Part shown: positions 1 through 64,000 of the stretch, one piece after another | How the letters are laid out: each line of letters begins with the position of its first letter | Numbering within the stretch: the stretch's first letter is position 1 | DNA from: an uncultured Granulosicoccaceae bacterium | GTDB lineage: Bacteria > Pseudomonadota > Gammaproteobacteria > Granulosicoccales > Granulosicoccaceae | Direction of reading: 5' to 3' | Assembly: GCA_938007995.1 (NCBI GenBank) | Contig: CALLLW010000019.1 | Span: 1 to 64,000 of the forward strand | DNA: 64,000 bases | Translations under genes and position numbers: made by a program | The notes under the pieces: generated by a model | Told to the model about the DNA's origin: nothing | Databases searched by the model: none | What the model saw: only the letters and a program-made list of their open reading frames with translations

Positions 1-121
1 GCAGTGTGTTTATCAACACACGACTTTCGTCACTCACTTTGCCAGCAGATACCAAAGCGTCAAGCTGCTTTTCGGCGCTCGCAAGTTCTTCTCGAATCGA
101 TGTGGTGTTGACGCTGGGCAC
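1..121 (-). CDS. IS66-type transposase, N-terminal fragment (partial at window edge)
   Basis: An open frame begins at a GTG at 121 and runs leftward off the window. It gives about 40 residues with a coiled-coil-like start followed by a segment (AGKVSDESRVLINTL) resembling the region before the zinc-ribbon of ISBst12-group IS66 transposases. No Shine-Dalgarno sequence is evident and the GTG is only the first plausible start after a stop. It is not in frame with the tnpC fragment to its right. The catalytic DDE domain would lie outside the window, so whether the gene is intact cannot be told. Confidence 0.45.
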   Translation of the reverse strand, partial: MPSVNTTSIREELASAEKQLDALVSAGKVSDESRVLINTL

Positions 122-199
122 AACTCATGTTGCAGTACAACTGTTGCTGATAAAAGCTTGTTTACTCAATTGACATGTGGCAAGGGGGTGAGCAGTTAC
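1..199 (-). mobile_element. End of a second IS66-type element (ISBst12-like) nested in tnpC
   Basis: On the minus strand the sequence at 199 reads GTAACTGCTCACCCCCTTGC, which resembles an IS66-family terminal repeat and abuts the truncated tnpC frame. Inside it, with no tnpA or tnpB, an open frame from about 121 leftward resembles the N-terminal part of IS66-type transposases that lack accessory genes (the ISBst12 group). Only about 200 bp of the element is in the window. The nesting is an inference from the frame break and terminus, not from seeing both ends. Confidence 0.55.
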
Positions 200-329
200 C
201 TTTTTTCTTTAATGTCTTATCTTGACGATCCACCTTTTGATTCAGTAGATCGATCTCGCGTTGCTGTTTATTCAGCAACGCGATCAATGCTTCTGGATCG
301 TGAAGAAGATGATTCGTTATACCCGTCAT
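200..329 (-). pseudogene. tnpC: IS66 transposase tnpC, truncated after about 43 codons
   Basis: An ATG at 329 lies 27 bp after the tnpB stop, as expected for tnpC. The first 43 residues contain an IS66 TnpC-like leucine-rich coiled-coil segment (EALIALLNKQQREIDLLNQK). The frame then runs into unrelated sequence at the putative terminus of a nested element and ends in a stop about 25 codons later. The zinc-finger and DDE regions of the usual 500-residue protein are absent from this side, so this copy cannot make active transposase unless the missing part is supplied elsewhere. Confidence 0.65.
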
Positions 330-356
330 GGGTAGCAATTATAACCCGAAACTACA

Positions 357-716
357 TCAAGCGGTATGCTGACAGATAAAATTACGGTGAGGTCTCATGC
401 CGTTGAGGTTATAGCCATCGAGTAGATAATCGAGTTGTTCTGCAGATAGCTCCAGTGAGTCATCTTCAAACCAGTCAGGCCACTGGAATCGTTGTCGCTC
501 CAAACGCTTATAGAGTAGCCAGTAACCATTCAAGTGCCAGATCAACAGTTTGATCTTGTTCCTTCCTCGATTGATGAACAGATACATTGATCGATCTGCC
601 GGGTCACGCTGTAGCGACATCGATACGATGGTGGCCAGTCCGTCGATCTGCTTACGCATATCGACCGGATGACGGTAGACAAAGATCGCCTGTGGTGTCC
701 AACGCTGAGTGTTCAT
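357..716 (-). CDS. tnpB: IS66 accessory protein TnpB (IS66 Orf2-like)
   Basis: The 119-residue product has the compact TnpB signature of IS66 elements, including the segment VYRHPVDMRKQIDGLA near the N-terminus, SMYLFINRGRNKIKLLIW in the middle and a Trp/Arg-rich stretch after it. Length equals the family norm. TnpB is needed with TnpA and TnpC for IS66 transposition, although its biochemical role is not settled. The start overlaps the tnpA stop by 4 bp (ATGA), which indicates translational coupling. The gene appears intact, but the tnpC gene following it is broken. Confidence 0.93.
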   Translation of the reverse strand: MNTQRWTPQAIFVYRHPVDMRKQIDGLATIVSMSLQRDPADRSMYLFINRGRNKIKLLIWHLNGYWLLYKRLERQRFQWPDWFEDDSLELSAEQLDYLLDGYNLNGMRPHRNFICQHTA

Positions 717-1024
717 TGTGAGTCTCCGGTGTGGATACTCAGAGTGATCTGATCACCGATGTTTAACACAATCTGCGAGGTGGTGAGTCTGGTAGCGGCA
801 GGAGCTTGATCATCAATCGGTGGCGCAGTTGTGACGACTTGCTTGAAGGCTGATCGTTCGGGCGTGTGCTGCTCACTGGCGCGGATAAAGCCGCGCCACC
901 GGGAGAAGGTTGAAACTGCCAACTCTCGGCGTTTGCAGAATGACTCCATGGTCTCGTCGCTCTGCTCGTATTCAGCTATCAGCGCTTTCCATTGATCAGC
1001 GCTTCGTCTTTGTCTGTGGGGCAT
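713..1024 (-). CDS. tnpA: IS66 accessory protein TnpA
   Basis: A 103-residue protein with an N-terminal helix-turn-helix-like region of the IS66 TnpA type (residues 8-45, including ESFCKRRELAVSTFSRWR). It has a less conserved C-terminal half with a short beta-rich tail. It is the first gene of the IS66 operon, 83 bp inside the predicted right end, and overlaps tnpB by 4 bp. It probably acts as a DNA-binding or regulatory subunit of the transposition complex. No frameshift is visible. Confidence 0.9.
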   Translation of the reverse strand: MPHRQRRSADQWKALIAEYEQSDETMESFCKRRELAVSTFSRWRGFIRASEQHTPERSAFKQVVTTAPPIDDQAPAATRLTTSQIVLNIGDQITLSIHTGDSQ

Positions 1025-1084
1025 TCGGTTTACTCACTTTGGATAGGAGCGAGTACTTTCCGGCTGCCTCTGTGTTTTTGCAAT

Positions 1085-1107
1085 GATGTGGTGCATCGAG
1101 CGCTTAC
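1085..1107 (-). repeat. Putative right terminal repeat of the IS66 element
   Basis: Read on the minus strand, the sequence from 1107 begins GTAAGCGCTCGATGCACC. The GTAAGCG start is the usual outer end of IS66-family elements, and it coincides with the point where similarity to the CARF protein stops after residues LNAQRCARRG. The partner repeat at the left end is not in the window, so this is an assignment from one end only. Confidence 0.6.
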
Positions 1108-1941
1108 CCCTCTTCTCGCACATCGCTGGGCATTTAACCAGACATCTAAAATACGTTCCGGCACTCTTGTAGGCCCATTATCGACCATCGAACGAAGGCG
1201 CGAAATGTAGGGTGCTAGTGCCTGGCCATTCTTACCTACAATTACCAACAAATTATTGAGTGCTTTTTGATGGTTAAACACGTCCCAATCGACAAACGCC
1301 TGACTTGCAATTGCCGCTGTTTGACACATTGCATTGTCCGCATTATCGTCAGGATTTAATTGCCTCAGTCGCTCTAGCGCTGAAGCGTAGGAATATGAGT
1401 TCCAGTAATCCATGGCATTGTTATAGTCGGAATAGAATCTTGTTCGGCTCACTTTTGCAGATCTTACTGATTGGAACCCTGTACGTACTCCATTCAAGTC
1501 GACCCGTGAGCCGGCAACAACCTAGACCTCGATATCATCGTTGTCGACAGCAGCCAATAACAAAGCACCACCCATAGATTTCGTGCCGCCCGTGTAATCA
1601 CACACCACACGACGGAACTTCGCTGTTAATTCTTTCAGTCTTTCTGTTATTTCTTGGTATGGCTCGCCGATTTCATCAGAGTCAATCTTAACGACATCGT
1701 ACATATCGTCAGTCAAATCCAATTGAGTTGGTATATTCGGCAGTGTGGCCTTTTCATCACTAATCGTCGTCTTGATGATATTGCCTTTCCCTAGCACCTG
1801 AGTGTATGAACCTTTAGATCCAGTGACAGGGTCATCTTTCGAGCATACAAAAAGAACAAACTCAGGGCGCACATGACCAATCGCTGTAATAATTGGCTCG
1901 TGGCTCCCTCCAACCGAAACAACTAAAGCTGTACCTTTCAA
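1108..1941 (-). pseudogene. CARF-domain protein of the TIGR02710 (CRISPR-associated) family, broken by an amber codon and an IS66 insertion
   Basis: The first 139 residues form a CARF-type Rossmann sensor domain, with VVSVGGSHEPIITAIGH at the start and the signature DYTGGTKSMGGALLLAAV near the end. This matches the TIGR02710 family, whose members bind or are predicted to bind cyclic oligonucleotides made by type III CRISPR systems. An in-frame TAG at 1522-1524 interrupts it. The same frame continues (VVAGSRVDLNGVRTG) for about 130 more family-like residues until the IS66 end at 1107, so the C-terminal effector part is cut off. The upstream start is a TTG at 1941, 90 bp after brxL. No CRISPR array or other cas gene is in the window. 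Function today is most likely lost unless the amber codon is read through. Confidence 0.85.
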
Positions 1942-2031
1942 ACTTTTCTCACAAACTTAAATCAACCATCAAAGGAGGATTAGATTTTTTCTATTTGACT
2001 TTACATCTTGAAATCACAACTGCGTGAGCAT

Positions 2032-4092
2032 CTAGCTTTTGTAAATATCGACCGAGGTTTCAAGGCATTTTCTCTGAGAAAGATCATTAGCACCTATATC
2101 AAAAAAGCTATTTGTTTTTTGATAGAAGTCGAGGCCTCTACCAATTTTCACCGTCCATCCATTATCGATGCGTATTTCTCTGTCATGAAGCGTGTCGCTG
2201 ACCTCATAAACAAATTCGATATCAACCTCGATTAGACTCTGCTTTAAGTCCTCCAACATATCCTTAGTTCTTTTGAAAGATTCATCATTATCGCATCCCG
2301 TTATCAGTCTAATTTTTCTTACGCTGGAATTCTTTGCTATTACCTCACACAGCCGCACCAAATTATGCACCTGGTGAGTAATCCTTATATACGCATCCTC
2401 AATGACCACTTCTTTCGCACCCACAAGATACGGACCCACGATCGATTGTAGAGTATGACCGGTATCACCATAAAGTATTTTGAAGTGCTTTTCTTCTGGC
2501 TCAGTGACTACTGCTGCAGCTACCTCATCCACAGCTGGCGGGATGGGATCAAGCACTTCAGGAACGTCGACTACCGCTTCAACCTGCGGCGCATCTCCAT
2601 CGATAACCATTGACTCACGAACAGGGTCTAACGTTGCCTGAGCACCAACAGACTCAGGACAGTGTACGACTACTTCTTTCGCATCAACATCAAAATAAGA
2701 CAGATCGATCTTTGCGAATTCATCATCAGGCTTACGCTTATTCATTTGCTCTTTTACGCGACGGCGGCCTTCAACAGCATATGCCACATACTCATTGAAC
2801 TCTTCGTCCGTTACTTTACCGTCTGGGTGCAAGAGCTTAACCAGTGCACAGACAGTCTTTTTTACTCCTTTCTCATCACGCCCTTCTACGGCTGAGCCCA
2901 ATTTAATACGCCGGCTAACTTCTTCAAACCTGTTTGTGTGTTTAAGCTGATGGTGAAATGCCTCAGCAAGATAATCAGTAATAAAACCGTAGTTATTGGT
3001 TAAGAAATCCGAGCTTGTCTTGGGCATTTCCCAACCCGGCAAATAGCAGGCAAATCGATCCATAATTGCCAGGTCAAACTCCTTTGGCAAAGGTAGAAAC
3101 AGATCGAACTTGGTAGAATTAACGAGCTGCTGTATTGAATGATCTATATTTCCAACAAACGCCATGCTTGCATCTGCAATTACTTCTACCCCACGAGAGA
3201 AACGGCCATTCGCCATAAAGTCCTTCATAATTTGAATGGTATCGGGGTCACGTACCTTAATGCCCGCTACTTCATCAAAAGCAATAGTGTCCCAAAATCC
3301 AACAAGGCCAACGCGTCTTCGTGCATTATTATAGAAAAGTGCTGCCTTTGTGGCTTGTCCACCGCTGATCAGCGTCGAATAGGGCGAGAACTCACTGTAG
3401 AAATATGATTTACCTGTTCCTCGTGGACCAAGCTCTATAAAGTTAAAGTTTGGTTCTACTAGCGGTGCTAGTCGAGCCATAAAATGTAATTTCAACCGGT
3501 GAGTCAGTTTGCCTGGCTCTAATCCAACCGACCTCAGGACTACATCCAGCCATTCGTCGCGGCTAAAACTTGCTCTGCCTTCTTGGTAGCCGGAGTAGTC
3601 AAACCGGCTGAGCTGAATTGGACGCATTTCCTCAACATAGAAAGCATAGTCATCATCGTCGACTTCGTTGGCGACCAAGGTCACTTCCGCCCAAATTCCT
3701 CCTTCAAGTATTCTGTCATTGTCTTTGTAAAACTTTTCACCAATTGCGATTCTTTGAGAATTAAAATTCTCAAGCGATGCCCAGTGACGTTTTTCCTTTT
3801 CAACATAACGAACGTGAATCTTGTCAATAAACCGGTGTTTGCCCTTAGTCGCTACACGCGACTGCGCTGCGTTGGCTTCATCTGGCCTTACATAGTTGTC
3901 CTGCAAAGTCGCCAGAACCGCATCAATGCCGGCTTGGATTTCATCTTCATCGTCACTGGCGCAATATCTTGCCAATAGGAATTCAAGCACGAAGGTGGGC
4001 ACGTTAGTGCCTTTTTTTACTCGATGCAGCAGATCTTTACGGACAACCTTGCCGGAGAAGACTTCATTGAGCTTTGTATCTAACTTATCCAT
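2032..4092 (-). CDS. brxL: BREX protein BrxL: AAA+ ATPase with an MIT_C-like C-terminal domain
   Basis: The 686-residue protein has the BrxL AAA+ core: Walker A GPRGTGKS at 222-229, Walker B-like AFDEVA at 271-276 and the conserved segment ISGGQATKAALFYNN between them. BrxL proteins are DNA-binding AAA+ rings, needed for phage exclusion in type 1 BREX. Standard members end in a Lon-protease-like domain. Here, after an acidic, proline-containing linker (about 460-535), residues 536-686 instead match the MIT_C phospholipase-D-like domain of eukaryotic MITD1, including HDREIRIDNGWTVKIGRGLD and a CLETSVDI end. No Lon-type Ser-Lys pair is evident. It is the last gene of the operon, 8 bp after pglZ. 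Assignment as BrxL is firm; what the extra domain binds is unknown. Confidence 0.93.
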   Translation of the reverse strand: MDKLDTKLNEVFSGKVVRKDLLHRVKKGTNVPTFVLEFLLARYCASDDEDEIQAGIDAVLATLQDNYVRPDEANAAQSRVATKGKHRFIDKIHVRYVEKEKRHWASLENFNSQRIAIGEKFYKDNDRILEGGIWAEVTLVANEVDDDDYAFYVEEMRPIQLSRFDYSGYQEGRASFSRDEWLDVVLRSVGLEPGKLTHRLKLHFMARLAPLVEPNFNFIELGPRGTGKSYFYSEFSPYSTLISGGQATKAALFYNNARRRVGLVGFWDTIAFDEVAGIKVRDPDTIQIMKDFMANGRFSRGVEVIADASMAFVGNIDHSIQQLVNSTKFDLFLPLPKEFDLAIMDRFACYLPGWEMPKTSSDFLTNNYGFITDYLAEAFHHQLKHTNRFEEVSRRIKLGSAVEGRDEKGVKKTVCALVKLLHPDGKVTDEEFNEYVAYAVEGRRRVKEQMNKRKPDDEFAKIDLSYFDVDAKEVVVHCPESVGAQATLDPVRESMVIDGDAPQVEAVVDVPEVLDPIPPAVDEVAAAVVTEPEEKHFKILYGDTGHTLQSIVGPYLVGAKEVVIEDAYIRITHQVHNLVRLCEVIAKNSSVRKIRLITGCDNDESFKRTKDMLEDLKQSLIEVDIEFVYEVSDTLHDREIRIDNGWTVKIGRGLDFYQKTNSFFDIGANDLSQRKCLETSVDIYKS

Positions 4093-4100
4093 TACAACAC

Positions 4101-6614
4101 CTATAAGTAATTAGTCTTCAGAATCAGTTTGCCATACAGTGCCATGGTAACCGGGTCCATTGCCTTGATAGTAAATTTACCCTCGTAATCTTCCTCCATT
4201 TTCATGGTAATTCGAGCTTCGCTGCCAGTCGCCATCCTAATGGTTCCTGTTGCGGCATTAACCTGACCACCCGGCTTCGCCTCACCCACTACATTGCCTG
4301 CAGCATCCTGTGCCTCTAGCAATATCTCAAGCTCACCTGCCGCAAACATATCTACTTGGCCAATCGCTATGTCGATCACAGGCACCCTTGTGGTGATTTT
4401 GTTTGCCTTGTAGCTCAATTGTACCTGATGCTTTTCTGGCTCTAAATTCCCTTTTGAATCCTTAAATTTAACGGAGATCACTGGTACGATACACTCTTGC
4501 AGAGAAGCCCCGCCGTGAAAGTAAGAAACTCCAGTCGCGTACGCTGCTAGATTTCTTGGGCAAGCGAGCTGGTTATAGTTGCCGCTAATTGCCAAATCGG
4601 AGGTGCTAGCTACAAAATTACTAGAATCTTCTGCGCCATCACCCAGCAAACATCGGTTGTGTAGATTTTTCCAAGTGCCCGAAGGTTTATTGATTACGTC
4701 GCCCGGTCCGGCGTGGGCATTGATATAGAAGCCGTGGTCCGTGGCAATCACAACTCGATCAAAGCCAAACTCTCCTAGTTTATGAACAGCAACCCTCAAG
4801 CGGCGCAATTGATTAGATACATCAGATAACCCCGCTTCCAGGGAAGTTTCGAACCTCTCGTCGATATCATTCGTTCTCACAACCAATAGATCCACCGCAG
4901 GCTCAAAATTAGTTCGCTGTTTAATCAATGAATCCAATTTTACCTCTGCAAATCGCTCGTTATACAGTGACTTAAACACGCCCATACGATGATTGACCGT
5001 ACTTAGCTTTTCGCCGTTGTATTTAACAACTGAGTTGTCGCTGACCGATTCGATGCTCAGTGCAGTATCCGCTGCCGGTAGCAAACTGGCCATACCAACT
5101 GGCGTTACCGATGGCAACGGAGCACAGGCGGCAATTAGCTCTACCTGCCCTTCCCCACGCAATTCTTGCTCTAACGCAACACCCAACTCATAACGCAGTG
5201 CATCCACCAGGAAATAGGCAATTTTTTGCCCACTAGTCTGGAGATGCTTTGCTACTTGTCGCTCAAACACTTGCGTGTTAGCCAGCATTTCTGCTGCAGG
5301 CCAGCCAACTGATTGTAAGTGTTTTACATAATGCCCTTGCACTCGGTTGGTAATATCTTGATAAGATTTTCTAGCGACAGAGACAATTTCTTCCAACGAG
5401 TCACTACTAATCAGCCAGTCAGGTGCTGCCTGTTCAAACTCACGCTGAGCGCGATCCACCACGCGAAACATACTGGTGTAAAAATCAATAAGCGATTGCT
5501 GTGTCTTAGTATGCTCTGGCAATTGCCGATCTGCATCATCACACGCCTCTATCAGCTGCAATGCCGCACGAAGTAGTTGCCATTGTGACTGGCTTTCTCC
5601 CTTTCCTATCCAGACACTATTCGCGTGCTGATCAAGTATCTGCCGCACTTGATCTACATTGTCTTCTTTGAGAGCCGCAACGGCGGTTCGGAAAAAAGAA
5701 CGCTCTTCAAACGCGAAAGTATCGAGCACACCGAGATCTTGAATATCTTTACAGCACGCGGCCAAATTCAATTCATTCTCTACTTGTTCGGCACGCTCAA
5801 TATAGGTGCTTTGGCAATCCCTGTCCGCTCTGAGTTTGTTACACAGATACTCAATCACAGGCTTTGCATCAGGTGGTGAGATTGGCACCTCCTGTAACTC
5901 TTCCGGTATGGCAGCGGGTAAGTCAAACGCAAACTCACTCATTAGTACATATCGCCAAAGCTCATCGCTGATTGAGTTCCAGGTCTTGCCACGAGTCACC
6001 AGTTTCAAACCAATTGCCGTTTCGAAAAGCGCTTTAGCTTCAGTAACCCAGTTATCAGTATTTTTTAACTCACTTTTCTGTGAGTCTGTGGGTGCCATGA
6101 TTGCCAACAAGAGCTCCCTGGCAGAATCTGCCCTGAGAGCTGCTTGCAATTGCGGCCAACCACTGCCACCACCGATCGCATCAATTACATCAAAGCCTGG
6201 ACAGGTATTTTCACGAAACAATTGCCTGACCTGAGTCTGGTGATCAGATTTAGCGACCAAGCAAATGCTCTGGTACTCATCCCCATCCCCTTGTGGAAAC
6301 ACAGCGCCAATCTGTCCGTAGATCGCAAAAGGATCGCGCTGGGAATCTTCATCGGTCGTAGGGGCCTCAGCTGGCACGTACACCAACACTTGAATAATCG
6401 GGCTATTTGGTTGCCTTAGTTGCTGTAGTGTGTCTAATGCTCGTTCTCGACTTTGAATACTCGACTCGCTGGCATCAACCACTGTGCACTCTTCGGTGTC
6501 TAAAGAGAGGCAGGTATCCCGGTAGATATTCTCCGGATCGTATACAACCAGAATATCTGATTCTTTAAGCCGAGGTAGAAACACCTCTTGGCTGATATAT
6601 TCAGTAAGTCTCAT
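4101..6614 (-). CDS. pglZ: BREX protein PglZ, alkaline-phosphatase-superfamily
   Basis: 837 residues, the normal length of BREX PglZ. The C-terminal half carries the PglZ domain of the alkaline phosphatase superfamily: VDALRYELG near residue 470 supplies the metal-binding Asp region, and IATDHGFYINAHAG near 625 supplies the Asp-His pair. The N-terminal half is helical with no recognisable domain, and the last 100 residues look like a beta-sandwich. PglZ is essential in every BREX type and works with PglX and BrxC, though its substrate is debated. The gene lies 45 bp after pglX and 8 bp before brxL, on the same transcript. No damage is visible. Confidence 0.95.
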   Translation of the reverse strand: MRLTEYISQEVFLPRLKESDILVVYDPENIYRDTCLSLDTEECTVVDASESSIQSRERALDTLQQLRQPNSPIIQVLVYVPAEAPTTDEDSQRDPFAIYGQIGAVFPQGDGDEYQSICLVAKSDHQTQVRQLFRENTCPGFDVIDAIGGGSGWPQLQAALRADSARELLLAIMAPTDSQKSELKNTDNWVTEAKALFETAIGLKLVTRGKTWNSISDELWRYVLMSEFAFDLPAAIPEELQEVPISPPDAKPVIEYLCNKLRADRDCQSTYIERAEQVENELNLAACCKDIQDLGVLDTFAFEERSFFRTAVAALKEDNVDQVRQILDQHANSVWIGKGESQSQWQLLRAALQLIEACDDADRQLPEHTKTQQSLIDFYTSMFRVVDRAQREFEQAAPDWLISSDSLEEIVSVARKSYQDITNRVQGHYVKHLQSVGWPAAEMLANTQVFERQVAKHLQTSGQKIAYFLVDALRYELGVALEQELRGEGQVELIAACAPLPSVTPVGMASLLPAADTALSIESVSDNSVVKYNGEKLSTVNHRMGVFKSLYNERFAEVKLDSLIKQRTNFEPAVDLLVVRTNDIDERFETSLEAGLSDVSNQLRRLRVAVHKLGEFGFDRVVIATDHGFYINAHAGPGDVINKPSGTWKNLHNRCLLGDGAEDSSNFVASTSDLAISGNYNQLACPRNLAAYATGVSYFHGGASLQECIVPVISVKFKDSKGNLEPEKHQVQLSYKANKITTRVPVIDIAIGQVDMFAAGELEILLEAQDAAGNVVGEAKPGGQVNAATGTIRMATGSEARITMKMEEDYEGKFTIKAMDPVTMALYGKLILKTNYL

Positions 6615-6659
6615 CGAAAAATCTGCCTACATGATGCAACATTCGATAGCCAACAACAT

Positions 6660-9600
6660 TCAACGTATCCACTCACTACCCTTAACCTGTTCGATAATTG
6701 CATCTATTTCATCAGCTCTGAGCGACTTGGGTTTCCAAATCATCTTTTTGGTCTTTTTGCCGCTATTACTTTCCGTTACTTCTTCAACCTCTTCCCACAG
6801 ATCATTCTCTAAGTCATGGGCTATAGCAATACTTCTATCAGTTGTGCATTTCTCCCGAACTACGCGGTCGGGCCAGATGGAGAGAGCCAAATGGGCCCAG
6901 TCGTATTTGCCGGACTCCAGCTCGGACCAGGTTTTTTTGAGTTTGTTACGCCACTTGGTCAGGCGGAAGAATTTCCACAAGGGTGCGGCGGTGATTTGCA
7001 CGCCGTCATTGAGGTTCGGTTTCCAGAAGGCAGCGATCTCCAGCAGATCGGTTTTGAACTGCGTAAGATCAGTCTCCAGTTCAGTGAGCTGGGCGAGTTC
7101 TTTTTCCTGGGAAGTAGATCGATCTTTGATGGCCCGTAAGTCCGACAATTGCCGAAGCGTCGCCTTGAGCTTAGGATCGACAAAGTCGTTAACCGCTTTG
7201 TATAGCGTTTGATCGGTAAGACGATGATAATAAAACCATAGAGTGTAAGAACCCGACTCAGTCCCGATCGGCCAGTAGATCGGGGCGTACCGCCGGCTCT
7301 TGGAGTATCGGTCTAGGTGTTCAGCAAAGAACTTTGAAGAATTTTCAAGATATTCAAGAAACGAGGATTTAGGGAATTGAGAGTCCAGCTCTTCGGAAGC
7401 GGAGCAATCTCCGTTAGCAAATACGTGCTGTTCAAACGCACTAAACGCGCGTTCGAATAACGTTTGTGGCCCCGAGGTTCCGCAACAGAGTACCGCAGGA
7501 GAGTTTCCACTTGCAATTGAGTTCATCGCGACCGGGGATTGGGGTACTTCATCTAGCGGTTTTAACGTTTGGAAATCCCGCAATGCTTTTTTACAGTCCC
7601 ACCTTTCAAAAGCGCAGCCTACGAGAAATGAAGCCAAAGAGTGTCGCCACCATGATTCTAGCCTTGAGCCACTTGACGATGACTCCACTAATCCAGATAT
7701 AAATAAATGCCCATTATTGGTTCGTGCTTCCGCAGCGCCTTCGTTTATAGCATTTCGACCTGCTTCTTCAATTTTATATGCATTAAAGGCAATCTCATCG
7801 ATCTCATTTTGTTTCGCACGAATAGTGGTTCGACACTCACCGAAGAAAGCATTCAGGTCTGCGAAATGCTCTTCCAATGGTTTTCGTGTTTTGTCAAGAA
7901 ATATGGATTGAAACGTTCGACTTTCCTCCGTGAGTGACGATTGTCTAAACTTCAGTTGAACACAAACTTCGGCGGCTTGCGTAGCCGATTCTGAGATGCT
8001 CGCCTCAGGGATTGGAAGAATCTGAAGCTGACCAGCTTGATAGTGTCGTCCTGGATTAATTATGTCCAAAAACTCGCCGACTGTGCTCGAAGACAACAAC
8101 GCCAGACCACTCTCGGTCATTGCGCCGACGTATTGACCTTGTATTGAAAAAACAATGCCGGGCGGAAATACCTGCGGTGAAAACCCACAGCTACTTATGT
8201 TGATATATGCCAATCCGCTTTTGAAATAATAAGGCTCGTTTACAACGTGCCGTGAGGGTGAGTTTCCCAGACAAACCGTGTGCTGCTTTATTTCAAAGCC
8301 CTCCTTTCGCCAATTAACGACCAAATGAAAATCATCATAGAAAGGACTATATTCTCCTCCTTTATAAAACGTTGCCCAACGTTTCTCTGAGCCCAGTTCG
8401 CTGCGTGGAACCTCCCACGACAAGCGAATAAATCGAAAGTCATCGTTGGTTTGCAACCCTGCACATGCAAGATAGCCAGCTTGTCGGAAACTAGGCAGCC
8501 TTACAAAGCATCTCCAAATATCACTTGGCAGCCAATAGAGCCATTTTGATTCCGGAAGCGCGGCGAATGATTCGGCCGCAACGCAAAACGATTTTTGCGA
8601 GAGAGAGCCTGAATTAAGGTTTATAATTTCGGATAGAACCAACGGTTCTTTGCTGTCGATATCATCAAGCTTTATGAATACAGTTGAGTCAACTTTGGCT
8701 TTGATGCAAACATAACATGCAGTTTCAACCGCTGCGGCATCAAGTACTCCAGCACCAAGATCAATAAACGTAGTCGGCTGCACACTGTTCAACAACAGTT
8801 CACTTCGCCATTTTTCAAAACTCTTTAAGAAGAAACCCGTCCGAGAAGTTATAGCACCCACCAGGCCATTGTCGTGCAACTTCTCGACAAGTCTTGCCAG
8901 ACTCATTGAAAACAAGTCACTTTTCGAATTGGGATACATGCGTCCAAGAAAGGGTTTGGTATTTCCGCTTGTGTGGCCAAACGGGGGATTCGTTAGCGCT
9001 AGGTCATAAAATTTTTTTATCACATCTAAAAACGCAAATCCCTTCTCCGCATCACCCGCGAACAGCTTCCTACGAAAGCCGCCTTCGGAAGTTGCACTGG
9101 CGTACTTCCGGAGCGCCTCATAAATGGATTCTTCGGCCTGCTCGAAGAACTGCTGGTCGGTGATCCCGGAGAGATCAAACTCAAGTTGCTGTGATTGAGG
9201 TTTTTCAGTCTCGCCAAATAGCTGCAACTGGACATCAGCAGGCTGCTCCAACCACTGCTCCCTCGCCCGGCTTACCAGCTCACTAACTTCTTGCTCTATT
9301 TTGAGTAGCGATCCAGCCTCTCCCGCAAGCTTCATTTCCTCAAAGATCGTAACAACCATCTGCGCTATGGCCGGGTGTAATTGCTTACAAAACGAATCCA
9401 ATTGCCCCTTGTCGCCTGGCATCGGCTCTGCACAGACCACATTGCTACGGGTGACTTGCGGACGATCCCCGGAAGCTATACCCTGCGATTTCCAGGCTCG
9501 CTGGGCACGAAGCCAAAGCGATAAGCCTGCGATTTGAACCGCTCGCGGGTCGATGTCGATGCCGTGGATGTTGTGTTCGATGATCAGGCGGGGCACGTCT

Positions 9601-10742
9601 TTAAGGAACTCATCCTTTGATTCATATATCGTTAGCAACGGCGATAGTTCGGTTACCTCCACCTCAACCGACGAGTTAGCAGCAAGCAAATCCCAGAATT
9701 CATCGTAAATCTTTAAGTAAAGGTCAAAAGCATAGAGACCAAAGTGCATGCTTCCACAAGCAGGGTCGAGCATGCGGATTTCACGAGGATCTTTCAGTGG
9801 GCGGTGTGAAATGATAACTGGCTGATTTAGAAGCTCCTCCTGTGTGAGTTCTGCCTCAGCTTCAGAATCATCAACCTTTGGTACATCATCATCCACGCAC
9901 AGGAAGATTTCATTGGGACGCCGTGCAAGGTATTGGCAATCGTCAGCCAGACGAGTTTCTCCCTTCCGCATCTCATACCAAATGCGACCAAGAGTGTTAT
10001 CGGTGAGAAACTCCACAACGTAACGTGGAGTAAAAAACTGATTACGAACTGCTAGTTCACGGCTGTTGCGAGGAGCTTGCGAGGCATCCCGCATCGCTTT
10101 GCGCTCTTCTTTACTGTTGAAGTATTGGTAAATCCAGCCAATCGTTTCATCTTCTGCCCAAAGGTGCTGAAGATCTTGGTGATTGACTTCATCTAATACT
10201 TCCTGCAGTACAGATTCACGCGGGAATAATCTACCGTATTCACTAAACCGATCAAACAGTGCTGGCAAATCAACAGCTAATTCATCAAACACACTTTGCA
10301 AATAGCACCGATAAGCATCGCCAGTTTCACCTAACGCAGCACCTGCTAGTTGACTGTAGAGCCTGAACCCTTTGGATTGGTATCCATTTACAACGGATTC
10401 TGTGACTAAATCCCGAGCCTCTGCCATTCGCAGTGCGCAGAGTCTGTTAAGTACGGTGAATGATTGTTCGCGAACGATTCTGTCTATTAACTCTGCGTTT
10501 GTATTCTTCGTTTGCTTTGCTTCATTGGCTGCGTAATGTGAAAGCAGTTCTCGCAAAATAACAGCAGTTTGTTTTTCACCTTCAGCCATCGATGGCAATG
10601 TGTCAATTTCCGCAACACCTCCGGAATCTGGGTCCAACCCATACACATTTCTAAGCTGATCTGAAAATTCCTCCGTTAATATTCGCCTTACCGTTGTGAC
10701 GAAATTCGATAGGCGATTACGCGTTGCATCATCAAATGCCAT
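6660..10742 (-). CDS. pglX: BREX DNA adenine-N6 methyltransferase PglX
   Basis: 1360 residues, somewhat longer than the roughly 1200 of standard type 1 PglX. The SAM-binding motif I is LDPACGSMHFGLYAFDLY near residue 325 and the catalytic motif IV is NPPFG near 585, typical of gamma-class adenine methyltransferases. The first 300 residues are the BREX-specific N-terminal region, and the C-terminal half would hold target recognition. PglX methylates one adenine in a non-palindromic site to mark self DNA and is also required for blocking phage. The start codon is 5 bp after the brxC stop, so translation is coupled. The Met-His in motif I (usually Gly-His) is characteristic of one PglX subgroup rather than a defect. 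Confidence 0.95.
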   Translation of the reverse strand: MAFDDATRNRLSNFVTTVRRILTEEFSDQLRNVYGLDPDSGGVAEIDTLPSMAEGEKQTAVILRELLSHYAANEAKQTKNTNAELIDRIVREQSFTVLNRLCALRMAEARDLVTESVVNGYQSKGFRLYSQLAGAALGETGDAYRCYLQSVFDELAVDLPALFDRFSEYGRLFPRESVLQEVLDEVNHQDLQHLWAEDETIGWIYQYFNSKEERKAMRDASQAPRNSRELAVRNQFFTPRYVVEFLTDNTLGRIWYEMRKGETRLADDCQYLARRPNEIFLCVDDDVPKVDDSEAEAELTQEELLNQPVIISHRPLKDPREIRMLDPACGSMHFGLYAFDLYLKIYDEFWDLLAANSSVEVEVTELSPLLTIYESKDEFLKDVPRLIIEHNIHGIDIDPRAVQIAGLSLWLRAQRAWKSQGIASGDRPQVTRSNVVCAEPMPGDKGQLDSFCKQLHPAIAQMVVTIFEEMKLAGEAGSLLKIEQEVSELVSRAREQWLEQPADVQLQLFGETEKPQSQQLEFDLSGITDQQFFEQAEESIYEALRKYASATSEGGFRRKLFAGDAEKGFAFLDVIKKFYDLALTNPPFGHTSGNTKPFLGRMYPNSKSDLFSMSLARLVEKLHDNGLVGAITSRTGFFLKSFEKWRSELLLNSVQPTTFIDLGAGVLDAAAVETACYVCIKAKVDSTVFIKLDDIDSKEPLVLSEIINLNSGSLSQKSFCVAAESFAALPESKWLYWLPSDIWRCFVRLPSFRQAGYLACAGLQTNDDFRFIRLSWEVPRSELGSEKRWATFYKGGEYSPFYDDFHLVVNWRKEGFEIKQHTVCLGNSPSRHVVNEPYYFKSGLAYINISSCGFSPQVFPPGIVFSIQGQYVGAMTESGLALLSSSTVGEFLDIINPGRHYQAGQLQILPIPEASISESATQAAEVCVQLKFRQSSLTEESRTFQSIFLDKTRKPLEEHFADLNAFFGECRTTIRAKQNEIDEIAFNAYKIEEAGRNAINEGAAEARTNNGHLFISGLVESSSSGSRLESWWRHSLASFLVGCAFERWDCKKALRDFQTLKPLDEVPQSPVAMNSIASGNSPAVLCCGTSGPQTLFERAFSAFEQHVFANGDCSASEELDSQFPKSSFLEYLENSSKFFAEHLDRYSKSRRYAPIYWPIGTESGSYTLWFYYHRLTDQTLYKAVNDFVDPKLKATLRQLSDLRAIKDRSTSQEKELAQLTELETDLTQFKTDLLEIAAFWKPNLNDGVQITAAPLWKFFRLTKWRNKLKKTWSELESGKYDWAHLALSIWPDRVVREKCTTDRSIAIAHDLENDLWEEVEEVTESNSGKKTKKMIWKPKSLRADEIDAIIEQVKGSEWIR

Positions 10743-10747
10743 AGCGG

Positions 10748-13700
10748 TTAGCCTTTAACTGTCAGGGTGATTTCGATGTGTTGGTAAGCGTTCATCTCAT
10801 GCTGAACTGATCTGAACTTGCCTATCAGTTGCTCTAACTGCTCTACACTGTCGATTCGACTGGGAACCTCCAGTTCTCGCTTGATGGTTTTTGATACACC
10901 CTCACCGGCACCCACACTTTTTCGTTCTTGCTCTAGCCTCTCCTTGACTCTTTCCGCGACTCGAAGTTTTATCGACCCCTTTAACTTATTCGTTTTTTCG
11001 CTCAAGCTATAGGTTTGCCGGATTAAAGCTAACAATCCACTAAGATCCTCTGAATGCTGAATGGAAAATTCATCTAGCTCAGCCAATGCATTAGACTGTT
11101 CATCTGCATTGAGCTCTTTCCAGTCATATAGTCTTGTCAGATCTTCTTGCGCGGTTCTAACAGCGTTCTCGCATTCAATTGACATTTCCTTTGCAGCAGA
11201 CGCGGTTTGGGACTTTATCTCTGTGAGCGAGGTACGCATGTCTGCCGCGTGTTTAAAGAATTCGTCACTGATTATTTTTGCTTCTACCGCCCCCATCTCT
11301 TCTGAGAGCAAAGATTTAAGACTACCGGGAATGCCGGTGCTCGGTAGCGACTTTATTTCCTTAATATGCTGTTGAAGCTCACGCACTGTGCTGTCCAACC
11401 CAGCCTCAAGCTCTTTACTAACATCTTTCGCCCAACAGATGTCATCAAATAGTGGTGATTGCTCGCTGCCAAATACTTGGGGTGCTTCAGACGCATCAGA
11501 CTCTAGCAGGCCGTTGATGGCTTGAGTCAGAGCTTCAATGCGATCTCTACCGGGTAAGCCCAGATTAGTCAGCTTCTCACCCAGCGGTGCATATTGCGAT
11601 TGGTAGGCGGGGAATTTCTTGACAACCACCTTGCTGAGTTCGTCTTCCAACGGAAGTATATCTTCACCAGTAATTTCTACTAATCTACTTTGCGCTTTGG
11701 CGAGAAGCTCTGTTGACGGACGCCCTTCTCTAAGTGAAACCCCGACCTTTTTAAATGAGTTGTTTGTTCGGAGTGCTTCAATGGCTTGTTGACCATTGAC
11801 AGTGACCTCGACTCCTGAAGACCTAAGCTTGATTTCACCACCGCACAACAAAGCGGCCAGCAAATATCTGAGCGTATCTTGTGACCAGCCGAACGGATCA
11901 CTGGTAAACGTATCTATTAGTCGCTTTCCTTCGACGCTGCCATTGCGCTCTATATAGTCCCTGATACTAACCAGTGCTTTGCGATCAACGTCAATTGAGG
12001 GCGTGCCACCTTCCAGCTGTATTAAACCGAGCGGATCTTCCTCCTTGGTCATCGCTCGTAAATTGTCTTTGCGCAGGAATTTCTCAGCCAGATTGGTATT
12101 TGCCTGAATGGGTGCTTCTTTATAACGATCGAACACCTTTTCTGCGACCTTTGCCATGTGCTTCTTAGCAGCATCGTGCAGGTCTGAGCTTTCGCTGTTG
12201 ACGGCTGTTATGTCTGCACGAAAAACAAAAGAACCGGCTGTGAGGCTGTTTTTTAACGATACGCGCAGTTCCTGCTCTAGCTTTGCAGCGCGTTCCTGCT
12301 GAGAGATACAGTAGTCTTTGATTTCCTGATCAGGATCATTGCGGTATTTGGATACGATATCTCTGCAACGCGAAATTTCAGCGATTTTGTTTTCAATTTC
12401 ATCAAAGGATCTGCCCAGCAAATAGATATTGTTTTGTGATGCACGCTCTCGAGATTCATCAACCAGGTTATCTCTCGTTTCATCATACTGATCTGGCGCC
12501 ACAAACTGTACGATGGTTTGCACCGCCTCTCGCTCACCGGAGACGCTTGAAATATGGTTGCCAGCGTTGGTTTTTATTCCTGATTGAACGTTGCGAGTAT
12601 TCTCCAACCGAGTTGATGGCAATGGGCTAAATAGCTCACGTAATTGTTCACTGTGAATTTTTCGCGCTTCTATTGTACGAACCGAAAGCTCAGAGCGTTC
12701 CTTTTCAATATCGTTAAGCTTCTCGCTGAAGAAACAGAGATTGCCATCTTTCTCACCCAGCGGCACGATTGGGTCCTGGATAAGATCTTCAATCGCTTTA
12801 TCGACATCTGGTGCCCTGCCAGGCGTGTCTATGGCCGGATGCATAAGAGCTGCCACGTTGCGGTTACTGACCGGCATGTTGTTGAGAATTTGGAGTACGG
12901 CAACGGTTTTCGCGACATCTTTATGAAGATCGGAGTCTGCGAAGCGGATGTCGATGGCTTTTTCTGCTGCTTTGTGCGCTGATGGGAAAGCACGGCGAAT
13001 GTCTTTTTCCAGCGCGTCGTACAGTGTGACGGTAGTTGCCAACCAACCGACCGGGTTATTTGCTACCGGAGTTTGGTTATCCGGGCCTTCGATGAGAATG
13101 TCTTGTATTACCTTGATTGCAGATCGCAATCCGATACCACCTGTAGATTTTGCGAGCGTGCCCAACAGTTGCAATAAGATGTCGAAATGAGCGGGTAGAA
13201 ACGGATATAGGTCAATAAAAGATTGTTTATTGAAGTCTGAATCGTACGACTTTGCATCCTGTAGCTTTGTATTAGTTCGAAGCGCTTCGCCGTGGTCTGA
13301 AAATTCCTGGGCAAGCTTGGATTCGCCCTCGTTTGATTTGCTTAACAAGCGGCGGTGACAAATTTCTCGAATATCGCTGGATTCAAGTTCTATCTGAATT
13401 GGGAATCTGTCTTTGAGCTTGAATAGCTTGTCTGAGTTTAGCGCGGCGTTTGGATCATCTTCAGTCAGAGTTTGTTGCGCTGTACCAATTATCCATGCCT
13501 TGCCGCCGCCTATTTCTTTTAGGTTTTTGGCGAGTCCGTCCAGGTTGAGGATGAGATTGTCTCGGGAGCCGACGTACTGGCCAACTTCGTCAACGATAAA
13601 TATGACGTATTCTTTTCCAGATACTTCTTTTACGATATCAAGCATGTCTTCTACGCGCTTGTTCTCGAATTGAAAAAACTCGGACTCATCTGTGTTGAAT

Positions 13701-14380
13701 GACGTTGGGGTTTTAAACTCATTTGGATAAAAGTGATGTGCTAGATCAGGTACTACGCTATCTACTACTAACGGGTCATTGTGAATATCTTGCCAGTCGG
13801 TGTCATATTCTGCTTTGACTTTATTGCAAAAGTCTTCATATAGCTTGTCTTGCTGAAGCTTTCTTTCTAATGCTGCGATTTTTAAGTTGTTTGCGTACCC
13901 TGCCCATTGCAGTGTTTTAAGGAACAAAACCGACGACACGTCTGTCATGGTTGCCCCTGCTAGTTGCTCACTCGCAAGATCAAGCATGACTACGGCTGCT
14001 GGAAATTGCTTGGCTAAGGCACCCAACTGCGCCTTAGTTTGAGGTGTGAGGAGACGATCTTGCAAATGCTGCTGAAATGGCACGCCGTTGACTTGCTGCT
14101 GCTCGTCTAACGCTAACCCGAGATACTTGGTGAACGAACTCTTACCAGACCCATAGAACCCAGAGACCCAGACACCAATTTCGTTACCACTGCCGGTATC
14201 CATGGCAGTTTGCATTTTAGATATCAGATTTTCAAAATCAGCATCTATATTCTCTGTGACAATGTATTCTGAGATTTCAGCATACAAGCGATCTTCTTGC
14301 GAAGCGCTGTAGGTGATCACTTTTTCTATCGAGCGATAAATATCTTTTTGCGCATCGAATAAATCTTTAATTACTTGCAT
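10748..14380 (-). CDS. brxC: BREX P-loop ATPase BrxC (PglY family)
   Basis: 1210 residues, matching BrxC. Walker A is GFYGSGKSS at residues 74-82, and a Walker-B-like segment, VIFIVDEVGQYVG, lies near 260-272. The C-terminal 300 residues are rich in heptad-like Glu/Leu/Lys helices, consistent with coiled coil. BrxC is a large AAA+/ORC-like ATPase found in nearly all BREX types and needed for both methylation and defence. The ATG is preceded by a strong Shine-Dalgarno sequence (AAGGAG), unlike brxE and brxA, so it may be translated more efficiently. It begins 15 bp after brxB and ends 5 bp before pglX. Confidence 0.95.
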   Translation of the reverse strand: MQVIKDLFDAQKDIYRSIEKVITYSASQEDRLYAEISEYIVTENIDADFENLISKMQTAMDTGSGNEIGVWVSGFYGSGKSSFTKYLGLALDEQQQVNGVPFQQHLQDRLLTPQTKAQLGALAKQFPAAVVMLDLASEQLAGATMTDVSSVLFLKTLQWAGYANNLKIAALERKLQQDKLYEDFCNKVKAEYDTDWQDIHNDPLVVDSVVPDLAHHFYPNEFKTPTSFNTDESEFFQFENKRVEDMLDIVKEVSGKEYVIFIVDEVGQYVGSRDNLILNLDGLAKNLKEIGGGKAWIIGTAQQTLTEDDPNAALNSDKLFKLKDRFPIQIELESSDIREICHRRLLSKSNEGESKLAQEFSDHGEALRTNTKLQDAKSYDSDFNKQSFIDLYPFLPAHFDILLQLLGTLAKSTGGIGLRSAIKVIQDILIEGPDNQTPVANNPVGWLATTVTLYDALEKDIRRAFPSAHKAAEKAIDIRFADSDLHKDVAKTVAVLQILNNMPVSNRNVAALMHPAIDTPGRAPDVDKAIEDLIQDPIVPLGEKDGNLCFFSEKLNDIEKERSELSVRTIEARKIHSEQLRELFSPLPSTRLENTRNVQSGIKTNAGNHISSVSGEREAVQTIVQFVAPDQYDETRDNLVDESRERASQNNIYLLGRSFDEIENKIAEISRCRDIVSKYRNDPDQEIKDYCISQQERAAKLEQELRVSLKNSLTAGSFVFRADITAVNSESSDLHDAAKKHMAKVAEKVFDRYKEAPIQANTNLAEKFLRKDNLRAMTKEEDPLGLIQLEGGTPSIDVDRKALVSIRDYIERNGSVEGKRLIDTFTSDPFGWSQDTLRYLLAALLCGGEIKLRSSGVEVTVNGQQAIEALRTNNSFKKVGVSLREGRPSTELLAKAQSRLVEITGEDILPLEDELSKVVVKKFPAYQSQYAPLGEKLTNLGLPGRDRIEALTQAINGLLESDASEAPQVFGSEQSPLFDDICWAKDVSKELEAGLDSTVRELQQHIKEIKSLPSTGIPGSLKSLLSEEMGAVEAKIISDEFFKHAADMRTSLTEIKSQTASAAKEMSIECENAVRTAQEDLTRLYDWKELNADEQSNALAELDEFSIQHSEDLSGLLALIRQTYSLSEKTNKLKGSIKLRVAERVKERLEQERKSVGAGEGVSKTIKRELEVPSRIDSVEQLEQLIGKFRSVQHEMNAYQHIEITLTVKG

Positions 14381-14395
14381 GTTGAACTCCTTGCG

Positions 14396-14977
14396 TTAAC
14401 CACCAACGTGTACTGAACGGTAGTTACCGTCTTCTGGATAAAACCCGAGAAATTTGAGCCTGGTTTTGCCTGTACGCTCACCGGGGTAGAGGAAAACTGT
14501 AGGTGTTTGGAACTTGCCGTACAATCTGCCCTCAAGAGACCCAATGCGCAGGTAGGGGTGCAATGCTTCGAGGTCTGTGACTAGCAATAGGGCATTGTCC
14601 TTTTTGGAGATTTCCTCGAGCACTGTTTCTAACCTTTCCTGCAATGGGCCACCATCTTCTTTCACCAGAGCGTTGGTTAATGAAGCATTCGTTTTATCCC
14701 AATCCAGCGGTGCTTTCTTGTCAGCGGCGAGCCAGATTTTCCTGAGTTTTGCAGCGTTAAAAATTTCTTCGATTTCAGTTGCTATAGAAAATTGGGTTAC
14801 TTCGTAACCGGTATCGCGCAGCTTGGCTACCCAGCTTGGGGTTAAGCGCTTCACCTCCAGAATTTCCCGGGGCCTGAATACCAGGTAGTAGATGGGCTCA
14901 AAACTCGCCTGCGAGAATTCGCGACCGTCACCTACGCGGTTGAGCAGTTCGTTGAAGTTATTGGTCAGTGATGACAT
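14396..14977 (-). CDS. brxB: BREX protein BrxB (DUF1788)
   Basis: About 193 residues, the normal size of the DUF1788 family. Features seen include IYYLVFRPREILEVKRL near the N-terminus, LLVTDLEALHPYLRIGSLE and VFLYPGERTGKTRLKFLGFY close to the C-terminus, which are the most conserved blocks of BrxB. Its biochemical role is unknown, but it is required in tested BREX systems. The frame is open from a TTG at 14980; the ATG immediately after it (14977) is taken as the start. It overlaps the end of brxA by 20 bp and is followed by brxC after 15 bp. Confidence 0.93.
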   Translation of the reverse strand: MSSLTNNFNELLNRVGDGREFSQASFEPIYYLVFRPREILEVKRLTPSWVAKLRDTGYEVTQFSIATEIEEIFNAAKLRKIWLAADKKAPLDWDKTNASLTNALVKEDGGPLQERLETVLEEISKKDNALLLVTDLEALHPYLRIGSLEGRLYGKFQTPTVFLYPGERTGKTRLKFLGFYPEDGNYRSVHVGG

Positions 14978-15737
14978 CAATCAATTCCGACATGGATTTG
15001 TAAGTCCAGGATATATCTGAGATTCCGGCGGCACTTTGCACAATGAAATGGCCTTGTTTTGAAAGGTTTTGTAACTCAGCAAGTACATCGGCTCTTTCCA
15101 GACCAAATAACTCCCAATCTTCATGGGTAAGAACATGGTTATCACCAAGACCGCTCAAGTGAAGCAGATAAGCTAGCACCAGGCTCACAGTCGGCTCAAT
15201 ACGCACGACACTGATACCTACCTTTTTGCCTCCGCTGGAATCTACTAACTTAAAATCTCTGCAAGCCCCGATTAGATATGAGCTCACTCGTTTGACAGTA
15301 GTCTCCGACCAATGCTTATGTGTCAGACCATCTTGATTAGCTCGAACCACAAAGTCACGTGCGGCCTCTCTTTCAATACTGGTATTACCCGCCGCATAGC
15401 TCGGCCAATAAACTTGCCTAACAAAATCTGCCAGTATCCGATTCGCACGACACGCGAATATAAAAAAAAGCTGATTTAGTGATCGTGATTGGAGTTGAGG
15501 CGATAGAGGCTTAAGCCATTCTGCAATGGGTGGGTCTCCGACTAAAAGTCGTGGTGCAAAACACTCAGAGACAATATTGCGCAAGCGCCTGGCTGACACG
15601 TTGGGGAATTGGCCAGACTCAAGTGCGGAGTCTATTAGTTGCGATGAGGATGTATCAGGTGTCCAGATCTCAAGCAATTCCAAGGTTTCCGGTATAAGAC
15701 CGAGACCTGCCTGAAGCTGTGTTGTGTATTTACACAA
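14958..15737 (-). CDS. brxA: BREX protein BrxA (DUF1819)
   Basis: 259 residues of the DUF1819 family, recognised by the N-terminal YTTQLQAGLGLIPETLELL, followed by a helical fold with the block VSARRLRNIVSECFAPRLL. BrxA proteins are small DNA-binding helical proteins with a NusB-like fold. The only start that keeps the conserved N-terminus is a TTG at 15737, 6 bp after the brxE stop, with a poor ribosome-binding site. This suggests expression by coupling to brxE. Its end overlaps the brxB start, again suggesting coupled translation. Confidence 0.92.
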   Translation of the reverse strand: MCKYTTQLQAGLGLIPETLELLEIWTPDTSSSQLIDSALESGQFPNVSARRLRNIVSECFAPRLLVGDPPIAEWLKPLSPQLQSRSLNQLFFIFACRANRILADFVRQVYWPSYAAGNTSIEREAARDFVVRANQDGLTHKHWSETTVKRVSSYLIGACRDFKLVDSSGGKKVGISVVRIEPTVSLVLAYLLHLSGLGDNHVLTHEDWELFGLERADVLAELQNLSKQGHFIVQSAAGISDISWTYKSMSELIDVITDQ

Positions 15738-15743
15738 AGTAAG

Positions 15744-16244
15744 CTAGCCGCCCGTACCAACAAAATACGGAAAGACCTTTTTTCCTTTGGTGAAACCACA
15801 CGAATACATTTTCGCTATGCGTTGCCAACTCTCCTTTTGTTGCATATCGGATATGTTACCAGCGACTATCGGTCCCTCGGGGACACCATCTAGCTCAGCA
15901 CCTTCAATCAACTTAGAACTAGTTGCATCAGTGGATTCTAAGTGCGGCGTGATATCGCTAATGAAGTCTGAATCTTGAAGTTGCTTATGTATTTCAAGCT
16001 CAATGTCTTCAGGCAGTCGGAAAAGATGAAAGACCGACCCAACCCCTATTCGTTCGTCGTGAACCAAGGCCGCAGCTGACGAAACCCCGTTACATTTCGC
16101 GAGTAAGCTTGTTCTTGGAAACACCGGCTTGATGAATGAAGTGCTAGATTTGGAAAAGAAATCAGAGCCCCACCGATCGGTGTTTTCTTTTTCGCCAAGC
16201 TTCCCGACGAGACATCGAAGTGATGCGAGATAGGAAATGTCCAA
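15744..16244 (-). CDS. brxE: BREX protein BrxE, first gene of the operon
   Basis: 166 residues that fit the BrxE family of type 6 BREX: a leading LRCLVGKLGEKENTDRWGSDF segment, a block around FPRTSLLAKCNGVSSAAALV, then the strongly conserved HDERIGVGSVFHLFRLP. Function is unknown. The start is TTG at 16244 with a good upstream GAAGG about 9 nt away. It opens the operon, 6 bp ahead of brxA. Finding brxE ahead of a type-1-like brxABC-pglXZ-brxL set is unusual. I recognise the family from memory of its conserved pattern, so the name is slightly less sure than the other Brx genes. Confidence 0.8.
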   Translation of the reverse strand: MDISYLASLRCLVGKLGEKENTDRWGSDFFSKSSTSFIKPVFPRTSLLAKCNGVSSAAALVHDERIGVGSVFHLFRLPEDIELEIHKQLQDSDFISDITPHLESTDATSSKLIEGAELDGVPEGPIVAGNISDMQQKESWQRIAKMYSCGFTKGKKVFPYFVGTGG

Positions 16245-16957
16245 TTTAAATAACCTTCACAACTATTCGCCTACAAGTAAACAATGCGTGCGTATTCGTT
16301 AGGCGCTAATGTACATTAGGTTGCACACCAACTGTGGGAAGTTACCACAGCTTAGCACTCCTAACAATCCGAGCAAAATTCTTATCCATGCACATAATTT
16401 TAGCGAATACCCATTTGTTACAAGCACACTACAACCTTATGTAAGGATTGTAATGGACAAAAGCAGCGCAATCACAATTGCGGCAATGTCAGCAACGATG
16501 CTAAGAGTATTTTATTGATAATTTGAGTTGTTGAACCAACTACCGCAGTGATACCACGTTAATTTGTCTTAGATCATTATGGAAGAAGCAACGAACTTAC
16601 GTGACATTTTTTGACTGTATTTTCCCTGTTTGACGAATTTCATTTATAGGTTTAGGCACAAAGGCCTGTTGATCATATAAAGGGAGATTATTGGTATTAG
16701 ACTGCCCCACTGAAGACTATGAACGACAGATATCCTGCGACAATCCTGATGAATAAAATTAATAAAATTAAAATTGGCAGGCGGTAAGGTAAGACTACTT
16801 TTAGCCTGGAGACCACTTTATCAACCACACATGCAATTTCAAACAGTTGACTAACAAGCTTCAGAAAACAATAAGCAATGCTAAATTGCTACCAAATAAC
16901 GAACCCGGCATGGCGATCTCGCTCTCGCACTCGGCATCTTCGCCATACTTGTGCAAT
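16245..16957. other. Gene-poor interval between the BREX operon and the pentapeptide gene
   Basis: About 710 bp of AT-rich sequence with many stops in all frames. It should hold the BREX promoter (adjacent to brxE) and contains the 14-bp palindrome at 16306-16319. Short open frames here have no coding character. No tRNA, integrase, direct repeat or attachment-site-like sequence that would mark the island edge was seen. Confidence 0.6.
16306..16319. repeat. 14-bp perfect palindrome upstream of the BREX operon
   Basis: CTAATGTACATTAG is its own reverse complement. It lies 62 bp before the brxE start codon, where an operator would be expected, and nothing else in the gene-poor stretch beyond it competes for that role. 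No known regulator is assigned; no WYL-type BrxR gene is present beside it. A regulatory role is an inference from position and symmetry. Confidence 0.45.
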
Positions 16958-17755
16958 CTACTCTTCACACACAGGCAATGGATCAAAGCCGTCCGGGTAA
17001 CTTGTACCTTCATTACCACAGGCGCCATTTAACACAGCACCGATCAAATTAGCGCCAATCATGTGCACTCCGCTGAGATTGGCATTGGTAAGATTTGCAC
17101 CGATTAACTCCGCACCAAAGAGATGGGCAAGCGTCAGATCGGCATTACTTAAATCTGCTGCAATTAAATTTGCATCACTAAAGTTAGCTTCAGCGAGATT
17201 TGCTCCTGTTAGTTTTGCACCACCCAGAAGAGCATTGGAGAGGTCAGTACGAACAAGGCTTGCGTTACTCATATCTACACGCGACAGATTGCTTGCATTC
17301 AGTGTCGCGTCAGTCAGATCAGCACCACTCAGATCCGCATCACTCAAGTCAGCCTCACTGAACTGACTGTTCACCAGTATGGCACTTTTAAGATCAGCGC
17401 GAATCATGGTCGCACCACCCAGATTGGCATCGGTGAGATCGACACCAGCGAGTTTTATATCATTCAGCCATGCGCGGAATTGATTACTCCCGGCGCTCAG
17501 ATCAATACCGGCCAACCTGACCTGCTGTTCATTCAAATACTCAAGCGCTGACCCTTTGCCATTATTGCCGGGGGCTTTGATAGATAACAGCTGCCATGAC
17601 TCAGCTATACGTGTTTGAATCTGGCTCTGCTCAGTTTGTTGTGCTTGATGTTCTCGCCCTGCTCTTGCATCAACCAGCAACACGAGTAATACCGCAAGAC
17701 AGAGCGCAGAAAAGATCACAGCCCAGGGTTGAATGATGCGTGCCAGCTGTTGCAT
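16958..17755 (-). CDS. Membrane-anchored pentapeptide-repeat protein
   Basis: 265 residues. Residues 9-28 form one hydrophobic segment (VIFSALCLAVLLVLLV), so the protein is probably anchored in the inner membrane. From about residue 97 to 245 it is built of A(D/N)LXX pentapeptide repeats (ADLSDADLSGADLTDATL and so on), which fold as a right-handed quadrilateral beta-helix. A short non-repeat tail with two Cys residues (ACGNEG, PVCEE) ends it and might form a disulfide. Some pentapeptide proteins mimic DNA and protect gyrase, but membrane-anchored ones have unknown roles and nothing here points to gyrase. It is monocistronic and not part of the BREX operon. Confidence 0.85.
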   Translation of the reverse strand: MQQLARIIQPWAVIFSALCLAVLLVLLVDARAGREHQAQQTEQSQIQTRIAESWQLLSIKAPGNNGKGSALEYLNEQQVRLAGIDLSAGSNQFRAWLNDIKLAGVDLTDANLGGATMIRADLKSAILVNSQFSEADLSDADLSGADLTDATLNASNLSRVDMSNASLVRTDLSNALLGGAKLTGANLAEANFSDANLIAADLSNADLTLAHLFGAELIGANLTNANLSGVHMIGANLIGAVLNGACGNEGTSYPDGFDPLPVCEE

Positions 17756-18151
17756 GTTCAGGTTTCCAAAGCGATGAAGCAGTGGCCATTGCTATGATTC
17801 TATTGCAGCTCTGCTTGTGAGGTTTAAGTGTTTGTTGAAAAAATTGGCAACGGCCAATATACAATCGAGAAACTTGTATTCAAACGTAAAACACAGCTTA
17901 AGTATGATTAACCAGCATCTCAAGCGGGCCATCACTCCAACTGATTTATCACTCTCTCAAACCAACCAGTGTAGATTCTCAATATACTATTCAGAAATGC
18001 CAGATTCCAACGCGCTCAGATTGTGACCGAAGTACCCGGCAGTAGTTCTTCAATCCAACGCCACGATGCAGGCTTGTCATATCACCCTACGGTATACGCC
18101 AGAACCCAATAGCGGGCGGCGCACTCCTCTGGCGACAAAGATCACAGATAC

Positions 18152-18175
18152 AAAAAAGGACGCCCGGAGGCGTCC
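18152..18175 (-). terminator. Rho-independent terminator after tRNA-Met
   Basis: A 7-bp GC-rich stem (GGACGCC pairing with GGCGTCC, 18158-18164 and 18169-18175) with a 4-base loop is followed on the minus strand by a run of six T (18157-18152). It lies 10 bp downstream of the tRNA 3' end and ends its transcript. Confidence 0.9.
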
Positions 18176-18185
18176 TTTATTTGTA

Positions 18186-18262
18186 TGGTGGCCATGGGTG
18201 GACTTGAACCACCGACTCCAGCATTATGAATGCTGTGCTCTAACCAACTGAGCTACATGGCC
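18186..18262 (-). tRNA. tRNA-Met (CAT), elongator type
   Basis: On the minus strand a full 77-nt cloverleaf including an encoded CCA end. The acceptor stem starts GGCCATG, the D arm reads AGCTCAGTTGGTTAGAGC and the anticodon loop TTCATAA gives CAT. The T arm has the GGTTCAA sequence. The body resembles E. coli elongator tRNA-Met rather than initiator tRNA (first base pair intact, no run of three G:C pairs in the anticodon stem). tRNA-Ile2 with a lysidine-modified CAT is the alternative, but its D arm is usually one base shorter. Confidence 0.93.
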
Positions 18263-18280
18263 GTATCTGGCAGACTGCGT

Positions 18281-18309
18281 ATTCTGGATAGTTGCTTGTG
18301 AACTGTCAA
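18281..18309 (-). promoter_or_regulatory. Sigma-70-like promoter of tRNA-Met
   Basis: On the minus strand a consensus -35 TTGACA (18309-18304) is separated by 17 bp from a -10-like CAGAAT (18286-18281, 4 of 6 matches). It places the start about 12 nt before the mature tRNA. The tRNA therefore has its own promoter and does not depend on read-through from ychF. Confidence 0.7.
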
Positions 18310-18338
18310 GCGTGTGTGGCTGGTAACGGTGCAGTGCA

Positions 18339-19430
18339 TCAAACATTAAAACGGAAATGCACGACATCGCCTTCGTTCATTAGGTATTCTTTGCCTTCAA
18401 GCCGCCATTTTCCGGCATCTTTTGCGCCCTGTTCGCCGTTGTGCTCTATATAGTCGTCGTAAGAGACGACTTCGGCACGGATAAATCCTTTTTCGAAGTC
18501 GGTGTGGATTCGACCAGCGCCGTTCGGTGCGGTCGCGCCCTCGCGTACCGTCCAGGCTCGCACTTCTTTTTCACCGGCGGTGAAAAACGTTTGCAGGCCG
18601 AGCAGATCATAACCCGCTCTGATGACACGATTCAGACCCGGTTCCTGCAGACCAAGCTCAGTCAGGAATTCTGCTTTTTCATCTTCTTCAAGCAGCGCGA
18701 TTTCCGATTCAATCGCAGCACAAACAGCGACAACACCGGCGCCCTCTGCAGCGGCATATTCGCGCAGCTGGTCCAGTAGCGGGTTGTTATCAAAACCTTC
18801 TTCATCAACATTGGCAATATACATAACCGGTTTTGATGTAATCAGGTGCATCATCTTGATGATGAGCTTTTCAGAGTCGCTTAGCTCCATGGTTCTAACC
18901 GGATTACCGGCGTCAATGTGGGCAACAACACGTTCCATTAAGGCTTTTTCGGCAATCGCTTCCTTGTTGCCTGACTTGGCATTCTTGCCGACTCTAAGTA
19001 CTGCTTTTTCAGCTGACTCCATATCGGCAAGCATTAGCTCGGTGTTGATTACTTCAATGTCTGCAAGCGGGTCTACCTTACCTGCCACATGCACCACATC
19101 ATCATTGGCGAAGCAACGCACCACGTGTGCAATGGCGTCTGTCTCACGAATGTTTGCCAGAAACTTGTTACCCAGCCCTTCACCTTTTGAAGCACCTTCT
19201 ACCAAACCGGCTATATCAACAAACTCCATGGTGGCAGGTAGGATTTTTTGCGGCGTCACTATAGCCGACAGCTTTTCCAGTCGCGGATCAGGTACCGGCA
19301 CAATACCCACATTGGGCTCAATAGTGCAGAACGGATAATTTTCTGCAGCAATCTCTGCTTTGGTCAGCGCGTTGAACAGGGTCGACTTACCCACATTGGG
19401 CAGACCGACAATGCCACATTTAAAACCCAT
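18339..19430 (-). CDS. ychF: Redox-regulated ATPase YchF (OLA1 family)
   Basis: 363 residues, the exact family length. The G1 P-loop is GLPNVGKST (residues 8-16) and an [18 protein letters not shown] switch region follows. A C-terminal TGS domain includes [18 protein letters not shown] and ends with the characteristic [11 protein letters not shown]. YchF is an Obg-related NTPase that prefers ATP and associates with ribosomes. Its position after pth is conserved in many Gammaproteobacteria. Start is ATG at 19430, 114 bp after the pth stop. Confidence 0.97.
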
Positions 19431-19544
19431 GTTTGATGTTCCTGGTTAATCCGGTCTGTAAAATCCAGCCGCTTTCAGTTTGCCGGGTGGTTCCGGCTAT
19501 TGTTTCTGGTGGCCTGATTGTTCAGCTGACAGAATTTTGAAAAA

Positions 19545-20120
19545 CTATTTTTTTGTGTGCAGCGTTCGCATGGCTTTCGCCATATCACCCGAGACGATGT
19601 CTGTTATCTCGTGTGCTACGTCGTCGATGCTCTGTGTGAGAAGGTCCATCTCGGACTTAGGCGCACGTTGCAGTACAAAAGACACCACTTTTTTAGCATC
19701 ACCCGGATGGCCGATACCCAACCGCACACGCCAGAAGTCACGACCCATGTGGTTGATGATGTCACGCAATCCGTTGTGACCACCATGTCCACCGCCCTGC
19801 TTTAACTTAACCGTACCGGGCGGGATATCAAGTTCATCGTGTGCTACCAGTATTTCTTCAGCTGCGATGCGATAAAAATTTGCCACAGCTCTTACCGACT
19901 CACCACTGAGATTCATGAACGTGGTTGGCTTAAGCAACCTCACATCACAACTGCCGATATTGGTGCGACCAAGTTCACCCTGAAACTTCTTTTCCGAAGT
20001 AAAGCTCGCAGAAAAACTACGCGCCAGTTCGTCGACAAGGAAGAAACCCGCATTATGGCGGGTATCCTCGTACTTAGACCCGGGGTTACCGAGCCCGACT
20101 ATCAGTTTGATCGCACACAT
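19545..20120 (-). CDS. pth: Peptidyl-tRNA hydrolase
   Basis: 191 residues. The N-terminal signature GLGNPGSKYEDTRHNAGF contains the conserved Asn and the catalytic His, and the block VAHDELDIPPGTVKLKQGGG contains the catalytic Asp. The enzyme frees tRNA from peptidyl-tRNAs that drop off ribosomes. It begins 11 bp after rplY, so the two are likely cotranscribed, as in many relatives. No anomaly is seen. Confidence 0.97.
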   Translation of the reverse strand: MCAIKLIVGLGNPGSKYEDTRHNAGFFLVDELARSFSASFTSEKKFQGELGRTNIGSCDVRLLKPTTFMNLSGESVRAVANFYRIAAEEILVAHDELDIPPGTVKLKQGGGHGGHNGLRDIINHMGRDFWRVRLGIGHPGDAKKVVSFVLQRAPKSEMDLLTQSIDDVAHEITDIVSGDMAKAMRTLHTKK

Positions 20121-20131
20121 CAGACAATCGG

Positions 20132-20809
20132 TTAGGAGTCATCACCTTCATTCGAATCTTCAGCAGAATCAGCTGCCGGTGCATCCGAATCATCGCCGCT
20201 TTCTGCGCTTTCCTGCTCAGCCGCAGAACGAGGCTGGAATACAGTGATGATGGCACGATCATGATCTTCGTCACCTTCGGTGTAATCGGTTGAGGTCACA
20301 CCCTCCGGCAATTTGATATCAGACAAGTGCAGAGACTCACCCAGTTTCAGATCGATAACATCCACTTCGATGTATTCGGGAAGTTTGCCTGGCAAACAGC
20401 TGATGCCAACGTCGTTTTCAATCTTGTTGAGTGCGCCGCCTTCCACCTTGACACCATGACAGGTCTCTTCGTTAAGGTAGTGCAGAGGAACTCTGACCGA
20501 GATAGCTTCATCCATACGAACACGCAAAAAGTCCATATGCAGAATTTTCTGCTTATACGGGTGACGTTGTATGTCCTTAATGATGGCTTTCTCTTCAGCA
20601 CCGCTGATCTTCACAGTCAGGATGTTGGAGAAAAACGCTTCATTCTGAAGGTTATTGACAATCTCGTTGTGATCCAGCGAGATTGGCGTCGGATTGTTAC
20701 CGCCGCCGTAGATGATGCCCGGAAATTTGTTTGTTCTACGCAGTCGGCGGCTCGCACCCTTACCATAGTCACTGCGTACTTCCGCGCTCAATGTGAAATC
20801 GTTGCTCAT
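20132..20809 (-). CDS. rplY: 50S ribosomal protein L25, long (TL5/CTC) form
   Basis: 225 residues. The first 90 are the 5S-rRNA-binding L25 domain, and residues 95-185 form the second beta-domain seen in TL5/CTC proteins. The tail is highly acidic and Ser/Ala rich (AEQESAESGDDSDAPAADSA and on). It is the long form, unlike the 94-residue E. coli protein. Located between prs and pth as in many Gammaproteobacteria, it is the first gene of the rplY-pth pair. A Shine-Dalgarno-like GGAG lies 5' of the ATG at 20809. Confidence 0.95.
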   Translation of the reverse strand: MSNDFTLSAEVRSDYGKGASRRLRRTNKFPGIIYGGGNNPTPISLDHNEIVNNLQNEAFFSNILTVKISGAEEKAIIKDIQRHPYKQKILHMDFLRVRMDEAISVRVPLHYLNEETCHGVKVEGGALNKIENDVGISCLPGKLPEYIEVDVIDLKLGESLHLSDIKLPEGVTSTDYTEGDEDHDRAIITVFQPRSAAEQESAESGDDSDAPAADSAEDSNEGDDS

Positions 20810-20994
20810 TGAGATACCTTTTCTGGAGGATTAATTTGAAGTGTCGTTGATACAGCAGGTTGATTCGCGACCAAAGCAACCCAGCCGAACAGTATAACAA
20901 AGATCTGGTTTATAGCCAGCAAAACCCGCGGGAGAAATCTCTGGCTGCCGCGGAGTTGCCTGCCAGGTTGTCAAACAGCAGGCACGGAAACCTG

Positions 20995-21948
20995 TCAGTC
21001 CATATAAATCGAGCTTACTGATTCTTCTTCGTGGATTCGGCGGATGGTCTCTGCCAGCATGGTTGCGACCGACAGCTGTCGAATCTTGCCGCACTCCACC
21101 GCCCTTTCCGAGAGCGGGATCGTATCAGTCACAACCAGCTCGTCGATTTCAGAAGTGATCAGGTTATCGAGCGCTTTGCCAGACAGCACTGCGTGAGTCG
21201 CATAGGCAACCACCTTCACCGCGCCGTGCTCTTTAAGTGCTTCAGCGGCCTTGCATAAGGTGCCTGCGGTGTCGACCATATCATCAATAATCACGCAGGT
21301 TTTACCCGCAACGTCTCCAATGATGTGCATCACCTGCGCTTGATTAGCCTGCGGTCGGCGTTTATCAATGATGGCAAGATCGGCGTCGTCCAGTTGTTTT
21401 GCCACAGCGCGGGCACGAACCACACCGCCGACGTCTGGCGATACGACGATCAGATTCTGATGCTTCTGGCGCCATAAATCACCGAGTAACACCGGTGAGG
21501 CATAGACATTATCAACCGGTATATCGAAAAAGCCCTGGATCTGTTCTGCGTGTACATCAACCGTCAGCACACGATCAACGCCTGCAATGGTGATCATGTT
21601 GGCCACCAGCTTAGCGGAAATAGCCACTCTGGCCGAGCGCACCCTGCGGTCCTGTCTGGCATAGCCAAAGTACGGCACCACGGCAGTGATGCGATCAACA
21701 GACGCGCGTCTGAAGGCGTCTACCATGATCAGCATTTCCATCAAATTATGATTAGATGGATTGCAGGTGGTCTGGATGAGGAAAATATCGCGACCGCGAA
21801 CGTTTTCGAGTATTTCTACGGCGGTCTCGCTATCTGAAAATTCGGTAACTGATGCCTTGCCAATCGGGATTCGCAACTGGTTTGCGATTTTCTGCGCAAG
21901 CGGCAGGTTGGCATTACCCGAAAAAACCATCATGCTTGAATCAGTCAC
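20995..21948 (-). CDS. prs: Ribose-phosphate pyrophosphokinase (PRPP synthetase)
   Basis: 317 residues of the class I enzyme that makes PRPP from ribose 5-phosphate and ATP for nucleotide, His and Trp synthesis. Visible signatures are [16 protein letters not shown] (ATP-binding), [20 protein letters not shown] (with the catalytic His) and [13 protein letters not shown] (PRPP loop). The frame starts with GTG at 21948. An ATG five codons in would also give a normal N-terminus. It follows tRNA-Gln, as in the common ispE-tRNA-prs arrangement. Confidence 0.96.
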
Positions 21949-22085
21949 TGAGTACTAGCCCGGCCTGGAAATCTGTGGGTAACTGCCATTTGCCTTGCAC
22001 GATACCAGGTGACTGTAGTGCGTTGTTCACCGTGGCACCCGTCACTTGCATCTGGCCCAATAGCATCTGACACAACATAGCGAGA

Positions 22086-22161
22086 TGGCTGGGGCGGTAG
22101 GATTCGAACCTACGAATGCCGGGATCAAAACCCGGTGCCTTAACCGCTTGGCCACGCCCCA
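22086..22161 (-). tRNA. tRNA-Gln (TTG)
   Basis: A 76-nt minus-strand cloverleaf with encoded CCA. The acceptor stem TGGGGCG pairs with CGCCCCA, the D arm contains GCCAAGCGGTTAAGGC, and the anticodon loop TTTTGAT gives TTG. The T loop has GGTTCGAATC. The sequence closely follows bacterial tRNA-Gln. It starts 9 bp after the ispE stop and precedes prs, so it probably shares the ispE transcript. Confidence 0.95.
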
Positions 22162-22170
22162 ATTATCTTG

Positions 22171-23094
22171 CTAACAACCTTCGTCCACCGCATGCGGCAT
22201 GCAGTCGATGCCTCTGGCAATAAACCCGCGTCGGGTGATTGCCTTATCGATACTCGCAACAAACAACCCCGCCAGCACATTCTGTGCCTGTGATTCAGTT
22301 TCGCAAGCCAGAAAAACGCTGGCTCCGGTGCCGGTCATGTGTGGCTTTTGAATCTGACCGTGCTGATCTGTCACGTTGCGTTCTATCGCAACTTGCGATA
22401 ACGCATCGAGAGCCTGACCGACGGGCGGATACAGCTCACACACCAGCGGCTGAAACACGTTACACAAACCGTTGCTGCTGTGGAAGGCGCGTATTGTGAT
22501 AGCTGCAGAATCACGTGTCAATTGCGGATGAGAGAACAATTCACCTGTATCGACGTGAACACCCGGATTAAGCACCACATACCAGCGAGGTGGCAGCGTC
22601 AGTGGCTGCAATTTTTCACCCACTCCTTCGGCCCATGCTGACCTGCCACGCACAAATACAGGGATGTCTGCACCGAGTTGCAGACCGAGCTCGGCAAGTG
22701 CTGATTGCGATAAGCCGGTGCACCAAAGTTGATTAAGAGCAAGCAAGGTAGTTGCCGCGTCTGAACTACCGCCACCGAGCCCGCCACCCATCGGCAAAAC
22801 TTTATCGATGTTGATAGTCGCACCTGCACGGCAAGCAGTGTGTTTTTGTAAAAGTCTTGCCGCACGAATAATCAGGTTATCCGCGTCTGCAACACCTGCA
22901 ATCGAGGTTTGCATTTCTATATTGCCATTGGTGCTGACATCAAACGTCAGATGGTCACCATAATCGAGCAACTGAAATACGGTCTGCAGGTTGTGATAGC
23001 CATCATCACGCCTGCCTGTGATATGCAGAAAAAGATTGAGTTTGGCAGGAGCAAGCCAGGTTTTATTTTTTGCTAATCGAGACATTTTCGCCAC
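22171..23094 (-). CDS. ispE: 4-diphosphocytidyl-2-C-methyl-D-erythritol kinase
   Basis: 307 residues of the GHMP kinase superfamily. Motif 1 is APAKLNLFLHITGRRDDGYH, the ATP-binding motif is PMGGGLGGGSSDAA and the C-terminal motif is MTGTGASVFLA. The enzyme phosphorylates CDP-ME in the MEP isoprenoid pathway. The open frame starts at GTG 23094; an in-frame ATG at 23085 is also possible and both leave an extension before the conserved PAKLN compared with E. coli. It lies between lolB and tRNA-Gln, the conserved context. Confidence 0.95.
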   Translation of the reverse strand: MAKMSRLAKNKTWLAPAKLNLFLHITGRRDDGYHNLQTVFQLLDYGDHLTFDVSTNGNIEMQTSIAGVADADNLIIRAARLLQKHTACRAGATINIDKVLPMGGGLGGGSSDAATTLLALNQLWCTGLSQSALAELGLQLGADIPVFVRGRSAWAEGVGEKLQPLTLPPRWYVVLNPGVHVDTGELFSHPQLTRDSAAITIRAFHSSNGLCNVFQPLVCELYPPVGQALDALSQVAIERNVTDQHGQIQKPHMTGTGASVFLACETESQAQNVLAGLFVASIDKAITRRGFIARGIDCMPHAVDEGC

Positions 23095-23144
23095 AGATCC
23101 AGATACTGAAGACTTAATTCAACAAAAGCCTTGCAGTCTGATCA

Positions 23145-23831
23145 TTAACTACTCACACCTGGGATGGATAAACGGCCACTATCAACAACAACACCACGAC
23201 CCCACTTTTTAAACGACAGACTGATCGCCACTTCCGGCCCCTCAACCAACACAGTTTTTGGCAGGTACATGTTCTCCTGAACCGTGTAGTTTTTAAAATC
23301 TATGTTCCACTTGCCGTTGCTGTCATCGGTCACCACCATGCTGTTCAGCCTGCCAATTTTGTCACGCTCAATTTCAGTTGCATCACCGGGTAAGCCAACC
23401 GCCCAGTCCTGCATCTGCACAATAGGTACTGTGGCTCCAAGCGCTGCAGTGAGCAGTTGCTGTGCGTCGTCACCGTTGATGCTGCCATTACGATCAGTAA
23501 TTTGCGCACCGTTTTTATCCTCTGACAAGTGGATCACCTGCACGCCAAGCGGCCCGAAAAGCTTAATGTCGAAGCCTGCAAGGCTTGCTTCCCAGGCAAA
23601 CGATGCATTGAATTTGCCCTCTGTTTCGGAATCTACCGCTATCGAACCCGAAGCCCGCCAGGGTTTAAAGGCGCGAAGTGCCGCTTCACGTGCTGCAACG
23701 GTTTGCACAGGTATGAGCTCACCAGCATCCTGCTTGACGCTACAGGCGCTGAGCAGAGCAAGCATGATCAATAATTTCGAGAGGATGGTTATTGGCACTG
23801 GAGCAATGTTTTGGTGGTTCAATAGACTCAA
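23145..23831 (-). CDS. lolB: Outer-membrane lipoprotein insertion factor LolB
   Basis: 228 residues. A signal peptide with lipobox (LALLSAC) is followed by the LolB beta-barrel half; blocks such as WRASGSIAVDSETEGKFNASF and FGPLGVQVIHL fit the family. LolB accepts lipoproteins from LolA and inserts them into the outer membrane. The start is a TTG that overlaps the stop of the preceding TPR gene as TTGA, so translation is coupled. The overall similarity of LolB proteins is low, but the context (between a TPR lipoprotein and ispE, facing hemA) is decisive. Confidence 0.92.
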   Translation of the reverse strand: MSLLNHQNIAPVPITILSKLLIMLALLSACSVKQDAGELIPVQTVAAREAALRAFKPWRASGSIAVDSETEGKFNASFAWEASLAGFDIKLFGPLGVQVIHLSEDKNGAQITDRNGSINGDDAQQLLTAALGATVPIVQMQDWAVGLPGDATEIERDKIGRLNSMVVTDDSNGKWNIDFKNYTVQENMYLPKTVLVEGPEVAISLSFKKWGRGVVVDSGRLSIPGVSS

Positions 23832-25615
23832 CGAATGTATTTTTTCATCACACGATTAAGCAAGTCATCACCGGGGGTTTCACGCAGTGCTTCCTGCCAC
23901 ACTTTGGTTGCCTGCTCCTGATCACCACTAACCCACAACACCTCACCCAGATGCGCTGCAATTTCAGGATCAGGCAATGCGGCGTAAGCCTGCTTTAAAA
24001 GCTGCAATGATTCAACATAGCGCCCGAGCTGATAGTACAACCAACCAAGGCTGTCGGTGATTGCGGCATCATCCGGCGATAATTCATGGGCTCTGAGCAG
24101 ATACTCTTCTGCTTCATCCAGCCGTTCGTTACGGTTGGTCAGAAAGTAACCGAGCGCATTTAACGCATGGCTATGATCCGGCTGGATATCAATAATTCTT
24201 TTCAAATCAGTCTCAAAAACAGCACGATTATTCAGTCGCTCTGCCACCAGCGCCCGTGAGTACAACAAGCCTGTCTCATCACTGTACTGTTTAATTCCGT
24301 CACTCAGCAGTTGTAAAGATTCTTCGTATTGGCCATCAAACGTCAGCAGCCGGCTTTCAGCGTTGATCAGCTCTATGGTGGTCGTTCTGTCGCTGGTACC
24401 GGATTTTAACTGCGTTAGTAACTCGCGCCCCGCTTCGACCTCACCAACCAGCCCGTGCAATTCAGCCGCACGTATTTGCGCAGAATAGTATTGTTCACCA
24501 CCCTGCACTTCACGGTATCGATCAATGGCTATCTGATAATCCGATTTGCTGTCGGCAATCTGCGCCAGATAAAAATTTGCCTCATCCTGATGCTTATCGA
24601 GTGCAGCAACTGAACTCAGATACCTTTCAGCATTATCAATTCGCCGCAACTCCAGCGCGAGCAAACCTGCGGTGTAAAGCGCATCTGCATCGCCGGGGAA
24701 GTTGTTATAAATGACTTCCAGTTGTTCAGCTGCTTCGTCTGCATTACCACTGTCAGCCAGTAGCTGTGCAAAACCGATGTGCGCGTCCAGGTCTTCCGGT
24801 GAGCGTGCAAGATACTGCTGCACGGGTTCAAATGCCTGCTCGCCACCAGTGCCTGTGCCGCCGGAGAGTTGCAAGCGGGCACGCGCAAGCAGCGTTACAG
24901 CATCATTCGGGTTAATAGCCAGCGCGCGCTCAAACGCCTGACTGGCCAACTGATGCTCGCCCCGGCTCAAAGCGAGCTGACCAATGCCGTGCTGTGTGTG
25001 CGCGCTATCGGCGAAACGCTCGGCGAGTTCCCGTAATAATTGCGATGCTGCAGCGGTATCTGCCTGCGGCAGAACAGATGCAACCAACGGTGGTATCACT
25101 GATCCCGGTTCACCGACAGACAACTCCACCACCTGCTCGATAGCAAACGTTGCCTGCTCGACATCATCCAGTTGAATAAGTACCCGGGCACGCTGTTGCC
25201 ATGCTTCCAGGTTTTCCGGCGCAAGCTCAACCCAGCGCAGTGATGCGGGTGCTGCCTGTTGAAGATTTTTTGCAAACAACGCAAGCTTGGTGGCGCGTTC
25301 ACTGACACGCGGATCATCCGATGCTACTGAAGCGTCATAGTAGTTGTCTGAAGCCAGCTCAACCAACCCCAGGCGACCGGCAATTTCTCCGGAAAGGATG
25401 CTGAACACAAGATCGGACTGTTCGCTGACTGTCATCTGTGGCGCGGTGGCAGCAGGCAAGCTGTCGATTGAGTTACCCAAACCGGAGTCGGCCACAACAA
25501 CGCTGGTGTTTTTGACCGCAAGGTCGGGCTCAGGAGCCGATATTTGCGGTTCGGGCACTGTACTGCAGGCGCCAGCCAGCAGACTCACAAGACTGAATAG
25601 AATAATTTTTCTCAC
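23828..25615 (-). CDS. Tetratricopeptide-repeat lipoprotein
   Basis: The start is set at GTG 25615, after a purine-rich GGGAAGAG. This gives a lipoprotein signal (KIILFSLVSLLAGAC) and a protein of 595 residues; the frame is open 23 codons further but those residues do not look like a signal. The rest is a long array of TPR-like helix pairs, for example ALAINPNDAVTLLARARLQL and SLGWLYYQLGRYVESLQLL. It is a periplasmic or outer-membrane scaffold of unknown partner. Genes of this type sit next to lolB in many Gammaproteobacteria. It overlaps lolB by 4 bp and is divergent from hemA. Confidence 0.88.
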   Translation of the reverse strand: MRKIILFSLVSLLAGACSTVPEPQISAPEPDLAVKNTSVVVADSGLGNSIDSLPAATAPQMTVSEQSDLVFSILSGEIAGRLGLVELASDNYYDASVASDDPRVSERATKLALFAKNLQQAAPASLRWVELAPENLEAWQQRARVLIQLDDVEQATFAIEQVVELSVGEPGSVIPPLVASVLPQADTAAASQLLRELAERFADSAHTQHGIGQLALSRGEHQLASQAFERALAINPNDAVTLLARARLQLSGGTGTGGEQAFEPVQQYLARSPEDLDAHIGFAQLLADSGNADEAAEQLEVIYNNFPGDADALYTAGLLALELRRIDNAERYLSSVAALDKHQDEANFYLAQIADSKSDYQIAIDRYREVQGGEQYYSAQIRAAELHGLVGEVEAGRELLTQLKSGTSDRTTTIELINAESRLLTFDGQYEESLQLLSDGIKQYSDETGLLYSRALVAERLNNRAVFETDLKRIIDIQPDHSHALNALGYFLTNRNERLDEAEEYLLRAHELSPDDAAITDSLGWLYYQLGRYVESLQLLKQAYAALPDPEIAAHLGEVLWVSGDQEQATKVWQEALRETPGDDLLNRVMKKYIR

Positions 25616-25822
25616 AATCAATCTCTTCCCGTAGTGTCTGCCTGAGATCCCGCCTATAATAAGCGTAACAAAGCACCGGTACATTTCAAGACAGATGCAA
25701 GAGTACCCGTGCCAACAGAGTATACTGCGACTTCGCCTGTGCCGTGCGGCCCGACTCGCACACTAACCCAAACTACCCGGGAAATCCGGCGAATGTACTG
25801 ATCGCCACTGCTATCACTCTTT

Positions 25823-27094
25823 ATGTCTCTCGTTGCCGTCGGCCTTAATCATCAAACTGCTCCTGTGGAAATCAGAGAGCAAATTGCCTTTGCTCCGGAG
25901 CACATCGGCAAAGCGCTGCAACAAATGCAGTCGGATCTTCAGGTACCTGAGGCAACTATTGTCTCAACCTGCAACCGCACTGAAATCTACTGCGGAATGC
26001 CGGATGATAAAACCGCGAATGTCATCAATTGGCTGCACGAATTCCATCAGGCACCGCAGGAGACTTTTTCACCATTTCTATTCACACGTTATGACCGTGA
26101 CGCGGCCCTGCACCTGATGCGGGTATGCAGCGGTTTAGACTCAATGATTCTCGGTGAACCGCAAATTCTTGGCCAGATAAAACAGGCATACAGAGAAGCT
26201 GGTGAAAGCGGCGCAGTTGGCCGTGATCTGACCCTGTTGTTTCAGTCAGCATTCAATGCTGCCAAGCAGGTTCGTACAGATACTGCGATCGGCGCCAATC
26301 CGGTATCCGTGGCTTTCGCAGCGGTGTCTTTGTCACGGCAGATTTTTGGTGACCTTAACGAACACACTGCCCTTTTAATTGGTGCGGGTGAGACCGTTGA
26401 GCTGACTATGCAACACCTGCGTGCCAACAACATTGGCAAAACACTTATTGCCAACCGCACAGTTGCCCGCGCAGAAAAACTTGCAGCACTGAATGGCAGC
26501 GAGGTGATAACGCTTGCCGAAATTCCAACACGATTACACGAAGCGGATATCATCATATCGTCTACTGCCTCACAGCTACCGATACTTGGCAAGGGAGCAG
26601 TCGAGGCAGCGCTTAAAGCCCGACGCCACCGCCCCATGGCGATGATCGATATTGCCGTACCAAGAGACATAGAGCCGCAGGTTGGCGAGTTGAGTGATGT
26701 TTTCCTGTACACCGTTGATAACCTCAAAGAGATTATTGACCAGGGCATAGAAGCACGACAGGAAGCAGCAATACAGGCAGAACACATCATTGCCAGCCAG
26801 GCCGATACCTTTATGCAGAAGATGCGCGGCCTGAACGCAGGTACCACCATCAGTGATCTGCGTGCCTATGCTACCGGTATTCAACAGACATCACTGAGTA
26901 CAGCGATGGCAATGCTCAGGAAAGGCGAAGATCCCGAGAAAGCGTTACAATACTTCGCACACACGTTTACCAATAAACTGCTGCACACACCGTCTTCACA
27001 GCTGAGACAAGCCAGTGAAGCAGGTGAAACAGAAATAGCCGAAGCGGCACGCAAGCTATTCAAGCTTGACCAGCAAAACCAAAACAAAGATTAA
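25823..27094 (+). CDS. hemA: Glutamyl-tRNA reductase
   Basis: 423 residues. The catalytic Cys lies in STCNRTEIY (about residue 50). The region ICSGLDSMILGEPQILGQIK-like (here RVCSGLDSMILGEPQ) is strongly conserved, the NADPH-binding Rossmann domain starts with ALLIGAGETVELT, and a C-terminal dimerisation helix follows. It makes glutamate-1-semialdehyde, the first committed step of tetrapyrrole synthesis. It heads the rightward hemA-prfA-prmC-ppx run, divergent from the TPR lipoprotein gene. Confidence 0.97.
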   Translation: MSLVAVGLNHQTAPVEIREQIAFAPEHIGKALQQMQSDLQVPEATIVSTCNRTEIYCGMPDDKTANVINWLHEFHQAPQETFSPFLFTRYDRDAALHLMRVCSGLDSMILGEPQILGQIKQAYREAGESGAVGRDLTLLFQSAFNAAKQVRTDTAIGANPVSVAFAAVSLSRQIFGDLNEHTALLIGAGETVELTMQHLRANNIGKTLIANRTVARAEKLAALNGSEVITLAEIPTRLHEADIIISSTASQLPILGKGAVEAALKARRHRPMAMIDIAVPRDIEPQVGELSDVFLYTVDNLKEIIDQGIEARQEAAIQAEHIIASQADTFMQKMRGLNAGTTISDLRAYATGIQQTSLSTAMAMLRKGEDPEKALQYFAHTFTNKLLHTPSSQLRQASEAGETEIAEAARKLFKLDQQNQNKD

Positions 27095-27103
27095 GGCCGC
27101 ATT

Positions 27104-28186
27104 GTGAAAGCATCGATAAAAGCAAAACTTGAAGGCCTGCAGGAACGCCACGAAGAGATCGCCGCCCTGCTCGGTGACCCGGATACCATTGCCGATCAGA
27201 ATCGCTTTCGTGACCTATCGCGTGAGTACTCGCAACTCGAACCGGTTGTCAAAGCCTACAGCGACTTCACAACCACCACGGAAGATCTGGAATCAGCCAA
27301 AGAGATGGCCAACGATTCTGACCCTGATATGCGTGAGATGGCTAAAGAAGAAATAGCCGGTGCTGAAGAAAAAATAGAATCTCTTGAACTCGATCTGCAA
27401 AAGCTGCTGCTACCGCGTGACCCACGCGATGCCAACAACGTATTTCTTGAAATCAGAGCTGGTACCGGTGGTGATGAAGCAGCAATTTTTGCCGGTGATC
27501 TGTTGAAAATGTATTCGCGCTATGCAGACACGCAAAGCTGGCGGGTTGAACTGATCAGTCAGCGCGACGGCGATCACGGTGGCTTCAAGGAAGTCGTTGC
27601 CAGACTGATTGGAGACGGCGTTTTTTCAAAGCTAAAGTTTGAGTCCGGTGCACATCGTGTACAACGCGTACCGGAAACCGAATCACAGGGGCGTGTGCAT
27701 ACTTCAGCGGCAACTGTGGCGATACTGCCTGAAGTTGAACAGGTCGAAGAGATTGAAATCAATCCGGCAGACTTACGCGTTGATACGTTCCGTGCCAGCG
27801 GTGCCGGTGGTCAGCATATTAATAAAACGGATTCTGCAATTCGTCTGACTCACCTGCCAACCGGTATTGTGGTGGAGTGTCAGGATGAACGCTCACAGCA
27901 TAAAAACCGCGCACGCGCTATGTCACTACTACAGGCACGACTGCTAAACGATGAAATAGAAAAACAACAGGCAGAAGAAACCGAGTCACGCCGCCTGCAA
28001 GTGGGTAGCGGTGATCGCTCTGAACGCATCCGCACTTATAACTACCCGCAGGGTCGAGTCACTGATCACCGTATTAACCTGACGCTATACAAACTGGAAG
28101 AAATCATGACCGGCTCACTGGAACAGGTTGTCGATCCGTTACTGGCAGAACATCAGGCTGACCTGTTAGCTGAACTCGGTGATTAA
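27104..28186 (+). CDS. prfA: Peptide chain release factor 1
   Basis: 360 residues, normal RF1 length. The peptidyl-tRNA hydrolysis motif [10 protein letters not shown] is present near residue 233. The codon-recognition region has the RF1-type PET motif ([11 protein letters not shown]). RF1 terminates translation at UAA and UAG. The start is GTG, 9 bp after the hemA stop. The next gene encodes the methyltransferase that modifies the GGQ glutamine of this protein. Presence of RF1 means UAG is a normal stop here, relevant to the amber codon in the CARF gene. Confidence 0.98.
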
Positions 28187-28250
28187 CCCGACCAGTCGTT
28201 TACGCCGTCCGTAGCTTTTTGCCAATTGCTTTTTGTGCCAGTCGCTTACA

Positions 28251-29108
28251 GTGAATAAAGAACCCACCATAGCTTCGCTACTGGCAACTTCGACCAGAAA
28301 GTTAAGTAGTTGCCCTGGACACACCCTAAGTAATAACTCCAGGCTCGATGCGGAGTTATTGCTTTGCCATTGTCTTGAAAAGGATCGTAGCTATCTGTAC
28401 ACCTGGCCTGAAAAGACGGTTAGCAAACAGGCACTCGAACAGTTTAATACGCTGGTTGAACGTCGCTGTACCGGTGAGCCGTTTGCCTACCTAACCGGTG
28501 AAAAAGAATTCTGGTCAAAAACGTTTAATGTCAGCCCGGCAACTCTGATTCCACGGCCAGAGACAGAAATTCTGCTCGAACAATCGCTTGGCAAACTTGC
28601 AGATACTGCAGGGCCGTTTCTTGATCTCGGCACAGGCTCCGGTATTGTCGCCATTTGCACTGCACTGAAAAGACGCGATATAGAAGTTCATGCCACTGAC
28701 ATCAGCAGTGCCGCACTGGAAGTTGCTCGCAGCAACGCAGCGAGACACACCGTGGAGATAATGTTTAGCGAATCTCACTGGTTTGATAATCTTGCAGTGC
28801 AACAATATGCCGTTATCGCATCCAACCCGCCCTATATTGCAGAAAGCGATCCTCACCTTCAAAGAAACGGGCTACCTTTTGAACCGGCGACAGCATTGCG
28901 ATCATGTGACAATGGTTTTGCCGACATCACTGCTATCATTGAACAAGCGTCGGATTACCTTGCCACCGGCGGATGGCTGCTACTGGAACATGGTCACTTA
29001 CAAGGCAGTCAGACACGTCGTTTAATGTTGGAAAGAGAATTCACCCAGATCGAAACTGTTAAAGACTACTCCGGCAATGACAGAGTAACGCTCGGAAAAA
29101 ATCCATGA
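28251..29108 (+). CDS. prmC: Release factor glutamine N5-methyltransferase
   Basis: About 285 residues from GTG 28251; a TTG at 28233 would add six codons, and neither start has a clear Shine-Dalgarno sequence. The SAM motif is FLDLGTGSGIVAIC and the catalytic NPPY motif is IASNPPYIAES, which binds the substrate glutamine. The N-terminal helical domain ends in the typical GEPFAYLTGEKEFW. It methylates the GGQ glutamine of release factors RF1 and RF2. Its stop overlaps the ATG of the next gene (ATGA), indicating coupling. Confidence 0.96.
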   Translation: MNKEPTIASLLATSTRKLSSCPGHTLSNNSRLDAELLLCHCLEKDRSYLYTWPEKTVSKQALEQFNTLVERRCTGEPFAYLTGEKEFWSKTFNVSPATLIPRPETEILLEQSLGKLADTAGPFLDLGTGSGIVAICTALKRRDIEVHATDISSAALEVARSNAARHTVEIMFSESHWFDNLAVQQYAVIASNPPYIAESDPHLQRNGLPFEPATALRSCDNGFADITAIIEQASDYLATGGWLLLEHGHLQGSQTRRLMLEREFTQIETVKDYSGNDRVTLGKNP

Positions 29109-30652
29109 GCAATACAATAAAAAGTCAACAGACCAGCAGCGCTGCAATTACTGCAGACAGTACCTTTGCTGCGATAGATTTAGGTTCAAACAGTTTTCAC
29201 ATGGCGGTAGCAAGCGCTACCGACTCTCACCTGCAAATGATCGACAAGCTGCGTGAGCCGGTCCGACTGGGCGCAGGATTAGATAAAAAAAACAACATCA
29301 CCGCAGCAACGCTTAAAAGAGCACTCGATTGCCTTTCAATGTTTGGCGAGCGTTTGACCGATGTGCCCGCACACCAGATCCGCGCTGTCGGCACCAATAC
29401 GCTGCGCCGCGCACGCAATGCAGATGAATTTAACACTGCCGCACTGGAAATCCTCGGCGTACCTATAGAAATTATTGCCGGGCGTGAAGAGGCAAGACTC
29501 ATCTACAACGGTGTGACCTATGGCGTTCGCGATAACAAACAGCGACTGGTCATAGACATCGGTGGAGGCAGCACAGAATTCATAGCAGGCACAGGCACTA
29601 AGCCCAACATTGTAGAAAGCATCAACATGGGCTGCGTTAGCGCCAATACAAAATGGTTTTGCGGCGATCTCTCAAGCCCTAAAAAACGCCAGAAACAATT
29701 TGAAAAAGCAATCGCCAACGGCAGACTGGAAGCAGATGCCATAGTGCCACAGTATCTGAAACACGGCTGGGAGCTATGTATTGGCTCAAGTGGCACCATC
29801 AAAGCAACCGAGAGAATATTGCAGGCCTTTCACCCGGATGAAAACGGCATCAGCAATGAAAAACTGCAATGGCTGATTGAAAAAATAATTAAAAGTGGCC
29901 CGCAAGTGCTGAACGAAGTAGCCACCATCAGTGATGACCGACGCGTAGTTATTCTTGGTGGCTTGTCGGTTTTGCAGGCAGCATTCGACGCACTATGCAT
30001 AACGCGCATGCAGGTTTCTCACTCAGCGCTCAGAGAAGGCGTTATTGTTGATTTGGCTGGCGGTTCAACGAACGATAACGTCAGACGTAATGCTGTGAAC
30101 GATATGCAGAATCGCTTTCGGGTCGATATTGAACAAGCCACCAGAGTGTTCGCAACCGCAGAAGAATTGTTTAATGCCGCATCTGAATACTGGAACCTTG
30201 ATGTAAGGCGTGACTGGGCAGCGTTGCGCTCATCCTGTCACCTGCATGAAGTCGGTTTGTCAGTTGCCCATGTGCAGTACCATAAACATGGTGATTACCT
30301 TCTGCGCCACGCTGATATGCTGGGTTTCTCAAGAAATGATCAACGCTTTATCGCCGCCCTGGTACGCAATCATCGGCGCAAGATAGACACTTCAGTGACT
30401 GACTCGATGAATAAATCAGAGAAGTCGCGTTACTACAAACTCCTGACACTGGTAAGGCTCGCGACACTCTTACACAGAACCAGAAACACCGACCAGACTC
30501 CAAAAATTATTGCTGACTTTGCCAACAGCACAATCAATCTCAACATCTCCCCGGAGTGGCTTGCAGATCATCCACTTACCTGTGCATTTATTGAAGACGA
30601 GATTGAAAAACTCAACGGCATTGGATTTCACCTCAGCCTGAACGCCGCGTAG
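29105..30652 (+). CDS. ppx: Ppx/GppA-family exopolyphosphatase or pppGpp phosphohydrolase
   Basis: 515 residues. The ASKHA-fold phosphatase signatures are AIDLGSNSFHMAVA at the start and LVIDIGGGSTEFI near residue 145, followed by LCIGSSGTIKA. The C-terminal 190 residues are the HD-like helical domain (LHEVGLSVAHVQYHKHGDYL). Members hydrolyse inorganic polyphosphate and/or convert pppGpp to ppGpp; sequence alone does not separate Ppx from GppA. It overlaps prmC by 4 bp, and its place at the end of the hemA run is atypical compared with ppk-ppx clusters. The symbol is therefore tentative. Confidence 0.9.
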   Translation: MSNTIKSQQTSSAAITADSTFAAIDLGSNSFHMAVASATDSHLQMIDKLREPVRLGAGLDKKNNITAATLKRALDCLSMFGERLTDVPAHQIRAVGTNTLRRARNADEFNTAALEILGVPIEIIAGREEARLIYNGVTYGVRDNKQRLVIDIGGGSTEFIAGTGTKPNIVESINMGCVSANTKWFCGDLSSPKKRQKQFEKAIANGRLEADAIVPQYLKHGWELCIGSSGTIKATERILQAFHPDENGISNEKLQWLIEKIIKSGPQVLNEVATISDDRRVVILGGLSVLQAAFDALCITRMQVSHSALREGVIVDLAGGSTNDNVRRNAVNDMQNRFRVDIEQATRVFATAEELFNAASEYWNLDVRRDWAALRSSCHLHEVGLSVAHVQYHKHGDYLLRHADMLGFSRNDQRFIAALVRNHRRKIDTSVTDSMNKSEKSRYYKLLTLVRLATLLHRTRNTDQTPKIIADFANSTINLNISPEWLADHPLTCAFIEDEIEKLNGIGFHLSLNAA

Positions 30653-30686
30653 CAACCCTGTCGGCGCACGAAATAGCTACAAACAA

Positions 30687-30755
30687 ACTTTGCGTGACCT
30701 GCGATTCCTGTCTGATTTAACAGGCCATTTCAAGCTACTCGTGCACTCGCAAAGT
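30687..30755. other. Inverted-repeat structure between convergent ppx/gppA and gcvH
   Basis: An 8-bp inverted repeat (ACTTTGCG at 30687-30694 and CGCAAAGT at 30748-30755) encloses a smaller hairpin (CCTGT at 30707-30711 with ACAGG at 30720-30724). Lying between two converging genes, it could stabilise or end both transcripts. There is no T-run, so it is not a classic terminator. Confidence 0.3.
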
Positions 30756-30766
30756 GCTAGATCGTC

Positions 30767-31156
30767 CTATGCTTCTGAAGCAACGAATGACTCATAAGCT
30801 TCATCATCCATCAATTCTTCCACGTCAGTCGCGCTCTCTGGCTGAATGTTAAACAACCAGCCTTCATCATACGGGCTGTTGTTAACCAGCTCAGGCTCAT
30901 CGGCTAGTTCGCCGTTGGTATCGATTATCGTGCCATTGATCGGGGCATAAATATCTGAAGCCGCCTTGACAGACTCTACTACTGCGATCGCATCTCTGGC
31001 CTCTACTACTTTATCTATCTCCGGAGTTTCGACAAACACCAGATCCCCCAACTGTTCCTGAGCGTGATCAGTAATACCAACTGTTACGGTACCGTCGTCA
31101 TTCAAACGCACCCACTCATGAGATTCGGTGTAAAAGAGATCGTTAGGTGTATTCAC
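30767..31156 (-). CDS. gcvH: Glycine cleavage system H protein
   Basis: 129 residues, the standard length. The lipoyl-lysine motif is [19 protein letters not shown], and the typical N-terminal [10 protein letters not shown] is present. H protein carries the aminomethyl group among the P, T and L proteins of glycine cleavage. Here it stands alone: neither gcvT nor gcvP is within the window. Start is GTG at 31156. A lone gcvH could serve the distant cleavage system or lipoyl transfer; the sequence cannot decide. Confidence 0.96.
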
Positions 31157-31318
31157 AGCAAAGGTCCTTACAGAGTTAAAACGGGTCAGTCACGGACTTT
31201 AACTAAAATTTCCGTTTAGCTCAAAAAGTTCTCGACTCGCCGCGCTGCCGCAAGTGATTTGAGCGCAAAATTAAGCGCCGATTTATCAGTTAATGACTGA
31301 CATTAAGCCGCGTATTAA

Positions 31319-32842
31319 TCAGCGATTGTCTCTACCAGACGAACGCTCACGAATAACACAGACCAGCACCATCAACGCCGAAAGTAGCACAGCCAACCAG
31401 TCGCCCAGTTGTACATACGGTGTAATTCCCTCACGCGGCGTGACCTCAACATCAATAGCCACTGCTTCAAACTGCGGGCCCTGCTGCACAATTCTACCGC
31501 GATGATCAATAAGCGAGGTGATACCGGTATTGGTCACACGCAGCATCGGTCGGGCAAACTCAAGCGAACGCATGGCTGCGATCTCCTGATGCTGATGGGG
31601 TGCGGTGGAGTCACCAAACCACGCATCGTTGCTGACATTGATCAGCACATTGGCATCAGGAAATTGCGCACGCATCTCGGAGCCGAACGCATCTTCGTAG
31701 CAGATAGACATGCCATAGTGCACGCCATTGACCTCTATCGGATGTACAGGACCAGTACCGGGAGACAGATCAGACATCGGTATAGTGATGAGATCTGATA
31801 GTAGCGAAATAATGTTCCTAAACGGCGTGAACTCCCCGAACGGCACCAGATGTCGCTTTACATAAACCTGATCTTCCGAGCCGTTCAATACCTTGATGGC
31901 ATTATAGAACTGACTGAAGTCTTCATTACTGGTAAAGCCACCACTGATCACTGTGGTGCCCTGCTGCTGCATTTGTTCTGCAAATTCAACTTCCCACACA
32001 GGAAGATCAGAAAATACCGTAGGAATCGCGCTCTCGGGCCAGATAACCAACTCGGCACCGGACTCACTCAACTCAGAATACAAATTAATCGAATCATCCA
32101 GCAGGTTTGGTTGAAACTTAAGCTCCTGAGCAATATTGCCTTGCGCCATTGTTACATCGACTGTTCTGTCCTGCACTGGTTGTGACCATTCAATCTGCTG
32201 CAATAAATACCCGCCACCAACAGTAACGCTGATTGCAACAACAGCACTGATGACTGACGCTATGTTACGATGACAAACCACCCAGGCAATGAAACCACTA
32301 CAAAACACCAGCGCCAGAGAGTTCAGGAAAACACCACCGACTGGTGCATATCCTGCCAATGGCCAGTTAATCGTCGAGTAACCCACACTCAACCACGGAA
32401 AGCCGGTTAAAAACCAACTGCGAATCCACTCAAACAAAACCCAGATCGCAGGTGCCAGTAACACAAGCCAGAAGTTATTTTTATCAAAGCGATGGAGCAG
32501 GCTCGCCAACAATGCTGGAAAAAATGCCAGCGCCAAAACAAACAACAGCGTACCTAATCCTGCCAGTGGGCCTATAGCACCACCAAACAAATGCAAACTG
32601 TAGTAGACCCAATAGACCCCTGCACCAAACAACCCGACACCAAAAACATACCCGACCCTGAAACTCGCAGCGGCAGTTTGCGTATAAAAGAGAAGAATAA
32701 AGAAGCCGGCAATGGTGAATGGCAAAAGCATCCACAAACCGAAAGGTGCAAAGGACAGCACCGAAGCGGCGCCACATAGCAAGCTGAATAATAAATTCAG
32801 CCAGTTTTTTTGCAGTAATTTCGGACGATTTTGAACAGGCAT
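31319..32842 (-). CDS. lnt: Apolipoprotein N-acyltransferase
   Basis: About 507 residues from ATG 32842, which has AGGG 8 nt upstream. A TTG nine codons earlier lacks such a site. The N-terminal 200 residues form several membrane helices, and the C-terminal part is a nitrilase-type domain. Its catalytic triad regions are visible: Glu in LVIWPESAIP, Lys in VKRHLVPFGEFTP and Cys in MSICYEDAFG. It adds the third acyl chain to lipoproteins in the inner membrane, as needed before Lol export. It follows corC, the conserved order. Confidence 0.95.
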   Translation of the reverse strand: MPVQNRPKLLQKNWLNLLFSLLCGAASVLSFAPFGLWMLLPFTIAGFFILLFYTQTAAASFRVGYVFGVGLFGAGVYWVYYSLHLFGGAIGPLAGLGTLLFVLALAFFPALLASLLHRFDKNNFWLVLLAPAIWVLFEWIRSWFLTGFPWLSVGYSTINWPLAGYAPVGGVFLNSLALVFCSGFIAWVVCHRNIASVISAVVAISVTVGGGYLLQQIEWSQPVQDRTVDVTMAQGNIAQELKFQPNLLDDSINLYSELSESGAELVIWPESAIPTVFSDLPVWEVEFAEQMQQQGTTVISGGFTSNEDFSQFYNAIKVLNGSEDQVYVKRHLVPFGEFTPFRNIISLLSDLITIPMSDLSPGTGPVHPIEVNGVHYGMSICYEDAFGSEMRAQFPDANVLINVSNDAWFGDSTAPHQHQEIAAMRSLEFARPMLRVTNTGITSLIDHRGRIVQQGPQFEAVAIDVEVTPREGITPYVQLGDWLAVLLSALMVLVCVIRERSSGRDNR

Positions 32843-32982
32843 TGAAGGCCCTATATGTAGCTCAGGCAAGTAGCTTATGCGACCAATGAAGGAACCACTG
32901 CCGCATGCTGGCCTGTGACCGGATCTTTGTTTATCAGCCTATCTGTCACCTTGTTCGTCACCCTATTGGTCAACCCTGTTCA

Positions 32983-33834
32983 TCAACTTGAGGTCTGCTC
33001 TTCTGCCGTGACTTTAAGCAAATGAATTCGTCGTGACTCTGCAGACAGTACTTCAATCAGAAAACGGTCAATGCGGGTCTGTTCGCCGAGCTTTGGCACA
33101 TGACCGATTTTTTGCATCACCAAACCACCAATCGTATCGAACTCATCATCCGGCAAGTCAGCATCGAGCTCTTCGTTAAACTCTTCTATGGGAGTAAGCG
33201 CTTTAACGTTGTACACGCTCTCTTCCTGTTTGCGAATGTTAGCGTCTTCTTCGGCATCGTGCTCGTCGTCTATTTCACCAACGATTTCTTCAAGCACATC
33301 TTCAATGGTGACCAGGCCCGCGACACCACCGTATTCATCCACCACTATGGCCATATGATTATGATTGGCCCTGAACTCTGTCAGCAATACATTTAGTTGC
33401 TTACTTTCCGGTGTAAAAACCGGCTCACGAATCAGCGACTGCAAATCGAAAGCTTCTTTTTTACCAGGCAGTGAAAAGCGCAACAGATCTTTTGCCAACA
33501 ATACACCAATGACTTCATCACGACTGCCACCAATGACCGGAAAACGCGAGTGGCCACTATCAATTATTTTCGGTAACAGTTCGTCGAGCTGTTCGTCTAT
33601 CTCAACGACTACCATCTGCGCCCTGGGAATCATGATGTCACGCACACGCATCGCGGCAACATCAAATACACCGTCAAGCATTAGCATGGTGTCGTCACTG
33701 AGTACGTCACGACCCGCTGCTTCGTGAAGCACAGTCTTCAATTCATGTATGCTTTTAGGCTCGTCTGCTCCACCGAGCGCGCCAATAATGCGCTCAACCA
33801 GAGACTTGGGTGACTCAACAGGCTCGCTGGCCAT
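32983..33834 (-). CDS. corC: CorC/YbeX family protein (CBS-pair, transporter-associated domain)
   Basis: 283 residues. A CBS-domain pair occupies about 65-190 (for example VRDIMIPRAQMVVVE and VDEYGGVAGLVTIEDVLEEI), followed by an acidic hinge. A CorC_HlyC domain (about 205-280) resembles those in magnesium/cobalt efflux proteins. YbeX also influences ribosome metabolism in E. coli. It lies between ybeY and lnt, the conserved ybeZ-ybeY-ybeX-lnt order, and is presumably cotranscribed with them. Confidence 0.94.
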   Translation of the reverse strand: MASEPVESPKSLVERIIGALGGADEPKSIHELKTVLHEAAGRDVLSDDTMLMLDGVFDVAAMRVRDIMIPRAQMVVVEIDEQLDELLPKIIDSGHSRFPVIGGSRDEVIGVLLAKDLLRFSLPGKKEAFDLQSLIREPVFTPESKQLNVLLTEFRANHNHMAIVVDEYGGVAGLVTIEDVLEEIVGEIDDEHDAEEDANIRKQEESVYNVKALTPIEEFNEELDADLPDDEFDTIGGLVMQKIGHVPKLGEQTRIDRFLIEVLSAESRRIHLLKVTAEEQTSS

Positions 33835-33937
33835 CAGATTTGTTTTATCCTCTGCTCTACCGGTTTACATTGCCGGCTATATATTTTTAATTTCAAGTAC
33901 AACTTACTTCACCTAATGTGATCAACCGGGCAATGAT

Positions 33938-34489
33938 TCACGTTGACGAATCATTCTGATTAAGGCCCTGCTCGCCATAGGGATCGGCAATACCCAGTGT
34001 CGCCAGAATTTCTCTTTCGTGCTGTTCCATCAGCTTTGCTTCATCTTCTGTTTCATGATCATAGCCACGTAAATGCAGCACACCATGAATCACCATGTGC
34101 GCCCAGTGATCAACTAACGATTTCCTCTGAGCCTTGCTTTCCTGCTCTACCACTTCGGCACAAATCAGTATATCACCCAGATAACTGATTTGAGCCTCCG
34201 CCGGGAAGTCAGCAGGGAAAGACAACACATTGGTTGGTTTGTCTTTTCCGCGCCACTGCAGATTACTTTGCTGCATTTCTTTGCTGCAGACAATGCGTAT
34301 AGTAACGCCTGCATCCGAGCCCGCAGGTTTAGCTGCATTGGCCCATCGTATCAGTGAATCATTATCCGGTAACTCGCCCGACAGAGCATCTGATCTTTGA
34401 ATCTCGACAGAAGCTTCAGCATCCACATGATCAAATGATTCAGGCGTTGGCAATTCAGGCATTGGCACGTTCAGGCGTTCAGCAAGCAT
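33938..34489 (-). CDS. ybeY: Endoribonuclease YbeY
   Basis: 183 residues. The zinc-binding motif H-x3-H-x5-H is seen as HGVLHLRGYDH, preceded by the conserved TNVLSFPADFP and YLGDILICAE blocks. YbeY takes part in 16S rRNA 3'-end maturation and ribosome quality control. Its ATG directly follows the stop of ybeZ with no gap, so translation is coupled. The N-terminal 35 residues are more variable and acidic than usual. Confidence 0.96.
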   Translation of the reverse strand: MLAERLNVPMPELPTPESFDHVDAEASVEIQRSDALSGELPDNDSLIRWANAAKPAGSDAGVTIRIVCSKEMQQSNLQWRGKDKPTNVLSFPADFPAEAQISYLGDILICAEVVEQESKAQRKSLVDHWAHMVIHGVLHLRGYDHETEDEAKLMEQHEREILATLGIADPYGEQGLNQNDSST

Positions 34490-35473
34490 CTACGAGCGCT
34501 TGTCGGAATTTTCAACAAGGTTCTCTGCCTTGTTGTAAGCACCGACAATTCGTTGCACCAGCGGATGACGTACCACATCGCGTGCTTTAAATTCACAAAA
34601 TCCAATACCTTCAACACCATCAAGCACGCCACGCACATGCTTTAAACCTGAAGTCACATGCTTGGGCAAATCGATTTGAGTGACATCACCGGTGACTATC
34701 GCCTTCGACCCGAATCCAATGCGGGTTAAAAACATTTTCATTTGCTCAACCGTTGTGTTCTGCGCCTCGTCCATAATCACACAGGAGTGATTCAATGTTC
34801 GACCACGCATATAGGCAAGCGGTGCTACTTCAATCACATTTCTGTCTATCAGCTTTGCGACTCGATCAAAACCAAGAAATTCATATAACGCGTCGTAGAT
34901 AGGCCGTAAGTACGGATCAACTTTCTGGGTTAGATCGCCAGGCAGAAAACCCAGCCGTTCACCGGCCTCAACCGCCGGGCGAACCAATACAAGACGCCTT
35001 ACCTGTTCACGCTCAAGTGCTTCAACTGCGCAGGCAACGGCAAGATAGGTTTTACCGGTTCCTGCAGGACCAATACCAAAGCTCAGATCGTGATCACGAA
35101 TGCTTTGCACGTACTGTTGTTGATTTTTACCACGGCAGCGCAACTTCACATTGCGTGTGACTATATCTGCACTCGCGCGCGGCTCGGCATCCGGCTGATC
35201 ATCATCAGCGCTAAGATTGGCTTCCTGCAAATACAGATGTATTTTTTCAGGCGTTAAGGTTTCTCTGGAAGTCGCATCATACAAACCCTGCAATACACTG
35301 CAGGCACTTTGCACAACTTTCTCTTCACCAGACACGCGAAAATTGCCGCCACGATTGTGCAGCTCTACATCAAGCCGTCCTTCGATTTGTCGTAAATGTT
35401 CATCGAACTGACCACACAGATTTGCCAAACGCTGGTTGTCATCCGGACTGAGCTGAAATTCAAGCGTCGCCAA
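34490..35473 (-). CDS. ybeZ: PhoH-like ATPase YbeZ
   Basis: 327 residues. Walker A is GPAGTGKTYLAVA (about 137-149), Walker B is CVIMDEAQNTTVEQMKMFLT, and an N-terminal KH-like segment precedes them. PhoH-family ATPases act with YbeY in RNA metabolism. It starts 54 bp after miaB and abuts ybeY, in the standard order miaB-ybeZ-ybeY-ybeX-lnt. The ATG is at 35473. Confidence 0.96.
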   Translation of the reverse strand: MATLEFQLSPDDNQRLANLCGQFDEHLRQIEGRLDVELHNRGGNFRVSGEEKVVQSACSVLQGLYDATSRETLTPEKIHLYLQEANLSADDDQPDAEPRASADIVTRNVKLRCRGKNQQQYVQSIRDHDLSFGIGPAGTGKTYLAVACAVEALEREQVRRLVLVRPAVEAGERLGFLPGDLTQKVDPYLRPIYDALYEFLGFDRVAKLIDRNVIEVAPLAYMRGRTLNHSCVIMDEAQNTTVEQMKMFLTRIGFGSKAIVTGDVTQIDLPKHVTSGLKHVRGVLDGVEGIGFCEFKARDVVRHPLVQRIVGAYNKAENLVENSDKRS

Positions 35474-35527
35474 AGTTAGTATGTATCCTTAGCGCGTGAC
35501 TGCCGCACCTGTTGTTTGATTTGAAGC

Positions 35528-36916
35528 TTAATAAAGCGGGTCATTGATTTGCTTGAATTCGCCACGTAGAGAGTTGGGTCGTGCCTCGGTTATTTCAACA
35601 TCAACAAACTTGCCGATCATTGACGTGTCACCAGCAAAATTAACTACCCGGTTGTTTTCAGTGCGGCCTGCCATCTCTGCTTCATTGCGAGTCGATGGTC
35701 GCTCCACCAGTATGCGCTGCACAGAGCCCACCATTGCCTCGCTGATCACAGCGGCCTGTTCATTGATGGTTTTCTGCAGTATCGATAAACGCTCTTTTTT
35801 AACTTCAAGCGGGGTATCGTCTTCAAGTGAGGCAGCGGGCGTACCCGGACGGGCGCTATAGATAAAACTGAAAGACTGATCAAAGCCAATGTCTTTGATC
35901 AGGCTCATTGTTTGCCTGAAGTCAGCGTCAGTTTCACCGGGAAAACCAATAATAAAGTCTGAAGATATCGAGATACCCGGACGCGCTTCTTTTAACTTGC
36001 GAATCTTAGACTTGTACTCAATGCTGGTATGACTACGCTTCATTGCAGCCAATACTCGATCAGCACCGGACTGCACAGGTAAGTGCAGAAATGAAGCAAG
36101 TTCAGGTACATCTGCATAGGCTTGTATCAAACGATCGCCAAACTCTATCGGATGCGACGTGGTAAACCGAATACGCTCGATGCCATCTACGGCTGCAACA
36201 ATAGAAATCAGCAATGCCAGATCACAGATTTCTCCGTCATCCATTTCACCGCGATAGCCGTTGACGTTTTGGCCGAGTAAGTTAACTTCACGTACACCCT
36301 GCTCTGCCAGTGAAACAACCTCTGCAATAACATCATCAAACGGTCGGGAAATTTCTTCACCACGGGTATAAGGCACCACGCAAAAGCTACAGTACTTGCT
36401 GCAGCCTTCCATAATAGAGACAAAAGCCGTTGGCCCTTCCATGCGTGGCTCCGGCAGTTGATCAAATTTTTCAATCGCAGGAAAACTCACATCCACCAAC
36501 GGGCGCTTTTCGAGCCGCGTGGTTTCGACCATATCAGCCAGTCGATGGATGGTTTGCGGGCCGACTACCAGATCAACGTAAGGTGCGCGCTGCTGCAATG
36601 CTTCGCCTTCCTGACTGGCAACGCATCCGGCCACGGCAATCAGTACGTCGTCTCGCTTTTCTTTGAATGGACGCCAGCGCCCAAGTTGGGAGAACACTTT
36701 CTCCTGGGCTTTTTCACGGATTGAGCAAGTGTTGACCAGCAGAATATCTGCATCTTCAGGGTTGTCGGTGACATCGACACCGAAGCGCTCGTCGAGCACG
36801 TCTATCATTTTCGCCGAGTCGTACTCGTTCATCTGACAGCCATGGGTTTTTACAAACACCCTCTGGCGCTTTTCGGGGGATCGCGCTGAAGTAGAACGCG
36901 GTTTAGAGGGTTGCAT
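35528..36916 (-). CDS. miaB: tRNA-2-methylthio-N6-dimethylallyladenosine synthase
   Basis: 462 residues. An N-terminal MTTase domain ([13 protein letters not shown]) holds three cluster-binding cysteines. The radical-SAM motif [15 protein letters not shown] supplies the CxxxCxxC, and a TRAM domain ends the protein. It adds the methylthio group to i6A37 of tRNAs reading UNN codons. The first gene of the miaB-ybeZYX-lnt run, it has an ATG at 36916 and a 250-bp upstream gap in which its promoter must lie. Confidence 0.97.
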
Positions 36917-37187
36917 TAGCGGTTTTTCACAGGTGACAACAGGGCTCCGTCAGAGACACAGGCTTTTCGCCATTTCGCGGAGCATAGCTGTTTTTCTGCT
37001 TTTGTTCCATTAGGACCGGTGCGCCTGGCAATAATGAGCAAAATATTGAGGCTTGTGACGCTGAATCGCAGGCCGGTTGGCGAGCTGACTCTGCGAACAT
37101 GGTGCTGGATCAATCACGATGGCCGAGGCAATCGCCACTCCGGGCCAGACAGGCCCAGAGCTGCAAGCTGTGGAGCGAGCTACTTTA

Positions 37188-38498
37188 CTAGTAACGATAG
37201 TGCTCAGGCTTATAAGGACCGTTCTGATCCAGACCCAGGTACTTCGCTTGCTCTGAGTCGAGCTCGGTCAGCTTGGCACCGATTTTATCAAGATGCAGAC
37301 GCGCTACTTTTTCATCCAGTTGCTTTGGCAGAACATGAACGCCAATGTCGTACTGGTCTGCTCGTTCCCACAGCTCGATCTGAGCCAGCACCTGGTTGGT
37401 AAAGGAAGCTGACATAACAAAGCTCGGGTGACCGGTTGCACATCCGAGATTCACCAGTCGCCCTTCAGCCAGCAGGGTAATACGCTTGCCGTCAGGGAAT
37501 ATAATGTGATCCACCTGTGGCTTAACGTTATCCCACTCGTATTGCTTAAGACTGGCGACATCAATTTCATTGTCGAAGTGACCAATGTTGCAAACGATCG
37601 CCTCGTTCTGCATTTTAGCCATATGGTCGTGATTGATCACATTGACGTTACCTGTGGTGGTGACAAATATCTCACCCTTGTCTGCTACGTCATCCATAGT
37701 CACAACGCGATAACCTTCCATTGCAGCCTGCAGTGCACAGATCGGATCGATCTCGGTAACCATGACGGTTGCACCCATACCGCGGAACGCCTGCGCACAG
37801 CCTTTACCCACATCACCGTAACCCAGCACAACACAGATCTTACCGGCGATCATGACATCAGTGGCACGCTTGATACCATCAAGCAGTGATTCACGACAGC
37901 CATAAAGATTGTCAAACTTCGACTTTGTTACCGAGTCATTGACGTTGATCGCAGGTACTTTAAGTGTTCCTTCACGCGCCATTTCATAAAGACGGTGTAC
38001 GCCAGTAGTCGTTTCTTCTGAAAGACCCTTAATGTCTGTAAGCATTTCAGGATACTTATCATGAATGATTTGCGTGACGTCACCACCATCATCAAGAATC
38101 AGGTTAGGCTTCCAGCCATCAGGACCTTCAAGAGTTTGTTCAATACACCACCAGAACTCTTCTTCGGTTTCGCCCTTCCACGCAAACACAGGAATGCCCT
38201 GATCAGCAATGGCTGATGCCGCATGATCCTGAGTTGAAAAAATGTTGCATGAAGACCATCGCACTGTTGCACCGAGTGCTACCAGAGTTTCTATTAATAC
38301 AGCAGTCTGGATAGTCATGTGCAGGCAACCAACAATACGCGCACCTTCCAGAGGCTTTTTACCGGCATATTCTTCACGAATAGCCATCAGGCCAGGCATT
38401 TCCGACTCTGCAATTCTGATTTCTTTATGACCCCACTCGGCGAGTGAGATATCGGCTACTTTAAAATCGCCGCTGATGTTTTCTGCTGCTTGTCCCAT
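37188..38498 (-). CDS. ahcY: Adenosylhomocysteinase
   Basis: The start is placed at ATG 38498, preceded by AAGGA 8 nt upstream; a TTG 13 codons earlier is open but less likely. The 436-residue product splits S-adenosylhomocysteine into adenosine and homocysteine with bound NAD. Signatures are [20 protein letters not shown] near the N-terminus, [20 protein letters not shown] (NAD site) and the C-terminal [16 protein letters not shown]. It lies 95 bp after metK, so the two methionine-cycle genes are probably one transcript controlled at the metK promoter. Confidence 0.97.
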
Positions 38499-38592
38499 TA
38501 GGTAATCCTTAAATATCGGTGTGACTGGTTTATGCAACCTGCAGTGTTATACCGCAGGCATTGAACTTTAATGTACTTTTAAATTGTATCAA

Positions 38593-39753
38593 TCAGGCGT
38601 TCCGCAGCGCGTCTGCCTTGTCGGTGTTTTCCCAGGTGAAGCCTTCATTCTCCCGGCCAAAGTGCCCGTAGGCTGCTGTTTTTCTGTACTTGATTTTTTC
38701 AGCATTCAAAAGATCAAGCATGGTTAAGATGCCATAAGGACGCAGATCAAAATGTTCACGTACCAGCTGGGTGATCTTGTCATCATCCATTTTTCCAGTG
38801 CCAAACGTTTCAATCATGATTGACGTAGGCTCTGCAACACCGATTGCATAGGAAATCTGAATTTCACAACGATCTGCAAGACCGGCTGCAACAATATTTT
38901 TTGCGACATATCTACCGGCATAAGCGGCAGAACGATCAACCTTGGATGGATCTTTACCGGAGAAAGCACCACCACCATGCCGTGCCGCACCGCCGTAAGT
39001 ATCAACAATGATCTTGCGACCGGTTAAACCCGCATCGCCCATCGGGCCACCGACAACAAACGCACCGGTCGGGTTGATGTGATACTTGGTATCCGCATGC
39101 AACCATCCGGTTGGCTCAAGGATCGGTTTAATGACCTCTTCCATGATGGCTGCTTTAAGATCGCTTTGTTTGGTCTCTGCAGAGTGTTGAGTCGACAGTA
39201 CTACCGCATCAATGCCCACCACTTTGCCATCAGAATATTTAAAACTGACCTGACTCTTTGCATCCGGTCGTAACCAGTCAGCACCAGCGCGGCGATACTC
39301 GGCATGCTTTTCTACCAATCGATGTGCATAGGTGATTGCCGCAGGCATCAGTACATCAGTTTCATTAGTTGCATAGCCAAACATCAGCCCCTGATCGCCC
39401 GCCCCCTGGTCTTCAGGTTTTGCACGATCGACACCCTGGTTGATATCAGGCGACTGCACACCAATGGCGGTCATTACCGCGCAGGTGTCGCAGTCGAATC
39501 CCATTGCAGAGTCGGTGTAGCCGATCTCGCGAATCGTGTCACGAATGACTTTTTCGTAGTCCGGCTTGGCGGTGGTGGTGATCTCCCCGGCAATCATTGC
39601 CAGCCCGGTTTTGAATACAGTCTCGCAGGCCACACGAGCGTGCTTGTCTTCGGCCAGAATCGCGTCTAGTACTGCGTCTGACACCTGGTCTGACATCTTA
39701 TCCGGATGTCCTTCCGATACCGACTCAGAGGTGAAAATATGTTCCTTAGTCAT
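38593..39753 (-). CDS. metK: S-adenosylmethionine synthase
   Basis: 386 residues. Visible signatures are [20 protein letters not shown] (methionine and ATP binding), [12 protein letters not shown] and [19 protein letters not shown]. It makes SAM from methionine and ATP. A roughly 85-nt leader separates the predicted transcription start from the ATG. The promoter carries a 22-bp inverted repeat. No classical SAM-I riboswitch could be recognised in that leader. Confidence 0.98.
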
Positions 39754-39843
39754 TGATTAAATGGTCTCTGCTAATAGAATTCAAGGGCATCCGCGGCCAC
39801 GAGATGAGTACGCAACATACCCCACTCCCGGCAAGTGTCGCGG

Positions 39844-39872
39844 ATTATAGTTCAGAAAAAGATATAAAGACA
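39844..39872 (-). promoter_or_regulatory. Predicted metK promoter
   Basis: The minus strand has a perfect -10 TATAAT (39849-39844) and, 17 bp upstream, TGTCTT (39872-39867), a weak -35. The -35 falls inside the 22-bp inverted repeat, the arrangement expected when a repressor blocks RNA polymerase. Confidence 0.65.
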
Positions 39873-39882
39873 TCTTTATATC
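39861..39882. promoter_or_regulatory. Putative operator: perfect 22-bp inverted repeat over the metK -35
   Basis: Two 10-bp arms, GATATAAAGA and TCTTTATATC, flank a 2-bp centre. Long AT-rich palindromes of this kind upstream of metK/ahcY are typical targets of ArsR-family SAH-responsive repressors (SahR) in Proteobacteria. The regulator gene is not in this window, so the assignment to SahR is an inference. Confidence 0.6.
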
Positions 39883-40105
39883 GTTATATATGCGTCGCCG
39901 AATTATTAGCAAAATACTGCCCGCTTGTGTCACGGAATACCGTGGTTATGTGAACCAGCGCAGAGTACAAACGCCGAATCTGAGCAACAAGCACCGGTTG
40001 CAGCGCTTTTGCATGCGCCCGAGCAACCTCAAATGGCTAAGAGCCAGGTGATTAAAAGATTGATTACCCTGCCGCGAAAGCGCCTGGTCAGTTCCCAAAC
40101 AGGCA

Positions 40106-40318
40106 CTATTCGAAAGAGCTTCTCTGCCACGGTACACAGCGACACCTGTCGGGCATGGCTCTCCTCGATCCACGCGGCGGGGTGTAGGAATAACCCCGGT
40201 CTTGCGCCTCACACTTTGCTTCACACTTCGCCTCTGCGGTTTCCAGCAAATGCTCTGCAGCCAGAAAAAGCAGCAGCAAAATGGCCGCCCACGCCAGCAC
40301 AATGTTTCTCCAGTACAT
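40106..40318 (-). CDS. Small Cys-containing single-pass membrane protein, unknown function
   Basis: 70 residues. An N-terminal hydrophobic helix (NIVLAWAAILLLLFLAA) is followed by a short polar region with CEAKCEA, a DRGYSYTPPRG segment and a CRC near the end. Four Cys residues could form disulfides or bind a metal outside the membrane. A Shine-Dalgarno AGAGG lies 9 nt before the ATG, which supports translation, and no other good candidate occupies this gap. I do not recognise the family. It is divergent from the large exported protein gene at 40555. Confidence 0.5.
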   Translation of the reverse strand: MYWRNIVLAWAAILLLLFLAAEHLLETAEAKCEAKCEAQDRGYSYTPPRGSRRAMPDRCRCVPWQRSSFE

Positions 40319-40554
40319 TCACCACACCTCTTTTTTTACAACAACTTATACGAAAATCATAACTGGTCAGGGTTACGGCTGCCATTAGGCGTGTCGTCAC
40401 CCGAGGCGCCTGCGTGTGTTTATGTGTTGGATGCGGCATGACGAAAAGCTATGAGGAGTGAGCTTTCTAATCACCATCTGCGAGACTCGTTGACAACAAC
40501 CAAATGTCATGACAAGAATGACACTACCATGACTTTTTCCTGAGGTAGCTATAG

Positions 40555-42783
40555 ATGCGCATCTATCACTTACCAGCACTACTATTGCTAGTTATCTTTT
40601 ATACCGGCACGGCCAATGCGCAAGGTGCAGGAATGCTATCAGGCACAGTCAGTAATGATTCCGGTAACGTACTGCCACAAATCACAGCCAGCCTGGTTAG
40701 TGATGAGTCCGGCGAGGTGCTGGTTCAACAGACCGATGCTTTCGGCAGATATCAGTTCTTGTCAGTACCCGCTGGTAGTTATCAACTGTCTTTCGCTGAT
40801 CAGAACTTCATTATCTTTGTTGATGAAGATCCGCTACCGGATGAAGGCACCATCTATCTGGATGCCATGTTTCCACAGTCCATCACGCTACAGCAAAATC
40901 AAAATCTTGATCTGGGTATTTTTATACTGCAGCGTGTTGATAACACAGATAACCGCGAGGCCAATACAACAGTGACTGACTGCACCGGCTTCGGAGACAA
41001 CCAAACACCGCAAACATTAGCCTACGCACTGGATAACGCTCGGGATATTGTTATTGAATGCACTGGTACGATACCTGTGCCAGAACTGACAATAACCAAG
41101 AACGTAAAGATCAGTGCAACAACAGAGGTGGCATTTGCAGCAGCAGGCTTTAATCGAATTATTCGTGTGCTGCCCGGCGTTACTCTTGAGTTGAGTGGCA
41201 TAGATATAACCAATGGAGATTTCACCAGTGGTATCGCGCTGCAAAATATGGGTACCACGAGCATCGAGAATGCCGAGATCACAGGCCATGACGGCAATGT
41301 AGCCACCATACAGAATCGCGGCACACTGAGTCTTCGCAACACAAGGCAGTATCGAAATAGAATTCTGTTTGACTCCGTATTTGATAACACCGGTGTTATC
41401 ACAGGCAGTGACGTAATCATTGAAAGCCATATCTCAACGGGCGGCCCGGTGATTACCAACAGGGGTGTCATAGAACTAAGGGGCTGCCAGATCAGCGGGC
41501 TTGGTACAAACAACGTCTGGTCTGTAAACAATGAGCAAGACTCAACATTCAAACTATTCGACTGCACACTAACGCGAAGCAGCAGCCCGTTTCAAAACCG
41601 CGGCACACTTGAAATATTCGATTCATCAATCGACGAGAATTCCGGCGATCAAAGCGTAATTGAAAGCACTGGCGTACTAAAGATAGGCGGCACCGGCATT
41701 ACTAATAACGATGTTTTCGGCGCTATCATCAATAACGAAGGTTCAGCAGAAATCCTTAACAGCACGATCAGCAGCAATAACGCCGGCGTTAGCGGAATCG
41801 ACGAAGACTACTCAGGCGCAATAAGCAACGCAGGCCTGATGCGAGTGACTACAAGCACGATTGCCAACAATACAAGGCCACCTGGAGGAGATCGTCAATT
41901 GGGTAACTCCGGCGAACTCACTCTTTCAAACACCATAATAGCCGGCGTTGAAAGCGGCACTGATTGCGGCGGTGTAACGCCTGCTGTGTCACTCGGCCAC
42001 AATCTGCATACCGATGGTACATGCGGCATCACTCAACAAACCGACAGTCCATTCAGCAACCCGGGGTTACTGCCACTGGCAGACAATGGTGGCTTAAGTA
42101 AAACCCATGCCCTGCAACCCGGTAGTGATGCGATTGACACAGGCAATTGCGGCAACGGTGCAACTGCCAAGGATCAGCGCGGCATATCCCGCCCGCAAGG
42201 CCTTGAATGTGATATCGGTGGGTATGAACTGATTGCTGCGATACCTGAACCACAACCTGAACCACAACCGGAAACGCCGCCAGAAACAGAACCAGAACCT
42301 CAGCCAGAACTGCAACCAGAACCGCAACCTGAACCCGAATCGGAGCCGGAGCCACAACAACAACCAGAGCTGCAACCTGAACCACAACCAGAACTAACAC
42401 CAGAGCAACAGCCACAACCGGAGCCGATGCAACCACCTGCAAACCAAAGCGGCAACGACGCAACCGATGATCAGACAAACACTGACGATAACCCATCATC
42501 AACAGAAAACAACTCGCAACAGGCTGATGAAACTCCTGCCACCGGAGACAACGGTAACTCGAACGCTAACGATGAAACAGAAATGCCCCAGGCTGCACCA
42601 GAACCGGAGCTTGACACTCCACCCATACTGGCAAACGAATCACCCCAAAGCTCGGGCGGCGGTACAATCGGGTTTCACTTCCTGTTGCTGATGTTACTTT
42701 TGTTATTCGGCAAACATGACACAACGGCCCGCCAGCAGTCAGTTGCCGGTTTCTTTTACCGATTCCATCGCCACATAGGTTGA
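40555..42783 (+). CDS. Large exported beta-helix protein with Pro/Glu/Gln stalk
   Basis: 742 residues. A signal peptide ([13 protein letters not shown]) precedes a carboxypeptidase-regulatory-like beta-sandwich (about 27-105; [13 protein letters not shown] and [17 protein letters not shown]). Residues about 150-540 repeat short NRGTLSLRN-like units typical of a right-handed parallel beta-helix, closed by a choice-of-anchor-Q-like region ([20 protein letters not shown]). Residues about 563-630 are a low-complexity P-E-P-Q stalk. A Gly-rich turn, a hydrophobic helix ([12 protein letters not shown]) and basic residues resemble a GlyGly-CTERM sorting signal, although about 20 extra residues follow. 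It is probably a surface adhesin or structural protein. Its end overlaps the 3' end of the convergent Lrp gene by 45 bp. Confidence 0.8.
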
Positions 42784-43212
42784 TGTATTCGCAACATGCG
42801 GCAGACCTGAAATTTGTTCAGCCAATACACGCCGGTAGGCACTGATGTCTTTGGTCCGAACTTTCAGCAGGTAGTCAAAAGACCCGGCGATCATATGGCA
42901 TTGTTCAATTTGAGGAATCTGCTGCACAGATTCATTGAACGCTGTGAGCGCAGCTTCTTTTGTGTCTTCCAGTTTCACTTCAACAAACGCAACATGATTC
43001 AGATTCAGTTTTACCGGGTTTAAAACCGCCCTGAATCCCATGATGTAACCATCGCTGATCAGTCGTTTTAGTCTGACCCCGCAGGGAGTCTTTGACATCC
43101 CGAGCTTCCCGGCAAGATCCGTTATCGCTATCCGCCCGTCTGTAGACAACAATTGAAGCATTTTCCAATCAAACTGGTCTAATTTCCTGGGCTCTTCTAT
43201 TTTTGAGTTCAT
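42739..43212 (-). CDS. Lrp/AsnC-family regulator, probable PutR-type regulator of putA
   Basis: 157 residues. A winged helix-turn-helix at the N-terminus ([20 protein letters not shown]) is followed by the RAM effector domain ([19 protein letters not shown]). It is divergent from putA with 114 bp between starts. PutA here lacks the ribbon-helix-helix domain that autoregulates putA in enteric bacteria, so a separate regulator is expected. In several Proteobacteria that is a neighbouring Lrp-type protein activated by proline. The specific role is an inference from position. Confidence 0.88.
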
Positions 43213-43326
43213 TTGATCTTATTTTTGACTATTAATAAGTTGTTTCGACCATAAATCTCCAATTATAAGGACATTCACCTCTAACACCATTGATAAACTA
43301 ACGGCAGACCGCACCGGAGCAAACTA

Positions 43327-46300
43327 TTGGAAAAGTTAGCCGCAATAAGATCCCGCATTCGCAGCCTGCACATGGCGGATGAAACCACGGTGGTTACCGC
43401 ACTTGCAGAGCAACATGGCCCTGACGAAAAAATGCGCGCGCAAGTCTGTGACCATGCAGCCGACCTGGTCAGACGCATCAGGCAAGCAGGCGATCCTGGC
43501 TTAATGGAGGTTTTTCTTGCTGAGTACGGCCTCTCGACAGATGAGGGCATCGCATTGATGAGTCTGGCAGAAGCCCTGCTTCGCGTACCCGATGAGCAAA
43601 CTATCGATGAGTTGATTGAGGACAAGATTGCGCCATCATCCTGGGGCGAGCACCTCGGCAAGTCGAGTTCATCACTGGTGAATGCCTCTACCTGGGCGCT
43701 GATGCTCACCGGTAAAGTCTTAAAGGAAACCGACAACGGCGGCATTGCCAATACACTACATAATGCAGTGCGCAGACTGGGTGAGCCGGTTATAAGAGTG
43801 GCGGTAAAACGCGCCATGCAGGAGCTGGGGCATCAGTTTGTACTCGGTGAAAACATCACAGACGCTATCAAGCGCGGCATACCGCAGCAAGCAGCAGGTT
43901 TCACCTATTCCTATGACATGCTGGGTGAAGCAGCACTGACCGCAGCTGATGCACAGGAATTTTTTATCGCTTACCGCGATGCGATAGAGCATCTCTCAAA
44001 CCATGCAGGGCATGAACAGGTACGCGAGAACCCCGGTATCTCAATAAAGCTCTCTGCGCTGCACCCACGCTACGAAATGAGCCAGCGCGAGCGGGTATTA
44101 AAAGAGCTGGTGCCTCGCGTGATACAGCTTGCACGCATCGCCAAAGAAGCCAACATGGGCCTTAACATAGATGCAGAAGAAGCGGATCGACTCGATCTGT
44201 CACTTGATGTTATCGAGGCGGTTATCAGTGCACCTGAGTTTTCCAACTGGGATGGATTCGGTGTTGTTGTACAAGCTTATGGCAAACGTGCTGCAGCCGT
44301 TATTGACTGGCTCTATGCTTTATCGACAGCACTCGATCGAAAAATCATGGTGCGTCTGGTCAAGGGTGCTTACTGGGACATGGAAATCAAACAAAGCCAG
44401 GTTAACGGTGTGAGTGATTTTCCGGTCTTTACCAGCAGAGCTTTTACCGATATCTCTTATATCTGTTGTGCACAAAAGCTAATGGACTACTCTGATCGAA
44501 TCTATCCGCAATTTGCCACCCATAATGCGCATACCGTCTGCGCTATTCTGGCAATGGCCAATCATACTCATACTGATCAAACCCAGGCCAGTCAAAACGA
44601 GGTCAGTCAAACCCAAGTTGATGAAAACAGGGTCAATCAAAACGTGGCCTATGAATTCCAACGGCTCCATGGCATGGGTGAAGTGCTACACCAGCTGGTG
44701 CTTGATCAGAACCAAACACGTTGCAGAATCTACGCGCCAGTAGGAACGCATCGTGACCTTCTTGCTTACTTAGTACGCAGACTGCTCGAAAACGGTGCCA
44801 ACTCATCGTTCCTTAACCAAGTGGTCGATAAAAACATCTCAGCAGAATTTATCACCGAAGATCCGTTTAATGCGCTGAGTACAACTCAGGCTGACCCAAG
44901 CCATAACATCCGAAAACCCGCAGACCTCTATCAGCCGCAACGTATCAATTCCACTGGCTGGGATCTGCGTAACTTTGATGACATCAATGCTTTCATAGAA
45001 GCAAGGGATAATTTCAGCACTCACGAATGGCTTGCAGGCCCCATCATAGCCGGATCAATACCTACGGCAACACCCTCGCCTGTCTATAACCCGGCAGATC
45101 CACAAAAGCGAATAGGGTTTGTGTCTTCTGCCACATTGAATGATGTCGATACCGCACTGGATGTTGCGACCTCCTGGTCCACAGCAACCGCTGAGGTCCG
45201 TCATCAAACATTAAATAAAGCGGCAGATTTATACGAACAAAATGCCGGTGAAATCTTTGCAGCGCTTTGCTTTGAAGCCGGCAAGACCGCTGAAGATGCG
45301 GTTGCAGAAATTAGAGAAGCGGTTGATTTTTTACGATACTACGCAGCAGAAGCTGTGCGTCTGCAGGGCCTGCCGGAGCGTGGCCTTATTACCTGCATCT
45401 CGCCATGGAACTTTCCGCTTGCGATATTTACCGGCCAGATTGCGGCGGCACTGAGTGCCGGTAATGGCGTGCTGGCCAAACCTGCTGAACCGACTTCAAT
45501 CGTTGCATCCATCGGAGTCAGGTTATTGCATCAGGCGGGTGTACCGAAAACGGCTTTACAGCTGATACCAGGCAAGGGTGCAACTGTTGGCGCAAAACTC
45601 ACGACCGATAATCGTGTCAACGGGTTATGCTTCACCGGCTCCACCGCAGTTGCACAGCATATCTATCGAGCAGCCTCATCGTCATTGGAGCCGGACTCTA
45701 CTTTCATTGCAGAAACCGGCGGATTGAACACGATGATCGTCGACTCAAGCGCACTGCCTGAACAAGCGATACAAGACATCATAGATTCATCATTCCGCTC
45801 CTGCGGGCAACGTTGCTCTGCACTGCGGTTGTTGTATCTGCAGAAAGATATCGCCGATGAATTCATGACAATGTTATTCGGCGCGATGGATGAACTGGAA
45901 GTTTCTGATCCGTTGAATCTGTCTTGCGATGTGGGACCAGTCATTACTGATTTAGCACGTCAGGAAATACTCAACCACATTGATACTGCAAGGAATCAGG
46001 GACAACTGCTCAAACAACTCGACACCCCTACCACCGGTTTTTTTGTTGGCCCTGCCGTGATTCAGGTAGACGGCATTCATTCTTTACAGAGGGAAGTATT
46101 CGGGCCAGTACTGCATGTTGCTACGTTCGAACTATCAGAACTTGAGGCAGTGCTTAACGATATAAATACCGCCGGTTACGGCCTGACCTTCGGCCTGCAC
46201 ACGCGGCTGGATGACCGGGTGGAGCATATTACAAGCGCCTTGAATGTTGGCAATATCTACGTCAATCGCAACCAGATTGGTGCGGTGGTCGGTTCACAAC

Positions 46301-46890
46301 CATTCGGTGGCGAAGGGCTTTCCGGCACCGGCCCTAAGGCGGGCGGCCCGCATTATGTCAAACGCTTTAAAAAATACGGCCTGCCACTTCATCATCGGGT
46401 GGCCGGCCAAGAGGTACCGGCAAGTGCTGTGCAAAGCGTACTGGACCAAACCGTCACCAATAACCACGCTGCACTTGAATCTATAGATATGCCCGGCCCG
46501 ACCGGCGAATCCAATCGCTGGTCCACCTGGCCCAGAGGCACAATCCTTTGCCTGGGGCCAACCGCAGAAGATGCACGCAAACAAATGGAGATCACAAGCA
46601 ACTTACACTGCGCCGCAGTCGGGGTTGCACCCGACCTCAGCGGCGTAAACACTGTGAACGGATATCTGGATCGCGCTGCTTTGTCTGGTTTAAAAGGTTT
46701 CAGCGCCGTTGCACTCTGGTCTGAAAAAAGTGATCTGATCAAAACCCGTGAAGCACTCGCAAAAAGGGACGGCCCATTGCTGCCGCTGATTGCCACAGAC
46801 GCCATGAAAGATTTTTGTATTCTTGAACGTCATCTTTGTATCGACACCACAGCAGCAGGTGGCAATGCCTCGTTGTTGGCGGCTCAGTAA
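43327..46890 (+). CDS. putA: Bifunctional proline dehydrogenase / L-glutamate-gamma-semialdehyde dehydrogenase PutA
   Basis: 1187 residues. The start is TTG at 43327, chosen because GGAG lies 7 nt upstream; an ATG 15 codons later lacks such a site. An alpha-domain leads into the FAD-binding proline dehydrogenase barrel (about 150-490; SIKLSALHPRYEMSQR, LVKGAYWDMEIK, YEFQRLHGMGE). An aldehyde dehydrogenase domain follows (about 545-1010; CISPWNFPLAIFTGQIAAAL, catalytic Cys in FRSCGQRCSALR at residue 830). A C-terminal ALDH-fold domain gives the long 'type B' form. There is no N-terminal DNA-binding domain. An unusual 25-residue repeat insert lies at about 417-441. It oxidises proline to glutamate through a channelled intermediate. 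Confidence 0.97.
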   Translation: MEKLAAIRSRIRSLHMADETTVVTALAEQHGPDEKMRAQVCDHAADLVRRIRQAGDPGLMEVFLAEYGLSTDEGIALMSLAEALLRVPDEQTIDELIEDKIAPSSWGEHLGKSSSSLVNASTWALMLTGKVLKETDNGGIANTLHNAVRRLGEPVIRVAVKRAMQELGHQFVLGENITDAIKRGIPQQAAGFTYSYDMLGEAALTAADAQEFFIAYRDAIEHLSNHAGHEQVRENPGISIKLSALHPRYEMSQRERVLKELVPRVIQLARIAKEANMGLNIDAEEADRLDLSLDVIEAVISAPEFSNWDGFGVVVQAYGKRAAAVIDWLYALSTALDRKIMVRLVKGAYWDMEIKQSQVNGVSDFPVFTSRAFTDISYICCAQKLMDYSDRIYPQFATHNAHTVCAILAMANHTHTDQTQASQNEVSQTQVDENRVNQNVAYEFQRLHGMGEVLHQLVLDQNQTRCRIYAPVGTHRDLLAYLVRRLLENGANSSFLNQVVDKNISAEFITEDPFNALSTTQADPSHNIRKPADLYQPQRINSTGWDLRNFDDINAFIEARDNFSTHEWLAGPIIAGSIPTATPSPVYNPADPQKRIGFVSSATLNDVDTALDVATSWSTATAEVRHQTLNKAADLYEQNAGEIFAALCFEAGKTAEDAVAEIREAVDFLRYYAAEAVRLQGLPERGLITCISPWNFPLAIFTGQIAAALSAGNGVLAKPAEPTSIVASIGVRLLHQAGVPKTALQLIPGKGATVGAKLTTDNRVNGLCFTGSTAVAQHIYRAASSSLEPDSTFIAETGGLNTMIVDSSALPEQAIQDIIDSSFRSCGQRCSALRLLYLQKDIADEFMTMLFGAMDELEVSDPLNLSCDVGPVITDLARQEILNHIDTARNQGQLLKQLDTPTTGFFVGPAVIQVDGIHSLQREVFGPVLHVATFELSELEAVLNDINTAGYGLTFGLHTRLDDRVEHITSALNVGNIYVNRNQIGAVVGSQPFGGEGLSGTGPKAGGPHYVKRFKKYGLPLHHRVAGQEVPASAVQSVLDQTVTNNHAALESIDMPGPTGESNRWSTWPRGTILCLGPTAEDARKQMEITSNLHCAAVGVAPDLSGVNTVNGYLDRAALSGLKGFSAVALWSEKSDLIKTREALAKRDGPLLPLIATDAMKDFCILERHLCIDTTAAGGNASLLAAQ
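44575..44649 (+). repeat. Five imperfect 15-bp tandem repeats inside putA
   Basis: Five in-frame 15-bp units encode DQTQA, SQNEV, SQTQV, DENRV and NQNVA. They fall between the conserved barrel segments ending HTVCAILAMANH and starting YEFQRLHGMGE, where other PutA proteins have only a short loop. The array is in phase, so it lengthens a loop rather than breaking the gene. Confidence 0.8.
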
Positions 46891-46973
46891 GTTGAAAAAA
46901 GCAAATGTATCAGCCAGGCACATTGATCAGTATGGTTTTGTATAATTACGAATAAACAGCTGGAAGTGATTCG

Positions 46974-47459
46974 ATGAGCATCAAGATAGACAATATTAAT
47001 CAGAGTATTCTACGGTCTCTTCAGAAAGATACTCGTCTGTCAATTGCTGCCATCGCCGACGACGCCGGCATATCAACGAGCCCTTGCCAGAAACGAATCA
47101 AACAACTCGAAAGCCAGGGGGTCATTACAAACTATAGTGCAAATGTTGAACTATCTAAAATATGTACCAGCGTGACTTTTCTGGCAGAAATTACTTTGCA
47201 GGAGCATGACAAAGACTCCTTTCAGCAATTTGAAAGCGTTATCATGGAGGAAGACACACTGGTTGAGTGCTATCAGGTGTCCGGCCCTTACGACTACTCA
47301 GCTCGATTTGTTTGCAAAGACATAGAAGATTACAAATCTATTTCAGATCGACTCCTTTCAAAATCCCCCATTAAAAGTATTCAGAGTCATTGCGTTCTAT
47401 CGAATGTGAAACGCTTCACAGGCTACCCTCTGAAATACCTGCTTACAGATGATGAGTAG
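46974..47459 (+). CDS. Lrp/AsnC-family regulator of the arginine/ornithine genes (inferred)
   Basis: 161 residues. The N-terminal helix-turn-helix (LSIAAIADDAGISTSPCQKR) and the RAM domain (ECYQVSGPYDYSARFVCKDI) are clear. The sequence is quite different from the Lrp protein on the other side of putA. A -10-like TATAAT lies at 46941-46946 and GGAAGTGA precedes the ATG, so it has its own promoter. It stands 83 bp after putA and 244 bp ahead of the arginase gene, hence a role in sensing arginine or ornithine for that pair is likely but unproven. Confidence 0.87.
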   Translation: MSIKIDNINQSILRSLQKDTRLSIAAIADDAGISTSPCQKRIKQLESQGVITNYSANVELSKICTSVTFLAEITLQEHDKDSFQQFESVIMEEDTLVECYQVSGPYDYSARFVCKDIEDYKSISDRLLSKSPIKSIQSHCVLSNVKRFTGYPLKYLLTDDE

Positions 47460-47703
47460 CCTGAAACACAAGCTGCTTCTGTCACTGTGATGCAATCGGC
47501 ATCCAGCACCCTCTGCGTTTTTGTTGATAATCAAGCAAATAAATTATCCTGTTTCACCATCAACATTTGACAAAAAACCCTTCTTTCCGACCAGTATTCA
47601 AAATTATATTTTTCCGCAATCCCGGATAATCGATACACTTAATTAAGCTGCCGCTGTATAAAGGATAACTAATTTTAGTGGCACAATTGATCGGTTATTT
47701 TTT

Positions 47704-48639
47704 ATGGCACAGAAAAGCTGTTGTATCGTTGGAATTCCCATTCAATGTGGCACACATGTCAATGGCTGCGTGATGGGGCCGGATTCTTTTCGAACAGCCA
47801 ACCTCGCTGGTGTTTTAACAGAACAAGGCGCCAGTGTTTTTGACCTTGGTAATCTGGAACCCGGTTCACATGAACCTCTCGAACACGAGAACTCCAATAT
47901 CCGGCATTTATCGGAAATTGTTGCCTGGACTAAAGCCATTGAGGCCGCCGCGTATGAAGCCATCTCATCTTATGAGCTGCCTGTTTTTGTAGGCGGTGAT
48001 CATAGTCTGTCTGCGGGCACCGTGCCCGGTGTCACCAGACACGCTCAGGAAAATAACAAAGAGCAATTTGTACTCTGGCTCGATGCCCACCCCGATTTTC
48101 ACAATCTCACAAGTACTGACAGTGGCAACCTGCATGGCACTCCTGTGGCTTATTTCTCCGGCCAGGCAGGCTTCGATGGTTACTACCCACCCTTAAAACA
48201 TAAAGTTGCCGAGCAGAATATCTGCATGATGGGAGTTCGCTCTATTGATGCAGCAGAACACTCCGCTCTGGCAGAAACCAACATACAAGTACTTGATATG
48301 CGCTACATCGATGACCACGGATTTGCAGATCCGCTTGGCGAATTCCTGCAGCGTGTAGAAAAAGCCAACGGGGCACTGCATGTCAGTCTGGATGTGGATT
48401 TTTTAGAACCGGAAATAGCGCCAGCTGTTGGCACAACCGTCGCCGGTGGTGCCACCTTCAGAGAAGCACACCATGTGATGGAAATGCTGCATGAAAGCGG
48501 CCTGGTGACCTCACTGGATTTAGTAGAACTCAATCCATTTTTAGATGATCGCGGCAAAACAGCAACGCTCATGGTCGATCTTGTGGCGAGCTTAATGGGG
48601 CGAAAAATTCTACATCGCCTGCCCAGGCGTTACGGATAA
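47704..48639 (+). CDS. rocF: Arginase (ureohydrolase family)
   Basis: 311 residues. Manganese-binding motifs are GGDHSLSAGT, LDAHPDFHN and SLDVDFLEP, all aligned with the arginase/agmatinase family. GTTVAGGATFREAH is the conserved arginase loop. The middle Mn motif has Pro where Gly or Ala is usual (DAHxD), and DVDFLEP replaces the common DVDxxDP, so the metal site is slightly divergent. It hydrolyses arginine to ornithine and urea. The next gene is ornithine cyclodeaminase, which supports arginase over agmatinase. The ATG at 47704 has no clear Shine-Dalgarno sequence. The stop codon lies inside a tandem repeat. Confidence 0.9.
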   Translation: MAQKSCCIVGIPIQCGTHVNGCVMGPDSFRTANLAGVLTEQGASVFDLGNLEPGSHEPLEHENSNIRHLSEIVAWTKAIEAAAYEAISSYELPVFVGGDHSLSAGTVPGVTRHAQENNKEQFVLWLDAHPDFHNLTSTDSGNLHGTPVAYFSGQAGFDGYYPPLKHKVAEQNICMMGVRSIDAAEHSALAETNIQVLDMRYIDDHGFADPLGEFLQRVEKANGALHVSLDVDFLEPEIAPAVGTTVAGGATFREAHHVMEMLHESGLVTSLDLVELNPFLDDRGKTATLMVDLVASLMGRKILHRLPRRYG

Positions 48640-48699
48640 GGGCTACGGAAAGGCGTTACGGATAAGGGCTACGGAAAGACGCTACGGATAAGCGCTACC
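48626..48699 (+). repeat. 26-bp tandem repeat spanning the arginase stop codon
   Basis: Two identical 26-bp units (48626-48651 and 48652-48677) and a diverged partial third (48678-48699) begin at the last codons of the arginase gene. Each includes GCGTTACGGATAAGGGC, so the arginase terminal codons and stop are duplicated downstream. The repeat lies between arginase and ornithine cyclodeaminase. Confidence 0.9.
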
Positions 48700-48735
48700 T
48701 AACTTCATATTTTATAGAGCAGAGTAATTCAAACA

Positions 48736-49821
48736 ATGTTGCAAACAGCCGCTGCAAAAACACACCTGGACCCATCAGACCTCGCGATGGTCCCGTTTGT
48801 CAGTGTTGAAGATATGATGAATATCATTAACACCCTTACACTGCCGGTGATCATCAGAGAAATTGCTGAATACATAGAAGCAGACTTCCTTCGTTGGGAA
48901 TCCTTTGACAAAACTCCAAGGGTAGCCGCGCACTCCTCAGAGGGAGTGATCGAGTTAATGCCGACCAGCGATGGTGACAACTATGGCTTTAAATACGTCA
49001 ACGGTCACCCGGCAAACATGTCTCGCGGCTTTCAAACGGTTACCGCTTTTGGTGTGTTAGCAAGAGTTCATAATGGATATCCGATACTGGTCTCGGAAAT
49101 GACCATTCTCACGGCCCTACGCACAGCAGCAACCTCAGCGGTTGCGGCAAAGTACCTGGCACCAGAGAAGTCCAAAGTTATGGCGATGATAGGCAATGGT
49201 GCACAGTGCGAATTTCAGGCGCTGGCTTTTAAAGAAGTTATTGGAATTGACACCATCAGGCTTTACGACATTGATCCGGCAGCCACCCGAAAGGCCGTTT
49301 TAAATCTTCAGAACTCAGGACTGAATATTGTCACCTGCACTTCTGCAGAAGAAGCTGTATTAGATGCAGATATCATCACCACCTGCACTGCAGATAAACA
49401 ATACGCTACCGTGCTGGGCGACAATATGGTGAGCTCCGGCGTACATATCAATGCGATCGGTGGTGATTGCCCCGGTAAAACAGAGCTGTATAAAGGCATA
49501 CTGCTCCGCTCTGATATCTTTGTAGAGTACCCGCCACAAACGCGTATTGAAGGTGAGATCCAGCAACTGGACAACGATCACCCGGTCACTGAGCTATGGA
49601 CAGTTATTGCAGGAAAAAATAAAGGGCGAACATCAGACACTCAAATCACCCTGTTTGATAGCGTCGGCTTTGCCACAGAGGATTTTTCTGCGCTACGTTA
49701 CATTCACGATCAGCTCGAAAAGACAGGCTGTTTTATTGAGTTAGACATGATTGCAGATCCGGATAACACCAGAGATCTGTTCGGCATGATTGAGCGGTCT
49801 CGAAAAAGGCAACAACAATAA
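48736..49821 (+). CDS. Ornithine cyclodeaminase
   Basis: 361 residues of the ornithine cyclodeaminase/mu-crystallin family. Signatures are the NAD-binding segment MAMIGNGAQCEFQALAFK, TILTALRTAATSAVAAKYLA, and the Asp-containing INAIGGDCPGKTEL. It converts ornithine to proline and ammonia with NAD acting as an internal redox cofactor. It follows arginase by 96 bp and completes the arginine-to-proline route that feeds PutA. No defects are visible. Confidence 0.94.
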   Translation: MLQTAAAKTHLDPSDLAMVPFVSVEDMMNIINTLTLPVIIREIAEYIEADFLRWESFDKTPRVAAHSSEGVIELMPTSDGDNYGFKYVNGHPANMSRGFQTVTAFGVLARVHNGYPILVSEMTILTALRTAATSAVAAKYLAPEKSKVMAMIGNGAQCEFQALAFKEVIGIDTIRLYDIDPAATRKAVLNLQNSGLNIVTCTSAEEAVLDADIITTCTADKQYATVLGDNMVSSGVHINAIGGDCPGKTELYKGILLRSDIFVEYPPQTRIEGEIQQLDNDHPVTELWTVIAGKNKGRTSDTQITLFDSVGFATEDFSALRYIHDQLEKTGCFIELDMIADPDNTRDLFGMIERSRKRQQQ

Positions 49822-49871
49822 GCAGCTTTTTGTCATAGCAAGGCAGACACGGTGCAACAGATAAACATCGA

Positions 49872-52010
49872 TCACTGATTATCATCAGAACACTGCACCA
49901 GCTTTTCGAATAAAAACGCGTGCTGTAACGCCACTCGCCGCGCAGTCTCCTGCAGATTTGCCGCAGCACTGTGGCCGCCATCGATGTTTTCATAGTAAAG
50001 AAAGTCATGGTCCAGATCTTCAAATCGAGCGGCCATTTTTCTGGCATGCCCGGGATGCACACGATCATCTTTGGTAGAGGTGACAAAAAACACCTCCGGA
50101 TAGCGCGTGTCTGACTGCACGTTGTGATAAGGCGAAATTGATTGCAAAAAGGCTCCTTCAACTGGATCATCCGGATGACCGTATTCGCCGACCCACGAAG
50201 CCCCTGCCAACAACAAGTGATAACGCATCATATCCAATAACGGTACAGCACAAATCGCTGCCGCAAAAAGATCCGGCCTTTGTGTGACCATCACCCCCAC
50301 CAACAACCCGCCATTTGATCCGCCTTCTATAGCAAGGTGCTGTGGCGAGGTGATTTTTCTGTCGATCAGATCTTCAGCAATTGCAATGAAATCGTCGTAA
50401 ATGCATTGCCGTTTGGTTTTTAGCCCAGCCTGATGCCATGCCGGACCAAACTCCCCGCCACCGCGGATATTCGCCTGCACATAAACACCACCGCGCTCTA
50501 GCCATAACTTACCGCGCATAGCAGAGTAAGCCGGATTCAACGGAATTTGAAAGCCACCATAGCCATACAGCAACACAGGATTAGCTGAATCCAATGCAAT
50601 ATTTTGCTGCCGCACCACAAAGTACGGAATCATGGTGCCGTCAGACGATGCGGCCTCAAACTGTTCAGCCACCATTGAGCTTGCATCAAACCATTCAGGC
50701 AATGACTTTACCGCAGTAGCTTTTGGTGTCTCAGTATCAGGCGCATCGACACTGCCTGTGTTGTATAGCCACAATGTGTTCGGGCTTAAAAAGCTATTGG
50801 TAGAAAGGAATGCCACATCTTCTCTGTGGCTTGTTGCGCCAACTGAAACAGAGCCAAGAGCTGGAAGCTCCAGTTTTTCAGAACTCCATTGGCTTCCATC
50901 CCAGTCAAATTCACGAACGAGCCCTGCTACATTCTCATAGATCGACACCAGCAGTTTGGATCGGGTAACACCGTAGCCATTGACCGAGCCACGTGCACCG
51001 GGTCGGCAAAGCAAATGTACCTGACCGATATTAGATCGCGCCATAAAATCAGGTAACGAGAAACTGACCACATCACCCAATTGAAACTCACGCCAGTTTT
51101 CATTAAGAGCAAGCAACACCTGATCTTTGAATATGCCTAATACATCGACCTTTAATGGCAAAGGCAGCTGTACCTTCGCGTCTGGTGCACTGGCAGTTTC
51201 TGCATCACTGGAGTTATCAGTGATCGCGTCTGATGGCACCCAATAGTGTTCACTTTCGTAAAAACTTAACGAGCGCATTAATAACACCTGACGGGTGCCG
51301 TCCTGCAGCTCAACCACATAGGCACGAAAGCTTACATCGGTTGTTTCGCCGCGCCCAATCTCTTTCGCCTGATCTATGCCTGTACCGCGTCGCCACAGTT
51401 TAGCGATCATCGGGTAGCCGCTTTCGGTCATGCTGCTGTTGCCGTGGTCATCCATGCCAAAGTCAACACCGACAAGCAGATGATCGTGATCGAGCCAGTT
51501 GACACTGCCTTTGGACTCCTGTGTTTCAAAGCCATTCTCAACAAACGACCGGCTTTGTATATCAAACTCACGATATACCGACGCATCCTTGCCCCCATCA
51601 GACAGGCAAACCATACAGAGCTTGTTATCCGGACCTAAAACGATATTTCCCTTGTACACCCAGTTTTTGTTTTCCGCTTCAGACAATGCATCAATATCAA
51701 GCACGGTTTGCCAATCGGGGTTATCTGTTAAATAGCTTTCAAGAGTGGTGCTACGCCAGACACCCCGCACATGATTGGCATCCTGCCAGAAGTTGTGTAC
51801 CTGACCGTCGCAATAGGAAACGTAGGGTATTTTGTCTTTTGAATTGGCAATCGCCAGCGCATTCGCATATAACTCATCGAACAACGGATTGCTTTCAAGC
51901 CGCTCTAATGTGCGAGCGTTCCATGATTTGACTTTCTCAAGTGCCAGCTCACCCATCACTTCTTCAAGGTACAGGTGCTTTTGCAATTCGGGATCTGGTT
52001 TCTGCGCCAT
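49872..52010 (-). CDS. Prolyl-oligopeptidase-family serine peptidase (S9)
   Basis: The ATG at 52010 is preferred (712 residues, start AQKPDPELQKHLYLEEVMG, which is the usual beginning of the propeller domain). The frame is open 30 codons further without family resemblance. An N-terminal beta-propeller precedes the alpha/beta hydrolase catalytic domain. The nucleophile is in EGGSNGGLLVG, the Asp in TSTKDDRVHPGH and the His in IDGGHSAA. No signal peptide is seen, so it is cytoplasmic and probably trims short peptides. Convergent with the ornithine cyclodeaminase gene. Confidence 0.92.
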   Translation of the reverse strand: MAQKPDPELQKHLYLEEVMGELALEKVKSWNARTLERLESNPLFDELYANALAIANSKDKIPYVSYCDGQVHNFWQDANHVRGVWRSTTLESYLTDNPDWQTVLDIDALSEAENKNWVYKGNIVLGPDNKLCMVCLSDGGKDASVYREFDIQSRSFVENGFETQESKGSVNWLDHDHLLVGVDFGMDDHGNSSMTESGYPMIAKLWRRGTGIDQAKEIGRGETTDVSFRAYVVELQDGTRQVLLMRSLSFYESEHYWVPSDAITDNSSDAETASAPDAKVQLPLPLKVDVLGIFKDQVLLALNENWREFQLGDVVSFSLPDFMARSNIGQVHLLCRPGARGSVNGYGVTRSKLLVSIYENVAGLVREFDWDGSQWSSEKLELPALGSVSVGATSHREDVAFLSTNSFLSPNTLWLYNTGSVDAPDTETPKATAVKSLPEWFDASSMVAEQFEAASSDGTMIPYFVVRQQNIALDSANPVLLYGYGGFQIPLNPAYSAMRGKLWLERGGVYVQANIRGGGEFGPAWHQAGLKTKRQCIYDDFIAIAEDLIDRKITSPQHLAIEGGSNGGLLVGVMVTQRPDLFAAAICAVPLLDMMRYHLLLAGASWVGEYGHPDDPVEGAFLQSISPYHNVQSDTRYPEVFFVTSTKDDRVHPGHARKMAARFEDLDHDFLYYENIDGGHSAAANLQETARRVALQHAFLFEKLVQCSDDNQ

Positions 52011-52152
52011 TCGGTTACCTGATGGTGTGCGGTGCTCAATACAAACTGCAATAGGCCAGTTAAAATTCTCACACAGCGGCATTGTGTTTAAAAGTAGCAA
52101 TAGTATCTGTTTTCAGAACCTCAAGCGCAGGGAACTCGTTTTACACAGCAAT

Positions 52153-52647
52153 ATGAATATTATCCTGCTTACCCATGAGCACGAGCTAAATAAAAAAACC
52201 AACACTGGCTCAATCGCAGTTAAACATGCAGCAAATATAGTTGAGCGAATTGTCTGGCAAAGAACCACCCCGAGCGAAAAATTGGTAAAGTTGATTGATG
52301 ACGGACAAGCGCTGTTGCTTTATCCGGCACAGATAGCAGAAAAACCTTGCCTTGAAGATCAAAAAACTGATGAATGCAGAATTAAAAATTTCGAATATGT
52401 GGTGATCATTGACAGCACGTGGCAACAATCGAGAAAAATATACAACAAAAGCGCGTATTTACAGAAAATGCCGAAAGCAACTCTGAATACCAGACAGCCG
52501 TCCAGATATCAACTACGGCGCAACCAGACTCAGGGAGGACTGTGCACGATAGAATGCATCATAGAAGTTTTAAACGCTCACGGTAATTCTAAACTGGCAT
52601 CACATCTTGTTATTGAGTTTGACAAGCTCAATAGCTCTGCAGGTTAG
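52153..52647 (+). CDS. DTW-domain protein, short form (tRNA-uridine aminocarboxypropyltransferase family)
   Basis: 164 residues from ATG 52153. The frame is open about 107 codons further upstream, but that part overlaps the peptidase gene on the other strand and does not look like protein. LLTHEHELNKKTNTG matches the start of the short DTW proteins, IDSTWQQSRKI is the DxTW motif and RRNQTQGGLCTIE the conserved C-terminal block. Family members make acp3U in tRNA. The N-terminal zinc-binding CxxC segment of TapT is absent, as in a subset of short homologues. Confidence 0.8.
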   Translation: MNIILLTHEHELNKKTNTGSIAVKHAANIVERIVWQRTTPSEKLVKLIDDGQALLLYPAQIAEKPCLEDQKTDECRIKNFEYVVIIDSTWQQSRKIYNKSAYLQKMPKATLNTRQPSRYQLRRNQTQGGLCTIECIIEVLNAHGNSKLASHLVIEFDKLNSSAG

Positions 52648-52673
52648 ATCTGTTGACAGCCGTGCATTAGTAT

Positions 52674-53891
52674 CTATTTCTGGCCCCGACGCAACAGCCG
52701 CGCAAGTATAAAACTCGTCCGTGGCAAATAACGATAAGGACGTTTTGCTTCCACAGTTGGTCCGGAAAACATTCGATAAAACCCGAAAACAGCAAGAAAC
52801 ACATGGGCGCAGCCAATCATTACAAACAACATTGATGGTCCGCCTGTGTCCATCAGCCAGGAAGAAAGCAACGGGCTGGCAATAGCTCCAATTCCGTAAA
52901 TAAATATCAATGAAGCGCTCAGTTCTACGGACTCACCGGGTTTGGCAAAGTCATTGGCGTGCGCCACAGAAAGCGAGTAGATGGGGAACGTAACAAAGCC
53001 AAACAGAAACGCTGCAACATAAGTTGAGCTCTGTGAATTGTTGCCATAGCTAACCATCCCGATGCTGGCTAATACAGACAGCACCGAAATCACAATCAAC
53101 ACCCATCTTCGATCATAGCGATCCGCAAGCCAGCCAACGGGTATCTGTGCAATCGCACCACCCAAAACAAACGCCGCAAGAAACCAGGCTATTTCGGTGA
53201 CTACCAGACCCGACTGCTGACCATAAACCGGCCCCACCATTCTGAAAGATGCAGCGGTGACACCAGCGACTACAACGCCAAGCGCACCCAACGGCGAAAC
53301 TTTGAATGTCTTTATCGGGTGTAAGCCGGGTAATTCTGATATCTGCGGTGGCTGTGCCCGTGTGACCAGCATCGGCAATATGCAGATACAGCACAAAATA
53401 GTCAGAACGTTATAAGCCACATATTCAACAGGCGCTAGTACACCAATTAAAAGCTGCGCGCCGAGAGATGCACCAAGATCAACTGATCGATAAACACCAA
53501 CCACCTGCCCGCGGTTATCATTGGTTACCCGCGCATGCAGCCAGGCTTCCACGATAGTGTAACAACCGGCGACACAGAAGCCGGTGAGTACACGCAACAA
53601 CGCCCACGCAGTCGGATCAATTAAAATCGGATGACCCGCTGCACCAATCGCACCGCAGGCAGCAAAAGCCGCAAACGTGCGCGTATGGCCCACAACAGCA
53701 ATCAAACGAGGCGCCAACCAGCAACCGACAAAAAACCCTACAAAATGCGAAGAGCCCAGCAGCCCGACTTCGGTGGTAGTAAAACCATTTTGAAGCCCGA
53801 CAAGCGCGTCAAGCGGCGAAATCGAACCACTACTGAGTTGCAACAACGCAATAGATAAAAACAGTGCTGCGAAAGTAATGAGAGTTCGCAC
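52674..53891 (-). CDS. MFS transporter, YcaD/UMF-like
   Basis: 405 residues with about twelve predicted membrane segments, a long intracellular loop in the middle, and the MFS motif GWLADRYDRRWVLI between segments 8 and 9. The second half begins with a repeat of the fold. N-terminal residues (GSISPLDALVGLQNGFTTTEVGLLG) resemble the YcaD-type MFS group. Substrate cannot be told. Start is GTG at 53891. It converges on the DTW gene with 26 bp between stops. Confidence 0.88.
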   Translation of the reverse strand: MRTLITFAALFLSIALLQLSSGSISPLDALVGLQNGFTTTEVGLLGSSHFVGFFVGCWLAPRLIAVVGHTRTFAAFAACGAIGAAGHPILIDPTAWALLRVLTGFCVAGCYTIVEAWLHARVTNDNRGQVVGVYRSVDLGASLGAQLLIGVLAPVEYVAYNVLTILCCICILPMLVTRAQPPQISELPGLHPIKTFKVSPLGALGVVVAGVTAASFRMVGPVYGQQSGLVVTEIAWFLAAFVLGGAIAQIPVGWLADRYDRRWVLIVISVLSVLASIGMVSYGNNSQSSTYVAAFLFGFVTFPIYSLSVAHANDFAKPGESVELSASLIFIYGIGAIASPLLSSWLMDTGGPSMLFVMIGCAHVFLAVFGFYRMFSGPTVEAKRPYRYLPRTSFILARLLRRGQK

Positions 53892-53995
53892 GGGTCAGCC
53901 AGGTAAATGAGGCGGTATTAATAAATAGCGTGTGATGATGAGAAAGTAGTGATCTCATGTGTTAGAAACGCGAGTTCTGGCCGGGTATCCACCGA

Positions 53996-55162
53996 TTAGC
54001 TTCCATCCGAGCTTTCTGAACCCGATTCAGATGCACTAGCCACATATGTTTGTTGCTCGTGATTCGGTTGCTTAGGGAATCTACGTTCAAGCAACCCTTC
54101 ATTCACCATCGGTGTAACATACCGTCTTCTGATAGCATCCTGATCTCTGTTCAAGAGTTCCGCGATCTGGGCCATACTTAGATAGTGCCGAGCACAGAGT
54201 GACACTATTGTCTCGCGCACAATCTCGGGACTTGAACGCCGGGATTCGCTAACCGGCTTTGCCTTTACGATCAGACACTTCCAGTCTTTGTCTGTTAGAC
54301 CAATCAATCCGGTATGACCGGAGCTAGCGTCCTTATGACTGGACCTGGTGCTCTTATGACCGGAGCTAGCACTCTTATGACCGGAGCTAGCCGCACCCGA
54401 CACTGGATCCTCAAAATTTATAACGTCAGTCAACTCAGTGACGGCGGCCTGCGCAACTCTATAACTGGTCGCACGCCCCTGCCCATCGACCATCAACAAA
54501 CCCTTGTCCACCAGCGCCTTTAATAAAACCGTGATATCGCTAGGATGAACATCACAAAGTTGCTGCATTCTGGAGTTAGTCAGATAGCCTTCGATTTCGG
54601 CTGTAACCAAAGCCACTCTGCCATGCTCATCCAATTGCTCAAATGCTTCACCAAACTGATGCAACAGCTTTACCAGAGTGTCCTCTGGCAACAGACTAAC
54701 TGTACGCAACCGCATTAGCGTTGCCGCCGGCGTTTCTATTTCCCACAATTCCGGCAAACGATAGTGCTGCACCTTCCAGTTTTGCAGCACCCGTGGAATA
54801 CCAGAACCGGCTTGTTCACCCAGTCCGATCAAGCTAAACATAATTTGAAGATTTCGATTACGGCAATCACTGGTCCCACCCCGCAGCGCAGTTTCGATAG
54901 GCACACGCATGTGACCCGGGTTTCTGAAGCCGAAAAAACCAGGGGCTTTCACTACCAGCACTGATGCACGTTCAGAATAATCGGCATGCACTAACGTATT
55001 AACCATTTTGCATATGTAATCGATCAATCGCTCTAACGTGTAGCTTGCATAGAACACGGCAGCATGACGATCAGCAGAGATATACAACTCCGAAAAACTT
55101 GCGCCTTCAACTATTGGCGGAAATTTATGTGCTTGAAAGGCGAGTATTGAGGAGTTGTTCAT
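53996..55162 (-). CDS. AlbA_2/HATPase-type ATP-binding regulator, N-terminally truncated
   Basis: 388 residues from ATG 55162 (the frame is open 19 codons further but overlaps the hsdS remnant). The HATPase_c_4-like region is visible: NTLVHADYSER, FGFRNPGHMRVPIE and the block SDCRNRNLQIMFSLIGLGEQ followed by AGSGIP. A C-terminal winged-helix region (SMAQIAELLNRDQDAIRRRYV) follows. Full-length relatives have an N-terminal Schlafen AlbA_2 domain of more than 200 residues, which is missing. Such genes often accompany type I restriction-modification loci, and an HsdS tail precedes it here. A Ser/His/Lys repeat occupies about residues 255-283. It may be a decayed gene. Confidence 0.75.
   Translation of the reverse strand: MNNSSILAFQAHKFPPIVEGASFSELYISADRHAAVFYASYTLERLIDYICKMVNTLVHADYSERASVLVVKAPGFFGFRNPGHMRVPIETALRGGTSDCRNRNLQIMFSLIGLGEQAGSGIPRVLQNWKVQHYRLPELWEIETPAATLMRLRTVSLLPEDTLVKLLHQFGEAFEQLDEHGRVALVTAEIEGYLTNSRMQQLCDVHPSDITVLLKALVDKGLLMVDGQGRATSYRVAQAAVTELTDVINFEDPVSGAASSGHKSASSGHKSTRSSHKDASSGHTGLIGLTDKDWKCLIVKAKPVSESRRSSPEIVRETIVSLCARHYLSMAQIAELLNRDQDAIRRRYVTPMVNEGLLERRFPKQPNHEQQTYVASASESGSESSDGS
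54314..54397 (-). repeat. Four 21-bp tandem repeats inside the truncated ATP-binding regulator
   Basis: Four in-phase 21-bp units, each beginning ATGACCGGA or close on the plus strand, encode SSGHKSA-like heptads (SSGHKSA, SSGHKST, RSSHKDA, SSGHTG). They lie in the linker between the ATP-binding and winged-helix parts. Copy number could vary without breaking the frame. Confidence 0.85.
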
Positions 55163-55166
55163 TAAG

Positions 55167-55247
55167 TCAAAACGTTCCGTTGAAAGCTCGGTATTGTAGC
55201 GCTGCGAACAATGCGTCAAGTTCAGCCAGATACCTTTGGCTCGTTAA
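55167..55247 (-). pseudogene. C-terminal remnant of a type I restriction specificity subunit HsdS
   Basis: The frame reads ...SQRYLAELDALFAALQYRAF followed by NGTF and a stop. This is nearly identical in pattern to the last helix of many HsdS proteins (LAELDALFASLQHRAF). Upstream residues of the same frame do not look like HsdS, so only about 25 codons remain. It sits 4 bp before the ATP-binding regulator gene, the usual neighbour of HsdS. No hsdM or hsdR is in the window, so this marks a deletion of a restriction locus. Confidence 0.7.
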
Positions 55248-55458
55248 CTTTACTGTACAATATCTAGCAGCTATCAAATAATCTTTGCCGCTCAACTGAC
55301 TGAACCGAAAGTGATACTCCATGAATTGCCCGCACATTGAAATTGAATTTGTGCTGAGTACTCTGGTTTTTACCACATGGTCGGCCGAACGCCCGGGCTT
55401 TTCTTTGCACATTGCAGTTTTCGCGAATAGCACTCAGTCTGAGTTGAGGCAGCCCAAC

Positions 55459-55488
55459 AAAAAACGCCCCTGCAGCAGAGCAGAGGCG
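55459..55488 (-). terminator. Rho-independent terminator after ssb
   Basis: On the minus strand GC-rich 9-bp arms (CGCCTCTGC with GCAGGGGCG, one mismatch; 55488-55465) are followed by six T (55464-55459). It lies 40 bp downstream of the ssb stop. Confidence 0.8.
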
Positions 55489-55527
55489 TATACGGTGTCA
55501 GTTTAATTACAGGCCTCAGGCAACCTC

Positions 55528-56016
55528 CTAAAACGGAATATCATCATCAAAGTTGATGTCCGGCCCGCCAGCAGCAGCCGGTGCTGGCGCCGCAGCTGGT
55601 GCGTTACTCCTGGCCGCCGGTGGATCCATTGGTGCTGTGGATTGATAATCGCCGCCAGCGGCACCGCCTGATGCACCACCGCGACCGCCGAGCATTTGCA
55701 TCTCACTGGCAACGACTTCCGTGGTATATTTATCCTGACCATTCTGGTCCTGCCACTTGCGGGTTTGCAGTCGGCCTTCAACATACACCTGCGAGCCTTT
55801 GGCAAGATACTGCTCAACGATCTCTGCCAGGCGGTTAAAAAACACCACTCTGTGCCATTCGGTTTTCTCCTGCCGCTGGTTGGTGGTTTTGTCCATCCAC
55901 GATTCTGACGTCGCGATACTGATTGTCGCCACCCGCGAACCACTGTTGGTTGCACGCACCTCGGGGTCATTACCCAGGTTGCCTACAAGAATAACTTTAT
56001 TAATACCTCTGGCCAT
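55528..56016 (-). CDS. ssb: Single-stranded DNA-binding protein
   Basis: 162 residues. The OB fold spans 1-110 ([37 protein letters not shown]). A flexible Gly/Ala/Pro-rich linker follows, and the tail ends DDDIPF, which recruits partner proteins. It binds ssDNA as a tetramer in replication, recombination and repair. Monocistronic, with its own terminator. Often next to uvrA in relatives; here uvrA is not adjacent. Confidence 0.98.
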
Positions 56017-56273
56017 TAGCTCGCTCCGACGATAGTTAATTTGCGCGAATACTCACACCTGAGTGTTACCGGCATCTGAGCCGCGCTGTACCCCCGCTAT
56101 GATAATTAATTTCACACAGGCATTCCTTTATATTTTCTATCAGCCTGATTTTCTGTAGGCTGGTGAACTGTGAGTGTTTCAAAGCATGCAGCCGAAGTTC
56201 AACACCTTTACAGTTGCCAACACTCCATTGAATTTTGCATGCTAATCGCTGAACTTACAGGCTCACTCCGGAA

Positions 56274-57038
56274 ATGCCGCTAGACAATCTATCCTGGGAC
56301 ATCGTCTTGTGGTGCACATTTGCTCTCGCCTGTGGCGGCCTTATCAAAGGCACACTCGGGGTTGGCACACCCTTGCTGACGGTACCAATGATGGCGCTGG
56401 TATTACCCGCGCAAAGTGCAGTCACACTGATGGCGATGCCGGTTGTGGCTGCCAACCTGTGGCAAGCCGCAAAAGCACCAGACATAAAATCCGCTTTGCG
56501 AAAGTTCTGGCCGGCTGCGGTTGCACTGTTGTGTGGCACGTTGATTGGCACCCGCATCCTGTCTGTGATCGATGAGCGCACTCTGCTTTTTCTGGTCGGC
56601 GTCTGCGTAATTGCATTCACTATGCTGCAGGCTTCTACTTTCAAACTGCAACTCGGGAACCATCTGATAATCCCGGCAGGTATTGTTTTCGGCCTGCTGT
56701 CTGGAATTATCGGTGGCATCTCATCGATGTTCGGGCCCATGCTGATCGTCTACATGATGTCGTTGAAAGGCCTGGGTAAAGACGAGTTCGTGAGCTCGAT
56801 CAGCTTTTTGTATGTCTGTGCGGTGGTGCCATGGACGGTCTCCCTGTTGGCTGTCGGACTGCTGCAAGGACCGCTGTTGTGGGGTTCACTGGCGGCGGTA
56901 ATCCCGGTATCCGTCGGCATGGTGCTGGGACAACAGTTGCGCAGGAAGATCAGCGAGGATCGATTTCAACACCTTATGCTATTGATTTTACTGGCTTCTG
57001 CGTCCAGCATGCTGTGGCGATCCTGGAACCTCGGGTAG
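56274..57038 (+). CDS. TauE/SafE family permease
   Basis: 254 residues with about eight membrane helices. It carries the TauE/SafE-type G-rich motifs, GGLIKGTLGVGTPLLTVPMM in the first half and LSGIIGGISSMFGPMLI in the second. Members export sulfite, sulfoacetate or similar small organic anions, but the substrate is not predictable. It is separate from the tct operon downstream (160 bp gap), though both concern small anions. Confidence 0.93.
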   Translation: MPLDNLSWDIVLWCTFALACGGLIKGTLGVGTPLLTVPMMALVLPAQSAVTLMAMPVVAANLWQAAKAPDIKSALRKFWPAAVALLCGTLIGTRILSVIDERTLLFLVGVCVIAFTMLQASTFKLQLGNHLIIPAGIVFGLLSGIIGGISSMFGPMLIVYMMSLKGLGKDEFVSSISFLYVCAVVPWTVSLLAVGLLQGPLLWGSLAAVIPVSVGMVLGQQLRRKISEDRFQHLMLLILLASASSMLWRSWNLG

Positions 57039-57197
57039 CTCAAATCGAGTACCGGTAGTGATTTCATACGCGCATGCGGCGCACATTTGAAAATACCCGA
57101 TTGACACCAGCATTCTCTACCGATACGGTCGAAGGGTAGCTCTTCTGTACTAGTCCCTATGTAGTACACACCGAGGTCACCGGAGAAAACACCCAAA

Positions 57198-58223
57198 ATG
57201 ACAGTAAAAAAATACCTTTTGAATGCATCTGTAGCACTCGCCATGTCCGCTATGGCTGGCCATGCGGCGGCCGAATGTGCCACTGATTCACTACCTGCTT
57301 CAATGGACGGCCCCGGCGGCTACCCCGAAAGAGCATTGACCATGATTGTCCCTTACGGCCCGGCTGGTGGTTCCGGTCAGGTCGCGCAAGCCATGGCTGA
57401 AGCAGTCACTGGCCTGACTGACGTTTCAATCAATCGCGATCACAAGCCGGGAGGCTCTGGAACCGTTGGCATGACTGCCTACATGGCTGCACCGGCAGAC
57501 GGCTACACGGTTCTGGAACACATTGATGACGCGGCCAGTGCCCACGCACTTGATTCAAGCAAGCCAAACCCTGCTGAAGACCTGATCCCGCTGGTTACTT
57601 CGCAAATCACCTTTTCCCAAATCTATATCCGCACTGAAGAAGATCGCTTCACTGACTGGGCCTCCTTTGTTGAATGGGTGAAAGCACAGGACGGTAAAGC
57701 CACTATTGCCAACGTTTCCAAAGAGGGCTCAATGGAACGTGTGACAATGAAATTCATCACTGACGCTACCGGCATGCAAATTCAGCAGATCTCGTTTGAC
57801 AAAGGCGCACCACGCTATGGCGCACTTGCCGGTGGTCAGGTAGACGCTTTGTTTGAGCAACCGGGTGACGTGCGTAGCTTCCTCGATGCAGGCAAGTTCA
57901 AGCCGATTCTCACTATTCTTAAAGAAGCACCAGATGCTTTCGCAGACGTACCTGATCTGGTTGATGCAGGGCTCGACTTCGAACCACTGCTTCGTTTCCG
58001 TGGCTTCTACGTCAACGCCGGCGCTCCTGAAGATCGCGTTGAATGGCTGAAGTGGGCTTTCCAGAAGGCTTACTGCCAGGAAGACTATCAGGCTTATAAC
58101 GAAAGCAAGTTCATGACACTGATCGACAGCTACCGTGACACAGATGGATCAAAAGACCTGATCACTGAAACTATCGGCCAGTACCGCGCCGTGTATAAAA
58201 CCATGGGGCTTGAAGTCAAGTAA
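57198..58223 (+). CDS. tctC: Tripartite tricarboxylate transporter substrate-binding protein
   Basis: 341 residues. A signal peptide (ALAMSAMAGHAAA) is followed by the Bug/TctC fold: PERALTMIVPYGPAGGSGQVA at the ligand-site start and GGQVDALFEQPGDVRSFL later. It binds a carboxylate in the periplasm and passes it to TctBA. Ligand is unknown; tctC proteins are numerous and diverse. A TTGACA at 57101-57106 may be the -35 of its promoter. First gene of tctC-tctB-tctA. Confidence 0.93.
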   Translation: MTVKKYLLNASVALAMSAMAGHAAAECATDSLPASMDGPGGYPERALTMIVPYGPAGGSGQVAQAMAEAVTGLTDVSINRDHKPGGSGTVGMTAYMAAPADGYTVLEHIDDAASAHALDSSKPNPAEDLIPLVTSQITFSQIYIRTEEDRFTDWASFVEWVKAQDGKATIANVSKEGSMERVTMKFITDATGMQIQQISFDKGAPRYGALAGGQVDALFEQPGDVRSFLDAGKFKPILTILKEAPDAFADVPDLVDAGLDFEPLLRFRGFYVNAGAPEDRVEWLKWAFQKAYCQEDYQAYNESKFMTLIDSYRDTDGSKDLITETIGQYRAVYKTMGLEVK

Positions 58224-58251
58224 GCTTTAAACTTAAAGTTTGCGAAACAAA

Positions 58252-58283
58252 AAAGGCCAATACGCTAACGTGTATTGGCCTTT
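58252..58283 (+). terminator. Hairpin between tctC and tctB
   Basis: A 12-bp stem (AAAGGCCAATAC with GTATTGGCCTTT) closes an 8-base loop 28 bp after the tctC stop. There is only a short T-run. This type of hairpin commonly protects or partially terminates the binding-protein mRNA so that it is made in excess of the membrane subunits. Confidence 0.75.
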
Positions 58284-58338
58284 GTTCGTTAAGACACAAC
58301 CCCGCCAATCAGAACAATTAATTTAAAGCAGAATATTT

Positions 58339-59040
58339 ATGGGCAAACTCACTAAGGGACAGATTGTCGAGGGTGCATTCTGGCTGATACTGGCAGCTTT
58401 TTTCTTTGCCTACTCGTTTGAATTCAATAACAACATAGAAATATACAAGTACGGCGCAACGCTATGGCCGCGCGTTATCCTGCTGCTGATTGCGCTTGCA
58501 GCAATCGGGCAGCTGCTCGATCAGCGCAAAAACGGGGATGCTTCATCGACCAGTAAAATTGCTGCCATCCATGAAGACTCTGCGCAAGACACGCAGTACA
58601 ACTCGCTTGGCTGGTATATCAACACTTTCATTCTGCTCTGCCTGCCCTTTGCCTACATGATCGTACCGGACATCATCATTGAAAAAACCGGCACGCCTGA
58701 AGAAGGCGCTGCAAAAGTTAATATTATTTGTGGTGCTGTATTATTTCTGGCTTACATTGTAATCAGCTGGCGCAATCACGTCGGTGCAATACTAACCCTG
58801 CCATTGTTCTTTGCCGCAATGATGCAGGACATGGGTTTTTATGCCCTGGCTCCAGTGTTCATTATCGGTGTGATGATACTGATGGGTGAACGCAGGCCAA
58901 CGCGCATGGCAATGGTAATGCCACTTATCTACGGAATTCTTATTGCGTTTTTTGTATCGCTACTTTATGTGGGACTTCCCACCGGTTACATCAGTCCGTT
59001 TTATGACTTTGGCACCTGGATGGTTAACACCTTTCAATAG
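58339..59040 (+). CDS. tctB: Tripartite tricarboxylate transporter small membrane subunit TctB
   Basis: 233 residues with about five hydrophobic segments (FWLILAAFFFAYSF; LWPRVILLLIALAAIG; TFILLCLPFAYMIV; VNIICGAVLFLAYIVI; further two at the end). Length exceeds the more usual 150-180 residues because of a central polar stretch around 70-90. It is placed exactly between tctC and tctA, which defines it. It partners with TctA in the inner membrane. ATG at 58339. Confidence 0.85.
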   Translation: MGKLTKGQIVEGAFWLILAAFFFAYSFEFNNNIEIYKYGATLWPRVILLLIALAAIGQLLDQRKNGDASSTSKIAAIHEDSAQDTQYNSLGWYINTFILLCLPFAYMIVPDIIIEKTGTPEEGAAKVNIICGAVLFLAYIVISWRNHVGAILTLPLFFAAMMQDMGFYALAPVFIIGVMILMGERRPTRMAMVMPLIYGILIAFFVSLLYVGLPTGYISPFYDFGTWMVNTFQ

Positions 59041-59098
59041 ATTCATCACACACTACACACAGCTGATATAACAACAACTCATAAAGCGATAGCATTCA

Positions 59099-60607
59099 AT
59101 GGACGCATTTAACAACTTTCTTACCGGCACTGTCACATTGTTCAGTGATCCTGTCGGGGTACTGATTTTTTTCGGCGGTGTTGTTGGCGGCATGCTGTTC
59201 GGCGCAATACCGGGTGTAAGCATGCTGACACTCGCCGCTATTCTTCTGCCATTTACTGCACACCTTAGCCCGGAACATGGAATCATGTTGTTCTCGGTTA
59301 TCTACTGCACCGGTGTTTATGGCGGAGCGATCACAGCCATTCTATTCAACATTCCAGGCGCACCGGAAAACGCACCTACCGCGTTTGATGGTTATCCGAT
59401 GACGCAAAACGGTGAGGCGGGCAAGGCGGTTGGCGCTGCAGTCATGTGCTCGGCGATTGGTGGTGTTGCCTCATGCATTGTGATGATGGCGGCAACCGCG
59501 GCAATCGCAGACTGGGCTATCTCTGCCTTTGGTCCACCTGAAATTTTTGCACTGGTATTTTTTGGCTTGGCAGTCGCGGCTTCAGTGGGGGCCAAGTCAT
59601 TCTGGAAAGGCTGGCTTTCGATCATGGCAGGTTTAATGATTGCCGTGGTTGGACTTGATCCGGTAGGCGGACTAGAGCGCTACAACTTTGATATGCCTTA
59701 TCTTGCAGCGGGCATTCACTTTATACCAACCATTCTCGGCTTCTTTGCTGTATCAGAGATTTTCGTGCAGGCAGAGAAAAAAGCCACCGGCTCTTACAAC
59801 GCACCCAAGCTGAGTGTCGCCTTCCCTACTTTTAAAGAATTGTGGCAACACAAGATTGCCGTGGTTCGCTCTGCAATTATCGGATTCTTTTGTGGCGTAC
59901 TACCGGGCATTGGTGCCACGCTCGCTGCGTTCATGGGTTACAACGAAGCAGTACGGTGGTCAAAAGACAAGGAAGGTTTTGGCAAAGGCAAGATGGAAGG
60001 GGTTATCTCATCTGAAACTGCCAACAATGCAGCAACCGGTGCTGCAATGATTCCGTTGCTTGCACTTGGACTGCCCGGTGGTGCACTGACTGCAATGATG
60101 GTTGGTGTTTTTCAAATGCACGATATGGAGCCCGGCCCACTGGTGTTTTTAAACAGTCCTGATCTGGTTTGGGTGGTATTCGCTGCAATGTTCTTCGCCA
60201 ACCTGTCAATTCTGCTGGTTGGATTTCTGGAAGCAAAAACCATTGTCAACCTGCTGCGCATACCTTTTCAGTACCTCGCACCATTAATTCTTTTACTTGC
60301 GACAGTAGGCGCTTATGCAGTACGCGGTCTTACTATCGATGTGGTCGTGATGTTTGTGGCAGGTGTTGCAGGGTTCTTCCTGCGCCGCTCCGGTTACTCA
60401 GTTGCCGGTATCGTACTTGGTCTGATTCTCGGTAAAATTGGTGAACAAACATTCGCACAGGCGATGCAAATGCTGCACTTTGAGTTCAGCGGATTTTTAA
60501 ACCGACCTATCGCACTGGGGCTGTTAATCGCGGGCTTTATCACCATACTTGCGAGCGTCTATGGTGCTTTCTTTAAGAAGCAGCCAGCTTCAACCGGAAC
60601 AGCTTAG
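59099..60607 (+). CDS. tctA: Tripartite tricarboxylate transporter large permease subunit TctA
   Basis: 502 residues with about eleven or twelve membrane helices. The TctA signatures are MLFGAIPGVSMLTLAAILLP at the start, YGGAITAILFNIPGAPENAP near residue 80 and FFCGVLPGIGATLAAFMGYN in the middle. It is the transport channel, driven by an ion gradient, and takes substrate from TctC. It begins 58 bp after tctB and is the last gene of the operon. Confidence 0.96.
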   Translation: MDAFNNFLTGTVTLFSDPVGVLIFFGGVVGGMLFGAIPGVSMLTLAAILLPFTAHLSPEHGIMLFSVIYCTGVYGGAITAILFNIPGAPENAPTAFDGYPMTQNGEAGKAVGAAVMCSAIGGVASCIVMMAATAAIADWAISAFGPPEIFALVFFGLAVAASVGAKSFWKGWLSIMAGLMIAVVGLDPVGGLERYNFDMPYLAAGIHFIPTILGFFAVSEIFVQAEKKATGSYNAPKLSVAFPTFKELWQHKIAVVRSAIIGFFCGVLPGIGATLAAFMGYNEAVRWSKDKEGFGKGKMEGVISSETANNAATGAAMIPLLALGLPGGALTAMMVGVFQMHDMEPGPLVFLNSPDLVWVVFAAMFFANLSILLVGFLEAKTIVNLLRIPFQYLAPLILLLATVGAYAVRGLTIDVVVMFVAGVAGFFLRRSGYSVAGIVLGLILGKIGEQTFAQAMQMLHFEFSGFLNRPIALGLLIAGFITILASVYGAFFKKQPASTGTA

Positions 60608-60631
60608 CGAATGAGTTGGTTGCGACAATAA

Positions 60632-60660
60632 TGCATCGAGCTTGTACCGGGCTCGATGCA
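60632..60660 (+). terminator. Hairpin after tctA
   Basis: A perfect 10-bp stem (TGCATCGAGC with GCTCGATGCA) closes a 9-base loop, 24 bp after the tctA stop. No T-run follows, so it may act as a 3'-end stabiliser or a weak terminator. Confidence 0.5.
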
Positions 60661-60800
60661 GTCAAACCCTATGCTCTCACCCAGTCTATCTGAGTTTCAT
60701 ACCACACAAACCCTTCCGGGGTTTCGATAGAGAATAAATAGAGCGTCCCTGCACTACACCTCCATAAACTGCCATTTGCAACTAATACTCAGATAATGCT

Positions 60801-61235
60801 TTAGGAGTCAGGCACGATATCGCAAACGATCGCACTTGCCAGCTCGTTTGTGTCATTAAAAAACCAGTGGATGGTATTTTCGTCCTCAACCAGCGTACCG
60901 GTTTTACTACCTGCCGTTAGCGTTGATTCTCCCGACTCCCTGCCTTCGGTCCAACTGCCTTCAAGCATCCAAACCAGTCCCGGACGCGTCTCATGGCTAT
61001 GCCTTGCGATGCTGCCACCGGGTGCCAGACCAATCTCACGCATTTGTAGCTTATAGCCATCAAGATTCAGCGTCTGCTGCATGGATTTACCATCAACCGC
61101 TCCAAGGTTGACTGCACGGATACCCGCGTGCGACTCCGGTGGCGCGCGTTTTGTCATCGTATCCAGGTGTTTCCCGGACCACAAGCCCAGAGAGAAGATT
61201 AACATTACAATTAACTTGTGATTTTTAGACCGCAT
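60801..61235 (-). CDS. Exported cupin-domain protein
   Basis: 144 residues from ATG 61235, which has a strong AGGAG 7 nt upstream; an ATG 13 codons earlier lacks this. A signal-like hydrophobic helix (LIVMLIFSLGLW) directs it to the periplasm or anchors it. The cupin core has GGSIARHSHETRPGLVWMLEGSW, matching motif 1 (two His and a Glu-like position), and a second weaker motif near IHWFFNDTNE. The bound ligand is unknown. It is divergent from the winged-helix regulator, 134 bp away. Confidence 0.85.
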   Translation of the reverse strand: MRSKNHKLIVMLIFSLGLWSGKHLDTMTKRAPPESHAGIRAVNLGAVDGKSMQQTLNLDGYKLQMREIGLAPGGSIARHSHETRPGLVWMLEGSWTEGRESGESTLTAGSKTGTLVEDENTIHWFFNDTNELASAIVCDIVPDS

Positions 61236-61369
61236 AAATAGCTCCTGAGGTGATAAATGTACCGGGGCAGTCATACTGCAGGGATTATTTATAACAGTGT
61301 GATACGCTAAAGTTATGACGGAACTTCGATGTTTTTTCGACTATTCAATGGAGCTAATGCCGAGCTACG

Positions 61370-62941
61370 ATGAATTATCAAATTGGTGACTGGCTGGTAC
61401 AGCAGGATGCCAACCGGCTTTTAAAAGGTAATACCGAAGTACAGCTTGAGCCAAAAGCCATGACCGTATTGTGTTATCTCGCAGCGAATGCAGAAAGAGC
61501 AGTCAAGCGCGAGGAATTAGAATCTGCCTGTTGGCCCGGTCAGGTGGTGGGCTATGATGCATTGAGTAATTCAATCATTAAGATTCGCAAAGCTCTAAGA
61601 GATAACGCAAGAAAGCCGGTATTTCTGGAAACCGTTCATAAAACCGGCTTCCGCTTAATAGCCAGTGTTTCCCAAGTTACAACAGAGCAACCATTAAAGC
61701 CTGATTCAAATCCCGACGTATTCACACCGAATCCATCGAAACCATCGAAACCACTTATTGCAGTACTGCCGTTTCATACATACAAAGACTCGATTGATGG
61801 GAATGAACCCATTCGACTTGCCGGTGATTTGTTAGCCGAAGAAATTATTGTTTCTTTAAGTCGTCAATCAGAGGTTCGCGTCATATCAAGAAGTTCTTCT
61901 TTCCAATACCGCGAGAAATTCAGCCTCAAGCATATTGCAAACAATCTTAATGCAGACCATGTCATTGAAGGCTCTATTGTTGAGGTAGAAGACAAGTTTG
62001 ACATCCGTGTCACACTAAACAATTGCCAGACCACTTCGGTCACATGGGCCGGTAATTTTCACAGCACCAATAACATTGCTCTGGAAACCATTAACCCTAT
62101 CATTTCAGGAGTAATCAGCTCTGTGCTGGCTGCCATCGGCGTGGCCTCCCTACCTTCAATTAACAAAGGTACTCAGAATGAAGCTGCCTACTGTCACTTT
62201 CTCAAAGGCAGAGAACTGGACAGAAGAGACACACCGGAGTGCAATCAGAAAGCACGTCAGCATTTTCTAAACGCTATTGAGCTGGATGCCAGGTTTTCTT
62301 CAGCTCACTCTTACCTCAGTCGTAATCTGGCTGTCTGTATCATCAATCAATGGCCCGAACATCAACCAGATCAATTAAATAAAGCATTGGATCACGCAGA
62401 TCTTGCCATTGCACTGGACCCACAAAATCCACATGGTTATTTTGCAAAAGCAGCAAGCACCTTGTGGTTGCGAGCATATGCAACTGCACTGACAACAGCT
62501 GCAACCGCACTTAATATTGACCCAAGCTTCAGTGAAGCCCATGCGGTAACAGGGATGATTCATCTGTATAACGGTGACCCATTCAAAGCGCTGGAACCGT
62601 TAGAGACAGCAATGCACCTGGACCCGTACTATCGTGATGCATACCAACACATACAAGCCCAGGCTTATTTTCATCTGCGTGAATATTCAAAAGCCGAGCA
62701 ATTATTACGTCAACGCTTATTGCGAAAACCGGATAGCGATACCAGTCGGGTGCTACTGGCAGCAACCTACGGCCATCTTGGAGAAAATAAAAAAGCACTG
62801 AACAGCTGGCACAAGGCAATGGTCATTAACCCTGACTATTCCATCGCTCACAAGCAGTCAATCCTTCCGTACAGAAAATCCGAGTGTTTCGAACAACTTT
62901 TAGAAGGTTTGCAACTAGCAGGAATAAGCAGCCACAGATAA
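61370..62941 (+). CDS. Winged-helix (OmpR/CadC-type) regulator with TPR domain
   Basis: 523 residues. The N-terminal 100 residues are a Trans_reg_C winged helix (VQLEPKAMTVLCYLAANAER; NSIIKIRKALRDNARKPVFLE). A TolB-like region follows (about 125-260; LIAVLPFHTYKDS, IEGSIVEVEDKFDIRVTL). TPR units end it (for example ALDHADLAIALDPQNPHGYF). No transmembrane helix is evident, unlike CadC. It likely senses a small molecule or partner through TPRs. Regulation of the divergent cupin gene is plausible by position only. Confidence 0.87.
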   Translation: MNYQIGDWLVQQDANRLLKGNTEVQLEPKAMTVLCYLAANAERAVKREELESACWPGQVVGYDALSNSIIKIRKALRDNARKPVFLETVHKTGFRLIASVSQVTTEQPLKPDSNPDVFTPNPSKPSKPLIAVLPFHTYKDSIDGNEPIRLAGDLLAEEIIVSLSRQSEVRVISRSSSFQYREKFSLKHIANNLNADHVIEGSIVEVEDKFDIRVTLNNCQTTSVTWAGNFHSTNNIALETINPIISGVISSVLAAIGVASLPSINKGTQNEAAYCHFLKGRELDRRDTPECNQKARQHFLNAIELDARFSSAHSYLSRNLAVCIINQWPEHQPDQLNKALDHADLAIALDPQNPHGYFAKAASTLWLRAYATALTTAATALNIDPSFSEAHAVTGMIHLYNGDPFKALEPLETAMHLDPYYRDAYQHIQAQAYFHLREYSKAEQLLRQRLLRKPDSDTSRVLLAATYGHLGENKKALNSWHKAMVINPDYSIAHKQSILPYRKSECFEQLLEGLQLAGISSHR

Positions 62942-62949
62942 TATATTCT

Positions 62950-63396
62950 ATGAATAAAAACACCGATCAGAGTGAATTGACTGGCGGCTGCTATTGCGGT
63001 CTAGTCCGCTATCGAATCAGCGGCAAGCCAGACAAGGTCGCGTTCTGCCATTGTCAAAGTTGCCGGAAAATCTCAGGTGCTCCGGTAACTGTTGCTGTTA
63101 TGGTAAGGCACGAACGATTAGAGTACACCAACAACCAACCAAAATATTTCACCTCATCAAAGGATGCCCGACGCGGCTTTTGTGACGAATGCGGCACGCC
63201 GGTATGCTGGACTGGCACCTGGCACAATAAAGAACAGGTATTTGTCTATGTTGGAACCCTTGATGATATCAGCAAGGTGCACCCGGACAGGCATGCATTC
63301 ACTGACTCTCAGGTACCGTGGCTTACAGTCAATGAAGAACTGCCTGGTTATGATCACAGCAGCCCATCTGATGCGCTTATTTCTGAACAGACATGA
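62950..63396 (+). CDS. GFA-family zinc-binding protein
   Basis: 148 residues from ATG 62950, 8 bp after the previous stop; an upstream ATG (62884) overlaps the regulator. Zinc-binding cysteines are all visible: GGCYCGLVRY, FCHCQSCRKISG and GFCDECGTPVCW. The fold is that of glutathione-dependent formaldehyde-activating enzyme, though most such proteins are uncharacterised and the activity cannot be claimed. The tight spacing suggests the same transcript as the regulator. Confidence 0.93.
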   Translation: MNKNTDQSELTGGCYCGLVRYRISGKPDKVAFCHCQSCRKISGAPVTVAVMVRHERLEYTNNQPKYFTSSKDARRGFCDECGTPVCWTGTWHNKEQVFVYVGTLDDISKVHPDRHAFTDSQVPWLTVNEELPGYDHSSPSDALISEQT

Positions 63397-63504
63397 ATAC
63401 CCATAAATAAGGAAGCTCGATAATCAACAAAGAGCTTAGTCAACAAATCATGCCCACAACCCACAGTTACCCACGCTATCCGCATACGCGAGTATCACAC
63501 CGCC

Positions 63505-64000
63505 TTGTTTAAGCAAATAACACTGGTCAGACACGGACGCCCGGCTTACAAACACTCCGGCCGCATTCAGTCCAATCAGATGGGCATGTGGATAGAGAAT
63601 TACAACAATGCGCCAATACAAAGTGAGTCTTTGCCTCCCGAAGAACTGATTGATCTTGTGAATCAGGCAAATGTAATCGTTTGCAGCGATACACGTCGCT
63701 CTGTCGACTCAGCCAACAGACTGGATAATGAAAAAATCATCGAGAGAAACCCTGCACTCAGAGAAGCCGGACTTCCGTTCGGGCAAATACCCCTCATCCA
63801 CTTAAAGCCTAAGGTATGGGCTGTTGTATTCCGCATAGCGTGGCTCTGCGGCTATAGCAAAAATTCAGAGAGCGTCTCGCGTTTTCGTTCAAGAGCCGCC
63901 GTCGGTGCAAGCCGGCTTGAACTCCTTGCTGAAAAGCACGAACGCGTTGTGTTTATCGGCCATGGCATTCTTAACCGGCAAATCTCGAAGCGCTTAATCC
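63505..64000 (+). CDS. Histidine-phosphatase-family protein (partial, runs off the window end)
   Basis: An open frame from TTG 63505 gives at least 165 residues. The catalytic RHG motif is at the start (QITLVRHGRPAYKHSG), a CSDTRRSVDSAN block follows, and FIGHGILN carries the second catalytic His. This fits the phosphoglycerate-mutase-like superfamily. No ATG exists before the RHG motif; TTG is the nearest start and no Shine-Dalgarno sequence is visible, so the true start is uncertain. Substrate unknown. Confidence 0.85.
   Translation, partial: MFKQITLVRHGRPAYKHSGRIQSNQMGMWIENYNNAPIQSESLPPEELIDLVNQANVIVCSDTRRSVDSANRLDNEKIIERNPALREAGLPFGQIPLIHLKPKVWAVVFRIAWLCGYSKNSESVSRFRSRAAVGASRLELLAEKHERVVFIGHGILNRQISKRLI

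Follow-up and report, generated by a model that had tools for sequence, protein, structure and literature searches.

The BrxL protein that closes a BREX operon in the window (the whole stretch of 64,000 nucleotides analysed here, from an uncultured Granulosicoccaceae bacterium) ends in MIT_C, the phospholipase D (PLD)-like domain of the MITD1 family, where ordinary BrxL proteins carry a Lon-like domain. We consider it probable, at roughly 0.6, that the protein combines an AAA+ ring on DNA with a tethered MIT_C domain that would act as a DNA phosphodiesterase and cut phage DNA beside PglZ. Support for this reading comes from a nearly unbroken HxRx4D motif, from the operon context and from the matches of the domain to MIT_C and to MITD1. 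The gene, its domains and its operon are located in Table 1.

Table 1. Coordinates of the BrxL-MIT_C gene, its domains and the accompanying BREX genes in the window.
Feature	Position	Strand	Description and evidence
BrxL-MIT_C	2032..4092	minus	686 aa, closes BREX operon; PADLOC PDLC02508, TIGR02688
BrxL N-terminal domain (residues 10-139)	3676..4065	minus	PF20442 BrxL_N, 154 bits
BrxL AAA+ ATPase core (residues 151-462)	2707..3642	minus	PF13337 BrxL_ATPase, 409 bits
Tether, core to MIT_C (residues 450-536)	2485..2745	minus	
MIT_C, PLD-like domain of MITD1 family (residues 545-685)	2038..2460	minus	PF16565, 161 bits
HxRx4D...RGLD motif (H636, R638, D643, R652-D655), candidate HKD-type active site	2128..2187	minus	
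PglZ	4101..6614	minus	PF08665; PADLOC PDLC02561, 1097 bits
PglX methyltransferase	6660..10742	minus	NF033452 BREX-1 PglX, 719 bits, over cut-off
BrxC	10748..14380	minus	NF033441, 793 bits
BrxB	14396..14980	minus	PF08747
BrxA	14958..15737	minus	PF08849
BrxE family protein, opens the operon	15744..16244	minus	NF033447, 135 bits

A preliminary description had placed an AAA+ core, a linker and a MITD1-like C-terminus at 2032..4092, and this is borne out, but the gene lies on the minus strand; plus-strand frame 1 over 2032-4092 has many stops. The protein contains GPRGTGKS and AFDEVA in its AAA+ core, HDREIRIDNGWTVKIGRGLD, and a CLETSVDI end. Along residues 1-685 it is matched by the PADLOC model for BrxL, PDLC02508, at 928 bits, and TIGR02688 (NCBIfam) scores 498 bits, over its cut-off. 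BrxL_N and BrxL_ATPase are both present and the gene is sited in a BREX operon, which identifies the product as a BREX BrxL. The MIT_C model is covered at 142 of 142 positions, and the score of 161 bits exceeds the cut-off of 25 (Pfam); the isolated domain reaches 166 bits, and no other Pfam model matches it at E up to 10. Lon_C finds no match in the protein (Pfam, E up to 1), so that the C-terminal Lon-like domain of a Lon-type BrxL is absent at this threshold, whereas two ordinary BrxL proteins used as controls do match Lon_C, at 41 and 31 bits. The N-terminal MIT domain of MITD1 is also absent, MIT_C being preceded by BrxL domains only (Pfam). Among PDB sequences, residues up to 473 match Acinetobacter BrxL (8EMC/8EMH, 437 bits) and residues 534/537-684 match human MITD1 (4A5Z, 2YMB) at E ~1e-28, the sole significant match of the C-terminal part to a solved structure. 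A profile of 24 domains retrieves MITD1 at 4e-48, followed by malate dehydrogenase at 0.024, in a search that returned 8 sequences in all at E up to 10. Judged by sequence, the identification of the C-terminus as MIT_C is confirmed far above chance, and a PLD-like fold of the domain is supported through its match to the solved MITD1. The replacement of the Lon-like end by MIT_C, as first described, is likewise supported by Pfam, by the PDB matches and by the Lon_C-positive controls; profile comparison assigns the C-terminus to the whole MIT_C model and leaves Lon_C unmatched. An origin of the C-terminus in the Lon family is rejected on the MIT_C-only match (E up to 10), Lon_C being seen in the controls. 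A frameshift or fusion artefact is rejected because the reading frame is uninterrupted and each of the best 80 of 231 relatives has this architecture within a single ORF.

The seven genes of the operon run on the minus strand from 16244 down to 2032 in the order BrxE-BrxA-BrxB-BrxC-PglX-PglZ-BrxL, and together they form a Type-1-like BREX anti-phage operon. The PglZ stays below the cut-off of each listed NCBIfam PglZ model (best 191 vs 400 bits). The leading BrxE, which we take to be a gene of BREX-6, is mixed here with BrxL and a BREX-1 PglX; given this combination and the PglZ below cut-off, the lineage matches no single NCBI BREX type. The operon adjoins a broken CARF-HEPN (Csx1/Csm6-like) gene at 1030-1941 on the minus strand, which is divided into two ORFs by an in-frame stop near 1522 and whose end is severed near 1030, at the contig edge, beside two ORFs (357-1024) that are presumably IS66-type transposon genes.

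How often the swap occurs was a question raised by the preliminary description. A scan of genome contigs with the whole BrxL yielded 231 relatives, and the best 80 of these 231, a set biased toward close, full-length sequences, were analysed. All 80 have the BrxL core and MIT_C within one ORF; they match at 66-74% identity and belong to ten named phyla: 60 are Pseudomonadota, 6 Chloroflexota, 3 Thermodesulfobacteriota, 2 Planctomycetota and 2 Cyanobacteriota, five more phyla have one each, and two relatives are without a phylum. PglZ is found in 79, PglX in 68 and BrxC in 48 of these 80 loci, counts that are bounded by the extent of the locus DNA. PglX takes the form of two neighbouring ORFs in 35 of the 68 loci (e.g. 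L013-L016, L021), of about 630-830 aa apiece among the 12 examples listed, which suggests a split methyltransferase/specificity pair; it is a single long ORF in 26 loci and ambiguous in 7. Tepidimonas fonticaldi (NZ_VJOO01000006.1, L022 and L024) appears to carry two tandem BrxL-MIT_C BREX operons, the second of which begins with BrxE. In a fairer sample of 398 Pseudomonadota genomes, the window's own among them, 17 have BrxL_ATPase over cut-off; the BrxL ends in MIT_C in 7 of 17, so the swap is no rarity, and in an end that is Lon-like by eye in 10 of 17, and Pfam detects Lon_C in both of those that were scanned. Low-scoring MIT_C matches in four genomes were dropped as noise, their ORFs reading as ABC transporter ATPases.

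Among 72,556 plasmid records, the window MIT_C domain matches 24, with brxL annotated under the match in 17 of them, and a MIT_C domain of clade A (described below) matches 25. None of 50,697 phage records matches at E up to 1e-5, and in IMG/VR a BrxL match is present at 32 of 33 loci, 24 of those 32 having another BREX gene; a phage-gene origin is rejected on the lack of a match in these phage records and on the mostly BREX-bearing IMG/VR loci. On one IMG/VR contig, a single frame (L122, 2294-4231) fuses PglZ 254-538 to BrxL 460-685 and MIT_C, and is a shrunken BREX remnant.

The exchange of a Lon-like for a PLD-like end in BrxL is common and already reported. According to the accessible text of Rakesh & Krishnan 2026 (PMC12839542), the Lon domain of Type-1 BrxL is replaced in 1030 of 2913 by an HKD-endoDNase with a lysine-to-arginine change (HRD), and earlier credit for this end is given there to Li et al. 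2025. Since motif, position and frequency agree with that account, we take the HKD-endoDNase to be the same domain as MIT_C. In a passage of PMC12715929, 'phospholipase D-like domain at C-terminus of MIT (PF16565)', BrxL (COG4930) and PF13337 are listed as BREX parts, with Goldfarb et al. 2015 cited for the listing. The whole-length BrxL model PDLC02508 was already in PADLOC in 2023.

Conservation of the motif was counted over 123 distinct domains, taken from bacteria and from IMG/VR, one of which ends before the motif. Of the other 122, all have the histidine, 121 have the arginine and 118 have the aspartate. Asparagine replaces the aspartate in four domains, three of BrxL and one of an IF2_N protein, and the sole arginine-less domain is that of a BrxL-MIT_C on a Tenacibaculum plasmid (L166), which has HDC instead of HxR. 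An alignment of 41 rows (A2) contains 16 invariant columns, including H636, R638, D643, W646 and R652-G-L-D655. For comparison with the PLD superfamily, 37 PLDc_2-type segments carrying both HxKx4D and G[ST]x[NF] were picked from 30 loci. In the top-scoring local profile-profile alignment, LHDREIRIDNGW (HDREIRID) falls on HxKx4D and the EDPYI strand pairs with the corresponding strand; the score of 24.6 is above all 200 column-shuffled controls (best 22.1) and above that of the reversed profile (16.6); the hhalign probability for the PLDc_2 match is low (13-15% local, 1-2% global). As HxRx4D aligns in register with HxKx4D, with arginine at the lysine position in 121/122, MIT_C is most plausibly a member of the PLD superfamily whose motif is HRD. 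Arginine in the place of the HKD lysine could weaken catalysis or eliminate it. MIT_C might then be a catalytically dead sensor of the phosphate backbone of nucleic acids, a reading with which the near-universal arginine (121/122) agrees, as does the retention of histidine and arginine in MITD1, where the aspartate is asparagine; the nucleophilic histidine, however, is kept in every copy, which is unexpected for a dead site, and we hold such a role to be very unlikely.

Both MIT_C and the BrxL core that carries it divide into two deep clades, D and A, each supported at 100/100 in core trees of 42 and 40 rows chosen from 153. Clade D has mostly the HDR motif and includes the window BrxL, and clade A has mostly HAR; clade A also takes in one sequence from Arthrobacter (L163) and one from Hymenobacter (L167), which are counted on its side in the 44-row tree and the linker counts below. 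In the best core trees, Lon-type BrxL separate clades D and A, so that two changes are needed. MIT_C was possibly swapped into BrxL twice, but a single MIT_C clade is not rejected (AU p 0.339) and is recovered at bootstrap frequencies of 26% and 12% (200 trees); the tree program warned that long branches come together at the junction of clade D with some of the Lon-type rows. Two other architectures were each seen once. A Thiodictyon plasmid encodes a 947-aa protein that has a dynamin GTPase domain and ends in MIT_C (L092, 7619-10459), with no BREX genes annotated in the surrounding 20 kb, and this is a membrane-remodelling type of context for MIT_C. A Paenarthrobacter plasmid encodes a protein of 349 aa with IF2_N and MIT_C (L119, 8413-9459), and no BREX genes are annotated in the 18 kb around it.

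Identity between the human MITD1 domain and clade-D domains ranges from 40.5%, the value for the window BrxL, to 51.4%, and identity to MIT_C outside clade D is 27-34%. The human domain keeps 14 of the 16 bacterial invariants, including the motif histidine and arginine, with D643 changed to N and Q658 to K. In a 44-row tree rooted with clade A, from which the two longest branches (the dynamin and IF2_N proteins) are omitted, MITD1 is sister to clade D, with 100/100 for clade A versus the rest and 83/80 for clade D without MITD1. In a 36-row tree, it is placed alongside the basal rows of clade D, in a group of 19 rows at 98/96 whose inner 16 rows, without MITD1, have 98/91. MITD1 is thus grouped with clade D on the clade-A-rooted tree, which holds one eukaryotic sequence and is rooted without an outside root, and we make no claim of nesting. 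As depth and variety are greater on the bacterial side, the direction from bacteria to eukaryotes would be favoured, and the data suggest, without proving it, that the domain of a eukaryotic cytokinesis factor was acquired from the bacterial family. In particular, we tentatively propose that the PLD-like domain of MITD1 may derive by gene transfer from a clade-D BrxL or a close relative, with its phosphodiester-binding pocket kept, and that it may bind or cut a phosphodiester instead of acting on membranes alone. If either MITD1 or BrxL-MIT_C is an enzyme, the conserved pocket of the other calls for explanation. No paper on the kinship of MITD1 with BrxL or BREX was found in a search that reaches few subscription papers, so its absence is unproven.

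The same kinship bears on the reading of MIT_C as a binder of anionic lipids, as in MITD1, that would anchor BrxL at the inner membrane, for example at the site of phage DNA entry. MITD1 is the nearest solved relative, and its PLD-fold domain is membrane-binding according to the title of Hadders et al. 2012, as cited in PMC9477494. The 14 of 16 invariant residues that the two have in common would agree with a shared function, as would the bacterial protein joining a dynamin GTPase to MIT_C, but the latter is a single case. The bacterial invariants, moreover, resemble an active site, with the motif aspartate in 118/122 domains versus asparagine in MITD1, and the targets of the BrxL core and of its partners in the operon are DNA or one another. 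Phosphoinositides are, to our knowledge, generally absent from bacteria. We therefore regard a membrane anchor as unlikely, and, on sequence grounds, a nucleic-acid function of MIT_C appears better supported, a membrane function being secondary. Because the membrane binder MITD1 itself keeps the histidine and the arginine, conservation of the pocket is no proof of catalysis.

The tether between core and MIT_C differs from the corresponding part of Lon-type proteins. From the RRVKxQ motif of the core to MIT_C, linkers measure 82-142 residues in clade D (median 94, 89 distinct) and 65-94 in clade A (median 80, 27 distinct), and in both they contain 28-32% Pro+Ala beyond the first 40 residues, whereas the whole tail beyond RRVKxQ in Lon-type BrxL is near-constant at 221-229 residues (17/17). 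With linkers so long and variable against the constant Lon-type tails, the PLD-like domain seems to be flexibly held, unlike the ring-joining Lon-like domain of Acinetobacter BrxL. The tether also weighs on the possibility that MIT_C is a non-catalytic dimerisation or ring-pairing module, in the structural role of the tail-to-tail Lon-like domain. Single-motif PLD-like domains commonly dimerise, in line with such a role. Tail-to-tail pairing is, besides, mediated by the C-terminal domain in Acinetobacter BrxL, as described in the accessible text of PMC10164562. A scaffold alone, however, would need no invariant H, R, D, R and D, and a rigid contact between rings is less probable on a tether that is long and variable, so that pairing as the sole function seems quite unlikely.

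Under the phosphodiesterase reading, which we prefer, the N-terminal and AAA+ parts of BrxL would assemble as a ring on DNA, by homology to Acinetobacter BrxL, and MIT_C would be a DNA phosphodiesterase on a long flexible tether. His636 would be the nucleophile, acting with Asp643 and with Arg638 at the place of the usual HKD lysine, and Arg652/Asp655 would shape the phosphate pocket. Single-motif PLD enzymes usually make one active site out of two subunits, and for this reason MIT_C domains may pair within or between BrxL rings. MIT_C would then nick or cut phage DNA, adding to the activity of PglZ. The published record, in the parts accessible, describes the Acinetobacter BrxL core as a DNA-binding, ring-forming AAA+ (PMC10164562) and a nuclease activity of PglZ (PMC13326643), and the HRD endoDNase reading of the BrxL end was published independently (PMC12839542). 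Against a defence role, BrxL is reported in PMC13326643 to be dispensable for restriction in some BREX systems. H636 and R638 offer mutational handles on a possible second BREX nuclease besides PglZ.

Compared with known systems, the N-terminal and AAA+ parts of the window BrxL are those of Acinetobacter BrxL (8EMC/8EMH), whose end, according to the accessible text of PMC10164562, is Lon-like, has no obvious protease motif and pairs two rings; the swap shows what many BrxL carry in place of this inert end. The BrxL proteins of PMC12839542, as far as described there, have in common with the window protein the core, the replaced Lon-like end, the K-to-R HRD motif and a Type-1 BREX setting, but the end is named HKD-endoDNase, and the accessible main text is without MITD1, MIT, ESCRT, dynamin or PF16565. 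PMC12715929 is a lanthipeptide study that mentions PF16565 in passing, and domain analysis and the MITD1 kinship are absent from its accessible passages. PLDc_2 nucleases and phospholipases have HxKx4D in register with the HxRx4D of MIT_C, but their lysine and GSxN motif are not kept in MIT_C and the likeness is visible by profile comparison only. Human MITD1 (2YMB, 4A5Z) has the whole domain in common with the window BrxL, but there it is carried by an ESCRT-III-binding MIT domain, with no AAA+ ring and with asparagine at the motif aspartate; the kinship connects a bacterial defence effector with a human ESCRT-III partner.
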